Shown here: positions 1-64,000 of the stretch, piece by piece
Numbering within the stretch: position 1 is the first letter of the stretch
Layout: the number at the start of each line of letters is the position of its first letter
From: Serpens gallinarum
Lineage (GTDB): Bacteria > Pseudomonadota > Gammaproteobacteria > Pseudomonadales > Pseudomonadaceae
Assembly: GCF_014836765.1 (NCBI RefSeq)
Contig: NZ_JACSQG010000002.1
Location: 310,001-374,000 of the forward strand
Reading direction: 5' to 3'
Length of the DNA: 64,000 nt
Made by a program: the position numbers and the translations under genes
Notes under the pieces: generated by a model
The model's input: only the letters and a program-made list of their open reading frames with translations
Database searches by the model: none
What the model was told of the DNA's origin: nothing

Positions 1-470
1 TGTATGCGCCCAACGGCATGATCGGCCAGTTCGCCACCAGCCTGGGCTTCAAGATCGCCTACAGCCCGCTGGGCATCACCCTGGCGCTGACCTTTGTGAC
101 CCTGCCGTTCGTGGTGCGCACTCTGCAGCCGGTGCTGGCCGACATTCCCAGGGAGGTTGAGGAGGCCGCCAGTTGCCTGGGCGCCAAACCCTTCCAGGTG
201 TTCCGTCACGTGCTGGTGCCGGCGCTGGTTCCGGCCTGGCTGACCGGTTTCGCCCTGGCCTTCGCCCGTGGCGTCGGCGAGTACGGCTCGGTGATTTTCA
301 TCGCCGGCAATATGCCGATGAAGACCGAGATCCTGCCGTTGCTGATCATGGTCAAGCTCGACCAGTACGACTATGCCGCCGCGACCGCCATTGGCGTGCT
401 GATGCTGGTGGTGGCCTTCATCCTGCTGCTGCTGATCAATCTGCTGCAGCGCTACATTCGCGCCCATTGA
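1..470 (+). CDS. cysT: Sulfate/thiosulfate ABC transporter permease CysT, 3' part
   Basis: Inner-membrane permease that pairs with CysW to form the channel of the sulfate/thiosulfate importer driven by CysA. The reading frame is open from the first bases, so the start lies upstream of the window; only about the last 155 residues are seen. The segment is hydrophobic with several membrane spans and carries the ABC permease EAA loop ([20 protein letters not shown]), which docks on the ATPase. The stop codon overlaps the GAGGAG Shine-Dalgarno (469-474) of cysW, indicating one operon cysT-cysW-cysA. The periplasmic binding protein gene (sbp or cysP) is not in view and is probably upstream. Assignment rests on the three-gene order and the permease motif. 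Confidence 0.93.
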
Positions 471-480
471 GGAGTCCGTC

Positions 481-1353
481 ATGAGCAGTCTTTCCGTGGC
501 AGCGCCCCTTACCGTCTTGAACCGCCCGGCCCCGCGCCACTGGGGTCGCATCACGCTGATTGGCGCGGCCTGGGCAGTCTTCGTGCTGTTTTTGCTGCTG
601 CCGCTGGTCATCGTGCTGAGCGAGGGCCTCAAGCACGGCTTGGGCACCTTCTTCAACGCCATCTTCGAGCCCGACGCCATCGCGGCACTGAAGCTGACGC
701 TGATTGCCGTGGGCATTTCGGTGCCGCTCAACCTGGTGTTCGGCGTCGCCGCCGCCTGGTGCGTGAGCAAGTATGAGTTTCGCGGCAAGAGCATCCTGGT
801 CACGCTGATCGACTTGCCGTTTTCGGTTTCGCCGGTGATTGCCGGCCTGATCTATGTCCTGCTGTTTGGCGCTCAAGGCGCGCTCGGCCCCTGGTTGCAG
901 GACCACGACATCCAGATCGTCTTCGCCGTGCCAGGCATTGTCCTGGCCACGCTGTTCGTCACCGTGCCCTTCGTGGCCCGCGAGTTGATTCCGCTGATGC
1001 AGGAGCAGGGCACCCAGGAAGAAGAGGCCGCGCGTCTGCTTGGCGCCAGCGGCTGGCAGATGTTCTGGCACGTCACGGTGCCGAATATCCGCTGGGGGCT
1101 GATTTATGGCGTGGTACTCTGTACGGCGCGTGCGATGGGCGAGTTCGGCGCCGTGTCGGTGGTGTCCGGGCATATCCGCGGGGTTACCAACACCCTGCCG
1201 CTGCATGTCGAAATTCTCTACAACGAATACAACCACGTCGCGGCGTTCAGCGTGGCCAGCCTGCTGCTGGCCCTAGCCCTGATCATCCTGCTGCTCAAGC
1301 AGTGGAGCGAATCGCGAATCAACCGCCAACGCCACAGCGGCGCGGAGGAATAA
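481..1353 (+). CDS. cysW: Sulfate/thiosulfate ABC transporter permease CysW
   Basis: Second permease of the sulfate importer, 290 residues, the usual size for the family. About six membrane spans are evident, the first near residues 25-45 after a short cytoplasmic N-terminus. The EAA loop reads [20 protein letters not shown], close to that of the preceding permease, as expected for the CysT/CysW heterodimer. The ATG at 481 follows a GAGGAG Shine-Dalgarno six bases upstream that overlaps the cysT stop. The end lies only five bases before the cysA start, so the two are co-translated. Expression is normally under sulfur-starvation control by a CysB-type regulator, but no operator is visible here because the promoter lies outside the window. 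Confidence 0.95.
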
Positions 1354-1358
1354 AACCT

Positions 1359-2345
1359 GTGAGCATTGAAATCCGCAACGTCCACAAGCAGTTCGGCGCC
1401 TTCCGCGCATTGAACGACATCAACCTGGATATCCACAGCGGCGAGCTGGTTGCCCTGCTCGGCCCGTCCGGCTGCGGCAAGACCACCCTGCTGCGCATTA
1501 TCGCCGGCCTGGAAACCCCGGACACCGGCTCCATCGTGTTCCACGGCGAAGACGTGTCGACCCGCGACGTGCGCGACCGCAACGTTGGTTTCGTGTTCCA
1601 GCACTACGCGCTGTTCCGTCACATGACCATCTTCGACAATGTCGCCTTCGGCCTGCGCATGAAGCCCAAGCGCGAGCGCCCGGATGAGGCCACGATCGCC
1701 TCGCGGGTCAAGGAATTGCTGGAGATGGTGCAGCTGGACTGGCTCGGCGACCGTTACCCGGAGCAGCTGTCTGGCGGCCAGCGCCAGCGCATCGCCCTGG
1801 CCCGTGCCCTGGCGGTGCAGCCGAAGATCCTGCTGCTTGACGAGCCCTTCGGTGCGTTGGATGCCAAGGTACGCAAGGAGCTGCGTCGCTGGCTGGCGCG
1901 CCTGCATGAGGACATCAACTTGACCAGCGTTTTCGTCACCCACGATCAGGAGGAAGCCATGGAAGTGGCCGACCGCATCGTGGTGATGAACAAGGGCGTG
2001 ATCGAGCAGATCGGCTCGCCGGCCGAGGTCTACGAGCATCCGGCCAGCGATTTCGTCTACCACTTCTTGGGCGACGCCAACCGCCTGTATGTCGGCACCG
2101 AGCACCACGTGCTGTTCCGCCCCCACGAAGTGGACCTGTCCCGTAGCCAGCTGAGCGATTTCCTCGCCGGCGAAGTGCGCGACATACGTCCGCTCGGCGC
2201 CATTACCCGGGTGACCTTGAAGCTCTCTGGGCAGGAAGAGCCGATCGAAGCCGAAGTGGCCAAGGACCACGACAGCCTGGTTGATTTGAGCCGTGGCCAG
2301 ACGCTGTACTTCAAACCCAAGGCCGGTGTGCCGCTGCATCCCTGA
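1359..2345 (+). CDS. cysA: Sulfate/thiosulfate import ATP-binding protein CysA
   Basis: ATPase of the sulfate importer, 328 residues. Walker A is GPSGCGKTT (35-43), the ABC signature LSGGQRQR begins near residue 137, and the Walker B stretch [11 protein letters not shown] and the switch histidine in FVTHDQEEA follow. The C-terminal quarter is the TOBE-like regulatory region found in CysA. I chose the GTG at 1359 because a strong GGAGGAA (1344-1350) sits eight bases upstream; a longer reading frame from 1302 lacks this and would extend into cysW. The gene closes the cysTWA operon. Downstream a two-hairpin palindrome at 2357-2433 may end transcription. Confidence 0.95.
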
Positions 2346-2356
2346 CGTAGAGGCAT

Positions 2357-2433
2357 GTAGGGTGGACAACCGCTGTTAGTTGTCCACCTGTCGGTGCCCA
2401 AGGTGGATGTAAAAAAAGCGACATCCCCCCTAC
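2357..2433. repeat. Two-hairpin intergenic palindrome with terminal inverted repeats
   Basis: The element begins GTAGGGTGGA and ends TCCCCCCTAC, which are near-perfect inverted repeats of one another. Inside is a perfect 10-bp stem GGTGGACAAC (2361-2370) / GTTGTCCACC (2379-2388) and a second, weaker pair GTGGATGT (2403-2410) / ACATCCCC (2421-2428) around an A-rich spacer. Short paired palindromes of this kind are common between genes of several Pseudomonas groups. It lies just after cysA and may also act as a terminator, although there is no T-tract after the first stem. Confidence 0.6.
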
Positions 2434-2591
2434 AAGGCGCCTGCATGGCGTCATGTGAGAGCGCCAGGCCAAGCCGGTCACAAATCATCTTTTCGACTGA
2501 CTCTTTTCGTTACGGCGAGCGCTAAGCTGGGGACCACGTCATTCCAAGCCACTGGGCTGACGGCTCACAACAATAAAAAAAGGAGCATCCC

Positions 2592-3329
2592 ATGCCAACG
2601 TTCGTGGTTTCACTGCGCCGCCTGGCGGCTCTTTTTCTGGGCCTGTTGATGATGGCGCCGCCTCTGGCGTTTGCTGCTTTGACGCCGGTGGAAACTGTTC
2701 AGATCCAGGCCACGCGGGCTACCGGCAGTCTGTTACTGCTGCGTGGCGAAGGATTTCAGAAAGACCATCAGCTGCGGCTGGAGGATGACATCCAGGCTTT
2801 GCAACGGGCCATGCAGGCGCTGCAGTCCGACGAGACGCTGTACCGCCTGCACCTGCAATTGATCGAAGAGTTGCGCCGTGGCGTGGCGTTCGGCCCAGGG
2901 GAAGACAGCATGCCCTGGCGCTATCCGGAAGAACTGGCCCGTGCGCTGCGCGATTTCCTCAGTGCCCTGCGCACGCATCCTTCCGCCTCGCCCACCGAGG
3001 TGGCGGCCAAGGTCGAATACCTCGCCGTGCAATACCTCAGCCGCGCCTATTTTGGTAATTTCGAGATCGCTCGCGAACAGCCGGATACCTATCTTGGGCA
3101 GGATGAACGCAAGCTGGTGCCGTTCATTGATCAGGAAATGCAGGGGTTGGCCGAGGATAATCCGAAGCTGACCAAGATCCAGGCACGCTGGCAGTACCTG
3201 CGCGTTGCCCTGCTCGACATGAACAGCCAGAGCAGTGCGTTGGTCAGCGCTTCCGGTCGGCCTTTTGCGCCCACTACCGTGGACCGTCACGCGCGCGCCC
3301 TGAGCGAGGAATGGATGGCGTTGGAATAA
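2592..3329 (+). CDS. Conserved-looking periplasmic protein of unknown function
   Basis: I do not recognise a named family. The 245-residue product starts with a clear signal peptide (basic MPTFVVSLRRL, hydrophobic core to about residue 27, likely cleavage near LAFA-AL), so the mature protein of about 216 residues should be periplasmic. The rest is mostly helical, charged and free of cysteine, with no metal-binding or catalytic motif visible. The ATG follows AAGGAGC with good spacing. The gene stands alone: about 250 bp and a palindromic element separate it from cysA, and it converges on argA. A structural or chaperone-like role is possible but is only a guess. Confidence 0.75.
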   Translation: MPTFVVSLRRLAALFLGLLMMAPPLAFAALTPVETVQIQATRATGSLLLLRGEGFQKDHQLRLEDDIQALQRAMQALQSDETLYRLHLQLIEELRRGVAFGPGEDSMPWRYPEELARALRDFLSALRTHPSASPTEVAAKVEYLAVQYLSRAYFGNFEIAREQPDTYLGQDERKLVPFIDQEMQGLAEDNPKLTKIQARWQYLRVALLDMNSQSSALVSASGRPFAPTTVDRHARALSEEWMALE

Positions 3330-3340
3330 GCCTCGCCTTG

Positions 3341-3383
3341 GCGTTGAGCGAAGCGATACCCAGCGCATTAAGGCGATGGGTAT
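3341..3383. repeat. Dispersed palindromic repeat, copy 1
   Basis: Contains GTTGAGCGAAGCGATACCCA, which recurs exactly near 9766. ATACCCA (3356-3362) pairs with TGGGTAT (3377-3383) to give a 7-bp stem. The element sits between two convergent genes, the unknown periplasmic protein and argA, so it could also help end transcription from either side. Confidence 0.6.
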
Positions 3384-3449
3384 GGCGTCGAGCAGCGTGT
3401 TAAAGCCGAGTGCCCTGTCACGCCTCGGGCTTGATGCTGGCCGCTGCTT

Positions 3450-4748
3450 TTAAAGCCCTTTTTCAAACACTTTCGAGTTGCGCTGAAAGTTGTATAGCGA
3501 AGCGCGGGCCGCCGGCAGGCGTTCGACGCCGCTGGGTTTGAAACCGCGCTCCTGGAACCAGTGGGCAGTGCGGGTGGTAAGCACGAAAAGGGTCTTCAAC
3601 CCCAACGCACGGGCGCGTTTCTCGATGCGTTCCATCAGCACGTCGCCGCGCTGGCCGTGGCGGTAATCGGGATGCACGGCCAGGCACGCCAGTTCGCCCC
3701 AGTCCGAGTCCGGTATGGGATAAAGCGCCGCGCAGGCAATGATCAGGCCTTCGCGCTCGACGATGCTGAATTGTTCGATCTCGCGCTCCAGCATCTCCCG
3801 TGAGCGGCGCACCAGGATGCCCTGTTCTTCCAGCGGGCGAATCAATTCCAATAGGCCGCCAACGTCGGCGATGCTTGCTTCGCGCACCGCCTCGAACTGT
3901 TCCTGGGCCACCAAGGTGCCGCCCCCTTCACGGGTGAACAGTTCGTTGAGCAGCGCGCCGTCTTCGGCGTAACTGACTATATGACTGCGCTTGATACCAC
4001 CGCGACAGGCCTGGGCGGCCGCATCCAGCAGCTCGGCCTGATAGCTGTTACCCAGGCGCTTGAGGTGGGCCGGAATCTGCTGTGGGCGCAGTTCACGCAC
4101 CAGCGTGCCCTGTTCGTCGAGCAAGCCGCGTTCGGCTCCGAACAGCAGCAGCTTGTCGGCTTCCAGATCAATGGCTGCGCGAGTGGCGACGTCCTCACAC
4201 GCCAGGTTGAAGATTTCCCCGGTGGGCGAATAGCCCAGCGACGACAGCAGCACGATGCTGCGTTCGTCGAGTTGGCGATTGATGCCCTTGCGGTCGATGC
4301 GTCGCACTTCGCCGGTGTGTTGGTAGTCGACGCCCTCGACGACGCCGATGGGCCGTGCGGTGACGAAATTGCCGCCGGTGACACGTAAGCGCGCGCCCTG
4401 CATCGGCGAGGCGGCCATGTCCATGGACAGGCGCGCTTCGATGGCGATGCGCAATTGGCCGACCGCGTCGATTACGCACTCCAGGGTTGCCGCGTCGGTG
4501 ACGCGCAGGTCCTGGTGAAAGCGCGGCGTCAGCCCGCGCTGAGCAAGACGCGCTTCGATCTGCGGGCGCGAACCGTGTACCAGCACCAGGCGTACGCCGA
4601 GACTGTGCAGCAGAACCAGGTCGTGGACGATATTGCCGAAATTCGGGTGGGCGACGCCGTCGCCGGGCAGCATGACCACGAAGGTGCGGTCGCGGTGGGC
4701 GTTGATGTAGGGCGAGGCATGGCGCAGCCAGTTGACGTATTCGTGCAT
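3450..4748 (-). CDS. argA: Amino-acid N-acetyltransferase (N-acetylglutamate synthase)
   Basis: Catalyses acetyl-CoA + L-glutamate to N-acetylglutamate, the first step of arginine synthesis, in the cytoplasm. The 432 residues match the two-domain ArgA: an amino-acid-kinase-like N-terminal half (residues about 20-270, binding arginine as feedback inhibitor) and a C-terminal GNAT domain (about 285-432) with the acetyl-CoA loop in HPDYRHGQRGDVLM. The start is the ATG at 4748 (MHEYVNWLRHASPYINAH), which matches the usual Pseudomonas N-terminus; a longer open frame upstream has no support. argE lies 79 bp upstream on the same strand, so the two arginine genes probably form one transcript. In the PAO1 order I recall, gshA lies next to argA on the other side; here it lies 44 kb away. 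Confidence 0.95.
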   Translation of the reverse strand: MHEYVNWLRHASPYINAHRDRTFVVMLPGDGVAHPNFGNIVHDLVLLHSLGVRLVLVHGSRPQIEARLAQRGLTPRFHQDLRVTDAATLECVIDAVGQLRIAIEARLSMDMAASPMQGARLRVTGGNFVTARPIGVVEGVDYQHTGEVRRIDRKGINRQLDERSIVLLSSLGYSPTGEIFNLACEDVATRAAIDLEADKLLLFGAERGLLDEQGTLVRELRPQQIPAHLKRLGNSYQAELLDAAAQACRGGIKRSHIVSYAEDGALLNELFTREGGGTLVAQEQFEAVREASIADVGGLLELIRPLEEQGILVRRSREMLEREIEQFSIVEREGLIIACAALYPIPDSDWGELACLAVHPDYRHGQRGDVLMERIEKRARALGLKTLFVLTTRTAHWFQERGFKPSGVERLPAARASLYNFQRNSKVFEKGL

Positions 4749-4827
4749 GGGAAGCCTTTTGCGTAAGCGGTCGATGAGCAAGCGGAAGACAGTAAGCGGC
4801 TTTATCGTCGAAGCTGCGGCTGCACGG

Positions 4828-6012
4828 TCAGTCTCCTGTAGGCAAGGTGGCGCTGGCATCCATGGACATTGGGCGCAGGCAGTAATGTTCGATCAGTTGG
4901 CGCAGGATACGCACGGTGGGTTCGAGGCGCGCCAGCTCCAGGTATTCGTCCGGCTGATGGGCGCAGGCGATGTCGCCCGGGCCCAGCACAATTGTCTGGC
5001 AGCCAAGCTGCTGAAGATAAGGCGCTTCGGTGCCGAACGCCACCGCTTCGGCGGCCTGTCCGGTCAGGCGTTCGGCCAGGCGTACCAGTTCGCTGTTGGC
5101 AGTCTGCTCGAAGGGCGGCACCTCGGGAAACAATGGGGCAAAGTCGATGCGCACCTGGTGCCGCTCGGCCAGGGGCTGCAGTTTGCTGTGAATTGCCGCG
5201 CGCAGCTGCTGCGGGTCCATGCCCGGTAGCGGGCGTAGGTCGAACTCCAAGGCGCACTGGCCGCAGATGCGGTTGGGATTGTCGCCGCCGTGGATGCAGC
5301 CGAGATTAAGCGTAGGCACCGCCACGTTGAACAGCGGGTTGTGGAATTCGCGTTGCCATTGTGCGCGCAGTGCAAGGAGTTCGCCCATGGCGTCGTGCAT
5401 GGCTTCCAAGGCGCTGTGGCCATAACGGGGGTCGGACGAGTGGCCGCTCTGGCCGAGGATATTCAGGCGTTCCATCATCACGCCTTTGTGCAGGCGAATT
5501 GGCTTGAGTCCGGTGGGTTCGCCGATCACCGCAGCGCGGCCTAGCGGTCGACCGGCGGCAGCCAGGGCGCGGGCCCCGGACATCGAGCTTTCCTCATCAC
5601 AGGTGGCGAGAATCAGTAGCGGCTGGCGGAAGGTCTGGTCGAGCAGGCCCTTGACCGCTTCGATCACCAGCGGAAAAAAGCCCTTCATGTCGCACACGCC
5701 CAGACCAACCCAGCGGCCGTCCCGCTCGGTCAGGCGCAAGGGATCGCTGCGCCACAAGGCGGCATCGTAAGGCACGGTGTCGCTGTGTCCGGCCAGCACC
5801 AGGCCGCCTGGGCCTGTGCCATGGCTGGCCAGCAGGTTGAATTTTCCGGGCGTAACCTCTTGCAGTTCGCAGACGAACCCCAAGTCGCCGAGCCAGCCGG
5901 CCAGCAACTCGATCACGGCAAGGTTGGATTGGTCCAGGGCCGCCTGGGTGCAACTCACCGAGGGCGCGGCGATCAGCGCGGCGAACTGGTCTTTCAGCGA
6001 AGGCAAGGGCAT
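4828..6012 (-). CDS. argE: Acetylornithine deacetylase, M20 family
   Basis: Zinc hydrolase that converts N-acetylornithine to ornithine and acetate. The 394-residue product shows the M20 signatures in order: LAGHSDTVPYD (first metal histidine and catalytic aspartate), GVCDMKGFF (bridging aspartate), TCDEESSMSGA (catalytic base glutamate pair) and the C-terminal AHQPDEYLE metal histidine. I start at the ATG at 6012 (MPLPSLKDQFAALIA); an in-frame ATG 33 bases further up is possible, and neither has a strong Shine-Dalgarno. The gene lies upstream of argA on the same strand. Some Pseudomonas proteins of this name are annotated from homology only, since the recycling enzyme ArgJ can replace ArgE in arginine synthesis, so the physiological substrate is likely but not proven. 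Confidence 0.9.
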   Translation of the reverse strand: MPLPSLKDQFAALIAAPSVSCTQAALDQSNLAVIELLAGWLGDLGFVCELQEVTPGKFNLLASHGTGPGGLVLAGHSDTVPYDAALWRSDPLRLTERDGRWVGLGVCDMKGFFPLVIEAVKGLLDQTFRQPLLILATCDEESSMSGARALAAAGRPLGRAAVIGEPTGLKPIRLHKGVMMERLNILGQSGHSSDPRYGHSALEAMHDAMGELLALRAQWQREFHNPLFNVAVPTLNLGCIHGGDNPNRICGQCALEFDLRPLPGMDPQQLRAAIHSKLQPLAERHQVRIDFAPLFPEVPPFEQTANSELVRLAERLTGQAAEAVAFGTEAPYLQQLGCQTIVLGPGDIACAHQPDEYLELARLEPTVRILRQLIEHYCLRPMSMDASATLPTGD

Positions 6013-6065
6013 AGGGGGCGACTCTCTCGCAGAGGCCCTCATCATAGCAACAGGCTTCAGGCGTC

Positions 6066-6162
6066 GGTTGGATTAGCGAAGCGTAATCCGACAACCCGAA
6101 GGACATGCATCCCCCGGATTACGCCTTCGGCTAATCCAGGCTACGAGCTTGCGGCTCGTAGC
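6066..6162. repeat. Composite palindromic element (GGATTA/TAATCC hairpins plus GCTACGAG stem)
   Basis: Two hairpins share the same arms, GGATTA (6070-6075) / TAATCC (6084-6089) and GGATTA (6116-6121) / TAATCC (6132-6137). A third perfect 8-bp stem follows, GCTACGAG (6140-6147) / CTCGTAGC (6155-6162). The array lies between the pit stop and argE, both on the minus strand, and may end the pit transcript. Elements of this GGATTAGCGAAGC type are frequent between genes in some Pseudomonas lineages. Confidence 0.6.
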
Positions 6163-6181
6163 TTGGAGCTTGCAACTGCTC

Positions 6182-7447
6182 TTACAGGAAAATCAGCGAC
6201 ATGATTTCGAAGTAGATGATCGCCAACAGAGCGCCAATCGGCAGGGTCACGACCCAGGAGGTGAAGATCTTGCCGACCACCGACAGGTTCAATGCGCCGA
6301 TGCCGCGTGCCAGGCCGATGCCCAGTACGGCGCCCACCAGGGTATGGGTGGTGGAGATTGGCAGGCCGATGCCTGACGCAGCGACCACGGTGCTGGCGGT
6401 GGCCAGTTCGGCGGCGAAGCCACGGCTGGGGGTCAGCTCGGTGATGCCCTTGCCGATGGTGGCAATCACTCTCCAGCCGTAGGTGGCCAGGCCGACCACG
6501 ATACCGAAGGCGCCCATCAACAGGACCCAAGCCGGAACGGGCGATTTGCCGCCAACGACCATGTCTCCGCCGGCTTCGATCACCCCGACCACTGCCGCTA
6601 ATGGGCCCACGGCGTTGGACACGTCGCTGGCGCCATGGGCAAAGGCCATGGCGCAGGCGGTGAAGATCATCAGCACGGAAAACACTTTTTCCACACTGGC
6701 GTACTGGAACGTGCGGTTGGCTTCGGGGTCGAGCTTGATGCGCGTCAGCAGGGCAACGCCCAGCAGGCAAACGGCAGCACCGACGCCGATAGAAAAGAGC
6801 ACGCTCTGGCCCACGCTAAAGTTCAAGCCAACGTGTTTCAGACCCTTGGTGAAGGTCATCAGCGCCAGCATGAAGCCGGTGAGGAACATGTAGACCGGCA
6901 CCCAGCGCTTGGCGTTCTGGAAGGGGTTGTCAGTGTCGATGATCAGCCATTGCACGCTTTTGAACAGTCCCCAGGCGAGGATTCCAGAGAGAAGCGGTGT
7001 AACGATCCAACTAGAGACAATGGGTACCAGTCCGGCCCAGTTCACGGCATCGACCGACACGCCAACCGAGGCGAAGCCGATGATGGCACCGACAATCGAG
7101 TGGGTGGTGGAGACCGGCCAGCCGCGCAGGGAGGCGACCAGCAGCCAGGTACCGGCGGCGAGCAGTGAGGACAGCATGCCCAGCACGAACAGGTCGGCGG
7201 GAATCACATCGGCGGCGACAATGCCGTTCTTGATGGTTTCAGCGACCTGGCCACCGGCCAGGTAGGCGCCGAGAAACTCGAACACCATGGCGATCAGAAT
7301 CGCCTGTTTGATGGTCAGTGCCTTGGCACCCACCGAAGTACCCATGGCGTTGGAAACGTCGTTGGCACCCACACCCCAGGCCATGAAAAAACCGAAGCAG
7401 CAGGCCAGCACGAGGAGTACGAAGCCGTAGTCCGCGACAAGAGACAT
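6182..7447 (-). CDS. pitA: Low-affinity inorganic phosphate transporter, Pit family
   Basis: Membrane symporter that takes up metal-phosphate with protons. The 421 residues form about ten membrane spans with the duplicated PHO4 signature: GANDVSNAMGTS at residues 27-38 and GASDVSNAVGPLAAV in the second half. Length fits the bacterial Pit proteins. The gene directly follows a PhoU-like DUF47 gene on the same strand (38 bp apart), a pairing widely seen for Pit transporters, where the DUF47 protein is thought to regulate the carrier. A palindromic element lies just beyond the stop. The assignment to Pit rather than a sulfate permease rests on this partner and on the two GAxDVSNA motifs. Confidence 0.93.
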   Translation of the reverse strand: MSLVADYGFVLLVLACCFGFFMAWGVGANDVSNAMGTSVGAKALTIKQAILIAMVFEFLGAYLAGGQVAETIKNGIVAADVIPADLFVLGMLSSLLAAGTWLLVASLRGWPVSTTHSIVGAIIGFASVGVSVDAVNWAGLVPIVSSWIVTPLLSGILAWGLFKSVQWLIIDTDNPFQNAKRWVPVYMFLTGFMLALMTFTKGLKHVGLNFSVGQSVLFSIGVGAAVCLLGVALLTRIKLDPEANRTFQYASVEKVFSVLMIFTACAMAFAHGASDVSNAVGPLAAVVGVIEAGGDMVVGGKSPVPAWVLLMGAFGIVVGLATYGWRVIATIGKGITELTPSRGFAAELATASTVVAASGIGLPISTTHTLVGAVLGIGLARGIGALNLSVVGKIFTSWVVTLPIGALLAIIYFEIMSLIFL

Positions 7448-7485
7448 AAAAAATTACCTGTAGATTCCAGAAAGGAAGCTGGCGC

Positions 7486-8163
7486 CTAGCGCGCCAGCAG
7501 TTGTTCCAGTCGGTTGCCGACACGCTCGGCACGGTCGGCGATGTCGCCGACCCAGTCGATGATCCGGTAGAGGAACATCACATCGACGGGGGGAAGGTCC
7601 TTCTCCAGTTTGTACAAACCGCGACGAACTTCGATCTGCTGACGATCGGTCTCGTTTTCGATAGCTTCCAGTTCCTCGACCATGCGCTCCACAATCGTGG
7701 CTTCGCGGCCCGAGAATCCGGTTTCCAACAATTCGTCCAATTGATCCATGGCCTTCAAGGCCTGGGCGCTGGCATCCACGCAGCGGCGCACGTAGGCAAG
7801 CATCTGCGGCTGGATGGAGTGGGGAATGGTCATCTGGCGGCCCAGCATCAGGCCGGCGATGTCCTTGGCCCGGTTGGCCACTTTGTCCTGCACGCTGAGC
7901 AGATCGAGCAAGTCGGAACGCGGCACAGGCAGAAACAGGCTCTTGGGCAGGTGCATGCGCACACTCTTCTTGAGCTTGTCGGCCTCGCGCTCCAAACGCA
8001 CCATTTCCTGCTGCACCTGTTCTACACGCTCCCAATCTTCGGCCATGACGGCCTCGAAGAAGGGCACCAGGTTGGCCGCACATTCGTGGGCCTTGGCGAT
8101 GTGTTGTTGCATCGGCCCGATAGGCGACCGACCGAACAGACTGGCAAAGGGATTGACTGGCAT
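7486..8163 (-). CDS. DUF47 / PhoU-like phosphate transport regulator
   Basis: A 225-residue, all-helical cytoplasmic protein of the DUF47 family (also called TIGR00153), starting MPVNPFASLFGRSPIGPMQQH. It has the repeated acidic and arginine-rich helices typical of PhoU-like proteins (for example ADKLKKSV and ETDRQQIEVRRGL). Proteins of this family are encoded beside Pit transporters and are thought to adjust transport activity. The ATG at 8163 is chosen because the conserved family N-terminus starts there; the longer open frame reaching to 8472 runs into the start of the divergent CYTH gene. The Shine-Dalgarno is weak. It is the first gene of a two-gene pit operon. Confidence 0.88.
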   Translation of the reverse strand: MPVNPFASLFGRSPIGPMQQHIAKAHECAANLVPFFEAVMAEDWERVEQVQQEMVRLEREADKLKKSVRMHLPKSLFLPVPRSDLLDLLSVQDKVANRAKDIAGLMLGRQMTIPHSIQPQMLAYVRRCVDASAQALKAMDQLDELLETGFSGREATIVERMVEELEAIENETDRQQIEVRRGLYKLEKDLPPVDVMFLYRIIDWVGDIADRAERVGNRLEQLLAR

Positions 8164-8353
8164 TAGGGAGAACCCTAGGTCGAAAAGAGGCGGCAAGTAT
8201 ACGGGGCACTGCGAGCCCTCGCTAGCGTAGGTCATCGAACAGTAATGCCTGTATGCTAGACGGCCCTTGTCAGGCCGCGAGGCGGTCTCCCTGACTGCAG
8301 TACGTTCGCCGTCTGTTCCCGCCCTCTCATCGTGACACCGAGCCCGCCACCGC

Positions 8354-9715
8354 ATGAACAAAGAAACCGAAATCAAGCTGCGCGTCAGCCGTGAAACCCT
8401 GACCGCCCTGCGCGAGCACCCGCTGCTGAAGAAGCGCAACAAGAGCGGCTGGCAGCGCGGCGAGCTCTCCAATCAGTATTTCGACACGCCCGCCCGCGAC
8501 CTGGCCCGCGCCCATGTCGCCCTGCGCCTGCGTCGCGACGGTGAACAACTGATCCAGACGCTGAAGAGCCGCGGTCAGAGCGTCGCAGGGCTTTCTGAGC
8601 GCAACGAGTGGGACTGGTACCTCGATACCCCCGCGCTGGACCTGAGCAAGCTGGCGGACGATTGCTGGCCGGCGGCCTTGGCCGACCTGGACAAACAGCA
8701 GCTCGCGCCGCTCTTCACCACCGATTTTGTTCGTGAAAAGGCGGAAATTGCCTGGGGCCGTGGCAAGGCGAAGGTGGTGATTGAGGCGGCGTTGGACCTG
8801 GGCAAGGTGATTGCCGGTGAAGGCGAAGAAGAAATCTGCGAGCTGGAACTGGAGCTTCGCCAGGGCGAGCCCGCAGCGCTGCTGGAACTGGCTGCCGAGC
8901 TGGCCGCCGATCTGCCGTTGATGCCCTGCGACATCAGCAAGGCCGAGCGCGGCTACCGACTGTTCGATGCCAACAGCTACAGCCTGAGCCTGCCGACGCC
9001 GCAGATTGAGGCCCAGCAACCGCTGGACGATGCCTTTACTGTATTGGCCTGGTACCTGCTGGGCAGCAGTCAGCGCCTGGCGGAGCAGTACCGTTTTAAT
9101 GGCCACTGGAAGCTGCTCGAGCAGTGGCTTCAACACTTGCTCGACCTGCGCGCATTGCTCGGCAGTCTCGGCCAGGCCGTGCCGCGCGCCAGCAGCCGTG
9201 AGCTGCGCGAAGCGCTGGATGCATTGATCGGTGACTGGCGTCCGCGCCTGAGCGCCGGTCGCGATGACGCCCAGGTGCGTCAGGCGGCGCCAGAGCTATT
9301 CGCTGCCGAGCTCGGCGCGATTCGCTGGGGCCGCTTCTCATTGCTGGCCTCGCAGTGGCTGCTGAGCCGCGCCTGGACCACAGCGCGCAACGAGCGCGGT
9401 GCTCGCGCCGGCGCCGCACCGATCGAACGCTGGCTCAACCGCCTGTTCAACGAGGAAATTACCGCCCTGCCGCTGGAGCGCTACCAGCGCCAACCGGGTG
9501 ACCTGGCTGAACAGTTGCCGCGTCTGGAGCGCATGCTCGCGTGGCTGCGCCTGGCCCGTGGTGCGCTGAACATTCCCGAAGCCGACCGCCTGTACGGCGA
9601 GCTGCACAAGTTGCATGAGCTGGCAGTCGCCCCGGCCGACGACGCCGTGCTGGCAGCACGCGCCGAGCAGGTGCAAACCGTATGGATGCTCAAGGGCTGG
9701 AAAGCCTTGAAGTAA
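8354..9715 (+). CDS. CYTH and CHAD domain inorganic triphosphatase (YgiF-like)
   Basis: The 453-residue protein opens with the CYTH catalytic signature ExExK (E4, E6, K8 in ETEIK), which coordinates metal and triphosphate, followed by the basic and acidic strands of the CYTH tunnel to about residue 200. The C-terminal half (about 215-453) is a helical, histidine- and arginine-containing CHAD domain, which in other proteins binds polyphosphate. The whole resembles E. coli YgiF, an inorganic triphosphatase. It is divergent from the DUF47-pit pair, so three phosphate-linked genes are adjacent. The ATG at 8354 puts the ExExK motif at the very N-terminus as the family requires. Substrate is inferred. 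Confidence 0.88.
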   Translation: MNKETEIKLRVSRETLTALREHPLLKKRNKSGWQRGELSNQYFDTPARDLARAHVALRLRRDGEQLIQTLKSRGQSVAGLSERNEWDWYLDTPALDLSKLADDCWPAALADLDKQQLAPLFTTDFVREKAEIAWGRGKAKVVIEAALDLGKVIAGEGEEEICELELELRQGEPAALLELAAELAADLPLMPCDISKAERGYRLFDANSYSLSLPTPQIEAQQPLDDAFTVLAWYLLGSSQRLAEQYRFNGHWKLLEQWLQHLLDLRALLGSLGQAVPRASSRELREALDALIGDWRPRLSAGRDDAQVRQAAPELFAAELGAIRWGRFSLLASQWLLSRAWTTARNERGARAGAAPIERWLNRLFNEEITALPLERYQRQPGDLAEQLPRLERMLAWLRLARGALNIPEADRLYGELHKLHELAVAPADDAVLAARAEQVQTVWMLKGWKALK

Positions 9716-9763
9716 CCGCGCGTAAAAATCCTTTCCTTGGCGCGACACGCGCCTCGTGGCAGG

Positions 9764-9808
9764 GCGTTGAGCGAAGCGATACCCATCACAGACCCCGGAT
9801 GGGTATCG
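9764..9808. repeat. Dispersed palindromic repeat, copy 2
   Basis: Second copy of the sequence at 3341-3383. Here the arms are perfect over 10 bp: CGATACCCAT (9777-9786) pairs with ATGGGTATCG (9799-9808), with a 12-nt loop. It lies between the CYTH-CHAD gene and the secretion ATPase gene, both on the plus strand, and could act as a terminator for the former. Confidence 0.65.
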
Positions 9809-9948
9809 GGAGTCGAATATCGCGGACCCGCCCGCTCCTGCATCCGGCTCCGCCGCCCTCTGCTCGGACTGTGCAAAGCCGCAAGGCGTGGCCGAGGACG
9901 ACTCGTTAAGCTGCGCCGATCCGTTTGCCGCAGTCCGAGGCCTCGTCC

Positions 9949-11733
9949 ATGTCCACTTTCGCTCCTGCCGCCCCCGACCGCTGGCTGGACCTCAACGATG
10001 TGTTGCGCGAGCTGGTCGCTCAGGGGCGGGTGTCCCAGGAAAGTGCCGAGCAATGCCTGGCCATCCGCCGCGGCGCCGCCAATCCCCAGCAGCACCCGCT
10101 GGAGTTTCTCGCCACTCAGCAGCTGGATGATCTGACTCGGCCAGGTCGCATGCTGGATCTGGAAAGCCTGACCTTGTGGTTGGCCGAGTGGGCCGACCAG
10201 TCCTACCTGCGCATTGACCCCTTGAAGATCAATGTCGCCTCGGTCACGCCACTGATGTCCTATGCCTTCGCCCAGCGGCACAAGATTCTCGCCGTGGCGG
10301 TGGACAGCGAAACGGTCACCATCGCCAGCGCCCAGCCGTTCGTGCATGCCTGGGAAGCCAACCTGACCCATGTGCTCCAACGGCCGATCCGCCGCGTGGT
10401 GGCCAATCCGGCGGATATTCAGCGCTTCACCACCGAGTTTTACCGCTTGGCCCGTTCGGTGAGTGGCGCCACGGCGGTGGATCAGAAATTCAGTGGCCTG
10501 GGCAACTTCGAACAGTTGCTCAGTCTCGGCGCTACCGATCAGGAGCCGGACGCCAACGATGCGCACATCGTCAACATCGTCGATTGGCTGTTCCAATACG
10601 CCTTCCAGCAGCGCGCCAGCGACATCCATATCGAGCCACGCCGCGAGCAGGGCACGGTGCGCTTTCGCATCGACGGCGTGCTGCACAACGTCTACCAATT
10701 GCCGCCGCAGGTGACCATGGCGGTGGTCAGCCGCTTGAAATCGCTGGGGCGGATGAACGTCGCCGAGAAGCGCAAGCCGCAGGATGGCCGGGTGAAGACC
10801 AAGACGCCCGAGGGCAACGAGGTGGAGCTGCGGCTTTCAACGCTGCCTACGGCGTTTGGCGAGAAGATGGTGATGCGTATCTTCGATCCGGAAGTGCTGC
10901 TAAAAAGTTTCGATCAGCTTGGTTTTGGCGCCGACGACCTGCGTCGTTGGCAGAGCATGACCGGTCAGCCCAACGGCATCATCCTGGTGACCGGGCCGAC
11001 TGGCTCGGGCAAGACCACTACGCTGTACACCACACTCAAGCAGCTGGCGACGCCGGAAGTGAACGTCTGCACCATCGAGGACCCGATCGAGATGATCGAA
11101 GGCGCCTTCAACCAGATGCAGGTGCAGCACAACATCGAACTGGGGTTCGCCAGTGGCGTGCGTGCGCTGATGCGTCAGGATCCGGACATCATCATGATCG
11201 GTGAAATCCGCGACCTTGAAACGGCCGAGATGGCCATCCAGGCGGCACTTACCGGCCATCTGGTGCTGTCCACCCTACATACCAACGACGCCCCCAGCGC
11301 TATCACCCGTTTGCTGGAACTGGGTGTGCCCCATTATCTATTGCGCGCCACGCTGCTTGGCGTGATGGCCCAGCGCCTGGTGCGCACCCTGTGCCCCCAC
11401 TGCAAGGCGCCGGTGGAGTTGAACGCCGAGGATTGGCAGACCCTGACCAAACCGTGGAACGCGCCGCTGCCCACGGGTGCGCATCGTGCGGTGGGTTGCC
11501 TGGAATGCCGCGACACCGGCTATCGCGGGCGCGCCGGGGTCTACGAAATCATGCTGCTGGATGATCACCTCAAGCCGCTGATCGGTGCCGATACCGACCT
11601 GATCGCCCTACGCCGGGCCGCCTTCAAGGACGGGATGCGCAGCTTGCGGTTGTCCGGCGCGCAGAAAATTGCCGCCGGACTGACCACCGTGGAGGAAGTG
11701 TTGCGGGTCACCCCGCAGAGTGAGCAACGGTAG
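9949..11733 (+). CDS. GspE/PilB-family secretion ATPase, orphan
   Basis: A 594-residue type II/IV secretion ATPase. Visible in order: an N-terminal T2SSE-N-like domain (about 20-190), Walker A GPTGSGKTT (349-357), the Asp box near IEDPIEMIEG, Walker B with D413 to E419 in DPDIIMIGEIRD, the His box STLHTNDA, and a C-terminal tetracysteine zinc site (C482 and C485, then C517 and C520). These hexameric ATPases power pilus or secretion assembly from the cytoplasm. No gspF/pilC, pseudopilin or secretin gene is in the window, so its partner machine is unknown. The start is the ATG at 9949 with GAGG at 9937-9940; an upstream in-frame alternative lacks a site. A similar stand-alone gene is known in other Pseudomonas. 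Confidence 0.85.
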   Translation: MSTFAPAAPDRWLDLNDVLRELVAQGRVSQESAEQCLAIRRGAANPQQHPLEFLATQQLDDLTRPGRMLDLESLTLWLAEWADQSYLRIDPLKINVASVTPLMSYAFAQRHKILAVAVDSETVTIASAQPFVHAWEANLTHVLQRPIRRVVANPADIQRFTTEFYRLARSVSGATAVDQKFSGLGNFEQLLSLGATDQEPDANDAHIVNIVDWLFQYAFQQRASDIHIEPRREQGTVRFRIDGVLHNVYQLPPQVTMAVVSRLKSLGRMNVAEKRKPQDGRVKTKTPEGNEVELRLSTLPTAFGEKMVMRIFDPEVLLKSFDQLGFGADDLRRWQSMTGQPNGIILVTGPTGSGKTTTLYTTLKQLATPEVNVCTIEDPIEMIEGAFNQMQVQHNIELGFASGVRALMRQDPDIIMIGEIRDLETAEMAIQAALTGHLVLSTLHTNDAPSAITRLLELGVPHYLLRATLLGVMAQRLVRTLCPHCKAPVELNAEDWQTLTKPWNAPLPTGAHRAVGCLECRDTGYRGRAGVYEIMLLDDHLKPLIGADTDLIALRRAAFKDGMRSLRLSGAQKIAAGLTTVEEVLRVTPQSEQR

Positions 11734-11760
11734 CGCTGACGAAACCGTGGCTGATGCGGA

Positions 11761-12477
11761 TCAGCCTTTGCGCGGACCGGCGGCAATGATGCTCGCCACC
11801 CGCTGCGGTTCGCAGTTCAGGTAGGCCGAGGATTGCAGCCACTCCTGGTCGGGGTACCAGGAAAACATGAATTGCCCGCCCTTGAGGCTATCCACCACCA
11901 TGCGCGCCACTTCCGGGCGTACCGCCGGACAACCCCAGCTGCGGCCGATGCGCCCCTGCTTGGCGATCCAGCTTGGGTCTACATAATCGGCGGGGTGAAT
12001 GACGATGGCCCGTTCACGGGCGCGGTCATTGATGCCGGGCTCCATGCCATCCATGCGCAGTGAGTAGCCGTGCTTGCCCCGATAGCTCTCGGCTGTACGG
12101 AACAGACCCAGGCTCGATTGATGACTGTTGACCTGGTTGGAGAAGCGCGTGGCATGGTTTTGTCCGGACTTCTGGCCGTGGGCCACGTACTCCTTGAGCA
12201 AAACCGTTTTCTTGTCCAGGTCGAAAATCCACAGCCGCCGCTGACTGGACGGCAGCGAGAAATCGATCACCGCCAGCCGCTCGGCAGGCGTGGCGCCATG
12301 GTTGACCGCACATTGCATGGCCGCCACGGCATGGGTGAGTACCTGACGGTCGAGCTTGGGCGCGACCCTGGCCAGGCTGTCCACCAGGGGTTGATACGTC
12401 GGTTGAGCTGCCAGAAGTGGCGTGGCGCACAGGGACAATCCCGCAGCGCAAAGCAGGCGTCGAATAACGCGAATCAT
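11761..12477 (-). CDS. Secreted L,D-transpeptidase-like protein (YkuD-type catalytic domain)
   Basis: A 238-residue exported protein: signal peptide in residues 1-24 (MIRVIRRLLCAAGLSLCATP), then a domain ending in the transpeptidase-like signature SWGCPAVRP with the probable nucleophile C183; the upstream histidine lies in IVIHPADYV. This is the murein L,D-transpeptidase catalytic-domain family of about 200 residues rather than the ErfK group. It probably acts on peptidoglycan in the periplasm. The ATG at 12477 is preferred over a TTG two codons upstream because GAGG lies nine bases upstream of it. It is divergent from the larger YcbB-like gene at 12626, so two wall-modifying enzymes share an upstream region of about 150 bp. 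Confidence 0.82.
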   Translation of the reverse strand: MIRVIRRLLCAAGLSLCATPLLAAQPTYQPLVDSLARVAPKLDRQVLTHAVAAMQCAVNHGATPAERLAVIDFSLPSSQRRLWIFDLDKKTVLLKEYVAHGQKSGQNHATRFSNQVNSHQSSLGLFRTAESYRGKHGYSLRMDGMEPGINDRARERAIVIHPADYVDPSWIAKQGRIGRSWGCPAVRPEVARMVVDSLKGGQFMFSWYPDQEWLQSSAYLNCEPQRVASIIAAGPRKG

Positions 12478-12625
12478 GGGCAAAGGCCTCGTTGGTCAGT
12501 CTCCTGACGTCCTGTCTTGTATCGCTGGCTACCTGCCTATACTCCTTGAGGACTCTTGTTGTTCACGGGTCCGCCCTTTTGAGGGTGCGACCGTCTGACT
12601 GTCCAAGTGAGTGCGGAGCGATGTC

Positions 12626-14269
12626 TTGGATAAAAAACGATCGGCAGTTTATCTGAGTGTCTGGTTGTTGACGGTTCCGCTCGTCGCAACGGCTAAAACG
12701 GACGCCCCCATCGCCACCACTCCACTCCAGCAAATCCTGGGACGGTTGCCGGGCAGCTGCCAAACGACCCCGCCGGGGCTTGATGAACAGGCCCGCCAGC
12801 GCTTGCAGGCTTTCTACTTGCCATTCGCCTTCACCCCGCTGTGGAGCGACCCGCGCAGCTTGAACAACTTGGTGGAAGAGCTGGAGAAACTGGCCGATGA
12901 TGGCCTGGACGCGGCCTTCTACCAGCCGGCGACGCTGCGGCGAATGAGCCAGAATGGCGGCGCCGATCCACGCTGGCTCGCCTGCCTCGACATTCTAGCC
13001 AGTCATGCCTATCTGCAGGCTTTGCAGCATCTCGTCCATGGGCGGCTACCACAGGCGCAATTGGAGCCTATGTGGCGTGCGCAGCACACGGATGAAGCCC
13101 TGACCGTGCAGACGCTGGCGTTGCTGGGCGTTGATGACGTACACAGCGCGTTCGAACGGGCTCGTCCATCGCTCGATCACTACCAGGCGTTGCGCGCTGC
13201 CTATGTGCGAATGCGGGACAGCCCGCTGCCGCCCTGGACGCCAGTGCCGCCCGGCCCCCTGCTGCGACCAGGCATGCAGGACAGTCGAGTGCCCGCCTTG
13301 CGTAGCAGCTTGATTCAGGCGGGTTATCTGACGTCCTCGGTGCTCGAACTGGAAAAAGGCGGCGAAGGGCTGCGCTATCAATACGCGCTGGTGGACGCGG
13401 TAGAGGACTTTCAGCGCCAACATGCGCTCAAGGTGGATGGCATCGTCGGCCCGGGCACGCTGGACGCGCTCAATATCAGCCCCGCGTCGCGGCTCGATCA
13501 ATTGCGCGTCAATCTCGAACGCTGGCGCTGGTACGCCCGCGACATGGAGAGCCAGCTGCTGCTGGTGGATATCGCCGGAGGGCAGTTGAGCTACTACCGC
13601 AACCGGATGCCTGTCTGGCAGACGCGCGTACAGGTCGGTCGTGCGGAGCGGGCCACGCCGCAGCTCAAGTCGATGATCGAACGGCTGACCCTGAACCCGA
13701 CCTGGACGGTACCGCCGACTATTTTGCGCGAAGACAAACTGCCGGAAATCCGCCGTGACATCGGATTTTTGGCCCGTCACCAGATGCGTGTCTTCGACCA
13801 GTATGGCAACCGACTGAACCCTTATCACGTGGATTGGAACAATGTGCGGGGTTTGCGCCTGCGCCAGGATGCCGGGCCGAGCAATCCGCTGGGCAAGGTG
13901 GCGGTGCGCTTTGCCAATCCCTTTGCGGTCTACCTGCATGACACGCCCAGCCAGCAGCTGTTCTCGGAAGCGCAGCGTACGTTCAGCTCCGGTTGTGTAC
14001 GAGTCGAAGGTGCCCTGACGCTGGTGGATCTGTTGCTCAGCGAGGGCGAGCACGAACGGGTGACGGCACTGTTGGAAACGGGCAAGACCCATGAGTACCG
14101 ACTGAACCGACCGCTGCCCATCCTCATGGCGTACTGGACTGCTGAAGTCGATGCCAGTGGTCGGGTGCTGTATCGCCCCGATATCTACGGACGTGATCCT
14201 GCCTTGCGTGCGGCCTTGAATGCGGCTTCACCTCGAGAACAGGCGGGAACTCACCTGCCGCAGCGGTAA
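12626..14269 (+). CDS. YcbB/LdtD-like L,D-transpeptidase
   Basis: A 547-residue periplasmic enzyme predicted to make 3-3 cross-links between meso-diaminopimelate residues. After a signal peptide (MDKKRSAVYLSVWLLTVPLV) come the YcbB scaffold domain, a peptidoglycan-binding repeat (DAVEDFQRQHALKVDGIVGP, near residues 255-280) and the YkuD catalytic domain with SSGCVRVEG holding C457 as nucleophile. The likely start is the TTG at 12626, with GGAG at 12615-12618; a GTG 15 bases further up has no Shine-Dalgarno and would put acidic residues before the signal peptide. Length is slightly below that of E. coli YcbB. It is divergent from another transpeptidase-like gene. Confidence 0.85.
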   Translation: MDKKRSAVYLSVWLLTVPLVATAKTDAPIATTPLQQILGRLPGSCQTTPPGLDEQARQRLQAFYLPFAFTPLWSDPRSLNNLVEELEKLADDGLDAAFYQPATLRRMSQNGGADPRWLACLDILASHAYLQALQHLVHGRLPQAQLEPMWRAQHTDEALTVQTLALLGVDDVHSAFERARPSLDHYQALRAAYVRMRDSPLPPWTPVPPGPLLRPGMQDSRVPALRSSLIQAGYLTSSVLELEKGGEGLRYQYALVDAVEDFQRQHALKVDGIVGPGTLDALNISPASRLDQLRVNLERWRWYARDMESQLLLVDIAGGQLSYYRNRMPVWQTRVQVGRAERATPQLKSMIERLTLNPTWTVPPTILREDKLPEIRRDIGFLARHQMRVFDQYGNRLNPYHVDWNNVRGLRLRQDAGPSNPLGKVAVRFANPFAVYLHDTPSQQLFSEAQRTFSSGCVRVEGALTLVDLLLSEGEHERVTALLETGKTHEYRLNRPLPILMAYWTAEVDASGRVLYRPDIYGRDPALRAALNAASPREQAGTHLPQR

Positions 14270-14316
14270 TCTGAACAAAGGTAAGTATTTTCTTCAGTTT
14301 TGCAGGAGCTGCTGCC

Positions 14317-14631
14317 ATGCGCCGCACGCTATTGATGTTCAGCGCTATCGCGTTGGGTGTGTCCGCCACTTCGCTGAGTGCGAGGGATTGGAGTGATTAC
14401 GCTACGTCGGCTGGTATTTCGGCCTCGCTGTATTCCACGCTCAAGGATGACAAGGTCGTTTCCGCTGCCCAGGACGATGCCAGCGCCTTCGTCGCCAGCG
14501 GCGGCACCCTGCGTGGCGCCTACCTCGACGCCGCGCTGCAGCAGGTGCGTGAACAGTATCCCGACCTGCGGGTCAATGACCTGGAACTGGCCACTGCGAT
14601 CCTCGCGTATCCCCAACAGTTTGCAGAATAA
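14317..14631 (+). CDS. Small secreted DUF2388 / TIGR02448 protein
   Basis: A 104-residue protein with a signal peptide (MRRTLLMFSAIALGVSATSLSA, cleavage near residue 22) and a small mature domain carrying the QDDASAFVASGG and RGAYLDAALQ stretches typical of the Pseudomonas-restricted DUF2388 family. The function of this family is unknown; several paralogues usually occur per genome. An AGGAGC Shine-Dalgarno lies about eight bases before the ATG. The gene follows the transpeptidase by 47 bp and may be co-transcribed with it, and it ends just before a strong 11-bp hairpin that it shares with convergent gcvH. Confidence 0.8.
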   Translation: MRRTLLMFSAIALGVSATSLSARDWSDYATSAGISASLYSTLKDDKVVSAAQDDASAFVASGGTLRGAYLDAALQQVREQYPDLRVNDLELATAILAYPQQFAE

Positions 14632-14644
14632 GCGTCCAGAAACG

Positions 14645-14672
14645 CCAGAGGCCGCACTAAGGCGGCCTCTGG
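14645..14672. terminator. Bidirectional hairpin between DUF2388 gene and gcvH
   Basis: Perfect 11-bp stem CCAGAGGCCGC (14645-14655) / GCGGCCTCTGG (14662-14672) with a six-base loop. It lies 14 bases after the DUF2388 stop and 18 bases after the end of convergent gcvH. There is no clear T-tract on either strand, but the stem strength and position fit a shared terminator. Confidence 0.65.
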
Positions 14673-14689
14673 ACGCGATGCACGGTGGG

Positions 14690-15073
14690 TCAGGCGTCAA
14701 CTGAGGCCTGGTAGCCAGCGGCATCCAACAGGTTATCCATTTCGGCAGTGTTCTGCGGCTTGAGCTTGTAGAACCAGCTCTCATAAGGATGGCTGTTGAT
14801 CTGTTCGGGGCCGTCGACCAGCATCGAGTTCACCTCGATCACCTCGCCGCTAATCGGTGCGTAGATGTCCGATGCGGCTTTTACCGACTCGACTACCCCC
14901 GCTTGCTGTCCGGCAGCCAATTGTTGGCCCACTTCGGGCAGTTCGATGAACACCACATCGCCGAGGGCGTCCTGGGCATGGTCGGTGATGCCGATGGTCA
15001 CGGTGCCATCGGTTTCCAGGCGCGCCCACTCATGGCTGGCGGCATAACGCAGATCAGCGGGGATAGTGCTCAT
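14690..15073 (-). CDS. gcvH: Glycine cleavage system H protein
   Basis: Lipoyl carrier of the glycine cleavage system, which passes the aminomethyl group from the P protein to the T protein. The 127 residues match the family length. The lipoylation lysine is K65 in [12 protein letters not shown], and the flanking SHEWARLE and [13 protein letters not shown] segments are typical. The ATG at 15073 has AGAGGAC seven bases upstream; a longer open frame to 15112 would overlap gcvT without a Shine-Dalgarno. gcvT lies 35 bp upstream on the same strand. The usual third gene, gcvP, is not next to it: the downstream side is a terminator and an unrelated convergent gene. Confidence 0.95.
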
Positions 15074-15108
15074 GTCATGTCCTCTCTGGTTGGCGATATC
15101 GCCGATGA

Positions 15109-16191
15109 TCAAATCAATACTTTACCGTGTCGTACAAATTGCGCTCGTACAACCCGTACGGGAAACCATTTGCCACGAATTTCCACTTCCGCCCGCTCGC
15201 CGGTGGCCATCGGCACCCGCGCCAGGGCAATGGATTTACCCAGGGTTGGTGCAAAGCTGCCGCTGGTGATCTCGCCATCGCCCAAGCCTTCGACCCGCAC
15301 CACTTGATGGGCGCGCAACACGCCGCGCTCCTCCAATACCAAGCCGACCAGCTTGCTCGGCACGCCGCTGGCAAGTTGAGCTTCCAGCGCGGCGCGGCCG
15401 ATGAAGGCTCGCGAGGCCGGCTCCCAGGCGACGGTCCAGGCCAGATTGGAGACTAGCGGTGAAACCGTTTCATCCATGTCCTGGCCATAAAGATTGAGCC
15501 CCGCTTCCAGACGCAGCGTGTCACGCGCACCCAGGCCAATTGGCGCTATGCCGGCACCGACCAATTCGTTGAAGAAATCCGCCGCATCGTCGGCCGGCAT
15601 CATCACTTCCAGGCCATCCTCGCCGGTGTAGCCGGTGCGGGCAATGAACCAGCCGCCTTCTTCCAGGCCTTGGAATGGCTTGAGTTCTTTTATCAGTGCC
15701 GCGCGCGCGACGGTCACCAGCTGGCTGAGCTTGGCGCGTGCCTGCGGCCCTTGAATCGCCAGTATGGCCAGATCGCGGCGTTCATGCAGCGTTACATCGA
15801 AGGATGGACTGTGCAGATGAAGCCAGCCGAGAATTTTCTCCCGGGTGCTGGCGTTGCTGACCAGCCGGTAGCCGGACGCCGTGAGGTATACCAGCAAGTC
15901 GTCGAGTACACCGCCCTGCTCGTTGAGCACCACGCTGTACAGGGCCTTGCCGGGCAGGTCGAGCCGGGCGACATCGTTGGCCAGCAGGTGTTTCAGGAAT
16001 GCTTCGGCGTTAGCGCCGCCGACATCCACTACGCACATGTGCGAGACATCGAAGACGCCGCATTCCTGTCTGACCTGGTGATGTTCTTCGACTTGGGAAC
16101 CGTAATGCAGCGGCATCTCCCAACCGCCGAAATCGGTCATCTTGGCTCCCATTGCCAGATGCAGAGCGTACAGGGGCGTGCGTTGACCCAT
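15109..16191 (-). CDS. gcvT: Glycine cleavage system aminomethyltransferase (T protein)
   Basis: Transfers the methylene group from the H-protein aminomethyl-lipoyl arm to tetrahydrofolate and releases ammonia. The 360 residues show the N-terminal folate fold ([21 protein letters not shown]), the conserved [12 protein letters not shown] stretch and the C-terminal barrel ([19 protein letters not shown]). Length is normal. The start is the ATG at 16191, chosen for its strong AAGGAGG seven bases upstream rather than the longer frame up to 16269. gcvT and gcvH form a two-gene operon. A REPIN-like palindrome pair lies upstream at 16334-16419. I looked for a glycine riboswitch in the leader and did not recognise one. 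Confidence 0.95.
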
Positions 16192-16333
16192 GGAAACCTC
16201 CTTGCCGGACGTGGCGCCAAAACAGGCGCAGGCTGCGTCGAATGGCGCGCATTGTAGCTGCACGTACAAAGCAGGTCACGGCAACTCATCCGTAAGCGGA
16301 AGAGGCGCACTGGGATACGGGCGTTTTTTTGCT

Positions 16334-16419
16334 GCCCGTGTAGGAGCGGTTTGTCCGCGATAGGGCTGCGGAAGCACCAAGCTGTCGATAATCGCGGCCG
16401 AGACCGCTCCTGCACGGGC
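16334..16419. repeat. REPIN: inverted pair of Pseudomonas REP sequences
   Basis: The left arm GCCCGTGTAGGAGCGG (from 16334) and the right arm CCGCTCCTGCACGGGC (to 16419) are inverted copies with one mismatch. Each is followed inward by its own small palindrome (TTTGTCCGCGAT and ATCGCGGCCGAGA). GTAGGAGCGG is the core of a REP family widespread in pseudomonads, and an inverted pair of this spacing fits a REPIN. It lies between the 3' end of spuI and the gcvT leader. Confidence 0.75.
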
Positions 16420-16432
16420 GTATCTGCGGGGG

Positions 16433-17809
16433 TTACACGGTGTGCAGGTACCAGTTGTACTCCAGGTCGGAAATCGAATGCTCGAATTCGGCCAGTTCGC
16501 TTTCTTTGCAAGCCACGAAGATATCGATGTAATCCGGGCTGATGTATTGGGCCATGACCTCACTGTCGTCCAGCTCGCGCAGGGCATCGCGCAGGTTGTT
16601 GGGCAGGCTCTGCTCATTCTGCTCGTAGGAGTTTCCTTCCACGGGCGGGCCCGGCTCGATCCGGTTGGTCAGGCCGTGGTGCACGCCAGCCAGGACCGAC
16701 GCGAGCAGCAGATAGGGGTTGGCATCGGCGCCGGCGACGCGGTGTTCGATGCGTACGTTGTCCGCGCTGTCGGTGGGCACGCGCAGGGCGACGGTGCGGT
16801 TGTCCAGGCCCCAGCACGGCGAATTCGGCACGTAGAACTGTGGGCCGAAGCGGCGGTAAGAGTTGACGTTCGGGCACAGGAAGGCCATCGAGGCCGGCAT
16901 GGTCTCCAGCACACCGCCGATCGCGTGACGCAAAGCGGCGTTCTGCTGGGGATCATCACTGCTGAAGATATTGTTGCCCTGCTTGTCGAGCAGCGAGATG
17001 TGCACATGCAGCCCATTGCCGGCCTGGCCGGGGTAGGGCTTGGCCATGAAGGTGGTGTCCATCTCGTGATCGTAAGCGATGTTCTTGACCAGGCGCTTGA
17101 GAAGTACCGCGTAGTCGCAGGCCTTGATCGGGTCGGCCACGTGGTGCAGGTTGACTTCGAACTGCGCGGGCGCGCTTTCCTTGACGATGGCGTCAGCGGG
17201 GATGCCCTGCTCTTTGGCGCCCTCGAGGATGTCCTGTAGGCAATCGACGTACTCGTCGAGGTCATCGATCAGGTACACCTGGGTCGAATGCGGGCGCTTG
17301 CCGGATATCGGCGAACGCGGCGGTTGCGGCCGGCCGTTCACATTTTCCTGGTCGATCAGGTAGAACTCCAACTCGAAGGCGGCGCAAACGGTCAGCCCCA
17401 AATCGTCGAACTTGCTCACCACCTGGCGCAACACCTCGCGTGGGTCGGCGAAGAACGGTGTGCCATCCAGCTCGTGCATGGTCATCAACAGCTGCGCGGT
17501 GGGGCGTTTTTGCCAGGGCTCGTTGCTCAGTGTATTGGGAATCGGGAAGCAGATGCGGTCGGCATCGCCGATATCCAGGCCCAGGCCGGTGCTTTCCACG
17601 GTCGAGCCATTAATGTCCAGGGCGAACAGCGATGCAGGCAGGTTGATGCCTTTTTCATACACCTTGTGCAGGCTGGTGCGTTCAATCCGTTTGCCACGCA
17701 CGACACCATTCATGTCGGCAATGAGCAGGTCGACGAACAAGACTTCAGGGTGTTTCTTGAGGAACGCGTTCGCTTCGTTGAGCTGAACGGCACGTGGGGG
17801 AGGAGACAT
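16433..17809 (-). CDS. spuI: Gamma-glutamylpolyamine synthetase, glutamine-synthetase family
   Basis: ATP-dependent ligase joining glutamate to putrescine or another polyamine, the entry step of gamma-glutamylated polyamine breakdown. The 458-residue protein has the glutamine synthetase fold: FELEFYLID and QFEVNLHH metal-binding glutamates, NGLHVHIS with the ATP-site histidine, NSYRRF, and RIEHRVAGADANPYLL. Its paralogue SpuB is encoded on the other side of the divergent promoter region. The arrangement spuI divergent from spuABCDEFGH matches P. aeruginosa. The ATG at 17809 follows AAAGGTG. Substrate preference among putrescine, cadaverine and longer polyamines cannot be read from sequence. 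Confidence 0.9.
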   Translation of the reverse strand: MSPPPRAVQLNEANAFLKKHPEVLFVDLLIADMNGVVRGKRIERTSLHKVYEKGINLPASLFALDINGSTVESTGLGLDIGDADRICFPIPNTLSNEPWQKRPTAQLLMTMHELDGTPFFADPREVLRQVVSKFDDLGLTVCAAFELEFYLIDQENVNGRPQPPRSPISGKRPHSTQVYLIDDLDEYVDCLQDILEGAKEQGIPADAIVKESAPAQFEVNLHHVADPIKACDYAVLLKRLVKNIAYDHEMDTTFMAKPYPGQAGNGLHVHISLLDKQGNNIFSSDDPQQNAALRHAIGGVLETMPASMAFLCPNVNSYRRFGPQFYVPNSPCWGLDNRTVALRVPTDSADNVRIEHRVAGADANPYLLLASVLAGVHHGLTNRIEPGPPVEGNSYEQNEQSLPNNLRDALRELDDSEVMAQYISPDYIDIFVACKESELAEFEHSISDLEYNWYLHTV

Positions 17810-18086
17810 GATGCAACACCTTTCTTGTTAAAAATATCAATCAGTGAAGTCATTTGAAGGTGAGTCAATCTTAATCCTCAGGGGCTGTCAATAGCTCCAG
17901 ATTACGCCCTCTAACAGGGCATCAAGGCCTATTTTAGGGCGTGTCAGAACGGTGGGACGGGTGCGTTGCCAGCGCTTGATCGGGGCGCTGCAGAGCGGTG
18001 TTCGGTTTTTTGCCAAGCTGTTGTGTAAAAAAATGAACAAGACTAAGCTCGAAACGAAACAGCAATAGATTGGATACGGGTGCCCC
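17810..18086. promoter_or_regulatory. Divergent spuI / spuA intergenic control region
   Basis: About 277 bp with no gene. It is AT-rich at both ends compared with the flanking coding sequence and holds a small stem GCCCT (17906-17910) / AGGGC (17916-17920). In P. aeruginosa polyamine genes respond to a repressor, PauR; I could not identify a confident operator, and no pair of -35/-10 hexamers stands out. Both polyamine transcripts must start here. Confidence 0.5.
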
Positions 18087-18839
18087 ATGTCCCGCCAGCC
18101 GTTGATTGGAATCACTGCCTGCAACAAGCAGATCGGCCTGCATCCCTACCACATTGCCGGCGATAAATATGTCCGTGCGGTGGCCCTTGCTGCCGGGGGC
18201 ATGCCGCTGATCATTCCCGCCCTGGTCGAAGCGTTCGACCTGCCGCGGCTGCTCGAGCACCTGGATGGGCTGCTACTCACCGGCTCGCCGTCCAATGTCG
18301 ACCCGCATTTTTATCAGGGGGCGACCAGTGCACCGGGCACCGCTCATGATCCGGCCCGCGATGCCATTACCCTGCCGCTGATCCTTGCGGCATTGGAGGC
18401 TGGCGTGCCGCTGCTGGGCATCTGTCGCGGCTTTCAGGAAATCAACGTGGCGCTCGGCGGCAGCCTGCATCAGAACGTGCACAGCGTGGCGCCCTATCAA
18501 GATCATCGCGAACCCAAGGACCAGCCGCTGGAGGTGCAGTACGCGCCGCGGCATGTCGTGCGCCTCGAGCCCGGCGGCGTTCTGAGCGGGCTCGGCCTGG
18601 CGAGCGAAATCCACGTCAATTCCATTCACGCACAGGGCGTCGACCGTCTGGCGCCGGGTTTGCGTATCGAGGCGCGCGCACCCGACGGGCTGATCGAAGC
18701 CTTTTCGGTGGAGGCTGCACGCAGCTTCGCTGTCGGCGTACAGTGGCATCCTGAATGGCAGGTACAGGCCAATCCCGATTCCCTCGCGCTGTTCCAGGCC
18801 TTTGGCCGGGCGTGTCGGGCGCGAGCGCAAAACCGCTGA
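18087..18839 (+). CDS. spuA: Gamma-glutamyl-gamma-aminobutyrate hydrolase-like amidotransferase
   Basis: Class I glutamine amidotransferase-like hydrolase (PuuD type) of 250 residues that removes the gamma-glutamyl group in polyamine breakdown. The catalytic triad is visible: C113 in LLGICRGFQE, and H221 and E223 in VQWHPEWQ. The N-terminal IGITACNKQ and the GSPSNVDP oxyanion-side loop fit the family. It is the first gene of spuABCDEFGH, and spuB starts 38 bp downstream. The ATG at 18087 has only a weak ribosome site. In the gamma-glutamyl route it acts after the synthetase and the oxidative steps, releasing glutamate from gamma-glutamyl-GABA. Confidence 0.9.
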   Translation: MSRQPLIGITACNKQIGLHPYHIAGDKYVRAVALAAGGMPLIIPALVEAFDLPRLLEHLDGLLLTGSPSNVDPHFYQGATSAPGTAHDPARDAITLPLILAALEAGVPLLGICRGFQEINVALGGSLHQNVHSVAPYQDHREPKDQPLEVQYAPRHVVRLEPGGVLSGLGLASEIHVNSIHAQGVDRLAPGLRIEARAPDGLIEAFSVEAARSFAVGVQWHPEWQVQANPDSLALFQAFGRACRARAQNR

Positions 18840-18877
18840 GCCGGCAGGGGCCGGTTTGGTTCAACCTTGAGGTCTTT

Positions 18878-20236
18878 ATGAGCAGCCACCTCGACCAGCT
18901 CACCAGCTGGCTGAAAGAACACAAGATCACCGAAGTCGAATGCCTGATCAGCGACCTGACGGGCATCGCCCGCGGCAAGATAGCCCCGACCAACAAGTTT
19001 CTCGCCGAGAAGGGCATGCGCCTGCCGGAGAGCGTGCTGTTGCAGACGGTGACCGGCGATTACGTCGAAGACGACATTTATTACGAATTGCTCGACCCGG
19101 CGGACATCGACATGTTCTGCCGTCCGGATGCCAGCGCCATGTTCCTGGTGCCCTGGGCGCTGGAGCCCACCGCCATGGTGATCCACGACACCTTCGACAA
19201 GGTCGGCAACCCCATCGAGCTGTCGCCGCGCAACCTGCTCAAGCGCGTGCTGAAGATGTATGCCGACCACGGCTGGCAACCGATTGTCGCGCCGGAAATG
19301 GAGTTCTACTTGACCAAGCGCAGCGATGACCCGGACTACCCGCTGCAGGCGCCAATCGGTCGCTCGGGGCGAGCGGAGACCGGTCGGCAGTCGTTTTCCA
19401 TCGACGCGGCCAACGAATTCGACCCGCTGTTCGAGGACATGTACGACTGGTGCGAGGCGCAGAACCTGGATCTGGACACGCTGATCCATGAGGAAGGCCC
19501 GGCGCAGATGGAGATCAACTTCCGCCACGGCGAGGCCTTGCACCTGGCCGACCAGATCACCGTGTTCAAGCGCACCATGCGTGAGGCGGCGCTCAAACAC
19601 AACGTGGCGGCGACCTTCATGGCCAAGCCGATCACCGATCAGCCGGGCAGCGCCATGCACCTGCACCAGAGCGTGATCGACATAAAGAGTGGGCGCAATA
19701 TTTTCTCCAATGATGACGGCTCCATGAGCGAGCTGTTTCTGCATTACATCGGTGGCATGCAGCGGATCATCCCTGAAGTGCTGCCGCTGTTCGCGCCCAA
19801 CGTCAACTCGTTCCGCCGGTTCCTGCCTGACACCTCGGCGCCGGTGAACGTCGAATGGGGCGAAGAAAACCGCACGGTGGGCTTGCGCGTGCCGGAATCC
19901 ACGCCGCAGAACCGGCGCATCGAGAACCGTCTGCCTGGGGCCGACGCCAACCCGTACCTGGCCATCGCCGCCAGCCTGCTGTGTGGCTATATCGGCATGA
20001 TCGAGGGCATCAGCCCAAGTCCCCAGGTCAAGGGCCGTGGTTATGAGCGGCGTAACCTGCGCCTGCCGCTGACCATCGAAGATGCCCTGGAGCGCATGGA
20101 AACCAGCAAGACGCTGGATAAATACCTGGGCCACAAATTCATTACCGGCTATGTGGCGGTCAAGCGAGCCGAAAACGAAAACTACAAGCGGGTGATCAGC
20201 TCCTGGGAACGGGAGTTTCTGTTGTTTTCGGTGTGA
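18878..20236 (+). CDS. spuB: Gamma-glutamylpolyamine synthetase, second paralogue
   Basis: Glutamine-synthetase-like ligase of 452 residues, paralogous to SpuI. Metal and ATP-site motifs are intact: PEMEFYLTK, QMEINFRHG, SAMHLHQSV, NSFRRFLPD and RIENRLPGADANPYLAI. The start is the ATG at 18878 with GAGG seven bases upstream; an in-frame extension to 18755 would overlap spuA and has no support. The two synthetases differ mainly in the active-site rim, so they may prefer different polyamines. It sits between spuA and spuC with short gaps, consistent with one operon. Confidence 0.9.
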   Translation: MSSHLDQLTSWLKEHKITEVECLISDLTGIARGKIAPTNKFLAEKGMRLPESVLLQTVTGDYVEDDIYYELLDPADIDMFCRPDASAMFLVPWALEPTAMVIHDTFDKVGNPIELSPRNLLKRVLKMYADHGWQPIVAPEMEFYLTKRSDDPDYPLQAPIGRSGRAETGRQSFSIDAANEFDPLFEDMYDWCEAQNLDLDTLIHEEGPAQMEINFRHGEALHLADQITVFKRTMREAALKHNVAATFMAKPITDQPGSAMHLHQSVIDIKSGRNIFSNDDGSMSELFLHYIGGMQRIIPEVLPLFAPNVNSFRRFLPDTSAPVNVEWGEENRTVGLRVPESTPQNRRIENRLPGADANPYLAIAASLLCGYIGMIEGISPSPQVKGRGYERRNLRLPLTIEDALERMETSKTLDKYLGHKFITGYVAVKRAENENYKRVISSWEREFLLFSV

Positions 20237-20275
20237 TCACCGCGCGTCCATACAGTGCATTCAAAGGGGGAATCG

Positions 20276-21640
20276 ATGAGCAATCCGCAAACCGAGCAAT
20301 GGCAGACCCTGAGCCGCCAGCACCACCTGGCCCCCTTCACGGATTACCAGGCGCTGAACCGCAAGGGTGCGCGGATCATCACCAAGGCGTCGGGCGTGTA
20401 CCTGTGGGACAGCGAGGGGCACAAGATCCTCGATGGCATGGCCGGTCTTTGGTGCGTGAATGTCGGTTATGGGCGCGAAGAGCTGGTCGAGGCCGCCGCC
20501 GCGCAAATGCGGGAACTGCCCTACTACAACCTGTTCTTCCAGACTGCCCACCCGCCGGCGTTGGAGCTGGCGCAGGAAATCGCACAATTGGCACCGGAAG
20601 GGCTGGACCATGTGTTCTTCACCGGCTCGGGTTCCGAGGCCAACGACACGGTGTTGCGCATGGTGCGCCATTATTGGGCAACCTTGGGTCAGCCTGATAA
20701 ACAAGTGGTCATTGGGCGCTGGAATGGTTATCACGGTTCCACCATCGCCGGTGCCAGCCTGGGCGGCATGAAAGGGATGCATGCCCAGGGTGGCTTGCCG
20801 ATTCCCGGTATCGAGCACATCGATCAGCCCTACTGGTACGGCGAAGGCGGCGACATGACTCCCGAGGACTTCGGTGTGTGGGCCGCCGAGCAACTGGAGA
20901 AGAAGATTCTCGACGTCGGCGAGGGCCGGGTGGCGGCCTTTATCGCCGAGCCGATCCAGGGCGCCGGTGGGGTGATAGTGCCGCCGGACAGCTACTGGCC
21001 GAAGGTGCGCGAGATCCTTGCCAAGTACGACATCCTCTTCGTGGCCGATGAGGTGATCTGCGGCTTCGGGCGTACCGGTGAATGGTTCGGCAGCCAGTAC
21101 TATGATCTCAAGCCCGATCTGATGCCGATCGCCAAGGGGCTCACCTCCGGCTATATCCCCATGGGCGGCGTGGTGGTGCATGAGCGCGTGGTGAAGGTGC
21201 TAGACCGCGGCGGCGAGTTCGCCCACGGCTTCACCTATTCCGGGCATCCGGTGGCGGCGGCGGTGGCGCTGGCCAACATTCGCCTGCTCAAGCGCGAAGG
21301 CATCGTTACCCAGGTCAAGACGCAAACGGCACCGTACTTGCAGCAGCGTTGGCGTGAGCTGGCCGAGCATCCGCTGGTGGGCGAGGCCCGCGGCGTCGGA
21401 CTGGTGGCCGCCATCGAGCTGGTGAAGAACAAGGAGACCCGCGAGCGTTACAGTGGCTTGGAAGTCGGCATGCGTTGCCGTGAACACTGTTTTGCCAACG
21501 GCCTGGTGATGCGCGCGGTGGGTGACACCATGATCATTGCCCCGCCTCTGGTAATCAACAAGGAGGAGATTGATGAGCTGATCGACAAGGCGCGCACCTG
21601 CCTGGATCTAACGGTACGTGAAGTGTCGGGCAAGGGCTGA
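20276..21640 (+). CDS. spuC: Polyamine:pyruvate aminotransferase, class III
   Basis: PLP-dependent aminotransferase of 454 residues that moves an amino group from putrescine or a related polyamine to pyruvate. The PLP lysine is K287 in MPIAKGLTSGY; other family marks are GSGSEANDTVLRM, GRWNGYHGST and VADEVICGFGRTG. The start ATG at 20276 has GGGGGA just upstream; a GTG seven codons earlier is less likely. spuB ends 39 bp upstream. About 213 bp without a gene separate it from spuD. That gap may carry a further promoter for the transport genes, since a TATAAA-like string lies shortly before spuD. Confidence 0.92.
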   Translation: MSNPQTEQWQTLSRQHHLAPFTDYQALNRKGARIITKASGVYLWDSEGHKILDGMAGLWCVNVGYGREELVEAAAAQMRELPYYNLFFQTAHPPALELAQEIAQLAPEGLDHVFFTGSGSEANDTVLRMVRHYWATLGQPDKQVVIGRWNGYHGSTIAGASLGGMKGMHAQGGLPIPGIEHIDQPYWYGEGGDMTPEDFGVWAAEQLEKKILDVGEGRVAAFIAEPIQGAGGVIVPPDSYWPKVREILAKYDILFVADEVICGFGRTGEWFGSQYYDLKPDLMPIAKGLTSGYIPMGGVVVHERVVKVLDRGGEFAHGFTYSGHPVAAAVALANIRLLKREGIVTQVKTQTAPYLQQRWRELAEHPLVGEARGVGLVAAIELVKNKETRERYSGLEVGMRCREHCFANGLVMRAVGDTMIIAPPLVINKEEIDELIDKARTCLDLTVREVSGKG

Positions 21641-21850
21641 AGGCCTATTGCCGTCACGCCGATTGCGAAACGGCAGAATCCTTAAAGTCCGCTCACAATT
21701 TCGCCGCCGCACCTGTTGTCACGGACCCTGGTCCTTGCCAGACTTCGCCGGTGCGTTTGCCAGGCTCACCGGGGGTGCGCCGTAGTGAGCCGCAAGATCG
21801 GGTTCGTCAGCAACGTCACTCCAGATACCTATAAACAATCGGAGCTGTAA

Positions 21851-22948
<1,098 letters not shown>

Positions 22949-22958
22949 GTGCAGACCC

Positions 22959-22982
22959 GGCCGGTTGCTCGTGCAGCCGGCC
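22959..22982 (+). promoter_or_regulatory. Intercistronic hairpin between spuD and spuE
   Basis: GGCCGGTTGC (22959-22968) pairs with GCAGCCGGCC (22973-22982) over 10 bp with one G-T pair and a TCGT loop, 11 bases after the spuD stop. No T-tract follows. Such a stem could protect the spuD message from 3' decay or reduce read-through. Further small stems (GCGACC / GGTCGC at 23071-23086) follow before spuE. Confidence 0.5.
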
Positions 22983-23092
22983 ATTCACACCGTAATAAAC
23001 CGTAGTCAGGCCGCAAGGCCGGGAGCGTAACCCCAATGCCCGGGGCGAATTTCGTCAGGGCACCATGAGTGCGACCTTCAGGTCGCCACTAA

Positions 23093-24238
<1,146 letters not shown>

Positions 24239-24294
24239 GTGGCGAGAAAGCCGCGCCCGGGCTGGCCCCACGCTCGTCTGAATGTTTCAATTGC

Positions 24295-24324
24295 GCCCCC
24301 GCGCCGGAGGGTCCGCACGGGGGC
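24295..24324 (+). promoter_or_regulatory. GC-rich hairpin between spuE and spuF
   Basis: GCCCCCG (24295-24301) pairs perfectly with CGGGGGC (24318-24324) around a 16-nt loop, 57 bases after the spuE stop. It has no T-tract. Position fits an attenuating or stabilising stem that would keep binding-protein mRNA above that of the transporter subunits. Confidence 0.4.
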
Positions 24325-24461
24325 TGGCGAGTGCGCCGGCACGACTGATTTTGACTTGCTGCAAGGGCGCGGAATGGTTGACTGCTTCCGTCGTTCTGCA
24401 TCGCTATTGAAATATCCGGCCTGGCGGCGCCAGGGTTGAAGTTTCGGGGAGAATGATAGTT

Positions 24462-25613
24462 ATGGCGGTGGCCTCTAGCGCCTACAAGAAAGCCCTCAGT
24501 GGCGATCAGCAAGCCAAGGAAATCCTGGTCAAGATTGACCGGGTGACCAAGCAATTCGACGATACCGTGGCGGTTGACGACGTGTCGCTGACCATCCGCA
24601 AGGGCGAAATTTTCGCCCTGCTGGGTGGGTCTGGCTCGGGCAAGTCGACTCTGTTGCGCATGCTGGCCGGTTTTGAGCGGCCCACCGAGGGGCGCATCTA
24701 CCTGGACGGTCAGGACATCACCGATCTGCCGCCCTATGAGCGGCCGATCAACATGATGTTCCAGTCCTATGCGTTGTTTCCGCACATGACGGTTGAGCAG
24801 AACATCGCGTTCGGCCTCAAGCAGGACAGCCTGCCCAAGGCGGAGGTCGAAGCGCGCGTGGCGGAAATGCTCAAGCTGGTACAAATGAGCCAGTACGCCA
24901 AGCGCAAGCCGCACCAGTTGTCCGGCGGCCAGCGCCAGCGCGTGGCGCTGGCCCGCTCGCTGGCCAAGCGTCCCAAGCTGCTGCTGCTCGACGAACCTAT
25001 GGGTGCGCTGGACAAGAAGCTGCGCTCGCAGATGCAATTGGAACTGGTGGCGATCATCGAGCGCGTCGGCGTGACCTGCCTGATTGTCACCCACGACCAG
25101 GAAGAGGCCATGACCATGGCCGAGCGCATTGCGATCATGCACCAGGGCTGGATCGCCCAGGTCGGCAGCCCCATGGACATCTACGAAACGCCGGCCAGCC
25201 GCCTGGTGTGTGAGTTCATCGGCAACGTCAACCTGTTCGATGGCGAGCTGATCGAAGACGTCGGCGACCATGCGGTGATTGCCTGCCCGGCGCTGGAACG
25301 CCCGATCTATGTCGGTCACGGTATCAGCACGCGCGCTGAAGACAAACGCGTTACCTATGCTCTGCGCCCGGAAAAACTGCTGATCAGCAGCGAAATGCCG
25401 GAAATCGAGCACGAAGGCTACAACTGGGTGCAAGGCACCGTGCATGACATCGCCTATCTGGGCGGTCATTCCCTGTATTACATCAAGCTGGCGTCAGGCG
25501 TGCTGGTCCAGTCGTTCCTGGCCAACTCCGAGCGCAACGTCAAGCGCCCGACGTGGGATGATCAGGTGTATCTGTACTGGATCGACGACAGCGGCGTGGT
25601 GCTGCAGTCATGA
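24462..25613 (+). CDS. spuF: Polyamine ABC transporter ATP-binding protein
   Basis: ATPase of the putrescine/spermidine importer (PotG type), 383 residues. Walker A is GGSGSGKST (55-63); the signature [11 protein letters not shown], Walker B LLLDEPMGALD and switch histidine VTHDQEEAM follow, and the C-terminal TOBE domain covers roughly residues 285-380. Two start codons are close: ATG at 24453 abuts its GGGGAG (24446-24451), while ATG at 24462 has a ten-base spacing, so I use the latter. The stop overlaps the spuG start (ATGA). Confidence 0.93.
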   Translation: MAVASSAYKKALSGDQQAKEILVKIDRVTKQFDDTVAVDDVSLTIRKGEIFALLGGSGSGKSTLLRMLAGFERPTEGRIYLDGQDITDLPPYERPINMMFQSYALFPHMTVEQNIAFGLKQDSLPKAEVEARVAEMLKLVQMSQYAKRKPHQLSGGQRQRVALARSLAKRPKLLLLDEPMGALDKKLRSQMQLELVAIIERVGVTCLIVTHDQEEAMTMAERIAIMHQGWIAQVGSPMDIYETPASRLVCEFIGNVNLFDGELIEDVGDHAVIACPALERPIYVGHGISTRAEDKRVTYALRPEKLLISSEMPEIEHEGYNWVQGTVHDIAYLGGHSLYYIKLASGVLVQSFLANSERNVKRPTWDDQVYLYWIDDSGVVLQS

Positions 25614-26518
25614 GAGCGTCCGGCCTGAAAAGACTGCTGCCCAGCGGGCGGCAACTGGTCGTCGGCGTGCCGTTCTTTTGGCTGCTGCTGTTCTTCCTGC
25701 TGCCGTTCGTGATTGTTCTGAAAATCAGCTTCGCCGAAGCCGATGTGGCCATCCCGCCGTATACCGAAGTGTTTGCCTGGGCCGAGAATCAGCTGCAGGT
25801 ATTGCTCAACTTCGGCAATTACGTGTTCCTCAGCGAGGACGAGCTGTACCTGCTCGCTTACCTGGGATCGTTGAAAATCGCCCTGTTCAGCACGCTGTTG
25901 TGTTTGCTGATCGGTTACCCGATGGCCTATGCCATCGCCCGGGCCGACCCGCAAAAACAGGTGGTGCTGCTGTTGCTGATCATGATGCCGACCTGGACCG
26001 CGATCCTCATCCGCGTGTACGCCTGGATGGGTATCCTCAGCAACAACGGTCTGCTCAACGGTGTGCTGATGGGCGTGGGTCTGATCGATACGCCGCTGCA
26101 AATCCTCAATACGACCCTGGCGGTGTATATCGGCATTGTCTATTCGTATCTGCCATTCATGATCCTGCCGCTTTACGCCAATTTGGTGAAGCATGATCCA
26201 AGCCTGCTGGAAGCTGCTTCCGACCTGGGTGCGCGGCATTTCACCAGTTTCTGGAAGATCACCGTGCCACTGTCCAAGAACGGCATCATTGCCGGCTGCA
26301 TGCTGGTGTTCATCCCGGTAGTTGGCGAGTTCGTGATTCCCGAGCTGCTTGGCGGTCCGGAGACGCTGATGATTGGCAAGGTGCTCTGGCAGGAGTTCTT
26401 TAACAACCGTGACTGGCCGGTGGCTTCGGCGCTGGCGGTAGTGATGCTGGCGATCCTGTTGGTGCCGATTATTCTGTTCAACCGTAACCAGGCCAAGGAA
26501 CTGGAGGGCAAGCCATGA
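25610..26518 (+). CDS. spuG: Polyamine ABC transporter permease (PotH type)
   Basis: Inner-membrane permease of 302 residues with about six spans, the first at residues 18-38 and a long periplasmic loop after it. The EAA loop is LLEAASDLGARHFTSFWKIT. It overlaps spuF by four bases (ATGA). The last codons, ILFNRNQAKELEGKP, are partly repeated just downstream in a 28-codon ORF that starts within the spuG stop (ATGA again). This suggests a local duplication of the 3' end of the gene. Confidence 0.93.
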   Translation: MRASGLKRLLPSGRQLVVGVPFFWLLLFFLLPFVIVLKISFAEADVAIPPYTEVFAWAENQLQVLLNFGNYVFLSEDELYLLAYLGSLKIALFSTLLCLLIGYPMAYAIARADPQKQVVLLLLIMMPTWTAILIRVYAWMGILSNNGLLNGVLMGVGLIDTPLQILNTTLAVYIGIVYSYLPFMILPLYANLVKHDPSLLEAASDLGARHFTSFWKITVPLSKNGIIAGCMLVFIPVVGEFVIPELLGGPETLMIGKVLWQEFFNNRDWPVASALAVVMLAILLVPIILFNRNQAKELEGKP

Positions 26519-26601
26519 CGCTCTCACGCTCAGGATCGATGATTCTGTTCAACCGGCTCTCCATTCCGAAGCAAGCCAAGGTCATGGAGGGCAAGCCATG
26601 A
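26515..26601 (+). CDS. 28-codon ORF between spuG and spuH, apparent duplicated spuG tail
   Basis: ATG at 26515 overlaps the spuG stop (ATGA) and its own TGA at 26599 overlaps the spuH ATG (ATGA). The peptide begins MTLSRSGSMILFNRL and ends QAKVMEGKP; its second half resembles the C-terminus of SpuG (ILFNRNQAKELEGKP). At the DNA level ATTCTGTTCAACCG and GGAGGGCAAGCCATGA occur in both places about 70 bp apart, so this looks like a diverged tandem duplication that has stayed in frame. It may be translated only to couple spuG to spuH. It carries no signal or domain. Expression is not shown. Confidence 0.45.
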   Translation: MTLSRSGSMILFNRLSIPKQAKVMEGKP

Positions 26602-27464
26602 GGCGCTGGAGTTTTTCGAACATCGTCCTCTGGGTTGGGCTGCTGTTCATTTACTTGCCGATGATCATTCTGGTGATCTACTCCTTCAACGGCTCGCGAC
26701 TGGTTACCGTCTGGGGCGGCTGGTCGGTGAAGTGGTACGTCGGCCTGCTCGATAACCGCCAGTTGATGAGTGCGGTCATGCGCTCGCTGGAAATCGCCTG
26801 CTACACCGCCATCGCCGCCGTGGCCATCGGAACCCTGGCGGCATTCGTGCTCACCCGCGTTCCGCGGTTTCGGGGACGCACGCTGTTTGGTGGCCTCGTC
26901 ACCGCACCGCTGGTGATGCCCGAGGTGATCACTGGTCTGTCGCTGCTGTTGCTGTTTGTGGCCATGGCCCAGCTGATCGGCTGGCCGGCGGAGCGTGGCA
27001 TCGTGACCATCTGGATCGCCCATACCACGTTCTGCGCGTCCTATGTGGCAATCGTGGTGATGGCGCGGCTGCGCGAACTGGACCTGTCCATCGAGGAGGC
27101 GGCCATGGACTTGGGCGCCAGGCCGTGGAAGGTGTTCTTCCTGATCACCGTGCCCATGATTGCGCCTTCGCTGGCCGCTGGGGCCATGCTGTCCTTTGCG
27201 CTATCGCTGGATGACCTGGTACTGGCCAGCTTCGTTTCCGGTCCGGGGTCGACCACCCTGCCGATGGAGATCTTTTCCGCCGTGCGCCTGGGTGTGAAGC
27301 CGGAGATCAACGCGGTGGCCAGCCTGATCCTGCTGGTGGTGTCGATGTTCACCTTCGCGGCGTGGTACTTCACCCGTCGCGCGGAGGAGCGTCGCAAGCA
27401 TTCCATCGAGCAGATGAAAGAAGAAAACCTCAGCAACAAGCCTGTGCGACCTGTACAGGTCTGA
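26598..27464 (+). CDS. spuH: Polyamine ABC transporter permease (PotI type)
   Basis: Second permease of the polyamine importer, 288 residues and about six membrane spans, with the EAA loop IEEAAMDLGARPWKVFFLIT and the family stretch DDLVLASFVSGPGSTTLPM. The Shine-Dalgarno GGAGGGC is part of the duplicated spuG tail upstream. The ATG at 26598 overlaps the stop of the 28-codon ORF. The gene ends the spu operon and is followed within five bases by a strong intrinsic terminator. Confidence 0.93.
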   Translation: MRRWSFSNIVLWVGLLFIYLPMIILVIYSFNGSRLVTVWGGWSVKWYVGLLDNRQLMSAVMRSLEIACYTAIAAVAIGTLAAFVLTRVPRFRGRTLFGGLVTAPLVMPEVITGLSLLLLFVAMAQLIGWPAERGIVTIWIAHTTFCASYVAIVVMARLRELDLSIEEAAMDLGARPWKVFFLITVPMIAPSLAAGAMLSFALSLDDLVLASFVSGPGSTTLPMEIFSAVRLGVKPEINAVASLILLVVSMFTFAAWYFTRRAEERRKHSIEQMKEENLSNKPVRPVQV

Positions 27465-27468
27465 ATGC

Positions 27469-27502
27469 AAACGCCCCGGCCAGAAGCCGGGGCGTTTATT
27501 TT
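27469..27502. terminator. Intrinsic terminator of the spu operon
   Basis: Perfect 12-bp stem AAACGCCCCGGC (27469-27480) / GCCGGGGCGTTT (27486-27497) with loop CAGAA and the T-rich tail ATTTTT. It lies between convergent spuH and the acetyltransferase gene, and its flanking A/T runs let it act from both sides. Confidence 0.92.
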
Positions 27503-27519
27503 TCAGCAGCCGTTGGCGC

Positions 27520-27999
27520 TCAATCCGCTGCCAGATCCAGCAGCGCCTGGCCGGCCAGCCGGTAGGTGGTCCACTCCGATTGGGGGCGCGCGCCCAGCGA
27601 CTCATAGAAATCGATGGCCGGCTGGTTCCAGTCCAGCACCGCCCACTCGAAGCGTCCGCAGCCCTTGTCCACTGCGAGTCTTGCCAGATGGCGCAGCAGC
27701 GCCTTTCCCGCGCCAGTACCTCGCTGGGCAGGATCGACATACAGGTCTTCGAGGTATAAGCCGTTCTTACCCAGCCAGGTCGAATAGTTGAAGAAATACA
27801 CCGCGTAACCGATTGGCTGGCCGTCGCGCTCGCAGATCAGCGCCTGGGCGCTGCTGTCAGCGGCGAACAGGCTGGCGCAAATGCCGGCGGCGTCGGTCTT
27901 GACCTCGTGCTCGGCCTTTTCGTAGATGGCCAGGTCAGTGATAAAACGCAGAATCAGCGCAGCGTCATCGGCGCTGGCGGGGCGGATATGCAGATTCAT
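27520..27999 (-). CDS. GNAT acetyltransferase resembling spermidine/spermine N-acetyltransferase
   Basis: A 159-residue GNAT enzyme. The acetyl-CoA site lies in DLYVDPAQRGTGAGKALL, the central strand reads YFFNYSTWLGKNGLYLED and the C-terminal motif is WNQPAIDFYESLGA. These three stretches parallel those I recall for animal SSAT1/SSAT2 (for example YFTYDPWIGK and WNEPSINFYKRRGA), more than the bacterial SpeG or RimI groups. It converges on the polyamine operon through a shared terminator. Acetylation of a polyamine, or of a thialysine-like amine as in SSAT2, is inferred. GNAT specificity is hard to predict, so another small amine is possible. Confidence 0.72.
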   Translation of the reverse strand: MNLHIRPASADDAALILRFITDLAIYEKAEHEVKTDAAGICASLFAADSSAQALICERDGQPIGYAVYFFNYSTWLGKNGLYLEDLYVDPAQRGTGAGKALLRHLARLAVDKGCGRFEWAVLDWNQPAIDFYESLGARPQSEWTTYRLAGQALLDLAAD

Positions 28000-28020
28000 G
28001 GTGGGCTCGCGTACTCTACT

Positions 28021-29154
28021 TCAGGGTTTGTGGTTAAAGCGTCCGCGCGTCTGCCAGAGCAGCACGGCCAGTAGCAGGAAGGCCAGCGACCAGCAGGCCG
28101 CAGACAGCAGCAGCCAGGGAAAAGGCTCCAGCTGCAGCAGTGGCGGCAGGATGCGCGCCAGCGCCGCCAGGCTGAGCAGAACGGCGACAGGGTGAATCCA
28201 GGGCCGTGCGTTGGCGTCTCGCAGGCGGTAGATCAACCGCGTACGGGCCATCACCGCGAACGTCAGGGTGCCCAGCGCGCCAATGGTCAAGCCGTGCAGG
28301 CTGGCGCTCAACGGCAGGGCAGTCGTCAGCAGCGCCAGCCCGAACAGCAGCAGGCCCACGCTCAGCCACAGGTAACCGAGCAGCAGCACCAGCAAGTCGG
28401 GTCGTCGGGCGCAGCGCCAGGGCTGCCAGCGCAACAGGCGCACGCCAGCCAGTAGGCCCACGCTCAGCAACAAGAAACCACTTACCTGGCTGGCCAGTGC
28501 CCAGGGCAGCAGATTGCTTAGCAAGGCGAGGCCCAGCAGGATCAAGGCCGCGCCCTCCAGCCTCGGCTGTACGCGTGCATCCAGGATGTGACCCTGGCTC
28601 ATCATGTGCCCTGCCACCGCCGGAGCGATGATTCGTCCACCCATGAAAAACAGTAGCATGGCGAGCAGCAGCAAGGCTTCGTGCATTAGGCGCGGGGTCA
28701 ATTCCAACGGTAAGGGTAGGCTGGCAATGGCACTCAGCAGGGCGAGCGAGGCCACCACCGGCGCGACGATCTGGTTACGCCATTTTTTCGCCGCACCGAG
28801 AAAACGCGGCACCACGTTCCAGGCCACGCCGCCGGCAAACAGCGCGGCGGCAACTACTGTCCACCAGGCCCCCGGCCAGAACAGCCAGCCGAGGCGCGCC
28901 AGTGCCCAGCAGCCCAGCAGCGATAGGATGAGCGGCAGCGGCTGCGGGCCGAGCAGGTAGCCGGCGACCACAGCCAGAGCAAAGCCGAAGAGCATTTCAT
29001 GGGCATGCCCGAGCGGGCTGAGCAATCCGGCGGGTGTCGGCAGCAGGCCGAACAGGGCCAGTACCGACCACGGGAGTAAGACCGCAGCGTAGAGCGCTGC
29101 GGCGGGAAAGAACCAGGCATTGGCGAAGGGCAGGCGAGTCTTGCGCGCGCTCAT
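28021..29154 (-). CDS. NnrS family heme/copper membrane protein
   Basis: An integral membrane protein of 377 residues with about twelve spans. The GHAHEMLFGFALAVVAGYLL segment near residues 50-70 is the hallmark of NnrS proteins, and further histidines appear in LMHEAL and GHMMSQGHI, which may bind heme or copper. NnrS proteins are linked to nitric oxide stress in denitrifiers, but no denitrification gene is in the window. GGGAG lies before the ATG. The acetyltransferase gene follows 21 bp downstream on the same strand, and argH lies 53 bp upstream, so co-transcription with either is possible. Confidence 0.82.
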   Translation of the reverse strand: MSARKTRLPFANAWFFPAAALYAAVLLPWSVLALFGLLPTPAGLLSPLGHAHEMLFGFALAVVAGYLLGPQPLPLILSLLGCWALARLGWLFWPGAWWTVVAAALFAGGVAWNVVPRFLGAAKKWRNQIVAPVVASLALLSAIASLPLPLELTPRLMHEALLLLAMLLFFMGGRIIAPAVAGHMMSQGHILDARVQPRLEGAALILLGLALLSNLLPWALASQVSGFLLLSVGLLAGVRLLRWQPWRCARRPDLLVLLLGYLWLSVGLLLFGLALLTTALPLSASLHGLTIGALGTLTFAVMARTRLIYRLRDANARPWIHPVAVLLSLAALARILPPLLQLEPFPWLLLSAACWSLAFLLLAVLLWQTRGRFNHKP

Positions 29155-29207
29155 GGGCTCGCTCCCGTGTTAAGCGGGCAGACTGGTGCCTGCCTCGCCC
29201 ACATCTT

Positions 29208-30602
29208 TCAACGGCCTGCGAGCAGTTCCTTGCCGCGCTGCACCGCCGCGCGCACCTGCGCCGGCGCGGTGCCGCCGATGTGGTCACGGGCATTCACCGA
29301 GCCTTCCAGGGTCAGTACGGCGAACACGTCATCGGTGATCTGCTCGCTGAACTGGCGCAGTTCGTCGAGGCTCATCTCGGCCAGATCCTTGCCGGTGTCG
29401 ACGCCGTATTTCACCGCATGGCCGACGATCTCGTGGCAGTCGCGGAACGGCAGGCCCTTGCGCACCAGGTAGTCGGCCAGGTCTGTGGCGGTGGAGAAAC
29501 CACGCAGCGCCGCCTCGCGCATGATCTCGCGCTTGGGCTTGATGGCCGGCACCATGTCGGCAAAAGCGCGCAGGCTGTCGCGCAGGGTGTCGGCGGCGTC
29601 GAACAGCGGTTCCTTGTCTTCCTGGTTGTCCTTGTTGTAGGCCAGCGGCTGGCCTTTCATCAGGGTCAGCAGGCCGGTCAGGGCACCGAACACGCGGCCG
29701 GACTTGCCACGCACCAGTTCGGGCACGTCGGGGTTTTTCTTCTGCGGCATGATCGAGGAGCCGGTGCAGAAGCGGTCGGGCAGGTCGATAAAGCGGAACT
29801 GGGCGGAGGTCCACAGCACCAGCTCTTCGGAGAAGCGCGACAGGTGCATCATGGCCAGCGAGGCGGCGGCGCAGAATTCGATAGCGAAGTCGCGGTCCGA
29901 CACGCCGTCCAGCGAGTTGCCGGAAATGGCTTCGAAACCCAGCAGGTGGCAGGTGATTTCGCGCTGGATCGGGTAGGTGGTCCCGGCCAAGGCCGCCGAG
30001 CCCAGCGGCATGCGGTTGGTGCGCTTGCGGCAATCCACCAGACGCTCGTAGTCGCGGCTGAGCATTTCGAACCAGGCCAGTAGGTGGTGGCCAAAGGTGA
30101 CCGGCTGGGCGGTCTGCAGGTGGGTGAAACCGGGCATCACAGTCTCGGCCTCGGCCTCGGCCAGGCCCAGCAGCCCCTGCTGCAGGCGGGTGATCTCGCC
30201 CAGAATGATGTCGATCTCGTCACGCAGCCACAGGCGGATATCGGTAGCTACCTGGTCGTTACGGCTACGTCCGGTGTGCAGCTTCTTGCCGGTGATGCCG
30301 ATGCGGTCGGTCAGGCGCGCTTCGATGTTCATGTGCACGTCTTCCAGGTCGACGCGCCAGTCGAATTGGCCGGCTTCGATTTCCGCCTGGATATCCTTGA
30401 GCCCGGCGATGATCGCGTCGCGCTCCTCGGTATTCAGTACGCCCGCCTGCTCGAGCATGGTCGCATGGGCGATCGAGCCCATGATGTCATGGCGGTAGAG
30501 GCGCTTGTCGAAGTCGACGGAGGCGGTGAAACGGGCGACGAAGGCGTCGACGGGCTCGCTGAAGCGGCCGCCCCAGGACTGGTTGGTTTTCTCGACACTC
30601 AT
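29208..30602 (-). CDS. argH: Argininosuccinate lyase
   Basis: Last enzyme of arginine synthesis, splitting argininosuccinate to arginine and fumarate. The 464-residue length is standard. The fumarase-superfamily signature [11 protein letters not shown] begins at G281, with the catalytic serine in it; [13 protein letters not shown] and [15 protein letters not shown] are also intact. The ATG at 30602 ([14 protein letters not shown]) matches the family start; the upstream ribosome site is weak. It is divergent from algZ, the same arrangement as in P. aeruginosa. Confidence 0.96.
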
Positions 30603-30810
30603 GGGAATGCTCTCGGCTGGTGCGCAACAGGCAGGCGGGACGCTCGGGGCGGCCGGCATGCCGACAAAAAGGTGCGCGAATGATAGCAGGGTCGGGCCTG
30701 TCGCCGCTGCCGTGCAACGCTGTCGAGCGCATCACGCTTCCTTAGGACGGCACCTGTGTTCGGTGCGCCAGATCGCTGCTGACGTGCCTGGCAGAGCGGA
30801 AACTGTAGCC

Positions 30811-31851
30811 ATGCAAATTAAATGGCTGAACGGTGCGCCGCGTGCGCCCCTGGACGATTTCTTCGTGCCTGAGCTCTGCGAGCCCGAGGCGCTGCTCTCC
30901 CTGGTGCTGCTGGCTGAGCTGCTGGTGCTGGTGTTGGTACTGGCTGAGCCGATGCTGCACGGCTTCGACTGGGTGCGCCTGGCGCTGACTTCGCTGTTCG
31001 TGCAGTGGTGCGTGCTGCTGTCAGCCGCCGTGCTGTGTCGCCTGCGCCCCTGGCTGGCCCGTTTGCGCCCGGCCGTGGCGGGGCCGTTGTGCTGTCTGAT
31101 CGTGGTGGTGCTGACCCTGGGCTGTACCTGGGTCACCGAGTATTTCGAGCTGGGCGGGCCACCCAGCCCGGAAGCGCGTCTGTACCTGCGCCACGCCTTG
31201 ATCAGCCTGATCATGTCGGCACTGCTGCTACGCTACTTTTACCTGCAAAGCCAATGGCGCCGACAGCAGCAGGCGGAGCTGCAGGCACGTATCGAATCGC
31301 TGCAGGCGCGCATACGCCCGCACTTCCTGTTCAACAGCCTGAACAGCATTGCCAGCCTGGTGGTCAGCGATCCGTTCAAGGCCGAACAGGCCGTACTTGA
31401 TCTGGCCGATTTGTTTCGCGCCAGCCTGGCCAAGCCCGGTGCATTAGTGACCTGGAAGGACGAGCTTGGATTGGCGCGACGTTACCTGGCCATTGAGCAC
31501 TACCGCTTCGGGAACCGCTTGCAGGTGGAATGGAATGTGGACGGGGTGCCTGCCCAGGTAATGATTCCCCATCTGACGCTGCAGCCGCTGCTGGAAAATG
31601 CCTTGATCCATGGGGTGGCGCCTCGGGTCGAAGGCGGGCTGGTGGAGATCGACGCACGCTATGACGAGGGGTGGTTTGAATTGCGGGTCGACAATCCCTG
31701 TCAGGACGGCATAGCGCCCGCGACACGGGGTACGCAACAGGCGTTAGGCAACATAAGCGCTCGACTAACGGCACTTTTTGGCTCCGATGCCAGTCTGAGC
31801 GTGGAACGTCGTAACGGACGGCATGTCACCTGTCTACGCTATCCTTGTTGA
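30811..31851 (+). CDS. algZ: AlgZ/FimS sensor of the alginate and twitching-motility regulator AlgR
   Basis: Membrane sensor of the LytS/HPK8-like histidine kinase class, 346 residues. Four to six hydrophobic spans occupy residues about 30-150; the kinase-like core begins with the H box RPHFLFNSLNS, where H171 is the likely phosphorylated residue, and has NALIHGV as N box. A canonical G box is not obvious, as in other AlgZ proteins. The start is the ATG at 30811 (MQIKWLNGAPRAP); the longer frame up to 30505 overlaps argH on the opposite strand and is not believed. algR begins 25 bp downstream, so they form one unit. Confidence 0.9.
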   Translation: MQIKWLNGAPRAPLDDFFVPELCEPEALLSLVLLAELLVLVLVLAEPMLHGFDWVRLALTSLFVQWCVLLSAAVLCRLRPWLARLRPAVAGPLCCLIVVVLTLGCTWVTEYFELGGPPSPEARLYLRHALISLIMSALLLRYFYLQSQWRRQQQAELQARIESLQARIRPHFLFNSLNSIASLVVSDPFKAEQAVLDLADLFRASLAKPGALVTWKDELGLARRYLAIEHYRFGNRLQVEWNVDGVPAQVMIPHLTLQPLLENALIHGVAPRVEGGLVEIDARYDEGWFELRVDNPCQDGIAPATRGTQQALGNISARLTALFGSDASLSVERRNGRHVTCLRYPC

Positions 31852-31876
31852 GACTCACGCAGGAAGCCAGAGCAAA

Positions 31877-32623
31877 ATGAATGTCTTGATTGTCGATGAT
31901 GAACCCCTGGCCCGCGAACGCCTCAGCCGCCTGATTGGTGAACTGGACGGCTACCGGGCCCTGGAACCTTCCGCCAGCAATGGCGAGGAAGCTTTGACCC
32001 TGATCGACAGCCTGAAGCCGGACGTAGTCCTGCTCGATATCCGCATGCCTGGCCTGGATGGCCTGCAGGTAGCGGCCAGGCTGTGTGAGCGGGAGTCACC
32101 CCCGGCCGTGATCTTCTGCACGGCCCATGACGAATTCGCCGTGGATGCCTTTCAGGTCAGCGCGGTGGGTTATGTGGTCAAGCCAGTGCGTCTGGAGGCG
32201 CTGGCCGATGCGTTGCAAAAGGCCCAGCGCCCCAACCGGGTGCAATTGGCCGCTCTGACACGTCCGAGCGGCGGCCCGAACGCTGAGCCCCGCAGCCATA
32301 TCAGCGCACGCACCCGCCGAGGCATTGAGTTGATCCCACTGGAACAGGTGGTGTATTTCATCGCTGATCACAAATATGTGACCTTGCGCCATGAAGGCGG
32401 TGAGGTGTTGCTCGATGAGCCGTTGAAGGCTTTGGAAGAGGAGTTTGGCGATCGCTTCGTGCGTATTCACCGCAATGCCTTGGTGGCACGCGAGCGCATT
32501 GAACGATTGCAGCGTACCCCTCTGGGGCACTTCCAGCTGTATCTACGTGGGTTGGATGGTGAGGCACTGACCGTTAGCCGCCGGCACGTGGCCGGGGTGC
32601 GCAAGTTGATGCAGGTGCTGTAG
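31877..32623 (+). CDS. algR: AlgR response regulator, LytTR type
   Basis: DNA-binding regulator of alginate synthesis, type IV pilus function and related virulence traits. The 248 residues equal the length I recall for P. aeruginosa AlgR. The receiver domain has D7/D8 and phosphoacceptor D54 in VVLLDIRMPGLDG; the LytTR DNA-binding domain covers about 140-248 (YFIADHKYVTLRHE, FVRIHRNALVARERI). The start ATG at 31877 is 25 bp after algZ; an in-frame start at 31823 would lie inside algZ. hemC follows after a 226-bp gap with its own probable promoter. Whether this strain makes alginate cannot be told from the window, since the biosynthetic operon is not present. Confidence 0.93.
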   Translation: MNVLIVDDEPLARERLSRLIGELDGYRALEPSASNGEEALTLIDSLKPDVVLLDIRMPGLDGLQVAARLCERESPPAVIFCTAHDEFAVDAFQVSAVGYVVKPVRLEALADALQKAQRPNRVQLAALTRPSGGPNAEPRSHISARTRRGIELIPLEQVVYFIADHKYVTLRHEGGEVLLDEPLKALEEEFGDRFVRIHRNALVARERIERLQRTPLGHFQLYLRGLDGEALTVSRRHVAGVRKLMQVL

Positions 32624-32812
32624 CAGGTCGTACTAACGGCCTGTTACCCAGCCGCTGCAAGCTGCCAGCGAGTCGGGCGGCCTAACCTCAATACGCTGTA
32701 TTGATAAGGCGCGGAGCCGTCGGGGGCAGCCCGCCAAGCAAGGTGCGCAACATCCGTTACGCAGGACGGCGGCGCCGCTTGATCCCCGGCAATCCAGCTG
32801 ACGGCCCGAGCC

Positions 32813-32821
32813 TGCTATCAT
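32813..32821 (+). promoter_or_regulatory. hemC: Extended -10 element upstream of hemC
   Basis: TGCTATCAT matches the extended -10 pattern TGN-TATNAT and lies 29 bases before the hemC ATG. No good -35 hexamer is found at 17 bp, which is acceptable for an extended -10 promoter. It would let the hem genes be transcribed apart from algZR. Confidence 0.35.
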
Positions 32822-32849
32822 CGCCGCCAGTTCAACTCTGGAATTACCC

Positions 32850-33788
32850 ATGTCTCGCGAAATCCGCATTGCCACCCGCAAGAGTGCCCTGGCCCTGTGG
32901 CAGGCCGAATACGTCAAGGCGCGCCTGGAAGCGGCCCATCCGAACCTGAAGGTCAGCCTGGTGCCCATGGTCAGCCGTGGCGACAAATTACTCGATGCGC
33001 CGTTGGCCAAAATCGGCGGCAAGGGCCTGTTCGTCAAGGAACTGGAAACCGCCCTGCTGGAGAACGAGGCCGACATCGCGGTGCATTCGATGAAGGATGT
33101 GCCCATGGACTTCCCCGAGGGGCTGGGCCTGTACTGCATCTGCGAGCGCGAAGATCCGCGTGACGCCTTCGTTTCCAATACCTACGCCGATCTCGATGCG
33201 CTGCCGGCCGGCAGTGTGGTCGGCACCTCCAGCCTGCGCCGCCAGGCGCAATTGCTGGCGCGCCGTCCGGATCTGAACATCCACTTCCTGCGCGGCAACG
33301 TCAATACTCGCCTGGCCAAGTTGGATGCCGGCGATTACGACGCGATCATTCTGGCCGCCGCCGGGCTGATCCGTCTGGGCTTCGAATCACGTATCGCCGC
33401 ACGCATCGAGGTTCTCGACAGCCTGCCGGCCGGCGGCCAGGGTGCGGTGGGTATCGAGTGCCGCACCGACGACGCGGAAATCCACCAGCTGCTGACCGTG
33501 CTGCACGACCAGCCGACTGCATGGCGCGTCACTGCCGAGCGGGCATTGAATAAACACCTTAACGGTGGCTGCCAGGTGCCTATCGCCTGCTACGCCGAAC
33601 TGGAAGGCGACCAGCTGTGGCTGCGCGGCCTGGTCGGCCAACCGGACGGCGGTCGCCTGCTGCGCGCCGAAGGCCGTGCCGACGTCAGCGAAGCAGAAAC
33701 TCTCGGAATACGGGTCGCCGAAGCGCTGCTGGAGCAGGGCGCCGCAGGGATTCTCCAGGCGGTCTATGGCGAGGCCGGCCATCCGTGA
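32850..33788 (+). CDS. hemC: Porphobilinogen deaminase (hydroxymethylbilane synthase)
   Basis: Joins four porphobilinogen molecules into hydroxymethylbilane for heme and related tetrapyrroles. The 312 residues show [17 protein letters not shown], the catalytic aspartate region [11 protein letters not shown], and LNGGCQVPI with C241 as the site of the dipyrromethane cofactor. Length is typical. The end overlaps the hemD start by four bases (GTGA), so the first four hem genes are translationally linked. Neighbours algZR upstream and hemD, hemX and hemY downstream follow the usual Pseudomonas order. Confidence 0.96.
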
Positions 33789-34546
33789 ATGAATGGCGTT
33801 TGCTGCTGACCCGGCCCGCCGAGGAATGCGCAGCCCTCGCCGCGACGCTCGCGGTGCAGGGGATTTTCAGCAGCAGCCTGCCGCTGCTGGAAATCGAGCC
33901 GCTGCAAGAAACGCCCGAACAGCGCAGTCTGTTGCTCAATCTGGACCGCTATTGTGCGGTGGTGGCGGTCAGCAAGCCTGCAGCGCGCCTGGGGTTGGAG
34001 CGTATTGATCAGTATTGGCCACAGCCGCCGATCAACCAGCACTGGTTCAGCGTCGGCGCTGCTACCGGCGGCATTCTTGCCGACTACGGCCTGCCGGTCG
34101 CCTGGCCGGAAATGGGTGATGACAGCGAGGCTCTGCTGGCACTCCCGCAACTGGCCTCGGCCCTTGCCGTCCCCAAGCCCAAGGTGTTGATTCTGCGCGG
34201 CGACGGTGGCCGAGATTTCTTTGCCGAGCGGTTGCGCAACCAAGGCGTCGAGGTGGATTTTTTGCCACTGTACCGCCGGCAACTCCCTGTATACCCGCCC
34301 GGCACGTTACGCCAGCGGGTGCTGGACGAAGCACTCAACGGCTTGGTGGTCAGCAGCGGGCAAGGCTTCGAGCACCTGCTGCAACTGGCCAGTGATGACT
34401 GGCCGGAACTGGCTCGTCTACCCTTGTTCGTGCCCAGCCCGCGGGTGGCCGACATCGCCCGTGAGGCCGGTGCCCGGACTGTTGTGGATTGCCGTGGCGC
34501 CAGCGCCCCGGCCTTGCTGGCGGCGCTGCAGCAGCCCGCCCCTTGA
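33785..34546 (+). CDS. hemD: Uroporphyrinogen-III synthase
   Basis: Closes and inverts ring D of hydroxymethylbilane to give uroporphyrinogen III. The 253-residue protein begins with a GTG at 33785 that overlaps the hemC stop; the N-terminus [18 protein letters not shown] is the usual HemD beginning. The two-lobed fold is suggested by [13 protein letters not shown] and [17 protein letters not shown] in the middle and [16 protein letters not shown] near the end. HemD sequences vary strongly, so position in the operon is part of the evidence. hemX starts 16 bp downstream. Confidence 0.92.
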
Positions 34547-34562
34547 AGCAAAGGATGGATAC

Positions 34563-35687
34563 GTGAGCGAAACTGACGCGCAAAGCCCTTCCCTGCCGGC
34601 TCCCGACGCTACTGTCGCGCCCTCGCCAACGCCAAGCGATCGCCGCACAGGCACAGGCCTGGCCGGTCTGGCCCTGCTGATCGCCCTGTTGGCCGCCGGT
34701 GCAGGCGGCTGGAGTGCCTGGCAGCTGCATCAGCAAAACCAGCAGCAAGACCGCCAGCAGGCCGATTGGCAACAACTGCAAGCACAGTGGCAGCGCAGTC
34801 AGGAAACCAGCGAACAACGCCTCACCCAAGCCGAGCAGCGCTTGCAGGCGCGGCTGGGCGAATTGCCCAGCGTTGCGCAACTGGATGAGCAGCGTCAGCT
34901 GCTGATGAGTGTGCAGGGCGATCAGCAGCAGCTGGCCAGTAGCCTGAACCAGCTGCTGGGTGCCAGCCGCGAAGATTGGCGCCTGGCCGAAGCCGAACAC
35001 CTGCTGCGCCTGGCCATGCTGCGCCTTTCGGCACTGCAGGATGTGGCCAGCGCCACGGCGCTGGTGCAGGGAGCCGACGATATCCTGCGCGCCCAGGACG
35101 ATCCGCTCGCCTTCGCGGCGCGTGGTGAGCTGATCAAGGCGCTGGAGGCGTTGCGTGCATTGCCGCAACCGGACCGCAACGGCCTGTTCCTGCAACTGGC
35201 AGCTTTGCGCGAGCAGGCCGAACGTTTGACGCGTCTGGCTCCCGAGTTTCGGCCTGATGACGCGCCGATCGCAGCCGCAGAAACGACGCAGCCTGCCTGG
35301 CAACGCTGGTGGCACACTCTTTCAAAATTCGTGCGCATCGATGTGAATGCCGACCAGAACATTCGCCCGTTGCTCGCCGGCCAAAGCTTGTCTCAGGTGC
35401 GCCTGGCACTGGCGCTGGCCCTGGAACAGGCGCAGTGGGGCGCGCTGAATGCTCGAGCACCGGTCTATAGCAGCGCGCTGGGGCAGGCAGATGATGTACT
35501 GAAAAACTATTTCGATGTCGACCACCCGGCGGTGCAGAGTCTGCGCCAGCGGATCGCGGCCTTGGCCGAACAGGCGGTAGAAGTAGAAACGCCAGAGTTG
35601 CGGCCGGCACTGCTCAGTCTGCAGGCCTATGTGCAGCAACGTCAGACCCCGCGTAATGGCGAGGCGGAGCAGGAGGCTGCGCCATGA
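34563..35687 (+). CDS. hemX: HemX: membrane-anchored protein of the heme operon
   Basis: A 374-residue protein of the proteobacterial HemX family. A short proline-rich cytoplasmic N-terminus is followed by one membrane span (about residues 31-53), then a glutamine-rich coiled coil (QQNQQQDRQQADWQQLQAQW and onward) and a helical periplasmic domain with the EHLLRLAMLRL stretch typical of the family. Its biochemical role is not settled; older annotation as a uroporphyrin-III methyltransferase is poorly supported by the sequence. The start is a GTG at 34563 with AGGA upstream; the longer frame from 34206 overlaps hemD. The stop overlaps hemY (ATGA). Confidence 0.88.
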   Translation: MSETDAQSPSLPAPDATVAPSPTPSDRRTGTGLAGLALLIALLAAGAGGWSAWQLHQQNQQQDRQQADWQQLQAQWQRSQETSEQRLTQAEQRLQARLGELPSVAQLDEQRQLLMSVQGDQQQLASSLNQLLGASREDWRLAEAEHLLRLAMLRLSALQDVASATALVQGADDILRAQDDPLAFAARGELIKALEALRALPQPDRNGLFLQLAALREQAERLTRLAPEFRPDDAPIAAAETTQPAWQRWWHTLSKFVRIDVNADQNIRPLLAGQSLSQVRLALALALEQAQWGALNARAPVYSSALGQADDVLKNYFDVDHPAVQSLRQRIAALAEQAVEVETPELRPALLSLQAYVQQRQTPRNGEAEQEAAP

Positions 35688-36907
35688 TCCGTGGCGTACT
35701 GCTGATTGCGTTGCTGGTGGTGGCGGCCAGCGTGGTCGGGTTGGGCATCGCCCGGGGCAGCGGCTATGTGCTGATCGCCTATGAAGGCTTTCGCTACGAG
35801 TCCAGCCTGTGGGTCTTTCTGGCCGCGTTGCTGGTGCTCTGGTTGGCGTTTTATCTGCTTCGGGTGCTGTTACGCGTGCTGGGTGTTTCCAGTGCGCTGG
35901 CCAATCCCTGGTCGCGTCGGCACCGCAGTCGGCGCGGCCGCAAGGCCAGCGAGCAAGGGTTGCTGGAGCTCGCCGAGGGTCGCTGGAGCCCGGCGCTCAA
36001 GCATTTGCGCCTGGCTGCCGAGCAGGACCCGCAGCCGTTGATGTATTACTTGGGCGCGGCCCGTGCGGCCAACCAGCTGGGGGACTATGAAAGCAGCGAC
36101 AACCTGCTCGAACGTGCCCTGACCCGTCAGCCGCGCGCCGAACTGGCGGTGGCTCTGACCCACGCGGAGCTGCAGCAGGCGCGTGGCAACTTGCAGGGTG
36201 CCCATGACACCTTGAGCGCCATGCTTGAGCGTCACCCCCATCACCCGGAAGTCTTGCGCCGCTTGCTTGATCTGCAACGTCAGCGCGGCGATAGCGCGGC
36301 CGTGGTCGGCCTGTTGCCCGAGCTGCGCAAGCAGAAGGTGCTGGCGGACAGCGAGCTGCGCGATATCGAGCGTCAGGCCTGGCGCGCGGCCCTGCTTGAC
36401 GCAAGCCTGCATGGGCATGAACAGGGCGACACGCTGCAACCGCTGCATAACACTTGGCAGCAGATGGGCCAGGCGCACCGTAACGATCCCGAGTTGTTGC
36501 TGATTTATACCGAGCAGTTGCGCCAGGCGGGCGCAGAGGCTCAGGCTGAGGAAACGCTGCGCGCTGCGTTGAAGAAACACTACGAGCCGCGCCTGGTGGA
36601 GCTGTATGGGCAGCTACGTGGCAGCGATACGGGTCGCCAATTGCAGAGCGCCGAAGCCTGGTTGAGCGAGCATGCCGAGGACCCCGTCCTGTTGCGCGCC
36701 TTGGCCCGCATGAGCTTGCATCATCAATTGTGGGGCAAGGCGCGGGATTACTACGAGGCCAGCCTGGGTTTTTCCCGTGATCCGCAAACCTGCGCCGAAC
36801 TGGCCCGCCTGCTGAACCGCCTGGGCGAGACCGAGCGCAGCAATCAGCTGTTTCAAGAAGGACTGGGCTTGTTTAATTCGCGCACGCCCTTGCCCGCGCC
36901 GCGCTGA
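35684..36907 (+). CDS. hemY: HemY: TPR-containing inner-membrane protein of the heme operon
   Basis: A 407-residue protein with two N-terminal membrane spans (about residues 2-22 and 40-62) followed by tetratricopeptide-like helices (ALKHLRLAAEQDPQPLMYYL, LLERALTRQPRAELAVAL, and so on). This is the proteobacterial HemY of unknown precise role, not the protoporphyrinogen oxidase of the same name in Bacillus. It probably assists late tetrapyrrole synthesis at the membrane together with HemX, which it overlaps by four bases. The operon seems to end here; about 120 bp separate it from dsbB. Confidence 0.88.
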   Translation: MIRGVLLIALLVVAASVVGLGIARGSGYVLIAYEGFRYESSLWVFLAALLVLWLAFYLLRVLLRVLGVSSALANPWSRRHRSRRGRKASEQGLLELAEGRWSPALKHLRLAAEQDPQPLMYYLGAARAANQLGDYESSDNLLERALTRQPRAELAVALTHAELQQARGNLQGAHDTLSAMLERHPHHPEVLRRLLDLQRQRGDSAAVVGLLPELRKQKVLADSELRDIERQAWRAALLDASLHGHEQGDTLQPLHNTWQQMGQAHRNDPELLLIYTEQLRQAGAEAQAEETLRAALKKHYEPRLVELYGQLRGSDTGRQLQSAEAWLSEHAEDPVLLRALARMSLHHQLWGKARDYYEASLGFSRDPQTCAELARLLNRLGETERSNQLFQEGLGLFNSRTPLPAPR

Positions 36908-37030
36908 GCCTTCCGCGCGGTGGGCCCGGTGCTCGTTGCGCGGCATTTAGCAGCATGAAGTGGCAATACGCCTTGAAACACCTTGGCGCTTTCTACTACC
37001 GTAGCGCCTTTCCAGTTTTCCGGTGCCTCC

Positions 37031-37522
37031 ATGTCCCAGGCCAGTCCGCGTTTAATGTTCCTTCTCGCCTTCGTCGCCAGCCTGTTGATCATGGGCGGCG
37101 CGCTGTATCTGGAGCATGTGGTCGGGCTCGAGCCCTGTCCGCTGTGCGTTGTGCAGCGTATTGCCGTCATCGCCTTCGGTCTGGTCTGCCTGCTGGCCGC
37201 CGTGCATGGTCCGGCTCGACTGGGGCGACGTATCTACGCTGCACTGGCATTGCTGAGCGCCGCCGGCGGTGCCGCCATTGCCGGGCGGCAGATCTGGCTG
37301 CAGGGTATACCGGCCGATGAGCTGCCGGCGTGCTTGCCCAGCCTGGATTACATGCTCGAAGCCCTACCGTTCCAGGAAACCTTGCGTCTACTCCTGCACG
37401 GCACAGCCGACTGCGCCAAGATCAGTTGGACCCTGTTCGGCATGAGCATTCCGGAGTGGAGCCTGCTGGCCTTCATCGGCATGCTGCTGTTCGCCCTGTA
37501 CCAACTTCTTCGCCGCACCTGA
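37031..37522 (+). CDS. dsbB: Disulfide bond formation protein DsbB
   Basis: Inner-membrane quinone-linked oxidase that recharges DsbA. The 163-residue protein has four membrane spans and both periplasmic cysteine pairs: C36 and C39 in EPCPLC, and C101 and C128 in the second loop. Arginine 43 after the first pair is also conserved. I start at the ATG at 37031 (MSQASPRLMFLL); an in-frame ATG at 36983 would add a polar stretch. Many Pseudomonas carry two DsbB paralogues; this one lies in the hem/alg region. A terminator-like stem with a T-run follows. Confidence 0.93.
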   Translation: MSQASPRLMFLLAFVASLLIMGGALYLEHVVGLEPCPLCVVQRIAVIAFGLVCLLAAVHGPARLGRRIYAALALLSAAGGAAIAGRQIWLQGIPADELPACLPSLDYMLEALPFQETLRLLLHGTADCAKISWTLFGMSIPEWSLLAFIGMLLFALYQLLRRT

Positions 37523-37544
37523 CTGGCCCGCACGCCTCCCAAAT

Positions 37545-37575
37545 CCTGTCTTTATCGTCAAAGGGCAGGGTTTTT
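37545..37575 (+). terminator. Intrinsic terminator after dsbB
   Basis: CCTGTCTTT (37545-37553) pairs imperfectly with AAAGGGCAGG (37560-37569), with one G-T pair and one bulged base, and is followed by GTTTTT. It lies 22 bases after the dsbB stop, as expected for a Rho-independent terminator. Confidence 0.6.
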
Positions 37576-37779
37576 CGAGCCCTTGCTCTCAAACGCATGT
37601 ATGAAGATTTCTCCGCCTGCCGGTTGAAACGCCGCGCGACGAAAGCCTACATTGGCTTCAAGACGTCGGCGGAAGTGCTTTATCCGTTGTCTGCCTCTTA
37701 AGTAATGCGCTTGGCGCGGCGAATCATTTCGTCGTGTGAGCGCGGCGCGAAGTCACAGACCAAAGGAAGCGAGGTCATC

Positions 37780-38256
37780 ATGTTAGAAAGCTGCCGAAAC
37801 GCCCAGGAGCGCTGGGGTGGAGTTCACCAACTGATTGATCGCTGGCTGCAAGCTCGCCATGAGCTGATCAAGGTATTTGATAGCCTGCATGCGCAAGAAG
37901 ACGATGCGCAGCGTCGCCCCAAGGATCTACAAACCTTTTGCCAACACCTGCTCGACTACGTATCCACCGGACATTTTGAGGTCTACGAGCAATTGCTGCG
38001 TCAGGCCAGTGATTTCAACGACCAACGTGGCCTGGACCTGGCCAAGCAGATTTATCCCCGCATTGAAGCCATCACGGAACAGGCGGTGGCCTTCAATGAC
38101 CGCTGCCCGAAAGGTCGCTGCGCCGAAGACCCTGCGTTGGCTCATGAGCTACAGCATCTTGGGCAGTTGCTGCACGAGCGGTTCGAACTGGAAGACTGCA
38201 TGATCGAGGTGTTGCACAACGCCCATCGCCAAGCGGCTGAGCAGCTTAGCAGCTGA
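37780..38256 (+). CDS. algQ: AlgQ/Rsd anti-sigma-70 family regulator
   Basis: A 158-residue helical protein beginning [20 protein letters not shown], the hallmark of AlgQ. AlgQ is the Pseudomonas homologue of Rsd, which binds region 4 of the housekeeping sigma factor; in P. aeruginosa it affects alginate, siderophore and neuraminidase gene expression. The start is the ATG at 37780 with GAGG five bases upstream; an upstream in-frame ATG at 37705 has no good site. algP lies 117 bp downstream in the same direction, the conserved order dsbB-algQ-algP. A 9-bp hairpin lies between algQ and algP. Confidence 0.93.
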
Positions 38257-38273
38257 CAGGTCGGCTTTTATCA

Positions 38274-38304
38274 GGTTGCGGGCGTGCTCGTCATACCCGC
38301 GACC
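38274..38304 (+). terminator. Hairpin between algQ and algP
   Basis: GGTTGCGGG (38274-38282) pairs with CCCGCGACC (38296-38304) over nine base pairs including one G-T. It lies 17 bases after the algQ stop. No T-tract follows, so it could be a partial terminator or a processing stem. Confidence 0.45.
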
Positions 38305-38373
38305 TCACCTGCAGCAATTTCACCGTGAAAATGGTTCGCCTAACATAAGCCAACGCCTAAGCAGGAGCGCAGC

Positions 38374-39033
38374 ATGGCCGCCCGCAAAAAGAATACTGTC
38401 CACACCCCGCTGCACCTGTTGCAACAACTCTCGAGCAGCTTGCTCGAACATTTGGAAGCAGCCTGTGCCCAGGCGCAGATTGATGCTGAAAAATTGCTTG
38501 CCAAGTTGGAAAAGCAACGTGGCAAGGCGCAGGAAAAACTGCACGACGCGCGACTGAAACTGGAAGACGCTGCTGCCAACGGCAAGGCCAAGGCACAGGC
38601 CAGGACGCATAAACGTATCGAGGAACTGGAGGAGCTGTTCGATTCCCTCCAGCAGCGGCAAAACGAAACCCGTGCCTATATTGCGCTACTGCAAGCCGAT
38701 GCCGAGGAAAGCCTCAAGCTCGCCCAGGGCATTGGCAAGGTGAAAGAAGCTGCCACCCAGGCGCTGGCCAAGCGCGAAGCTGCCGCGACGCGCCAGACCA
38801 CCGCTGCTGCGCCGCGCTCGCGTACCGCGGCGGCGCGCAAACCGGCCGGTGCGACCAGCAAGGCAAAGAGCATCGCCGCTGCCGCCACGCCTGCAATCGC
38901 GAAAAGTACCACTCCCGCCAAACCCGCCAAACCCGCCACTGCGCGCAAGCCCGCCGCCAAGCCCACCGCGTCTCGCAAGCCGGTTGCGCGCAAGGCAGCA
39001 ACGGCTTCGGCAGCACCTGTTTCCGACGCATAA
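38374..39033 (+). CDS. algP: AlgP-like histone-H1-like protein with short lysine/alanine/proline-rich tail
   Basis: A 219-residue protein. The N-terminal part (about 1-125) is a coiled coil of the AlgP/phasin-like type (LLQQLSSSLLEHLEAACAQA, EELEELFDSLQQRQNETRAY); the tail from about 140 is rich in lysine, alanine and proline with units such as KPAA, KPAK and KPTAS, resembling histone H1. P. aeruginosa AlgP, as I recall it, is about 350 residues with dozens of tandem KPAA repeats; here the repeats are few and irregular. It probably binds DNA and was described as an alginate regulator. AGGAG precedes the ATG. It ends 20 bases from a convergent gene. Confidence 0.85.
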   Translation: MAARKKNTVHTPLHLLQQLSSSLLEHLEAACAQAQIDAEKLLAKLEKQRGKAQEKLHDARLKLEDAAANGKAKAQARTHKRIEELEELFDSLQQRQNETRAYIALLQADAEESLKLAQGIGKVKEAATQALAKREAAATRQTTAAAPRSRTAAARKPAGATSKAKSIAAAATPAIAKSTTPAKPAKPATARKPAAKPTASRKPVARKAATASAAPVSDA

Positions 39034-39048
39034 CGCCGCCATCGGGCT

Positions 39049-39064
39049 GACTCCTAAGGGAGTC
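39049..39064. terminator. Short hairpin between algP and convergent gene
   Basis: GACTCC (39049-39054) / GGAGTC (39059-39064) with a TAAG loop, between the algP stop and the end of the minus-strand gene, whose last codons it overlaps. Only six base pairs and no T-tract, so weak. Confidence 0.3.
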
Positions 39065-39536
39065 GGTCATGGGGTGCGCGCGCTAGGGACGCTGCGGCCT
39101 GATGCAAGCTCGCCAACGCCGCTGGATCGGCCGTCTCGCCCGCAATGGCGCGTAGCCAAACCATATCCGTCTCGCCTGCTATTGACGGCCAGGCCCTCGC
39201 GATCGCTCCCAGACGCTGCAACACCACCTGCTCGGCTTGCAATTCCAGGCGCTTGAGCTGCTCACGCAACTCGGTCAGTTGTGCATCGCCCTGGGCGGCA
39301 GATTTCCATTCTTGGCGCAGTTGGCGCAACTGAGTGGTCACCGTACGCTGCCAGGGCTCCGCTTGCTTGCGTAGCTGCTGCACGCGTGCCGCATCGCAGG
39401 CTACTCCGCGCCGGTCCAGCCAGGCGGCGCAAAGCAGCAGGCAGACATCCGCACCGCCGGCCTGCAAGCGCAGACATGCGGGCTCTACGCCAGGCTGCGC
39501 GTAAAGGCGTAGCGCGAAATCCCACAGGTCAGTCAA
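39054..39536 (-). CDS. TIGR02444 family protein of unknown function
   Basis: A 160-residue cytoplasmic protein beginning LTDLWDFALRLYAQPGVEPACLRLQ, which fits the TIGR02444 (DUF2390) family found next to algP and ABC-F genes in Pseudomonas. It is helical, has no signal peptide, and its function is unknown. I choose the TTG at 39536 because AAGGAG lies six bases upstream and the family N-terminus starts there; the longer frame to 39641 has unrelated sequence. It is convergent with algP and divergent from the ABC-F gene. Confidence 0.78.
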   Translation of the reverse strand: MTDLWDFALRLYAQPGVEPACLRLQAGGADVCLLLCAAWLDRRGVACDAARVQQLRKQAEPWQRTVTTQLRQLRQEWKSAAQGDAQLTELREQLKRLELQAEQVVLQRLGAIARAWPSIAGETDMVWLRAIAGETADPAALASLHQAAASLARAPHDRLP

Positions 39537-39733
39537 CTCAAGCTCCTTGCGCTGCTTTTTAATGAAACTGATAGACTGCGCGGCCGCATACAAGCCACCG
39601 ACAAGCGCGTGCGATGCAGCCGAGAAGCCGGTGATCGGCAACAGGCAGGCGTGTCTTCACAGCCCGGCCCAGATCCCGCACGGACTATATCGCCGCTTGC
39701 CCCAACGATGTCGATAGAGTGTGACGCCCGCCG

Positions 39734-41641
39734 ATGATCCGACTCCAGAACCTCACCTTGCAACGTGGCCCGCAGCGCCTGCTCGAAGGGGCTGAGCTGA
39801 CCCTGCATCCCGGGCAGAAAGCCGGGCTGATCGGTGCCAACGGCGCGGGCAAATCCAGCCTGTTCGCGCTGTTGCGCGGCGAGCTCAGCCCGGACGCCGG
39901 CGAATGCCAGTTACCCGCCGACTGGCGCATCGCCCACATGCGCCAGGAAGTCGATACCCTGGAGCGGCCGGCGGTGGAGTACGTACTCGACGGCGATGCC
40001 AACCTGCGCCGTATCCAGGCCGAACTGGCCCGCGCCGAGGCGGCCCACGACGGCAGTGCGCTGGGGCGTTTGCACACCGAGCTGGACAACGCCGATGGCT
40101 ACAGTGCCGATGCCCGCGCGCGCAAGCTGCTGGCCGGGTTGGGCTTTGCCAACGAACAGATGGGCCGCGCAGTGGGTGACTTCTCAGGGGGTTGGCGGAT
40201 GCGCCTGAACCTGGCCCAGGCCCTGATGTGCCCGTCCGACCTGCTGCTGCTGGATGAACCGACCAACCACCTGGATCTCGATGCGATCCTTTGGTTGGAA
40301 GGCTGGCTGAAAAGCTACCCCGGCACGCTGTTGCTCATTTCCCACGACCGCGACTTTCTCGATGCGGTGGTCGATCACATCGCCCACCTCGACCAGCAGA
40401 CGCTGACGCTGTATCGCGGCGGCTACTCGGCCTTCGAGCGCGCCCGCGCCGAACGCCTGGCCCAGCAACAACAGGCGTATGAAAAGCAGCAGGCGCAGCG
40501 CGCGCACATGGAAGACTTCATCCGCCGCTTCAAGGCCAAGGCCAGCAAGGCCCGCCAGGCGCAAAGCCGCATCAAGGCACTGGAAAAACTCGAAGTGCTG
40601 GCGGCGGCGCATATCGATTCGCCGTTCAGCTTTCGTTTTCGCGAAGCCAATAAAGTGTCCAGCCCGTTGCTGGATCTGGCCGAAGGCCGCCTCGGCTACG
40701 GTGACAAGACGGTACTCGACAAGGTCAAGCTGCAGCTGGTCCCTGGCAGCCGGATCGGCCTGCTGGGCCCCAACGGCGCCGGCAAGTCGACGCTGGTCAA
40801 GACGCTGGCCGACGAGCTTCAGGCCTTGGGCGGTCGTCTGCAGCGCGGGGAGAATCTGGCCATAGGGTATTTCGCTCAGCACCAGCTGGGTGCCCTCGAT
40901 CCCAAGGCCAGCCCGTTGCTGCACCTGCAACGCATCGCTGAGGGCGAGCGCGAGCAGGTGTTGCGTGATTTCCTCGGTGGCTTCGATTTTCGCGGTAACC
41001 GCTGCGATGAGCCCGTGCTGAATTTCTCCGGTGGCGAAAAGGCGCGTCTGGCTTTGGCCTTGATTGCCTGGGGCAAGCCGAACCTGCTGCTGCTCGACGA
41101 ACCGACCAACCACCTTGACCTGGACATGCGCCTGGCGCTGACCCTGGCCTTGCAGGAATTCGAGGGCGCCGTGCTGGTGGTGTCCCACGACCGACACCTG
41201 CTCAAGAGCACCACCGATGAATTTCTGCTGGTTGCCGATGGCCGCGTGCAGGCCTTCGATGGCGACCTGGACGACTATGCGCGCTGGCTGATCGAGTACC
41301 GCCTGCGGCAGGCGCCCGCTGCGGCGCCTTCAACCGGCGACAAGACCGACAAGCGCGCCCAGCGCCAGGCCGCTGCCGCGCTGCGCCAGCAACTGGCCCC
41401 GCACAAGCGCGAAGTCGAGAAGCTCGAGAAGCAGCTGGGTGAGGTGCAGGAAAAGCTCGCTGCGCTGGAAACCCGCCTGGGTGATGGTGGTCTGTACGAC
41501 GGCTCGCGCAAGGATGAGCTCAAGCAACTGCTTGCCGAGCAGACAACGCTCAAGGGGCGCGAAGCGCAATTGGAAGAACACTGGCTGGAAAAGCTCGAAC
41601 TGCTTGAGAAGTTGCAGCAAGAATTGGAGAACGTCGAATGA
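39734..41641 (+). CDS. ABC-F family ATPase (YheS-like)
   Basis: A soluble protein with two ABC domains and no membrane spans, 635 residues. First Walker A GANGAGKSS (34-42), second GPNGAGKST (345-353); both Walker B regions read LLLDEPTNHLDLD, as in ABC-F translation factors. The linker around residues 240-300 is charged and helical (P-site tRNA interaction motif region), and a C-terminal coiled coil (HKREVEKLEKQLGEVQEKLA) is present. By pattern it is closest to E. coli YheS, a ribosome-bound factor, rather than an antibiotic resistance member. It overlaps the following mscS gene by four bases (ATGA). Confidence 0.9.
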   Translation: MIRLQNLTLQRGPQRLLEGAELTLHPGQKAGLIGANGAGKSSLFALLRGELSPDAGECQLPADWRIAHMRQEVDTLERPAVEYVLDGDANLRRIQAELARAEAAHDGSALGRLHTELDNADGYSADARARKLLAGLGFANEQMGRAVGDFSGGWRMRLNLAQALMCPSDLLLLDEPTNHLDLDAILWLEGWLKSYPGTLLLISHDRDFLDAVVDHIAHLDQQTLTLYRGGYSAFERARAERLAQQQQAYEKQQAQRAHMEDFIRRFKAKASKARQAQSRIKALEKLEVLAAAHIDSPFSFRFREANKVSSPLLDLAEGRLGYGDKTVLDKVKLQLVPGSRIGLLGPNGAGKSTLVKTLADELQALGGRLQRGENLAIGYFAQHQLGALDPKASPLLHLQRIAEGEREQVLRDFLGGFDFRGNRCDEPVLNFSGGEKARLALALIAWGKPNLLLLDEPTNHLDLDMRLALTLALQEFEGAVLVVSHDRHLLKSTTDEFLLVADGRVQAFDGDLDDYARWLIEYRLRQAPAAAPSTGDKTDKRAQRQAAAALRQQLAPHKREVEKLEKQLGEVQEKLAALETRLGDGGLYDGSRKDELKQLLAEQTTLKGREAQLEEHWLEKLELLEKLQQELENVE

Positions 41642-42216
41642 AAGAGTGGTTGCCGCTGTGGGCACAGGAATGGTTTGGCATTCTGGTCCCTGGCCTGCAA
41701 ATTTTGCTGATTCTGTTTCTGGCCTGGCTGGTGCAACGCATGTTGCGCCGTTTCATCTGGCGCATTGGCGAGCGCTATCGCCTGCCCATGGAAGTGCTGA
41801 TTCCGTTGCGTGGCGTGCTCACCTGGCTGATCATGGGCAGCGCCATTCTCATGGTACTGGAGCGTCTGGGCGTTTCCGCCACCGTGCTGTGGACCGCAAT
41901 TACCGGCTTCGCGGCGGTGGCTGCGGTCGCGTTCTTCGCCGCCTGGAGCGTGCTCTCCAACCTGTTTTGTGCGCTGCTGATCTTCACGGTTGGCCCTTTC
42001 CGCCTGGGCGATCGCCTGGAGCTGCTGGACGCCGCCGACAAGCCGGGGGTCAAAGGCCGTGTTGTGTCGATCAACATGCTCTATACCACTCTGGAAGACC
42101 TTTCCGAAGAGAGTGACGGCGCCCTGGTGCAGATCCCCAACACACTTTTTTTCCAGAAAGTGATGCGTCGCTGGCGCGGTACCGAACTTCCCCCACTCAG
42201 CAAGAACGAGATTTGA
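41638..42216 (+). CDS. Small MscS-type mechanosensitive channel family protein
   Basis: A 192-residue membrane protein with three spans in residues 15-115 followed by a short beta domain. The segment FAAVAAVAFFAAWSVLSNLFCALLI resembles the pore helix TM3 and its end, and VGPFRLGDRLELLD and VQIPNTLFFQKV match the MscS beta domain. It is shorter than E. coli MscS (286 residues) and lacks the C-terminal alpha-beta domain. It overlaps the ABC-F gene (ATGA) and precedes terC by only four bases, so the three are likely one operon. Confidence 0.85.
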   Translation: MKEWLPLWAQEWFGILVPGLQILLILFLAWLVQRMLRRFIWRIGERYRLPMEVLIPLRGVLTWLIMGSAILMVLERLGVSATVLWTAITGFAAVAAVAFFAAWSVLSNLFCALLIFTVGPFRLGDRLELLDAADKPGVKGRVVSINMLYTTLEDLSEESDGALVQIPNTLFFQKVMRRWRGTELPPLSKNEI

Positions 42217-42220
42217 TCGT

Positions 42221-42982
42221 ATGGAATGGCTTACCAACCCGGAAATCTGGGTCGCCTTTTTAACCCTGACTGCCCTGGAAATCGTTCTCGGCATCGACAA
42301 CATCATCTTCATTTCGATATTGGTCGCCCGCCTGCCCAAAGAGCAGCAGGCCAAGGGGCGTTTCTTCGGCCTGGCCCTGGCCATGGGCACGCGCATCCTG
42401 CTGCTGCTGTCGATCGCCTGGGTCATGCGCCTGACTTCCGATCTGTTCACCGTGTTCGAGATGGGCGTCTCCGGGCGCGACCTGATCCTGTTCTTCGGCG
42501 GGCTGTTCCTGTTGTTCAAGAGCACCCTGGAAATCTGGCACAGCGTCGAGGGTGAGGTTGAGGACGACGCAACGCCCGGTGGCGCGGCCAAGGCCGGTTT
42601 CATGAGCGTAATCCTGCAGATTGCAGTGATCGACATCATCTTCTCCCTAGACTCGGTAATCACCGCCGTGGGCATGGTGGAACATGTGCCGGTAATGGTC
42701 GCAGCCATCGTTATCGCCGTGCTGGTGATGATGCTTGCCGCAGGCACCATCAGTGACTTTATCGAGAAGCATCCCTCGCTGAAGATTCTCGCCCTGTCGT
42801 TCCTGATCGTGGTCGGCACCTTGTTGATCGCTGAATCCTTCGATGTGCATGTGCCCAAGGGTTATGTGTACTTCGCCATGGCCTTCTCACTGGGCGTCGA
42901 GGCGTTGAATATCCGCATGCGCAAGGCGATGAGGCGCACGCTCAAGGACCCGCTCAAACTGGGTAAAAACCTGCCGGACTGA
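42221..42982 (+). CDS. TerC family integral membrane protein
   Basis: A 253-residue membrane protein with seven or so spans. The acidic signatures EIVLGIDNIIFISI near residues 21-34 and DIIFSLDSVITAVGMVEH around residue 140 are the paired aspartate motifs of TerC/Alx/YgdQ proteins, which are linked to metal, particularly manganese, export. A charged loop EGEVEDDATPG lies between the two halves. The gene closes the ABC-F-mscS-terC group and is followed by a GC-rich hairpin. The transported ion is inferred from the family. Confidence 0.88.
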   Translation: MEWLTNPEIWVAFLTLTALEIVLGIDNIIFISILVARLPKEQQAKGRFFGLALAMGTRILLLLSIAWVMRLTSDLFTVFEMGVSGRDLILFFGGLFLLFKSTLEIWHSVEGEVEDDATPGGAAKAGFMSVILQIAVIDIIFSLDSVITAVGMVEHVPVMVAAIVIAVLVMMLAAGTISDFIEKHPSLKILALSFLIVVGTLLIAESFDVHVPKGYVYFAMAFSLGVEALNIRMRKAMRRTLKDPLKLGKNLPD

Positions 42983-42985
42983 GTG

Positions 42986-43006
42986 GTGCGGGGCGCTGCC
43001 CCACAC
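42986..43006 (+). terminator. GC-rich hairpin after terC
   Basis: GTGCGGGGC (42986-42994) pairs with GCCCCACAC (42998-43006) with one mismatch and a three-base loop, four bases after the terC stop. There is no T-tract, so its efficiency is uncertain. Confidence 0.45.
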
Positions 43007-43134
43007 CTATCCAGCTCCTCGCGGCCAAGGCGTCACCTGATGATTCGGATCACCGGATTGGCGGGTCGAAATCTTGGCCGCGCTGCGTTATGCAGGCGTA
43101 AACTTCGAGCCTTCATTCTCTACCGGAGCCGTTC

Positions 43135-43761
43135 ATGAGCCTGGACACCTGGTTCGCTTTCTTTATCGCCTGCTGGGTGATCAGCCTGTCGCCCGGGGCC
43201 GGGGCCATCGCCTCGATGTCCAGCGGTCTGCACTATGGGTTTTGGCGCGGTTACTGGAATGCCATGGGATTGCAGCTGGCATTGGCGGCGCAGATCGGCA
43301 TTGTGGCCGCCGGGCTGGGCGCAGTATTGGCGACCTCGGAGTTGGCGTTCGGCCTGATCAAGTGGTTTGGTGTGGCCTACTTGGTGTACCTGGGCTGGAA
43401 GCAGTGGCAAGCTCCACCCAGCGACTATGCCAGCGGCACGACGGCGCGTCCGTTGGGGCGGCCGTTGAGCTTGGTACTGCGTGGCTTTCTGGTGAATGCC
43501 AGCAACCCCAAAGCGATTGTTTTCATCCTGGCCGTGCTGCCGCAGTTTCTCGACCCCCGCCAGCCACAGCTGGTGCAGTACCTGGCCATGGCCGCAACCA
43601 TGATCACCGTCGACCTGGTGGTGATGGCCGGTTACACCGGGCTGGCTGCCAAGGTGCTGCGCCTGCTGCGCTCGCCGCGCCAGCAGCGCATCCTCAATCG
43701 CAGCTTCGGTGCCTTGTTTATCGCGGCCGCCGGGCTACTGGCCACGGTGCGCCGGGCGTAG
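43135..43761 (+). CDS. LysE/RhtB family amino-acid efflux protein
   Basis: A 208-residue membrane protein with about six spans. The family motif SPGAGAIASMSSGLHYGFWRG lies at the N-terminus near residues 18-40, and GFLVNASNPKAIVFILAVLP in the middle. The family exports amino acids such as threonine, homoserine or lysine; substrate cannot be told. The ATG at 43135 ends a 150-bp gap after terC and the gene is convergent with putA. Two palindromes lie in the 200 bp between the two stops. Confidence 0.87.
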   Translation: MSLDTWFAFFIACWVISLSPGAGAIASMSSGLHYGFWRGYWNAMGLQLALAAQIGIVAAGLGAVLATSELAFGLIKWFGVAYLVYLGWKQWQAPPSDYASGTTARPLGRPLSLVLRGFLVNASNPKAIVFILAVLPQFLDPRQPQLVQYLAMAATMITVDLVVMAGYTGLAAKVLRLLRSPRQQRILNRSFGALFIAAAGLLATVRRA

Positions 43762-43846
43762 GTCGACAGGGAAGCGATGCTGCCGTTGCTGTAAGCGGCG
43801 CCGCTTGCACCAGGCGGATGGGCTGGATGCACAGCGTCACGAGCAC

Positions 43847-43947
43847 CCCGCCGCGCAGGTGCCATGCACGGCGGGCTGACCGTGTATCCCGGAATTTTTC
43901 TCCCGACACCGTGCAACGGGCGAGGCCGCCCAATTACGTGGTGTCGG
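43847..43947. terminator. Palindromic region between convergent lysE-type gene and putA
   Basis: Two structures occur. CCCGCCG (43847-43853) pairs with CGGCGGG (43869-43875). CCGACACC (43903-43910) pairs with GGTGTCGG (43940-43947), extendable by G-T pairs, and encloses a second stem GGGC / GCCC, so a branched structure is possible. A TTTTT run lies at 43894-43898. The region probably ends both transcripts. Confidence 0.5.
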
Positions 43948-43962
43948 GGTTATTTCAAACTC

Positions 43963-46900
43963 TCATCCGATGGTCATCAGGCTGGCGTTTCCTCCCGCCG
44001 CTGCGGTGTTGACGCTTAGCGAGCGTTCGATCAACAGGCGCTCCAGGGGGACTTCAGTTTCTCCCGGATGCAAGCCCACCACGCCAATCAGCGGTCCTGT
44101 TCGGGTCGCGATCTGCTGACAGACCTTGCGCAAGTGATCGGAATCTCCGTGGTGCAGCACGGCATCGAATTCCACGCCTTGTGCCGTCCAGTCAGTCACC
44201 AGCTCAATGCGTGCCTGCACTGGCTGGGGCAGGCGGGTGCGCAGCTGCCGGCTGGCTTCGCTGTCCGGCCAGAGCGCGCGTCCGCCGACCGCCAGTACGG
44301 CAGCCAGTTGGATGAGGCGGTCGGTGTCGCTGTCGGTCAGGCACAACACCCGTTCACGCGGCAGCAGCAGGTAGCTGTTGCGTTCGCCGGTCGGACCGGA
44401 CAGCACACGGCTCAGTCCGCTTTGCGAAGCGCTGGCAAAGCGTTCGGTCAGCTCGGCCAGCTCGGCGTGATCATTCTGCCGTGCCCAGGCCTGCAGTTGC
44501 GTCAGAGGTTGGCCCTGTTCGGCCTGCCACAGGTCGCGAAGTTCGGTATCGGCCGGGGTGTGCGCATCCAGACGCTGCAGGGTGCGATTCACGGCATCGT
44601 CAGGCCGGCTCGACAGCAGGCGGTGCAGATACAGCGGTCCGCCTGCCTTTGGCCCGGTGCCGGACAGCCCTTCGCCACCGAACGGCTGCACACCGACCAC
44701 AGCGCCGATCATGTTGCGGTTGACGTACAGGTTGCCGGCCTGGGCCTGATCGACCACCTGGGCGATGGTCTCGTCGATGCGCGTGTGCACACCAAAGGTC
44801 AGGCCATAGCCGGTGGCGTTGATGTGCTCGATGAGTTTATCCAGCTCCTCACGACGGTAGCGCAGGACATGCAATACCGGGCCGAACACTTCTCGCTTGA
44901 GCTCGGCGAGGCTGTCCAGCTCGATCAGGGTCGGTAGCAAGAAGGTGCCGCGTTGCAGGCTTTCACCGGGCTGGCGCGCGACCTGATAGACGCTGTGGCC
45001 TTTGTCACGCATGGCCTGGATGTGTTGTTCAAGATTGCTCCTGGCCTCGGCATCGATCACCGGGCCGATGTCCACACTGAGGTTATCTGGATTACCCAGA
45101 CGGTATTCGGCCATCGCGCCACGCAACATGGTCAGCACGCGTTCGGCGACATCTTCCTGTACGCAGAGTACGCGCAGCGCCGAGCAGCGCTGTCCGGCAC
45201 TGTCGAAGGCGGAAATTACCACGTCGTTGACCACCTGTTCGACCAGGGCCGAGGAGTCGACGATCATTGCGTTCTGCCCGCCGGTTTCGGCGATCAGCGG
45301 CACGGGTCGGCCCTGAGCATCGAGGCGGCCGGCCAGGTTGCCGGCAATCATCCGAGCGACGTCGGTAGAGCCGGTGAAAATCACGCCCTTGACGCGCTCG
45401 TCGCGCACCAGCGCATCGCCGATCTCCTCGCCGCTGCCTGGCAGCAGTTGCAGCACGCCTGCCGGTACGCCGGCCTCGTGCAGAATGTGCACCGCCTGGG
45501 CAGCGATCAACGGGGTCTGTTCAGCCGGTTTGGCCAATACGGTGTTGCCGGCGGCCAGGGCAGCGGCAATCTGGCCGGTGAAGATCGCCAGGGGAAAGTT
45601 CCATGGGCTGATGCACACCACCGGACCCAGTGGGCGGTGGGTGTCGTTGCTGAAGTCGGCGCGCACCTGGGCGGCGTAGTAGCGCAGGAAGTCGGCGGCT
45701 TCGCGCACTTCGCCGATGGCGTTGGCAAACGTCTTGCCGGCCTCACGGACCAGCAGGCCCATCAGGGTCTGGATGTTATCTTCGAGCAGGTTGGCGGCCT
45801 GCTCCAGCACGGCAGCCCGCTCGGTCGGTGGCGTTGCCTGCCAGAGCGGCGCGGCCTGCAATGAGGCTTGCAGGGCATTGCCCACATCGCGCAGCGTGGC
45901 GTTCTGCACCTGGCCGACCTGGTCGTGGTGCTCTGCCGGGTTGATAACCGCTTCGCTGATGCTTTCTTCGACCGGGCAGCCCAGCAGCGGGCGTGCCTGC
46001 CAGCTGACATGGCTGCCGGCCAGCAGGGCGCTGGACAGCGAGCCAAGGCGATGTTCATTACTCAGGTCGATACCCTGCGAATTGACGCGCGTCTTGCCGT
46101 AGAGCTCGTGTGGCAAGGGGATACGGGGATGGGGCAGGCCTAGAGCGCCTTCGGCGTGGGCGATGGTCTCGGCGCTGGCGACCGGGTCTTCCACCAGTTC
46201 CTGGATCGAGATGGAGTGGTCGGCGATGCGGTTGACGAACGAGGTGTTGGCGCCGTTCTCCAGCAAGCGACGCACCAGGTAGGCGAGTAGCGTTTCGTGG
46301 GTGCCGACCGGTGCGTAGATGCGGCACGGGCGATTCAGCTTGTCGTCGGCGGTTTTACCGACCACCTGCTCATAAAGCGGCTCGCCCATGCCGTGCAGGC
46401 ACTGGAACTCGTATTGGCCGGGGTAGTAATTCTGCCCGGCCAGTTGGTAGATGGTGGCCAGGGTTTGCGCGTTGTGGGTGGCGAACTGCGGGAAGATCGC
46501 ATCCGGCACCGCCAGTAGTTTGCGTGCGCAAGCGATGTAGGACAGGTCGGTGTACAGCTTGCGGGTAAACACCGGGTAACCTTCCAGACCGTCGAGCTGG
46601 GCGCGTTTGATTTCGCTGTCCCAATAGGCGCCCTTGACCAGGCGGATCATCAACCGGTGGCCACTGCGTCGGGCCAGGTCGATCAGGTAGTCGACCACGT
46701 AGGGGCAGCGCTTCTGGTAGGCCTGGATGACGAAGCCGATGCCGTTCCAGCCCTTGAGCGAGGGTTCGTGGCACAGGCGTTCGAGCAGGTCGAGGGAAAT
46801 TTCTAGGCGGTCGGCTTCCTCGGCGTCGATGTTGATGCCCACATCGTACTGGCGGGCCAGTTGGGTCAGGCTCAGCAGGCGTGGGTACAGCTCGTCGAGC

Positions 46901-47934
46901 ATGCGCTCGTACTGCGCGCGGCTGTAGCGTGGGTGCAGCGCGGAGAGCTTGATGGAGATGCCGGGCCCTTCGTAGATGCCGCGTCCGTGGGACGCCTTGC
47001 CGATGGCATGGATGGCTTGCTCGTAGGAGATCAAATAGCGCTGCGCGTCCTCCTCGGTCAGCGCCGCCTCGCCGAGCATGTCATAGGAATAGCGAAAGCC
47101 CTTGGCTTCCAATTTGGCGGCATTGGCCAGCGCCTCGCCGATGGTTTCGCCGGTGACGAACTGCTCGCCCATCATGCGCATAGCCATGTCCACGCCTTTG
47201 CGAATCAGCGGTTCGCCGCCCTTGCCGATCAGTCGGTTGAGGGAGCTGGATAGCCCGGTTTCCGTATGGGTGGCCACCAGCCGGCCCGTAAACAGCAATC
47301 CCCACGAGGCAGCATTGACGAACATCGACGGGCTCTGACCCAGGTGCTGCTGCCAATTGCCGGTGCTGATCTTGTCGCGGATCAGTGCATCACGGGTGCC
47401 CCGGTCAGGAATGCGCAGCAAGGCTTCGGCCAGGCACATCAGTGCCACGCCTTCCTGGGATGACAGCGAAAACTCCTGCAACAGCCCCTGCACCAGCCCG
47501 GCTCGGCCGATGGTGGTTTTCTGGTTGCGCAGGTTTTCGGTCAGGCGGTAGGCCAGCTTGTTGGCCGCGGCGGCAGTTTCCGCCGGCAGGCGGGCTTGCT
47601 CCAGCAGCATCGGCACCACTTCCGGCTCGGGACGCCGGTAGGCAGCAGTGATCGCCGCGCGTAGCACCGACTGCGGCAGAATGCTTTGGGCAAATTCGAT
47701 GAACGGCTGATGGACGGGTTCGTCCAGCAGTTCATCGTCGGCAGCCTCTTGAGTCGGGCTGCTTGCATGCCCCGCTAATTCGTTCGGCCGAGTGCCGCTT
47801 TCCAGATGTTCCAGATAGCTATAGATCGCCTGCTTGATCAGCCAGTGCGGGGTGCGGTCGAGTTGCTGGGCAGCGTTTTTCAGGCGCTCTCGGGTGGTTT
47901 CGTCGAGCTTCACACCCAGGGTGGTGGTCGCCAT
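43963..47934 (-). CDS. putA: Trifunctional proline utilization protein PutA
   Basis: Oxidises proline to glutamate: proline dehydrogenase (FAD) followed by glutamate-semialdehyde dehydrogenase (NAD). The 1323 residues include an N-terminal ribbon-helix-helix DNA-binding domain ([20 protein letters not shown], residues 3-22 and on to about 47), the PRODH barrel with [13 protein letters not shown], the P5CDH domain with E883 in [12 protein letters not shown] and C917 in [13 protein letters not shown], and the C-terminal extra domain of long PutA proteins. The DNA-binding domain implies autorepression, and therefore an operator near 47935-48143; no putP gene is adjacent. The length fits trifunctional PutA (E. 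coli 1320). Confidence 0.96.
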
Positions 47935-48143
47935 TGATGCAGTCCTCTGCCGATACGGATCGTGTACAGATACTGAATAAGACTAGGGTCTGTTCCCGTT
48001 TCGCGCACGGCCGCGAGGGACCTGAGCAGGTGAGACCGCGAGGAAGTTTTGCAGTGTTTCGGGTGCAAGCCAGCGGCCGAGGGGGTGACTCAGGACTCGC
48101 CGGGTAAATCGCGTTGCACGATCCCCCGGCAGTCCTGCGGCTG

Positions 48144-49727
48144 TCAGACCGCCAGGTTCAGCAGGCTCGCCTGGTAGGCGGCGACGTAGGCGTCAAAATC
48201 GTTGTCGTTCTCACGCTCAAGCTGCGCCTGTTCGTCCAGCGAACGGCGGGCCAGCGCTTCGAATTGCTGCTGTTCGCTGGCCTCCAGCGGGTGCGCGCGA
48301 AAATAGCGGGCATGCTCACGGCTCTGGCGCAGAGCGAACGCCGTGTACGATTCACCGCGTTCGCGCAAGCTGGCAAGTACCTGAGCGGAGGGCGTGAGTT
48401 CAACGTTATCGACCTTGGCGCGTTGGGCCTGCAAGGCAGCCTGGTGGACCGGCTCGCCATGGGCCTGGTCAAGCAGCCTGGCGACAGGCTCCAAAGCATC
48501 GAGCAGTTCGGCAGCCCAGCGGGTCAGCGGCACCTGTTCCTCGCCGCGCTGCAGGTGCAGCTGCGGACGGCGGCCTTCTTTGACGGTTTTCAGGAAGTTG
48601 CTTGTGCAGCGCTGGCATTCGCCATCGGCCAGCAGCGGGCTGTCCTGCAATGCGCAGTAGAGCAGGAAGGTATCCAGGAAACGGGCCTCAGTGAGATCGA
48701 TCCCCAGCGCCAGGAAGGGATTGATGTCCAGGCAGCGCACCTCGACGTACTGAATGCCACGGGCCAACAAGGCTTGCAGTGGGCGCTCGCCGCTGCGCGC
48801 GACGCGCTTAGGACGAATGTTCGAGTAATACTCGTTTTCGATCTGCAGCACATTGGTATTCAGCTGCAGCCATTCGCCGTTCTGTTTAGTGCCAATGGCC
48901 TCGTAGGCCGGGTACGGCGTGGACACCGCCGTGCGCAGGCTTTCGGTGTAGCTGGACAGGTCGTTGTAGCAGGGCGTCAGACTGGCCTGGGCATTGCTCT
49001 GGTAGCCCAGGTCGCTCATGCGCAGGCTGGTGGCCCACGGCAGGTACAGGGTGTCGGCATCCAGTTGCTGCAACTGGTGCGAACGGCCGCGCAGGAAGCT
49101 GGCATCCAGCGCAGGAGACGCTCCGAACAGGTACATCAGCAACCAGCTGTAGCGGCGGAAATTACGAATCAGGCCGATATAACGCGCCGACTGATAATCC
49201 TGGTCGCTGCGGCTGTCGCCCTCGACAGCCTTGAGCAGGGGCCACAGGGCTTCCGGCAGGGAGAAATTGTAATGAATGCCGGCGATGCACTGCATGGTCT
49301 TGCCGTACCGCACAGCCAGGCCCTTGCGGTACACGTACTTGAGTTGGCCGACATGGGAACTGCCGTAACGCGCGATGGGAATGTCCGCTTCGTCCGGCAA
49401 CGGACCGGGCATCGACGGGCTCCACAGCAGCTCATCGCCGAGCTGGCTGCTGGTGAAGCGATGGATCGTTTCCAGTTCCTGCAGCGTGTCTGCCGGGTCA
49501 TTGGCGGTGCCGGTGATGAACTCCAGCAGGGCTTCGGAATAATCCGTGGTGATCTGCGCGTGGGTCAGTGCAGAACCCAGGGCCGCAGGGTGCGGGGTCT
49601 GTGCCAGGTGCCCGCGGGTATCGACGCGCAGGCCTTCACGCTCAATGCCGTGCAAGGTCTGGGTGAGCAGTGGAAGGTGGACGGGCTCGCCGAGCAAGGC
49701 CAGGCGGCGGGTGAGAAGATCGCTCAA
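48144..49727 (-). CDS. gshA: Glutamate-cysteine ligase
   Basis: First enzyme of glutathione synthesis, joining glutamate and cysteine with ATP. The 527 residues equal the length I recall for P. aeruginosa GshA. Family marks are [11 protein letters not shown] near the N-terminus, [23 protein letters not shown], and [20 protein letters not shown]. The start is a TTG at 49727, with AGGA nine bases upstream; this gives the usual [13 protein letters not shown] beginning, whereas the longer frame to 49778 adds unrelated residues. putA lies downstream on the same strand after a 209-bp gap, and a thioesterase gene lies upstream. In PAO1, as I recall it, argA is the neighbour here. Confidence 0.94.
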
Positions 49728-49880
49728 GTTCAGAATTCCTACGCGCGTGAGTCGCCCCAATATGGGGTTGGACAACACGGACTACAAGGGGGATGCAGGC
49801 TACAGCCTAACAGGCGAGCCGGGTGGCCTGCCTGGTTCAGGATCAAGAACAGCCTTCCCGCGTTACGCGAGGGGCCGCTT

Positions 49881-50270
49881 TTATAGACAGGCAAATGTTG
49901 ATTGCGCCTTGGCCACCAGTTTTTCACCCTGGTGCACTTCCGCTTCGATCACCTGCGTGCGTCGGCCGGCATGTACCACCCAGGCGCGGCAGAGAATATC
50001 GCCGTCGGAGACGGGGCGGATGTAGTTGATCTTGCACTCCAGCGTCACGCTGCCTGGGGCGCCGTCGAACAGACTGTGGCTGGCCTGGCCCATGGCCGTG
50101 TCGATCAGCGAAAACAGTGCGCCGCCGTGCAGCTTGCCATGCAGGTTGCGCAGGCCGTCATGCATGCTCAGGCGCAGCAGCGCCTCGCCCTTTTCCGCTT
50201 TGATGATTTCCAGGCCGAGCAGGCGCCCGAAGGCGCTGCTTTTACCGATGGCTTCTTCTTGCACGTTCAC
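49881..50270 (-). CDS. PaaI-type hotdog-fold thioesterase
   Basis: A 129-residue acyl-CoA thioesterase-like protein of the hotdog fold. The motif NLHGKLHGGALFSLIDTAMG (about residues 42-61) supplies the helix and catalytic region of PaaI/YbgC-type enzymes; VTLECKINYIRPVSDGD and the final AKAQSTFACL strands complete the fold. Substrate unknown. The start is a GTG at 50270, with GAGG in the last codons of tex just upstream; the two genes are only two bases apart, so they are translated as a pair. Confidence 0.85.
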   Translation of the reverse strand: MNVQEEAIGKSSAFGRLLGLEIIKAEKGEALLRLSMHDGLRNLHGKLHGGALFSLIDTAMGQASHSLFDGAPGSVTLECKINYIRPVSDGDILCRAWVVHAGRRTQVIEAEVHQGEKLVAKAQSTFACL

Positions 50271-50272
50271 GA

Positions 50273-52591
50273 TTACTTCCTCAGGCTCTTGGCATTGGCG
50301 AACAGCGCGGCCATGCCGGGGTTGGCCGGTGCGGGTTTGTCCTGGCTGGAGTGACGCTCGCTGCGCGGCGAGTTGCCGCGTGGCTTGCCGCCGCCACTGC
50401 GTGCGCCTTCCGCCTTCTCGCCAGGCGTGTCGGACATGCGCATGGACAGGCCGACGCGGGCGCGCGGGATGTCCACTTCCATGACCTTGACCTTGACGAT
50501 GTCACCGGCCTTGACCACCTCATAGGGGTCTTTGACGAACTTCTCCGACAGCGCGCTGATGTGCACCAGGCCGTCCTGATGCACGCCGATGTCGACGAAG
50601 GCGCCGAAGTTGGTGACGTTGGTCACCACGCCTTCCAGCACCATGCCCGGCACCAGGTCCTTGAGCGTCTCGACGCCGTCCTGGAATTCGGCGGTCTTGA
50701 ACTCCGGGCGCGGGTCGCGGCCGGGCTTGTCCAATTCCTTGAGGATGTCGGTCACCGTCGGCAGGCCGAAGGTTTCGTCCGTGAATTTGGCGGGGTCAAG
50801 CTTCTTCAGGAAGCTCGAATCGCCGATCAGCGTGCGGATATCGCGGCCGGTGTCGGCGGCTATGCGGGTCACCAGCGGGTAGGTTTCCGGGTGCACGGCC
50901 GAGGCATCCAGCGGGTTATCGCCGTTCATCACGCGCAAGAAGCCGGCGGCAAGCTCGAAGGTCTTATCGCCCAGACGCGGCACCTTTTTCAGCTCGGCGC
51001 GGGATTTGAAAGCGCCATTAGCGTCGCGGTACTGGACAATGTTGTTGGCCAGGGTCGCGTTGAGGCCGGAAATGCGTGCCAGCAACGCGGCCGAGGCGGT
51101 GTTCACATCAACGCCCACGGCGTTCACGCAGTCTTCAACGACCGCGTCCAGCGAGCGCGCCAGTTTGAGTTGCGACACGTCGTGCTGATATTGGCCGACG
51201 CCGATGGCTTTCGGCTCGATTTTCACCAGCTCGGCCAGTGGGTCCTGCAGGCGGCGGGCGATGGACACTGCGCCGCGCAGGGACACATCCAGCTCGGGGA
51301 ATTCGCGAGCGGCCAGTTCGGAGGCCGAATACACCGAGGCGCCGGCCTCGCTGACCATCACCTTGGTGAGTTTCAGGCTCGACAGTTTCTTGATCAGCTC
51401 GCCGGCCAGCTTGTCGGTTTCCCGGCTGGCGGTGCCGTTGCCGATCGAGATCAGGTCGACGTTGTGCTGGGCGCACAGCTTGGCCAGGATCGCCAAAGTG
51501 CCGTCCCAGTCGTTACGGGGTGCGTGCGGGTAGACGGTGGCGGTGTCCAGCACCTTGCCGGTGGCATCCACCACGGCGACCTTGCAACCGGTGCGCAGGC
51601 CGGGGTCGAGCGCCAGGGTGGCGCGGGGGCCGGCCGGCGCGGCGAGCAGCAAATCGTGCAGGTTGCGGGCGAACACACTGATCGCCTCGTCTTCGGCGGC
51701 TTCGCGCAACTCGCCGAGCAGGTCGGTTTCCAGGTGCGTGTAGAGCTTCACCTTCCAGGTCCAGCGCACTACTTCGCCCAGCCACTTGTCAGCGGCGCGG
51801 CCTTGGTTGGCAATGCCGAAGCGCTCACCAATCATCACTTCGCCCGGATGCATGGTGCCCGGCGCTTCGTCGCCAACCTTGAGGCTGACGCTGAGCACGC
51901 CTTCGTTACGGCCGCGGAAAATCGCCAGGGCGCGGTGCGAGGGGGTGTTCTTGAGCACTTCATCGTGCTCGAAATAGTCGCTGAACTTGGCACCTTCGGC
52001 TTCTTTGCCGGCCACCAGACGCGCGCTGAGCGTGGCGTTGTCCTTCATGAAACCGCGCAACTTGGCGAGCAGGTCGGCGTCTTCGGCGAAGCGCTCCATG
52101 AGGATGTATTTCGCGCCTTCGAGCACAGCCTTGACGTCGGCAAAGCCCTTTTCCGTATCGACGAAACGTTCGGCTTCGCTCTCGGGATTCAGCGTCGGGT
52201 CGCCGAACAGCGCGTCGGCCAGGTCGCCAAGGCCGGCTTCCAGGGCAATCTGACCCTTGGTGCGACGCTTCTGCTTGTAGGGCAGGTAGAGGTCTTCGAG
52301 GCGGGTCTTGGTGTCGGCCAGGTTGATCTCACGGGCCAGTTCCGGCGTCAGCTTGCCCTGCTCCTCGATGCTGGCCAGGATCGCCGCGCGGCGCTCGTCC
52401 AGTTCACGCAGGTAGCGCAGGCGCTCTTCCAGCGTGCGCAGTTGGGTATCGTCCAGGCTGCCGGTGACTTCCTTGCGGTAGCGGGCAATGAAAGGCACGG
52501 TGGAACCTTCGTCGAGCAGCGCCACGGCGGCGGCCACCTGCTGGGGGCGCACGCCCAGTTCGTTGGCGATGCGGGAATTGATGCTGTCCAT
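50273..52591 (-). CDS. tex: Transcription accessory protein Tex
   Basis: RNA-binding protein of 772 residues involved in transcription and RNA fate. Domain order: N-terminal Tex helical domain ([20 protein letters not shown]), the YqgF/RNase H-like fold ([17 protein letters not shown]), helix-hairpin-helix repeats ([18 protein letters not shown]), and an S1 domain near residues 645-715 ([20 protein letters not shown]). The start is the ATG at 52591 ([12 protein letters not shown]); the longer frame to 52675 reaches back into the promoter. A plausible promoter is at 52646-52675. A long antisense reading frame covers the whole gene but is an artefact of codon bias. Confidence 0.95.
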
Positions 52592-52645
52592 GTGGTTACC
52601 TGGGTCAGTCGAGCCATGCAGGCCGAGCCTGCGCGAAAGGGCGGG

Positions 52646-52675
52646 ATTAAAGCAGCGCCAGGCGGCCAGCGGCAA
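52646..52675 (-). promoter_or_regulatory. tex: Probable sigma-70 promoter of tex
   Basis: On the minus strand TTGCCG (52675-52670) and TTTAAT (52651-52646) are separated by 18 bp; they match the -35 and -10 consensus at four and five of six positions. The start of transcription would lie about 45-50 bases before the tex ATG. Confidence 0.4.
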
Positions 52676-52810
52676 GCTTCACGTACCGCGGGTAACGCTT
52701 GGCGGTCGCATTGGCGCAGGGCGTTGGCCGAAAAATCTGCTAACAATGCCTGGCAGTGTATAAAAGGTCGCTGCGCGATAATGCGCGACATCATTTTTCG
52801 GGGAGTTTCC

Positions 52811-53548
52811 ATGACCAGCAGTGCATCACTCAGCGAAGGCGAAAAGATCCTGGTGGTCGACGACGATGCTCGCCTGCGGCGCTTGCTTGAGCGTTTCCTC
52901 GATGAGCAGGGCTACCGGGTGCGTACCGTGGAAAACGTCGAGCAGATGGACCGTCTGCTGGCCCGCGAACTGTTCAACCTGGTGGTGCTCGACTTGATGC
53001 TGCCTGGGGAGGATGGCCTGTCCGCTTGCCGCCGGCTGCGCGAGGGTAATAACCAGGTGCCGATCATCATGCTCACCGCCAAGGGCGACGAGGGCAGCCG
53101 GATCCAGGGCCTGGAAGGAGGCGCCGACGATTACCTGGCCAAGCCGTTCAATCCTCGCGAACTGCTGGCGCGCATCAAGGCGGTGCTGCGTCGTCAGGCG
53201 CCCCTGGTACCCGGCGCGCCGGGTAGCGAGGACGAAACGGTGAGTTTTGGCGACTATGAGCTGTCCCTGGCGACCCGTGAGCTGAAAAAGGGCGATCAGG
53301 TACAGATGCTCACCACCGGTGAGTTCGCCGTGCTCAAGGCGCTGGTCCAGCATGCCCGCGAGCCGTTGACCCGCGACAAGCTGATGAACCTGGCCCGCGG
53401 CCGCGAATGGGACGCCCTGGAGCGCTCCATCGATGTGCAGATCTCGCGCCTGCGCCGATTGATCGAGCCGGACCCGTCCAAGCCGCGCTACATCCAGACG
53501 GTGTGGGGCGTGGGTTATGTGTTCGTACCGGATGGGAATAAGGGCTGA
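52811..53548 (+). CDS. amgR: OmpR-family response regulator (AmgR-like)
   Basis: A 245-residue OmpR/PhoB-type regulator: receiver domain with D17-D19 and phosphoacceptor D61 in VVLDLMLPGEDG, K in LAKPFNPREL, and a winged-helix DNA-binding domain (TTGEFAVLKALVQHAREPLT, then ALERSIDVQISRLRRLIEPD). Its kinase gene follows. In P. aeruginosa the pair at this locus, between tex and rimK, is AmgRS, which governs envelope stress and aminoglycoside tolerance. The start ATG at 52811 is the usual one; a much longer frame upstream is the antisense of tex. It is divergent from tex, with a TATAAA-like box at about 52758-52763. Confidence 0.92.
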   Translation: MTSSASLSEGEKILVVDDDARLRRLLERFLDEQGYRVRTVENVEQMDRLLARELFNLVVLDLMLPGEDGLSACRRLREGNNQVPIIMLTAKGDEGSRIQGLEGGADDYLAKPFNPRELLARIKAVLRRQAPLVPGAPGSEDETVSFGDYELSLATRELKKGDQVQMLTTGEFAVLKALVQHAREPLTRDKLMNLARGREWDALERSIDVQISRLRRLIEPDPSKPRYIQTVWGVGYVFVPDGNKG

Positions 53549-53550
53549 AG

Positions 53551-53625
53551 GCCGATAAAGCGCTTAAAGCTGGAGGCTTTACGCTTTTTCGTCCAGCTTT
53601 TCAGCCTCCAGCGCTTTATTTCGGC
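53551..53625. promoter_or_regulatory. Long imperfect hairpin between amgR and amgS
   Basis: Three stacked stems: GCCG (53551-53554) / CGGC (53622-53625), ATAAAGC (53555-53561) / GCTTTAT (53613-53619), and GCTGGAGGCT (53569-53578) / AGCCTCCAGC (53603-53612). They total 21 base pairs with a seven-base bulge on the left, a two-base bulge on the right and a 24-nt loop. TTTTAATT and then the amgS ATG follow directly. The element fills the gap between the two genes and could be an attenuator or a small inserted repeat. Confidence 0.7.
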
Positions 53626-53633
53626 TTTTAATT

Positions 53634-54947
53634 ATGAAGACCCCGTTCTGGTTCCCGCAAAGCTTCTTCGCCCGCACCTTGTGGATGGTGCTCATCGTCG
53701 TGCTGTTCTCCAAGGTGCTGACCCTGGTGTACCTGATGATGAACGAGGACGTGCTGTTCGATCGTCAATACAGTCACGGCGCAGCACTCACCGTGCGCGC
53801 CTATTGGGCGGCGCCCGAAGAAGACCGTCCGCGCATTGCCGAGGCGGCCGGGCTGCGCGTCGAGGCGCGCGAGCGGGTGCCTTCGGGTGAGTACCACTGG
53901 CCCTACAGCGATATCTTCGCCCGGCAGATGCAGGATGAACTGGGGCCGGAAACCGAGGTGCGCCTGCGCGCACTGAATTCCCCCGCGCTGTGGGTATATG
54001 CGCCGAGCCTTGGCGATGACTGGCTGCGTGTACCAATGTACCCCTACCCCTTGCGCGGCCAGCGCATCTGGAGCGTGCTCGGCTGGTTCCTCGGCATTGG
54101 TTTGCTGTCCACCGCGGCGGCCTGGATTTTCGTGCGCATGCTCAATGCGCCGCTCAATCGCCTGGTTCTGGCTACACGGCAACTGGGCCTGGGGCGCAGC
54201 GTGCGCCTGCCGGTGAGCCAGACCCCGAGCGAACTGACGGAAGTTTACGGGGCCTTCAACCAGATGGCCGAGGACGTCGAACAGGCAGCGCGCGAGCGCG
54301 AGCTGATGCTGGCCGGCGTGTCCCATGACCTGCGCACGCCGCTGACGCGCTTGCGCCTGTCCCTTGAGCTGCTGCCCAGCGATGCCGAGCTGACCGAGGA
54401 CATGATCCGCGACATTGAGGACATGGATGCAATTCTCGATCAGTTCCTGGCGTTCATCCGCGATGGCCGCGACGAGCCGGTGGAGGCCCTGGACCTCGGC
54501 GCATTGGTGCGGGACGTGGCGGTGCCGTACAACCAGCAGCACGAGCGGGTATTTCTGCATCTCGAGAACATTCCGCCAATGCCCTTGCGGCGCATCTCGA
54601 TCAAGCGCCTGCTGGTGAATCTGATCGAAAATGCCCTGCGCTATGGCGGTGGCGAGGTCGAGGTGGCTGCCAGCGTGGCCGGTGATCAGGGCGCGCCTTA
54701 TGTGGTGCTCAGCGTGCTGGATCGGGGCGCCGGGTTGGCGGAGTCGGAGCTGCAGGAAATCTTCAATCCCTTTATCCGTGGCGATCGTGCCCGTGGCGGT
54801 ACCGGCACCGGGCTGGGCCTGGCAATCGTCAAGCGCATCGCGGCGCTGCATGGCGGCAGCGTCGAGTTGCGCAACCGCGAGGGCGGCGGCCTGGAAGCGC
54901 GTGTCTGCTTGCCGCTGGGGCTGTTGTTGCCGCGAGACGCGGCCTAA
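53634..54947 (+). CDS. amgS: EnvZ-like sensor histidine kinase (AmgS-like)
   Basis: Inner-membrane sensor kinase of 437 residues: first span at about 13-36, periplasmic domain to about 140, second span at about 143-165, HAMP domain, and kinase core with H231 in GVSHDLRTPLTRLR, N box NLIENALRYGG, and G boxes DRGAGL and GTGLGLAIV. The partner is AmgR upstream. No Shine-Dalgarno precedes the ATG; the sequence before it is the T-rich tail of a long hairpin, so translation may be coupled or controlled. The gene is convergent with rimK, which ends 15 bases downstream. Confidence 0.92.
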   Translation: MKTPFWFPQSFFARTLWMVLIVVLFSKVLTLVYLMMNEDVLFDRQYSHGAALTVRAYWAAPEEDRPRIAEAAGLRVEARERVPSGEYHWPYSDIFARQMQDELGPETEVRLRALNSPALWVYAPSLGDDWLRVPMYPYPLRGQRIWSVLGWFLGIGLLSTAAAWIFVRMLNAPLNRLVLATRQLGLGRSVRLPVSQTPSELTEVYGAFNQMAEDVEQAARERELMLAGVSHDLRTPLTRLRLSLELLPSDAELTEDMIRDIEDMDAILDQFLAFIRDGRDEPVEALDLGALVRDVAVPYNQQHERVFLHLENIPPMPLRRISIKRLLVNLIENALRYGGGEVEVAASVAGDQGAPYVVLSVLDRGAGLAESELQEIFNPFIRGDRARGGTGTGLGLAIVKRIAALHGGSVELRNREGGGLEARVCLPLGLLLPRDAA

Positions 54948-54961
54948 CCGTAAAGGTTGAA

Positions 54962-55867
54962 TTAACCCTTGCCGCGGGTGCGCGTCAGGCCATGGGCGGC
55001 GTTCTTTTCCAAATACTCAATGATCAGAATGGCCACATCCTTGCCGGTGGTGGTTTCGATGCCTTCCAGGCCGGGTGAGGAATTGACTTCCATGACCAGT
55101 GGGCCGTGATTGGAGCGCAGGATATCCACCCCGGCGACATTCAGGCCCATGACTCGGGCGGCGCGCAAGGCGGTCATGCGCTCCTCGGGGGTGATCTTGA
55201 TCAGGCTGGCAGAGCCTCCGCGATGCAAGTTGGAGCGGAACTCGCCAGGCTTGGCCTGGCGCTTCATCGCCGCAATCACCTTATCGCCGACCACAAAACA
55301 GCGGATGTCGGCGCCGCCGGCTTCCTTGATGTATTCCTGCACCATGATGTCCTGCTTGAGGCCCATGAACGCCTCGATCACCGATTCGGCGGCCTTCTCC
55401 GTTTCGCACAAAACTACGCCGATACCCTGAGTACCTTCCAGCACCTTGATCACCAGCGGCGCGCCGCTGACCATCTGGATCAGGTCGGGCACATCGTCCG
55501 GAGAGTGGGCAAAGCCGGTGACCGGCAGGCCGATGCCCTTGCGCGACAACAGCTGCAGCGAGCGCAGCTTGTCCCGCGAACGGCTGATCGCCACCGATTC
55601 GTTGAGCGGAAACACCCCCATCATTTCGAACTGGCGCAACACCGCGCAGCCGTAAAAGGTCACCGAGGCGCCAATACGCGGAATCACCGCATCGAAGCCT
55701 TCCAGCGGCTTGCCGCGATAATGGATCTGCGGCTTGTGGCTGGCGATATTCATATAGGCGCGCAGGGTATCGATCACTACCACTTCGTGGCCGCGTTGCT
55801 GACCGGCCTCAACCAGGCGGCGAGTGGAGTACAGGCGCGGGTTGCGCGACAGAATGGCGATCTTCAT
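54962..55867 (-). CDS. rimK: Ribosomal protein S6 glutamate ligase RimK
   Basis: ATP-grasp ligase of 301 residues that adds glutamate to the C-terminus of ribosomal protein S6. Motifs: [20 protein letters not shown] at the start, [16 protein letters not shown] (ATP-grasp lid), [20 protein letters not shown], and [14 protein letters not shown] with metal ligands. The ATG overlaps the stop of rimB by four bases. In P. fluorescens the RimABK system modifies ribosomes and affects colonisation; rimB is present here, but no rimA-like gene is seen upstream. Confidence 0.94.
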
Positions 55868-56331
55868 GATTCACCTTCAAGGTTGGCGAGCACGGGTTTG
55901 TCCTGGATATAGGAAAGAGCCGGATTGACGACCAATTGACCGTCGATCAGCGCCTTGGCGCCGAGCAATACCCGGTACCGCATGGCCTTGCGGCAGGTCA
56001 GGGTGAAGTTCACCGGCCAGGTGCGATCACCCAGCGTCAAATCAGTTCGGATCATGTAACGCAGCTGGGTCAGGCCGTTGGAACTCTTGATTTTTTTCAC
56101 CGCGACCAAGGGTGCTTCGCACCGCCGACGGCGCTGCATGAGCGCGCCCAGATGGGCGGTGAAGCGAACCCAGTCCTCGCCTTCGTGCTGGAACGGCTCA
56201 ATATCGCTGGCGTGGAGGGCGGAGGTTCCGGCGCCCGTGTCGATTTTGGCACGCAGGCCGCTCAACCCCAGTTCGGGCAAGGCAATCCACTCGCGCAGGC
56301 CGATCGCGCTCAGGTCGTCAAAGGTTTTCAA
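55864..56331 (-). CDS. rimB: RimB-like retropepsin-type protease, rimK partner
   Basis: A 155-residue protein of the family annotated as ATP-dependent zinc protease (PF05618), which has a retropepsin-like fold: the motif [13 protein letters not shown] places the aspartate at D31. In P. fluorescens RimB acts with RimK in S6 modification. The start is a TTG at 56331, giving [15 protein letters not shown], with GGAG eight bases upstream and a promoter 32 bases away; the longer frame up to 56934 covers the divergent hslR gene. It overlaps rimK by four bases. The exact activity is inferred. Confidence 0.85.
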
Positions 56332-56362
56332 GGCGGGCGCTCCCCGAATGTGGGCTTTCCCC

Positions 56363-56392
56363 GTTATAGGTGTCTGGCCGCGCGCCTCGCAA
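56363..56392 (-). promoter_or_regulatory. rimB: Probable sigma-70 promoter of rimB-rimK
   Basis: On the minus strand TTGCGA (56392-56387) and TATAAC (56368-56363) with an 18-bp spacer. The -10 differs from consensus at one base. The transcript would start about 25 bases before the TTG start of rimB, which supports that start. Confidence 0.5.
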
Positions 56393-56584
56393 CTGTTGAT
56401 ATGAAGGATAAACAGCTTCAGTCGGGGGGCCGTTGTGCGTACGTCGTGAGTCTGTTGGAACTCGACGGCGCTGCCGCTCTTCGGAGCGGGCCGCGCGGCG
56501 CGCATTCTAGAGCGCCCCGGCAATAACTGCATCTGTTGTACGCTGAGAAGGCACGATCCCCGACCGGGCCTGGAAGAGAGACTG

Positions 56585-56977
56585 ATGAACGACAAAGACA
56601 CTGACAAGATCCGCCTGGATAAATGGCTCTGGGCTGCACGTTTTTTCAAGACACGTGCCTTGGCCAAGGCGGCGATCGAAGGCGGCAAGGTGCATTGCCG
56701 CGGCGAACGCTGCAAGCCTGCCAAGGAGCCTAAATGCGGTGATGAATTGACTCTGCGCACCGGCTTCGATGAGCGCACCGTGGTCATTTTGGCCCTATCC
56801 GCGGTGCGTCGCGGCGCGACTGAAGCGCAAGCGCTGTATCGGGAAACCGACGAAAGCATTGCCAAGCGCGAGCAGGCGGCGGCGTTGCGCAAGGCGGGCG
56901 CCCTGGGCATCACCACCGAGGGGCGGCCGAGCAAGAAGCAGCGCCGGCAAATTCATCGTCTGCATGACGATTACTGA
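56585..56977 (+). CDS. hslR: Hsp15 heat-shock ribosome-associated protein
   Basis: A 130-residue RNA-binding protein with an S4 domain (IRLDKWLWAARFFKTRALAK, residues 9-28) and a basic C-terminal tail (RPSKKQRRQIHRLHDDY). Hsp15 binds 50S subunits carrying stalled nascent chains and helps recycle them. The ATG at 56585 follows GGAAGAGAG. It is divergent from rimB. Its last bases overlap the end of the convergent deacetylase gene by seven. In P. aeruginosa, as I recall, hslO and pckA follow this region; here an exopolysaccharide-type cluster begins instead. Confidence 0.92.
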   Translation: MNDKDTDKIRLDKWLWAARFFKTRALAKAAIEGGKVHCRGERCKPAKEPKCGDELTLRTGFDERTVVILALSAVRRGATEAQALYRETDESIAKREQAAALRKAGALGITTEGRPSKKQRRQIHRLHDDY

Positions 56978-57741
56978 ATGACGCCCGGCAGCGCGGAATA
57001 GGCGATGCGCGGCACGTCGGCCAGACGCCGCGCCAGCAGTTCGGTCAATGACTGGTCCGGCTCCAGGTAGGCATCGCCGAAATCGTCGTCCAGACGACTG
57101 GGATGCGCGATGACCTCAAGTATTCCGCCGCTGGGCAACGCGCCGTGGTGCAAGTCCAGCGGTGTGCACACATGGTCGGCGCTGGCGTGGCCAAGCGTGC
57201 GCAATCGCCAGTTGAGCAAGCGCTTGTAGACGCGCTTGGGCAAGGTCAGGTTGCGGCCCAAATTGCGTGCCAGGCGCAGCGGCACGCCCTGGCGGCGAGC
57301 AAAGCGGGCCACCACTTCGCCGATTGGCCAGATGTTGTGCACATGCTGGTGCGAGTCGATATGGCTAGGGCGCAGGCCATGCTCCAGGCAGCGCTGCCAT
57401 TGACTGCGCAACTCCTCTTCAATGGCCTGGCGGGTGCGCCTTGGCAGCCACAGCTGATGCTGCCGAAACTGCAGGTCAAAGTCGCCACTCGGGCTGCACA
57501 CTCCCCGTTCGGCCTGAATCGGCTGGCTCAGCGGACGACCATAAGTGAGGTTGAAATGCAGCCCGATCTTGCCTTGTAGGCGGTGTTGCTGGGTCAGCTC
57601 ACAGGCCTCGACAAAACCGGGCATGTTGGCCATCAGAGTGGCCGAGCTGATCAGGTTTTGTTCGAACGCGCTGATGATGGTGTGGTTTTCTTCAGAACTG
57701 AGGCCGAAATCATCGGCATTGATAATGACGCGCGCAATCAT
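56971..57741 (-). CDS. YdjC/ChbG-like carbohydrate deacetylase
   Basis: A 256-residue enzyme of the YdjC/HpnK/ChbG family, which removes acetyl groups from N-acetylated sugars. Metal and catalytic residues are in place: D10 and D11 in INADDFGLS, the histidine of GLHFNLTYGRPL, and the DSHQHVHNIWP motif with H131, H133 and H135. The ATG at 57741 has a strong AGGAGGT. It overlaps the upstream FemAB-like gene by four bases (ATGA), so the two are translated together. The context with other polysaccharide genes suggests a lipid-linked or exopolysaccharide substrate. Confidence 0.82.
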   Translation of the reverse strand: MIARVIINADDFGLSSEENHTIISAFEQNLISSATLMANMPGFVEACELTQQHRLQGKIGLHFNLTYGRPLSQPIQAERGVCSPSGDFDLQFRQHQLWLPRRTRQAIEEELRSQWQRCLEHGLRPSHIDSHQHVHNIWPIGEVVARFARRQGVPLRLARNLGRNLTLPKRVYKRLLNWRLRTLGHASADHVCTPLDLHHGALPSGGILEVIAHPSRLDDDFGDAYLEPDQSLTELLARRLADVPRIAYSALPGVIQ

Positions 57742-58862
57742 CGGCTTACCTCCTGCAACTTGCCGGAGCTTGAAGCCGGGACAACCTGGCGTTGCTTGCG
57801 CCACTCCCATAGGCGATGGCCAAGGCCGAGCAAAATTCCCGTAGGACTCCAGGAATAGAAGCTCCAGCGCAGGTGTTCGACCTGTCCGCTCATGCGCTCA
57901 TGCAACTGGTGGGTTGAGCCACTGCGGCTGACGCGCGAGGCGTCGATCCACTGCCAGCCCTCTTCCAAGCCCCAGCGTATCCACTCATCCAGCAACAGGC
58001 GACCGCTGCCCAGGTCAGCGTATTCCGGCAGAAACGCCAAGTTGTAGTCATAAATGCGACCGTTATGCAAAAGGGCCAGTCGGTAGCTGATGCAACGGCC
58101 TTCGTGTTCAAGCATGACCACGCGGACCAGGTCATTGGCCGCCAATGCGGTAAATGCCTGGATCATCCAGCTGCGGCGCGTGCCGGAGAAAATGCCGACT
58201 TCTTCCTGGCCTTTCCAGCTGACCTGCTCCACGGCGGCAAGGCTGTCCAGCACAGCACCGATGTTGGTGGCGTCTGGCACCACGCGGCGGATTACTGCGC
58301 CGCGTTCGTCACTGCGCTTGCGAGCCCGGCGCAACTTGTAACGCAGGTCACGGTTAGGTTCCTTGTGATCCTCGGGTGTAATCCGATGAAACGGCGCGCG
58401 GCAACTCAAATGACAATGATGGCTTGAGCTCAGGCGTGCCCAATGCTGCATGCTGCGCTGGGTGTTCTGATCGGTGGTCAGCTCGTTAAGCTGCATGACG
58501 CTATGGGGTAGGCGCCGGCCGATTTCCTTCCATGCTCGGGTTAGCCCGGTTTCATCCAGTTGGCAGACCAGTGCCAAGCGGTCACTCAGCGGATAGCCAA
58601 GGTGGCGCAGTACGCGCCAGGAAAAGCCAAATCGTGCGTCGCGCATTTGCATCAGCGGGAGGCACAGACGCAGCTGATCACCCTCCCAAGCCAGCAAAAT
58701 AAGCAGTTGCTGATTCGGCTCCAGGGCTTGTTCGGCGGCAATCAGCCAACCGATGTGATTGAACGGGGTGCAATGCGGCAGCCGGTTGCACAGTTGGTTG
58801 TAGGCATGCAGTGGAAATTCGGTGGCGGAAAGGGAATGACACCATTGGAAGCGGTAATCCAT
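57738..58862 (-). CDS. FemAB/CelD-like acyltransferase 1 of the polysaccharide cluster
   Basis: A 374-residue protein of the GNAT-like group exemplified by CelD/BcsL (PF13480, Acetyltransf_6), seen in exopolysaccharide clusters. The two-lobed fold is suggested by YKLRRARKRSDERGAVIRR before the core and by the core stretch VMLEHEGRCISYRLALLHNG and YDYNLAFLPEYADLGSG, with WIDASRVS near the end. I use the ATG at 58862 (MDYRFQWCHSL); a GTG at 58913 is possible. It overlaps the deacetylase gene by four bases and is divergent from a second gene of the same type at 59221. Acetylation of a sugar or amine is inferred only. Confidence 0.7.
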   Translation of the reverse strand: MDYRFQWCHSLSATEFPLHAYNQLCNRLPHCTPFNHIGWLIAAEQALEPNQQLLILLAWEGDQLRLCLPLMQMRDARFGFSWRVLRHLGYPLSDRLALVCQLDETGLTRAWKEIGRRLPHSVMQLNELTTDQNTQRSMQHWARLSSSHHCHLSCRAPFHRITPEDHKEPNRDLRYKLRRARKRSDERGAVIRRVVPDATNIGAVLDSLAAVEQVSWKGQEEVGIFSGTRRSWMIQAFTALAANDLVRVVMLEHEGRCISYRLALLHNGRIYDYNLAFLPEYADLGSGRLLLDEWIRWGLEEGWQWIDASRVSRSGSTHQLHERMSGQVEHLRWSFYSWSPTGILLGLGHRLWEWRKQRQVVPASSSGKLQEVSR

Positions 58863-59220
58863 GACCGAGTCGCTCAGGCTGAAAGGTAAGACGAATCGCG
58901 CACCAGGGCGCACTTGGCGGGGTTTTTACCAGTGCGGCGACGTCCTGCTGCCGCATTGACTGCAGGGATGTATAGCAGGCTTTGCCAAGGCTGGCGCACT
59001 GACAAAGCAAGAAACATATTGATGGCCAAGAGTAGGCGGGCATTGGTCCGTTTGCCGGGTCGGGTTTGTTTCTTCGGCTAAAGTTCGCAACAGCATCGAG
59101 CGCCCCCTAACCAAAGGAGTGGTTAGGCCGGTGACAGGCATGTCATCAAGCGAACCGGGGCCGACTCACTCTTCTGTCCCCTTGGGCAGCTTCCGCTTTG
59201 GTTTTTGCAGGGATGCACAC
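58863..59220. promoter_or_regulatory. Divergent control region between the two FemAB-like genes
   Basis: 358 bp without a supported gene. It must hold the promoters of both divergent transcripts. It contains a perfect palindrome at 59106-59127 and several T- and A-rich stretches (TTTTTACC near 58924, GGTTTGTTTC near 59066). In-frame GTG and ATG codons at 59119, 59131 and 59140 could extend the plus-strand gene, but the ATG at 59221 has the better ribosome site. I found no convincing pair of promoter hexamers. Confidence 0.5.
59106..59127. promoter_or_regulatory. Perfect palindrome, candidate operator
   Basis: CCTAACCA (59106-59113) and TGGTTAGG (59120-59127) form a perfect 8-bp inverted repeat with the six-base centre AAGGAG. 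Spacing of 14 bp between half-site centres fits a dimeric regulator; as RNA it would be a hairpin with a Shine-Dalgarno-like loop. It lies 93 bases before the plus-strand acyltransferase start. Confidence 0.4.
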
Positions 59221-60390
59221 ATGGATAACCTCGCTTCACTTTCTGCAGCCATGCCGCTCTCCACAGCGGTCAGTCACCGTGTCGTCGAAGTCTCATCATT
59301 TTCACAGGCCGAACCTTTTCTTGAGCGCTGGGAGCGGTTGGCGGAAAACCCCTCCGAGGCCAATGTGTTTTACGCTCCCTGGGCCCTGCGTCCGGCGCTG
59401 GAACATTTGTGCCGGGACAAGACAATCAAGTTGTTATTTTTTGTGCGTGAAGGTGGCAGCGATCTGGATGGCGTTCTGCCGTTACTGGTCAAGCGTGCCT
59501 GCCACTACCTGCCGATTTTCGGCCTGCAAAACCTGCGGCATCGGTACTGTTTTTCTACCGCCCCCTGGCTAAAAAGTGGGCGTGAGGTTGACGTGGCCTG
59601 CAGCTTCGCCCTTTGGCTGCGGAGCCATCGTTATCGTTATCCGCTGCTTATGCTGAACACCGTAACCGCTGATAGTGCATGGGTACAGGCGTTGCGCCGA
59701 CAGTTGCCGCTGCGCGGCATGCGCTTTCAGCAGACGTCCCTGGTACAGCGCGCGCTGTTGGTGCATGGCGATGATCCTGAGGATTATCTGCAACGTGCTC
59801 TGCCAAGTAAAAAACGCAAGGAGTACCGCCGTCTACGCGAGCGTCTGGCGGAGCGAGGCAATCTGCAAATCCACGAATTACAGCCGGGGGATGCGAACCT
59901 GCTATCCTGGCTCGATGCGTTCGTCGAGCTGGAACTCCAGGGCTGGAAAGGCAAGGAACAAACCGCATTGGGTAGCCGCTCAAGCTGCCGGCGTTTCTTC
60001 GAGGAGATCGCCCATGAGGCTCATCATCGCGGGCAGTTGGCCATGCTGTCGATGACCCTCGATGGCCGGCCGGTGGCCATGGTGTGTGATCTTATCGCTT
60101 CGCCAGGGTCCTTCGCTTTCAAATCGGCTTATGACGAAGCCTATGCGCGCTATGCGCCCGGTGTGCTGCTGGAGCTGGAAAATATCTGTCGAGCCCATGC
60201 CCGCCAGGCCCGCGGCCTGCGCTGGCTGGATTCCTGCTCGGCACCGGATAACGAGCTGCTCAATCGGCTGTATCTGGAACGCCGCACATTGTGCAATCTG
60301 ACCATCAGTAGCGGGCATGCCTTGGCCAATCTGTACGTGGCGCGCCTGCCTTGGCTGAAGCGTTTGCAGCAACGCATAAAACGCCTCTGA
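59221..60390 (+). CDS. FemAB/CelD-like acyltransferase 2 of the polysaccharide cluster
   Basis: A 389-residue protein of the same PF13480-like group as the gene at 57738. Similar features: a basic stretch before the core (ALPSKKRKEYRRLRERLAER), ELELQGWKGKEQTALGSR, the core MLSMTLDGRPVAMVCDLIAS and FKSAYDEAYARYAPGVLL, and LRWLDSCSAPDNELLNRLYL near the end. The ATG at 59221 has AGGGA seven bases upstream. It is alone on the plus strand, between a divergent acyltransferase and a convergent acetyltransferase 14 bases away. It may modify the same polymer as its paralogue. Confidence 0.7.
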   Translation: MDNLASLSAAMPLSTAVSHRVVEVSSFSQAEPFLERWERLAENPSEANVFYAPWALRPALEHLCRDKTIKLLFFVREGGSDLDGVLPLLVKRACHYLPIFGLQNLRHRYCFSTAPWLKSGREVDVACSFALWLRSHRYRYPLLMLNTVTADSAWVQALRRQLPLRGMRFQQTSLVQRALLVHGDDPEDYLQRALPSKKRKEYRRLRERLAERGNLQIHELQPGDANLLSWLDAFVELELQGWKGKEQTALGSRSSCRRFFEEIAHEAHHRGQLAMLSMTLDGRPVAMVCDLIASPGSFAFKSAYDEAYARYAPGVLLELENICRAHARQARGLRWLDSCSAPDNELLNRLYLERRTLCNLTISSGHALANLYVARLPWLKRLQQRIKRL

Positions 60391-60403
60391 ACGACGCGCG
60401 ATA

Positions 60404-61078
60404 TCACTTGGAGCGGGCCAACCCTGGCTCGCTCCCAGCGGCCTGTTTATGCAGGATTGGAACAGCAGGCTGGCGCGTGTAGCGGATACAGCCGAACAAG
60501 GTATAAGCGTGCACAATGCGTCCATCCGGCTGAAAACCGAGGCGCCGGATCAGGCGCAGCATAAGGTGGTTGTGGGCGTCGACCACTGCCACCGCCCGTC
60601 GATAGCCACGCTTTTGCAACAGTTGCCATAGATGGTTCTGGCCGCCGAGAAACACCGCGCTGCCACGATGGGCCATCGCCACTTCCAGGGCGAACAGGTA
60701 GGCATCCCCGGCAGCGACTGGAAACCAGCCACGGAAGTAATGAGCGTCATAATAATCCCGTGGGCTGATCCACATGTAGGCGCACACCTCGCCTTGCTGG
60801 TTCAGCGCGACATAGCCGTGCAGGTCGGGCTGGGCCAGCAGGTCACGCATCACGCCGATCTGCCCGGGGAAATGCTTTGCAAACGCCGGCAGCAGCTCGC
60901 TTCGTGTATCCACATACTCCCAGGCGTGTCGACGGGGCAAGGACAGCGGATTGCCATGCAGCTCACGGGCAAACCAGATGAGCTGATGATGGGCATACAG
61001 GTAACGCTCGGTGAACAAGCGCAGACTTCCCATCAATCCCTTGCGCTGAAGTTTGCTGTATAGCTGACGAATGCTCAT
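60404..61078 (-). CDS. GNAT-like acetyltransferase of the polysaccharide cluster
   Basis: A 224-residue cytoplasmic protein. A basic N-terminal helix (MSIRQLYSKLQRKGLMGSLR) precedes a GNAT-like core: YVALNQQGEVCAYMWIS, YLFALEVAMAHRGSAVFLGG and a final AHNHLMLRLIRRLGFQPDG that resembles the GNAT motif B turn. The acetyl-CoA loop is not classical, so this could be a diverged member. ATG at 61078 has GGGAG five bases upstream and overlaps the stop of the glycosidase-like gene (ATGA). Role in the cluster is inferred from position only. Confidence 0.6.
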   Translation of the reverse strand: MSIRQLYSKLQRKGLMGSLRLFTERYLYAHHQLIWFARELHGNPLSLPRRHAWEYVDTRSELLPAFAKHFPGQIGVMRDLLAQPDLHGYVALNQQGEVCAYMWISPRDYYDAHYFRGWFPVAAGDAYLFALEVAMAHRGSAVFLGGQNHLWQLLQKRGYRRAVAVVDAHNHLMLRLIRRLGFQPDGRIVHAYTLFGCIRYTRQPAVPILHKQAAGSEPGLARSK

Positions 61079-62997
61079 GGCTGCTCCCAAGTGAGAGCGA
61101 ACAGCGACTCTGCGGGAACCTCGAACTGCCAGGCGCCTGACACGCAGTTCACCGCCCCAGGCAAAATGGGCGTAGCGCTGAATAAATCCAGCTGGGGAGG
61201 GTCGAGCCCGGAGCAGGTCGTATTGGCGGCTGTAAAGCGTATCTGCTGCAGGCGATCGACCTTGTTGACGCCCAGCAGGTTGTGATGCTTGCCGGAGCGG
61301 CTGGCCAATGCATCGACTTCAAACGCATCGTTGTCTAGCAGCAGGACATCCTCGCCCCAGTAGCGCTGCATGAAATTCATCGCGTGCCCCACCGGCCTGA
61401 GGCTGTAATTACCGGCAGAATCAAGGCGCAGCATGCCCTTGAAATGACCGTCGTCATCGGCCAACAGGAACCAGTTGAGCATGTCCAGCAACCCATCCGC
61501 AGAAGACTGTATGGCGACGGATGCCCACCACAGCGCAGCGAATTGCGTGTCCTGCTCGTAATGACTGATGGTGTTACCGCTGGACAGGTTGGTCTGATCG
61601 ATCAGCAGCGCCTTGCGCGGCCGGCCCTGTTTGTCGAGACCCACCAGGTCGGCAGCCTGGCGCACGCTGTAGCGATACCAGTCGGTAGCCCGCAGGTCAC
61701 GAATCATCCATTCATGCCAGGCCAGCGCGTCGATCAGGGGCTCATGCTCGTCCAACAGGCGTTTTGCCCAGTCAATCCCTCGCCGGTTTCGGGCATCGGT
61801 CATAGTCGGGCCATTGACCAACCGCGAGGAGGCCGGAATGGCGATGCGGATACCGGCAGCGTGGGCGCCAGGGTGAGCGCGTACCCGTTCGGCCATGGCG
61901 CGGAAGTAGTCGGCAAAACGGGGATAACTGGAGTAGTTGAGATTGGGTTCGTCGGCCATGGACAAATAATGAATGCCGCCGGCGCCCAGGCTCGACGTGC
62001 TGTCCAGCCAGGCCTGCAGGCCTGCGCGACTGGTGGCATCAAAGTCCAGATCAGCCACCCGCCCTGTTTTCGCCAATAAGGTGATGTCGTGGGCAATGCC
62101 GTATTTGTGCCGAAACAGTGGGCGAAAGCGTTGTTCATGTTGCGGGTTGCGGGCCATGACATTGACGAAACTGTAATGGCCGCCTGCTTGAGGGCTAAGC
62201 GTGCCCAGCAAGGTGGCGTCCTCCGGCAGGCTGTAAGGCAGCGCCACGCCGAGTTTTGCCGTAGGGCCGAGCACCTTGTCGTGCAGTGACAGGCCGACCC
62301 GGCCCGGTTTCTGGATGGGCTGGTACAGATGCTCCGGGCGCTGGGCAAAGAGATTGTCGGTGCCGTCCAGCCAGAAGGCGGCCTTGCCTTTGCCCTGCAG
62401 GTGCAAGCGCCAGATCTGTTCCTCAGCCGATACCGGCAGGCTGACCAGGTCGCTGCGCGGATACAGGGTATGGCGCTGCAATTTCAAGTGCACCTGGTGC
62501 CTGTCGCTCAGCCGCTCGGCGGTCAGGGCATGGACACCGCCATGGTGTTTGCCTCCCAGCTGCGCGTTAACCCCGGCCGGGACGCGAAAATACAGTGTCT
62601 GATCCCGGCTGGCCTCGATGCTGAAATGCGTTTTTACCGGTTCGAACAGCGAGGCGGTTTTATCGCCATGCCGGACCTGGTAAAGCCGGAAGCTGTAGCC
62701 GGGGATTTCCAGACGATAGCCGCTGCTTGCGGCGCGTAACGGCCATTGTCGCGTGCCGCGCTGCTCGCGGGCGGGAATCTCGAAGCGTTGTAACAACTGG
62801 CCGCTGCTGTCCTGCAAATACAGCCGTTCCTCGTTGGCATCTGCCTGCCAGGCCGGTTCCCAGGCGATCAGCAGAGGCTCGTCCACAGCAGGTTTCAGGT
62901 GCAGCGCACCGTCTCGAATGCCCGACCATTCCAGGCCGTGGGCGAGAGGTGGCAGGCTGGCAATCAGTAGCCAGGCTAGAGCCCATCGGCTTCGCAT
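61075..62997 (-). CDS. Secreted TIM-barrel glycoside-hydrolase-like protein
   Basis: A 640-residue exported protein: signal peptide in residues 1-21 (MRSRWALAWLLIASLPPLAHG), an N-terminal beta-rich region to about 270, and a TIM-barrel-like domain of the GH-A type. HYLSMADEPNLNYSS carries E350 at the place of the acid/base glutamate in the NEP-like motif; the expected nucleophile strand reads KALLIDQTNLSSG with D467 where glutamate is usual. FVNVMARNP and LAWHEWMIRDL are other barrel strands. It could cut or modify the polymer made by this cluster, like PslG in the Psl system, but the family is not certain. It overlaps the flippase gene by 22 bases. Confidence 0.65.
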   Translation of the reverse strand: MRSRWALAWLLIASLPPLAHGLEWSGIRDGALHLKPAVDEPLLIAWEPAWQADANEERLYLQDSSGQLLQRFEIPAREQRGTRQWPLRAASSGYRLEIPGYSFRLYQVRHGDKTASLFEPVKTHFSIEASRDQTLYFRVPAGVNAQLGGKHHGGVHALTAERLSDRHQVHLKLQRHTLYPRSDLVSLPVSAEEQIWRLHLQGKGKAAFWLDGTDNLFAQRPEHLYQPIQKPGRVGLSLHDKVLGPTAKLGVALPYSLPEDATLLGTLSPQAGGHYSFVNVMARNPQHEQRFRPLFRHKYGIAHDITLLAKTGRVADLDFDATSRAGLQAWLDSTSSLGAGGIHYLSMADEPNLNYSSYPRFADYFRAMAERVRAHPGAHAAGIRIAIPASSRLVNGPTMTDARNRRGIDWAKRLLDEHEPLIDALAWHEWMIRDLRATDWYRYSVRQAADLVGLDKQGRPRKALLIDQTNLSSGNTISHYEQDTQFAALWWASVAIQSSADGLLDMLNWFLLADDDGHFKGMLRLDSAGNYSLRPVGHAMNFMQRYWGEDVLLLDNDAFEVDALASRSGKHHNLLGVNKVDRLQQIRFTAANTTCSGLDPPQLDLFSATPILPGAVNCVSGAWQFEVPAESLFALTWEQP

Positions 62998-64000
62998 ACC
63001 GGTCTCCGTCGCAGGTGATTGAACAGAAAACGCAGATCGCTGGGCAGGATCAATAGGGTGTTGGCGAACGCCACGCCGCTGAGGCGGCAATACAAGCACA
63101 ACATGCCCAGCGCCAGCAGGCTGTAGGCCAGCGATGAGGCATAGGCCGCGCCGACGATGCCCCAGTGGGGAATCAGGAAGAACGTCAGGCTCAGGTTGAT
63201 TGCCGCGGCCACGCCGGCCATCACTGAAAGGGCCCCGGGACGTCGTTTGCCCAGCAGGTCAAGATGGAGGATGCTGGCGTAACACAGGCTGAAGATGCCC
63301 GGCAGCAAGGCCACCAGGGCCGGATAAGCGGGCTGGTAGGCACTGCCGAACAGCAGCACGATCAGCCACTCGCCGACCACCGCCATGCTCAGGCAGGCGG
63401 CGAGCATGGCGGTTCCGGTCAGGCGCAGGGCCAGTGGGGTCAGTTCATCAATGCCTTCACCCTGTTGTAGCAAACGCTTCATCAGTGGAGTGGTCACCGC
63501 CTCGGGGACGATGATCAGCAATTCGGCAGCGGCACTGGCCATGGCGTAATAACCCAGCGCTTCACTGTCGAGCAGCAAACCGATCAACAGGTAATCCGAG
63601 CGCATGAGAATCTGCTGAAACAGGATGTCTGGATGGCTTTTGCCACCAAAACGCAGCATCTCGCTGCGGCTGTCCCGGTCCCAGCGCAGGCGGATGCTGT
63701 GATAACGGCCCAGCAGGCACAGGCCGACGACGGCCACCAGCAGCAAGCCGCCGATCCAGCTGATCAACGCCGCTTCCAAGGCGAAGCGTTGCCACATCAA
63801 AAATAAACTTAGAAACAGCAACAGCGGCACCAGCGACTCAATCAGGCGCAGGCTGTTGAACGCGCCGACCTTGCCGTCGGCATTGTGCAGATTGAGCAGG
63901 GCGCTCTTCATGACGAACAGCGGCACCACCAATAGCAATAGCCAGGCGAGCGAGCCGAGTTCCTGAGTAATTTCCAGGCTCTGGCCGAACTGCTGCAGCA
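62976..64000 (-). CDS. Oligosaccharide flippase (Wzx/MATE-like), 5' end outside window
   Basis: A polytopic membrane protein of the polysaccharide exporter superfamily. At least 340 residues are seen, and the frame is open to the window edge, so the N-terminus is missing. About nine spans are visible. FGGKSHPDILFQQILMRSDYLLIG matches the middle of Wzx/RfbX proteins, and EALGYYAMASAAAELL the next span with the substrate-lining region. It probably moves lipid-linked repeat units across the inner membrane. The gene overlaps the glycosidase-like gene, so further cluster genes likely lie upstream beyond 64000. Confidence 0.8.
   Translation of the reverse strand, partial: LQQFGQSLEITQELGSLAWLLLLVVPLFVMKSALLNLHNADGKVGAFNSLRLIESLVPLLLFLSLFLMWQRFALEAALISWIGGLLLVAVVGLCLLGRYHSIRLRWDRDSRSEMLRFGGKSHPDILFQQILMRSDYLLIGLLLDSEALGYYAMASAAAELLIIVPEAVTTPLMKRLLQQGEGIDELTPLALRLTGTAMLAACLSMAVVGEWLIVLLFGSAYQPAYPALVALLPGIFSLCYASILHLDLLGKRRPGALSVMAGVAAAINLSLTFFLIPHWGIVGAAYASSLAYSLLALGMLCLYCRLSGVAFANTLLILPSDLRFLFNHLRRRPVCEADGL

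Follow-up and report, generated by a model that had tools for sequence, protein, structure and literature searches.

The window, by which we mean the whole stretch of 64,000 nucleotides that was analysed (C2:310001-374000 of the 3.9 Mb genome G000), very probably ends in the distal part, the last third, of a complete pap cluster, situated at hslR-hslO and carrying one additional FemX-fold acyltransferase gene. Pap, the "Pseudomonas acidic polysaccharide" with the genes papA-P, was described in silico in 2020 for P. fluorescens F113 (PMC7716237); the term occurs also in PMC10224517 and PMC10146422, and mutation of papA served as a test of Pap in 2024 (PMC10850567). In an initial annotation of the window, six genes had been classified as an "unassigned" cluster. 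This label has to be given up, as the cluster is already described as Pap, and papP, papO, papN, papM and papL account for five of the six genes; the sixth, a plus-strand FemAB-like gene, is outside papA-P. With the formerly unassigned cluster settled as Pap, its only unusual part is the extra FemX-like enzyme, carried by a small branch of the family.

The exopolysaccharide locus and its match to pap

When the contig was read past the window edge, an exopolysaccharide locus of the Wzx/Wzy type emerged that is complete and comprises 16 genes on the minus strand (56971-76358 in window numbering, Table 1). It is flanked by what we take, by eye, to be hslR on one side and, beyond papA, by a divergent hslO followed by pckA (likewise named by eye). 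All 16 of 16 minus-strand genes, papA-papP, are in the published F113 order and have near-identical lengths, the match being one of gene order, length and predicted function rather than of compared sequences, with gene starts, and hence lengths, chosen among possible ones. Pap loci are known as PSF113_1970-1955 in P. fluorescens/ogarae F113 and as PFL_3078-3093 in P. protegens. The window locus resembles Pap of F113 in its 16 genes, their order, lengths and predicted functions and in the Wzx/Wzy route. It differs in its chromosomal site and in an additional FemX-fold gene, which lies on the other strand in the papN-papO interval.

Table 1. Genes of the pap cluster, in window numbering. Protein lengths are followed by those of F113.
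Gene	Position	Strand	Assignment	Length (F113)
papP	56971..57741	-	YdjC/ChbG-type carbohydrate deacetylase	256 aa (260)
papO	57738..58862	-	FemAB/CelD-like acyltransferase	374 aa (391)
extra gene (celD2 here)	59221..60390	+	predicted FemX-fold acyltransferase, not in papA-P
papN	60404..61078	-	GNAT-type acyltransferase	224 aa (229)
papM	61075..62997	-	N-terminal hydrophobic helix, N-terminal beta region, clan GH-A-type barrel	640 aa (658)
papL	62976..64298	-	Wzx-type flippase; crosses window edge at 64000	440 aa (434)
papK	past edge	-	polysaccharide deacetylase	334 aa (334)
papJ	past edge	-	GT2 glycosyltransferase	378 aa (378)
papI	past edge	-	GT2 glycosyltransferase	321 aa (319)
papH	past edge	-	Wzy_C polymerase-type	456 aa (456)
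papG	past edge	-	GT4 glycosyltransferase	368 aa (367)
papF	past edge	-	Wzz; GNVR below cut-off	530 aa (530)
papE	past edge	-	Poly_export + SLBB, Wza-type exporter	332 aa (340)
papD	past edge	-	tyrosine-kinase-like ATPase (weak match)	223 aa (214)
papC	past edge	-	Bac_transf, polyprenyl phosphosugar transferase	248 aa (248)
papB	past edge	-	epimerase/dehydratase type	356 aa (352)
papA	up to 76358	-	nucleotide-sugar dehydrogenase	450 aa (454)

The six genes were present where the initial annotation had placed them, and its proposal that they form one exopolysaccharide cluster is borne out by the complete locus in which they lie. As a check, the annotation had proposed a look for polysaccharide genes beyond position 64000, and three glycosyltransferases, a Wzy_C polymerase-type protein and a Wza-type exporter were found there, as were a Wzz-type protein with a separate (weakly matched) tyrosine-kinase-like ATPase, a polyprenyl phosphosugar transferase and nucleotide-sugar enzymes. 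The minus-strand arrangement with four-base overlaps, also noted earlier, holds in part: papP/papO and papN/papM overlap by exactly 4 bases, as do papL/papK just outside the window, but the gene at 59119-60390 is on the plus strand. As it interrupts the minus-strand run, papO and papN are not adjacent. Of the 15 junctions in papA-P, 14 overlap or are at most 40 bases long (papM/papL overlap by 22 bases); the remaining one, papN/papO, contains the extra gene.

The Pfam families within the window are of the kinds named earlier, except for the 674-aa protein (ORF 61075-63099, papM), for which no Pfam family was found. The papP product (ORF 56971-57810) matches YdjC/ChbG (E 5.6e-44) and, in the PDB, chitooligosaccharide deacetylase 7vi8 (E 3.4e-23), and it keeps the YdjC motifs NADDFG, GLHFNLT and HIDSHQHVH, which we take to be the metal and active site. 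Acetyltransf_6 (FemAB/CelD type) is matched by papO (ORF 57738-58913, 9.5e-19) and by the extra gene (ORF 59119-60390, 4.1e-22), Acetyltransf_1 (GNAT) by papN (ORF 60404-61090, 1.4e-4, 22.6 bits vs a cut-off of 20.7). The incomplete papL (ORF 62976-63998) matches Polysacc_synt_3 with 3.9e-15, and its complete 440-aa protein with 2.8e-22.

The families of genes outside the window agree with the published pap assignments. For papC, papE, papF, papH and papL, the models Bac_transf, Poly_export/SLBB, Wzz, Wzy_C and Polysacc_synt_3 are above the Pfam cut-offs; for papD, tyrosine-autokinase models were matched only below curated cut-offs. PapK is assigned to Polysacc_deac_1 (2e-22), with a weak match to PgaB-type deacetylases. 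The closest PDB chain to PapB is named dTDP-glucose 4,6-dehydratase, and PapB might act as an epimerase on several UDP-sugars. PapA matches the NDP-sugar dehydrogenase model TIGR03026 (442 bits vs a cut-off of 189.8) and, as second model, UDP-glucose dehydrogenase TuaD with 438 bits, which is under the cut-off of 700 for that model. The first Pap gene has been described as a UDP-glucose/GDP-mannose dehydrogenase, giving an acidic polymer (PMC7716237).

A genome scan for PapM relatives resulted in 104 confirmed stretches, the best 80 of which, including two from one genome (TNT3), were kept as named loci. Among these best 80 of 104, the ten genes papD-papM have the published order in 71, which include P. 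brassicacearum L042 (F113 is not among the 80); PapM occurs with papK and papL in 73, and a papO relative is present in 74. Since papD-papM are in order in 71 of the 80, with papO and papP then present in most, the six-gene set is no chance grouping. Of the nine loci without this order, six have no other pap gene (except for a 22% epimerase match in L015), while L039, a contig of 4.7 kb, has papM-papP, L040 ends at a contig edge and L059 at the flank limit. In G220 and G149, papA-papC precede papD-papM.

It might be argued that an unrelated new exopolysaccharide system merely resembles Pap, as the locus shows moderate identity to those named from Pseudomonas (medians of 47-67% for papD-papM) and the available excerpts of the Pap literature name neither this lineage nor a variant with a FemX-fold addition. 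However, 16 genes share order and near-identical lengths with Pap, and within the 10-kb flanks L013 (P. thermotolerans) has 12 and L014 (Pseudomonas sp. R5) 13 pap genes in order. We therefore consider an unrelated system to be highly improbable, and the locus is treated as pap in the following.

Distribution and chromosomal site

PapM occurs in 43 of 298 family genomes, from 8 of 19 genera (E<=1e-20), and in 7 of 57 relatives, two of which (G055 and G056, the latter fragmentary) are among the 21 that belong to other families of the order. Of 369 genomes drawn across the class, only that of the window had PapM, and none of the other 368 did (E<=1e-5). A plasmid origin was rejected, since PapM matched none of 72,556 plasmid records.

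In G055, papC-papM are in Pap order; a papO-like (30%) and a papN-like (28%) gene are located beside papC, not after papM, and neither PapA nor PapB was found in the stretches read. The complete Pap pathway has been reported only in Pseudomonas, with homologues only for PapA-D elsewhere (PMC7716237, as available in excerpts). The papC-papM order in G055, outside the family, qualifies this limit.

Both hslR and hslO/pckA flank pap in G001, G017 and G149. These flanks are found in part in P. thermotolerans L013 (hslR side), G064 (hslO) and G076 (hslO and pckA); in the latter two genomes hslO is beside papA, and hslR was not found in the 6-7 kb past papP. Neither hslR nor hslO/pckA was found in the stretches from genera g5, g6, g9, g15 and g18, not all of which reach past papA. 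The site hslR-hslO-pckA is common to the window genome and genomes of genera g17 and g16, whereas hslR is near just one of the best 80 of 104 loci, L013. This places the Pap cluster at a chromosomal site common to genomes of three genera (g1, g16, g17).

The additional FemX-fold gene and the variable tailoring genes

The extra gene is divergent from papO and convergent with papN. Its start is probably at 59221, an earlier GTG at 59119 being possible. Two weak sigma-70-like matches were found near it (0.7 expected), both inside the gene and on the other strand, together with six terminator-like sites (2.1 expected); no conclusion is drawn from them.

The AF2 model of the extra protein (pLDDT 87.0) has a FemX-type double-GNAT fold. 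The best structural match is FemX 6snr (Z 21.4, rmsd 4.5, 309 aligned), and the top group (Z 16.3-21.4, rmsd 3.5-5.8) also contains FemA and MprF, two peptide synthases of streptothricin that depend on aminoacyl-tRNA, and a Bacteroides protein whose function is unknown. CoA-using tandem GNATs score lower than FemX, FemA and MprF, with Z 12-14.5. The modelled fold is thus common with the aminoacyl-tRNA-dependent transferases FemX, FemA and MprF (Z 16-21), but identities in the structural rows are only 8-14%, and by sequence no PDB match was obtained at E<=1. A common fold does not by itself indicate the acyl donor. An assignment as effector crotonyl transferase was rejected for the extra protein (best NCBIfam model, 119.5 bits vs a cut-off of 775) and for PapO (same model, 31.7 bits), both matches reflecting domain kinship only.

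The extra gene occurs in 5 of the 298 family genomes (G000, G001, G017, G032, G064; two genera; E<=1e-40), each time between papM/papN and papO, where G032 has no papN. Two of the best 80 of 104 named loci carry the gene or a relative: in P. thermotolerans L013 the gene is at the papM-papO position, without papN, and in P. fluorescens PS918 (L049) a relative is found after papP. In the rest of the order, 3 distant relatives with 22-26% identity were detected (293 genomes, E<=1e-15), and there was no second match in the genome of the window, papO included (E<=0.001).

The cluster could be plain Pap with the plus-strand FemAB-like gene as a passenger unrelated to the polymer. The gene is on the opposite strand, its GC3 of 0.649 is the lowest of the cluster genes (the others have 0.686-0.787), it is missing from one (G076, from the genus of a carrier, with pap) of the six papM-positive genomes of the two genera, and just 2 of the 73 named pap loci (from the best 80 of 104) carry it. 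On the other hand, all five family copies sit inside pap, between papM/papN and papO, the relative in PS918 is on the pap strand, and another acyltransferase, a GNAT-like one, follows papP in 45 of the 73 named pap loci (from the best 80 of 104). As this last count indicates, extra acyltransferases are common in pap. A passenger is thus rather unlikely, and we prefer to view the extra enzyme as part of the Pap system.

In 8 more of the 73 loci (from the best 80 of 104) a GNAT-like gene follows papO, with no papP found, and genes after papM show nine patterns in the 73 loci. These patterns were counted by tblastn at 1e-5, by which fast-changing tailoring genes may be missed, and at least L047 and L088 end at contig edges. 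This points to acyl/deacyl decoration as the variable part of Pap.

FemX and FemA act on peptidoglycan precursors, and the tailoring genes might similarly act on peptidoglycan or on lipopolysaccharide instead of the Pap polymer. In G055, a distant relative, the papO- and papN-like genes lie at the opposite end of the cluster, which would fit this, but even there the two genes adjoin papC, and in all 73 named loci in pap context (from the best 80 of 104) papO comes after papM, either directly or with other genes intervening. A target other than Pap is quite unlikely, and in the following the tailoring genes are assigned to the Pap polymer.

PapM and the proposed pathway

In the AF2 model of PapM (pLDDT 90.4), a beta region at the N terminus is joined to a barrel of the clan GH-A type. 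Structural matches to GH30, GH79, GH39 and GH51 have Z 28-32 over about 330-370 residues (e.g. 8b0d with Z 31.3, rmsd 2.9, 366 aligned). Rows within 1 Z count as tied, and the list is a second look at Foldseek matches, so that an absent family is not thereby excluded. By sequence, PDB chains gave no match at E<=10. Four weak Pfam families among 33 PapM members (best 0.0019, in 2 of 33) were not believed. GH39, used as a yardstick, was matched in 2 of 143 genomes, with one match over the cut-off, a partial one.

PapM resembles clan GH-A (GH79 beta-glucuronidase/heparanase, GH30, GH39, GH51) in barrel and C-terminal sheet. Glu350 (DEPN), after the fourth barrel strand as counted in the model, is invariant in 33 of 33 aligned sequences and corresponds in position to the acid/base Glu of clan GH-A. 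In contrast to GH79, PapM has an extra N-terminal beta region, and after the seventh strand it has x-Q-T-N, with Gln468 at the probable place of the Glu that GH79 relatives have in E-x-N-S and that we take to be the nucleophile. All 33 aligned sequences have Gln468, as do all 102 distinct sequences matched by a pattern; the pattern fixes EPN, RDL, TN and SSG and leaves the Q free, so that its matches do not count for Glu350. At the compared site, two GH79-like proteins of G1060 have E-G-N-S and E-C-N-S, the E-G-N-S of the first being aligned to E-T-N-S of 5bwi. Both are under the Pfam GH79 cut-off; one gives a match to GH79 chains with 8.5e-82, and the second shares 60% identity with the first.

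The earlier description of PapM as glycosidase-like thus holds for the fold; as to activity, ordinary hydrolysis is doubtful because a Gln occupies the place expected for the nucleophile. The equivalence of Gln468 and the GH79 Glu is drawn from strand order and a short motif, and the claim of a lost nucleophile is weakened by hhalign, which found no match of PapM with the G1060 pair (Prob 0.3). An ordinary enzyme could still be accommodated, since position 467 is Asp in 26, Glu in 5, Ser in 1 and Ala in 1 of the 33 sequences; Ser and Ala are from the distant relatives G055 and G056, while Pseudomonadaceae have Asp or Glu. PapM may be a binding protein or an atypical processing one. For six PapM relatives among the best 80 of 104 named loci, no other pap genes were found nearby, and PapM could have another substrate.

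The working of the pathway as a whole, including the decoration step, is one that we infer from the families. PapA and PapB would make UDP-uronic acid and epimerised UDP-sugars, PapC would put a sugar phosphate on undecaprenyl phosphate, and PapG, PapI and PapJ would assemble a lipid-linked acidic repeat unit. The predicted location is the cytoplasm for PapK, PapN, PapO and PapP and the periplasm for PapM (PMC7716237). On the cytoplasmic side, PapK and PapP would remove N-acetyl groups from amino sugars, and the amines set free would be acylated, or perhaps aminoacylated, by PapN, PapO and the extra enzyme before flipping by PapL. PapH would polymerise the unit under control of PapD and PapF, and PapE would export the chain, on which PapM would act in the periplasm as a binding or atypical processing protein, not as an ordinary retaining glycosidase. 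The extra enzyme would give the lineage a different decoration of the polymer.

Deacetylation and subsequent re-acylation of Pap amino sugars is plausible, and a precedent has been proposed for the Caulobacter holdfast. There, a polysaccharide deacetylase and a Fem-like acyltransferase are thought to alter the amines of a flipped and polymerised adhesive polysaccharide (PMC5362036, PMC8449245), and the proposal is that HfsK, a GNAT protein closest to Fem proteins, acylates the amines that deacetylation by HfsH exposes (PMC5362036); for HfsK in Hirschia the result was negative (PMC8449245). The likeness is one of principle: the holdfast has other genes in another order, and the gene for HfsK, a c-di-GMP-binding protein, lies outside the hfs locus. 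PapO and the extra protein are likened to HfsK by their putative role. The available excerpts of the Pap literature contain no polymer chemistry or composition for Pap. One might speculate that Pap-type clusters are a platform with exchangeable decoration, in which a FemX-like enzyme, perhaps with aminoacyl-tRNA, aminoacylates the amines exposed by PapK and PapP, leading to an aminoacylated exopolysaccharide whose chain is recognised or rearranged by PapM, but we rate this full scenario as unlikely.

A papA mutant has normal attachment and biofilm structure, and its biofilm resists SDS better than that of the wild type (PMC10850567). Expression of papA is reported to increase with c-di-GMP in a FleQ-dependent manner, with FleQ-binding sites upstream (PMC9279365), and in P. 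protegens, experimental evolution gave rise to promoter mutations upstream of PFL_3078 (PMC8370652). Upstream of papA, G149 is, by eye, without a TTGAC/CTGAC-CTATACC element; TTGAC precedes the CTATACC element in six of the eight aligned genomes, and CTGAC in a seventh.

A Pap-like cluster outside the family

In a genome from another family of the same order (G055; stretches L128 and L144), papC to papM are present and the Pap order is kept. They are adjoined by radC-like and coaBC-like genes (named by eye), and papO-like and papN-like genes adjoin papC; neither papA nor papB was found in the two stretches. This locus is a Pap-like cluster outside the family.

PapM relatives apparently apart from pap

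Six named Pseudomonas loci (see table) carry PapM relatives of about 636 aa with 53-55% identity, and no papC-P genes were found near them. Neighbours, named by eye, were read in two of these loci: two acyltransferase-3-like membrane proteins adjoin the relative in L015, and the one in L016 is flanked by a lactate-permease-like gene and by tonB/exbD/exbB-like genes. Because no papC-P genes were seen around these relatives, PapM may have a role outside Pap.

Flanking sequence

The element upstream of papA is kept, by eye, in six of the eight aligned genomes, and a seventh has CTGAC instead of TTGAC; it is a possible common promoter. The gene group ahead of hslR, with products presumably as tabulated, looks ordinary.

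Positions of the features discussed
Feature	Position	Basis
OmpR/EnvZ-like pair, RimK-like, aspartyl-protease-like protein	window 52800-56530	by eye
TTGAC...CTATACC-like element	upstream of papA, just above 76358, extended window numbering (L003)	by eye
PapM relative	about 10 kb in the L015, L017, L019, L021 and L032 stretches	
PapM relative in L016	2 kb from contig end
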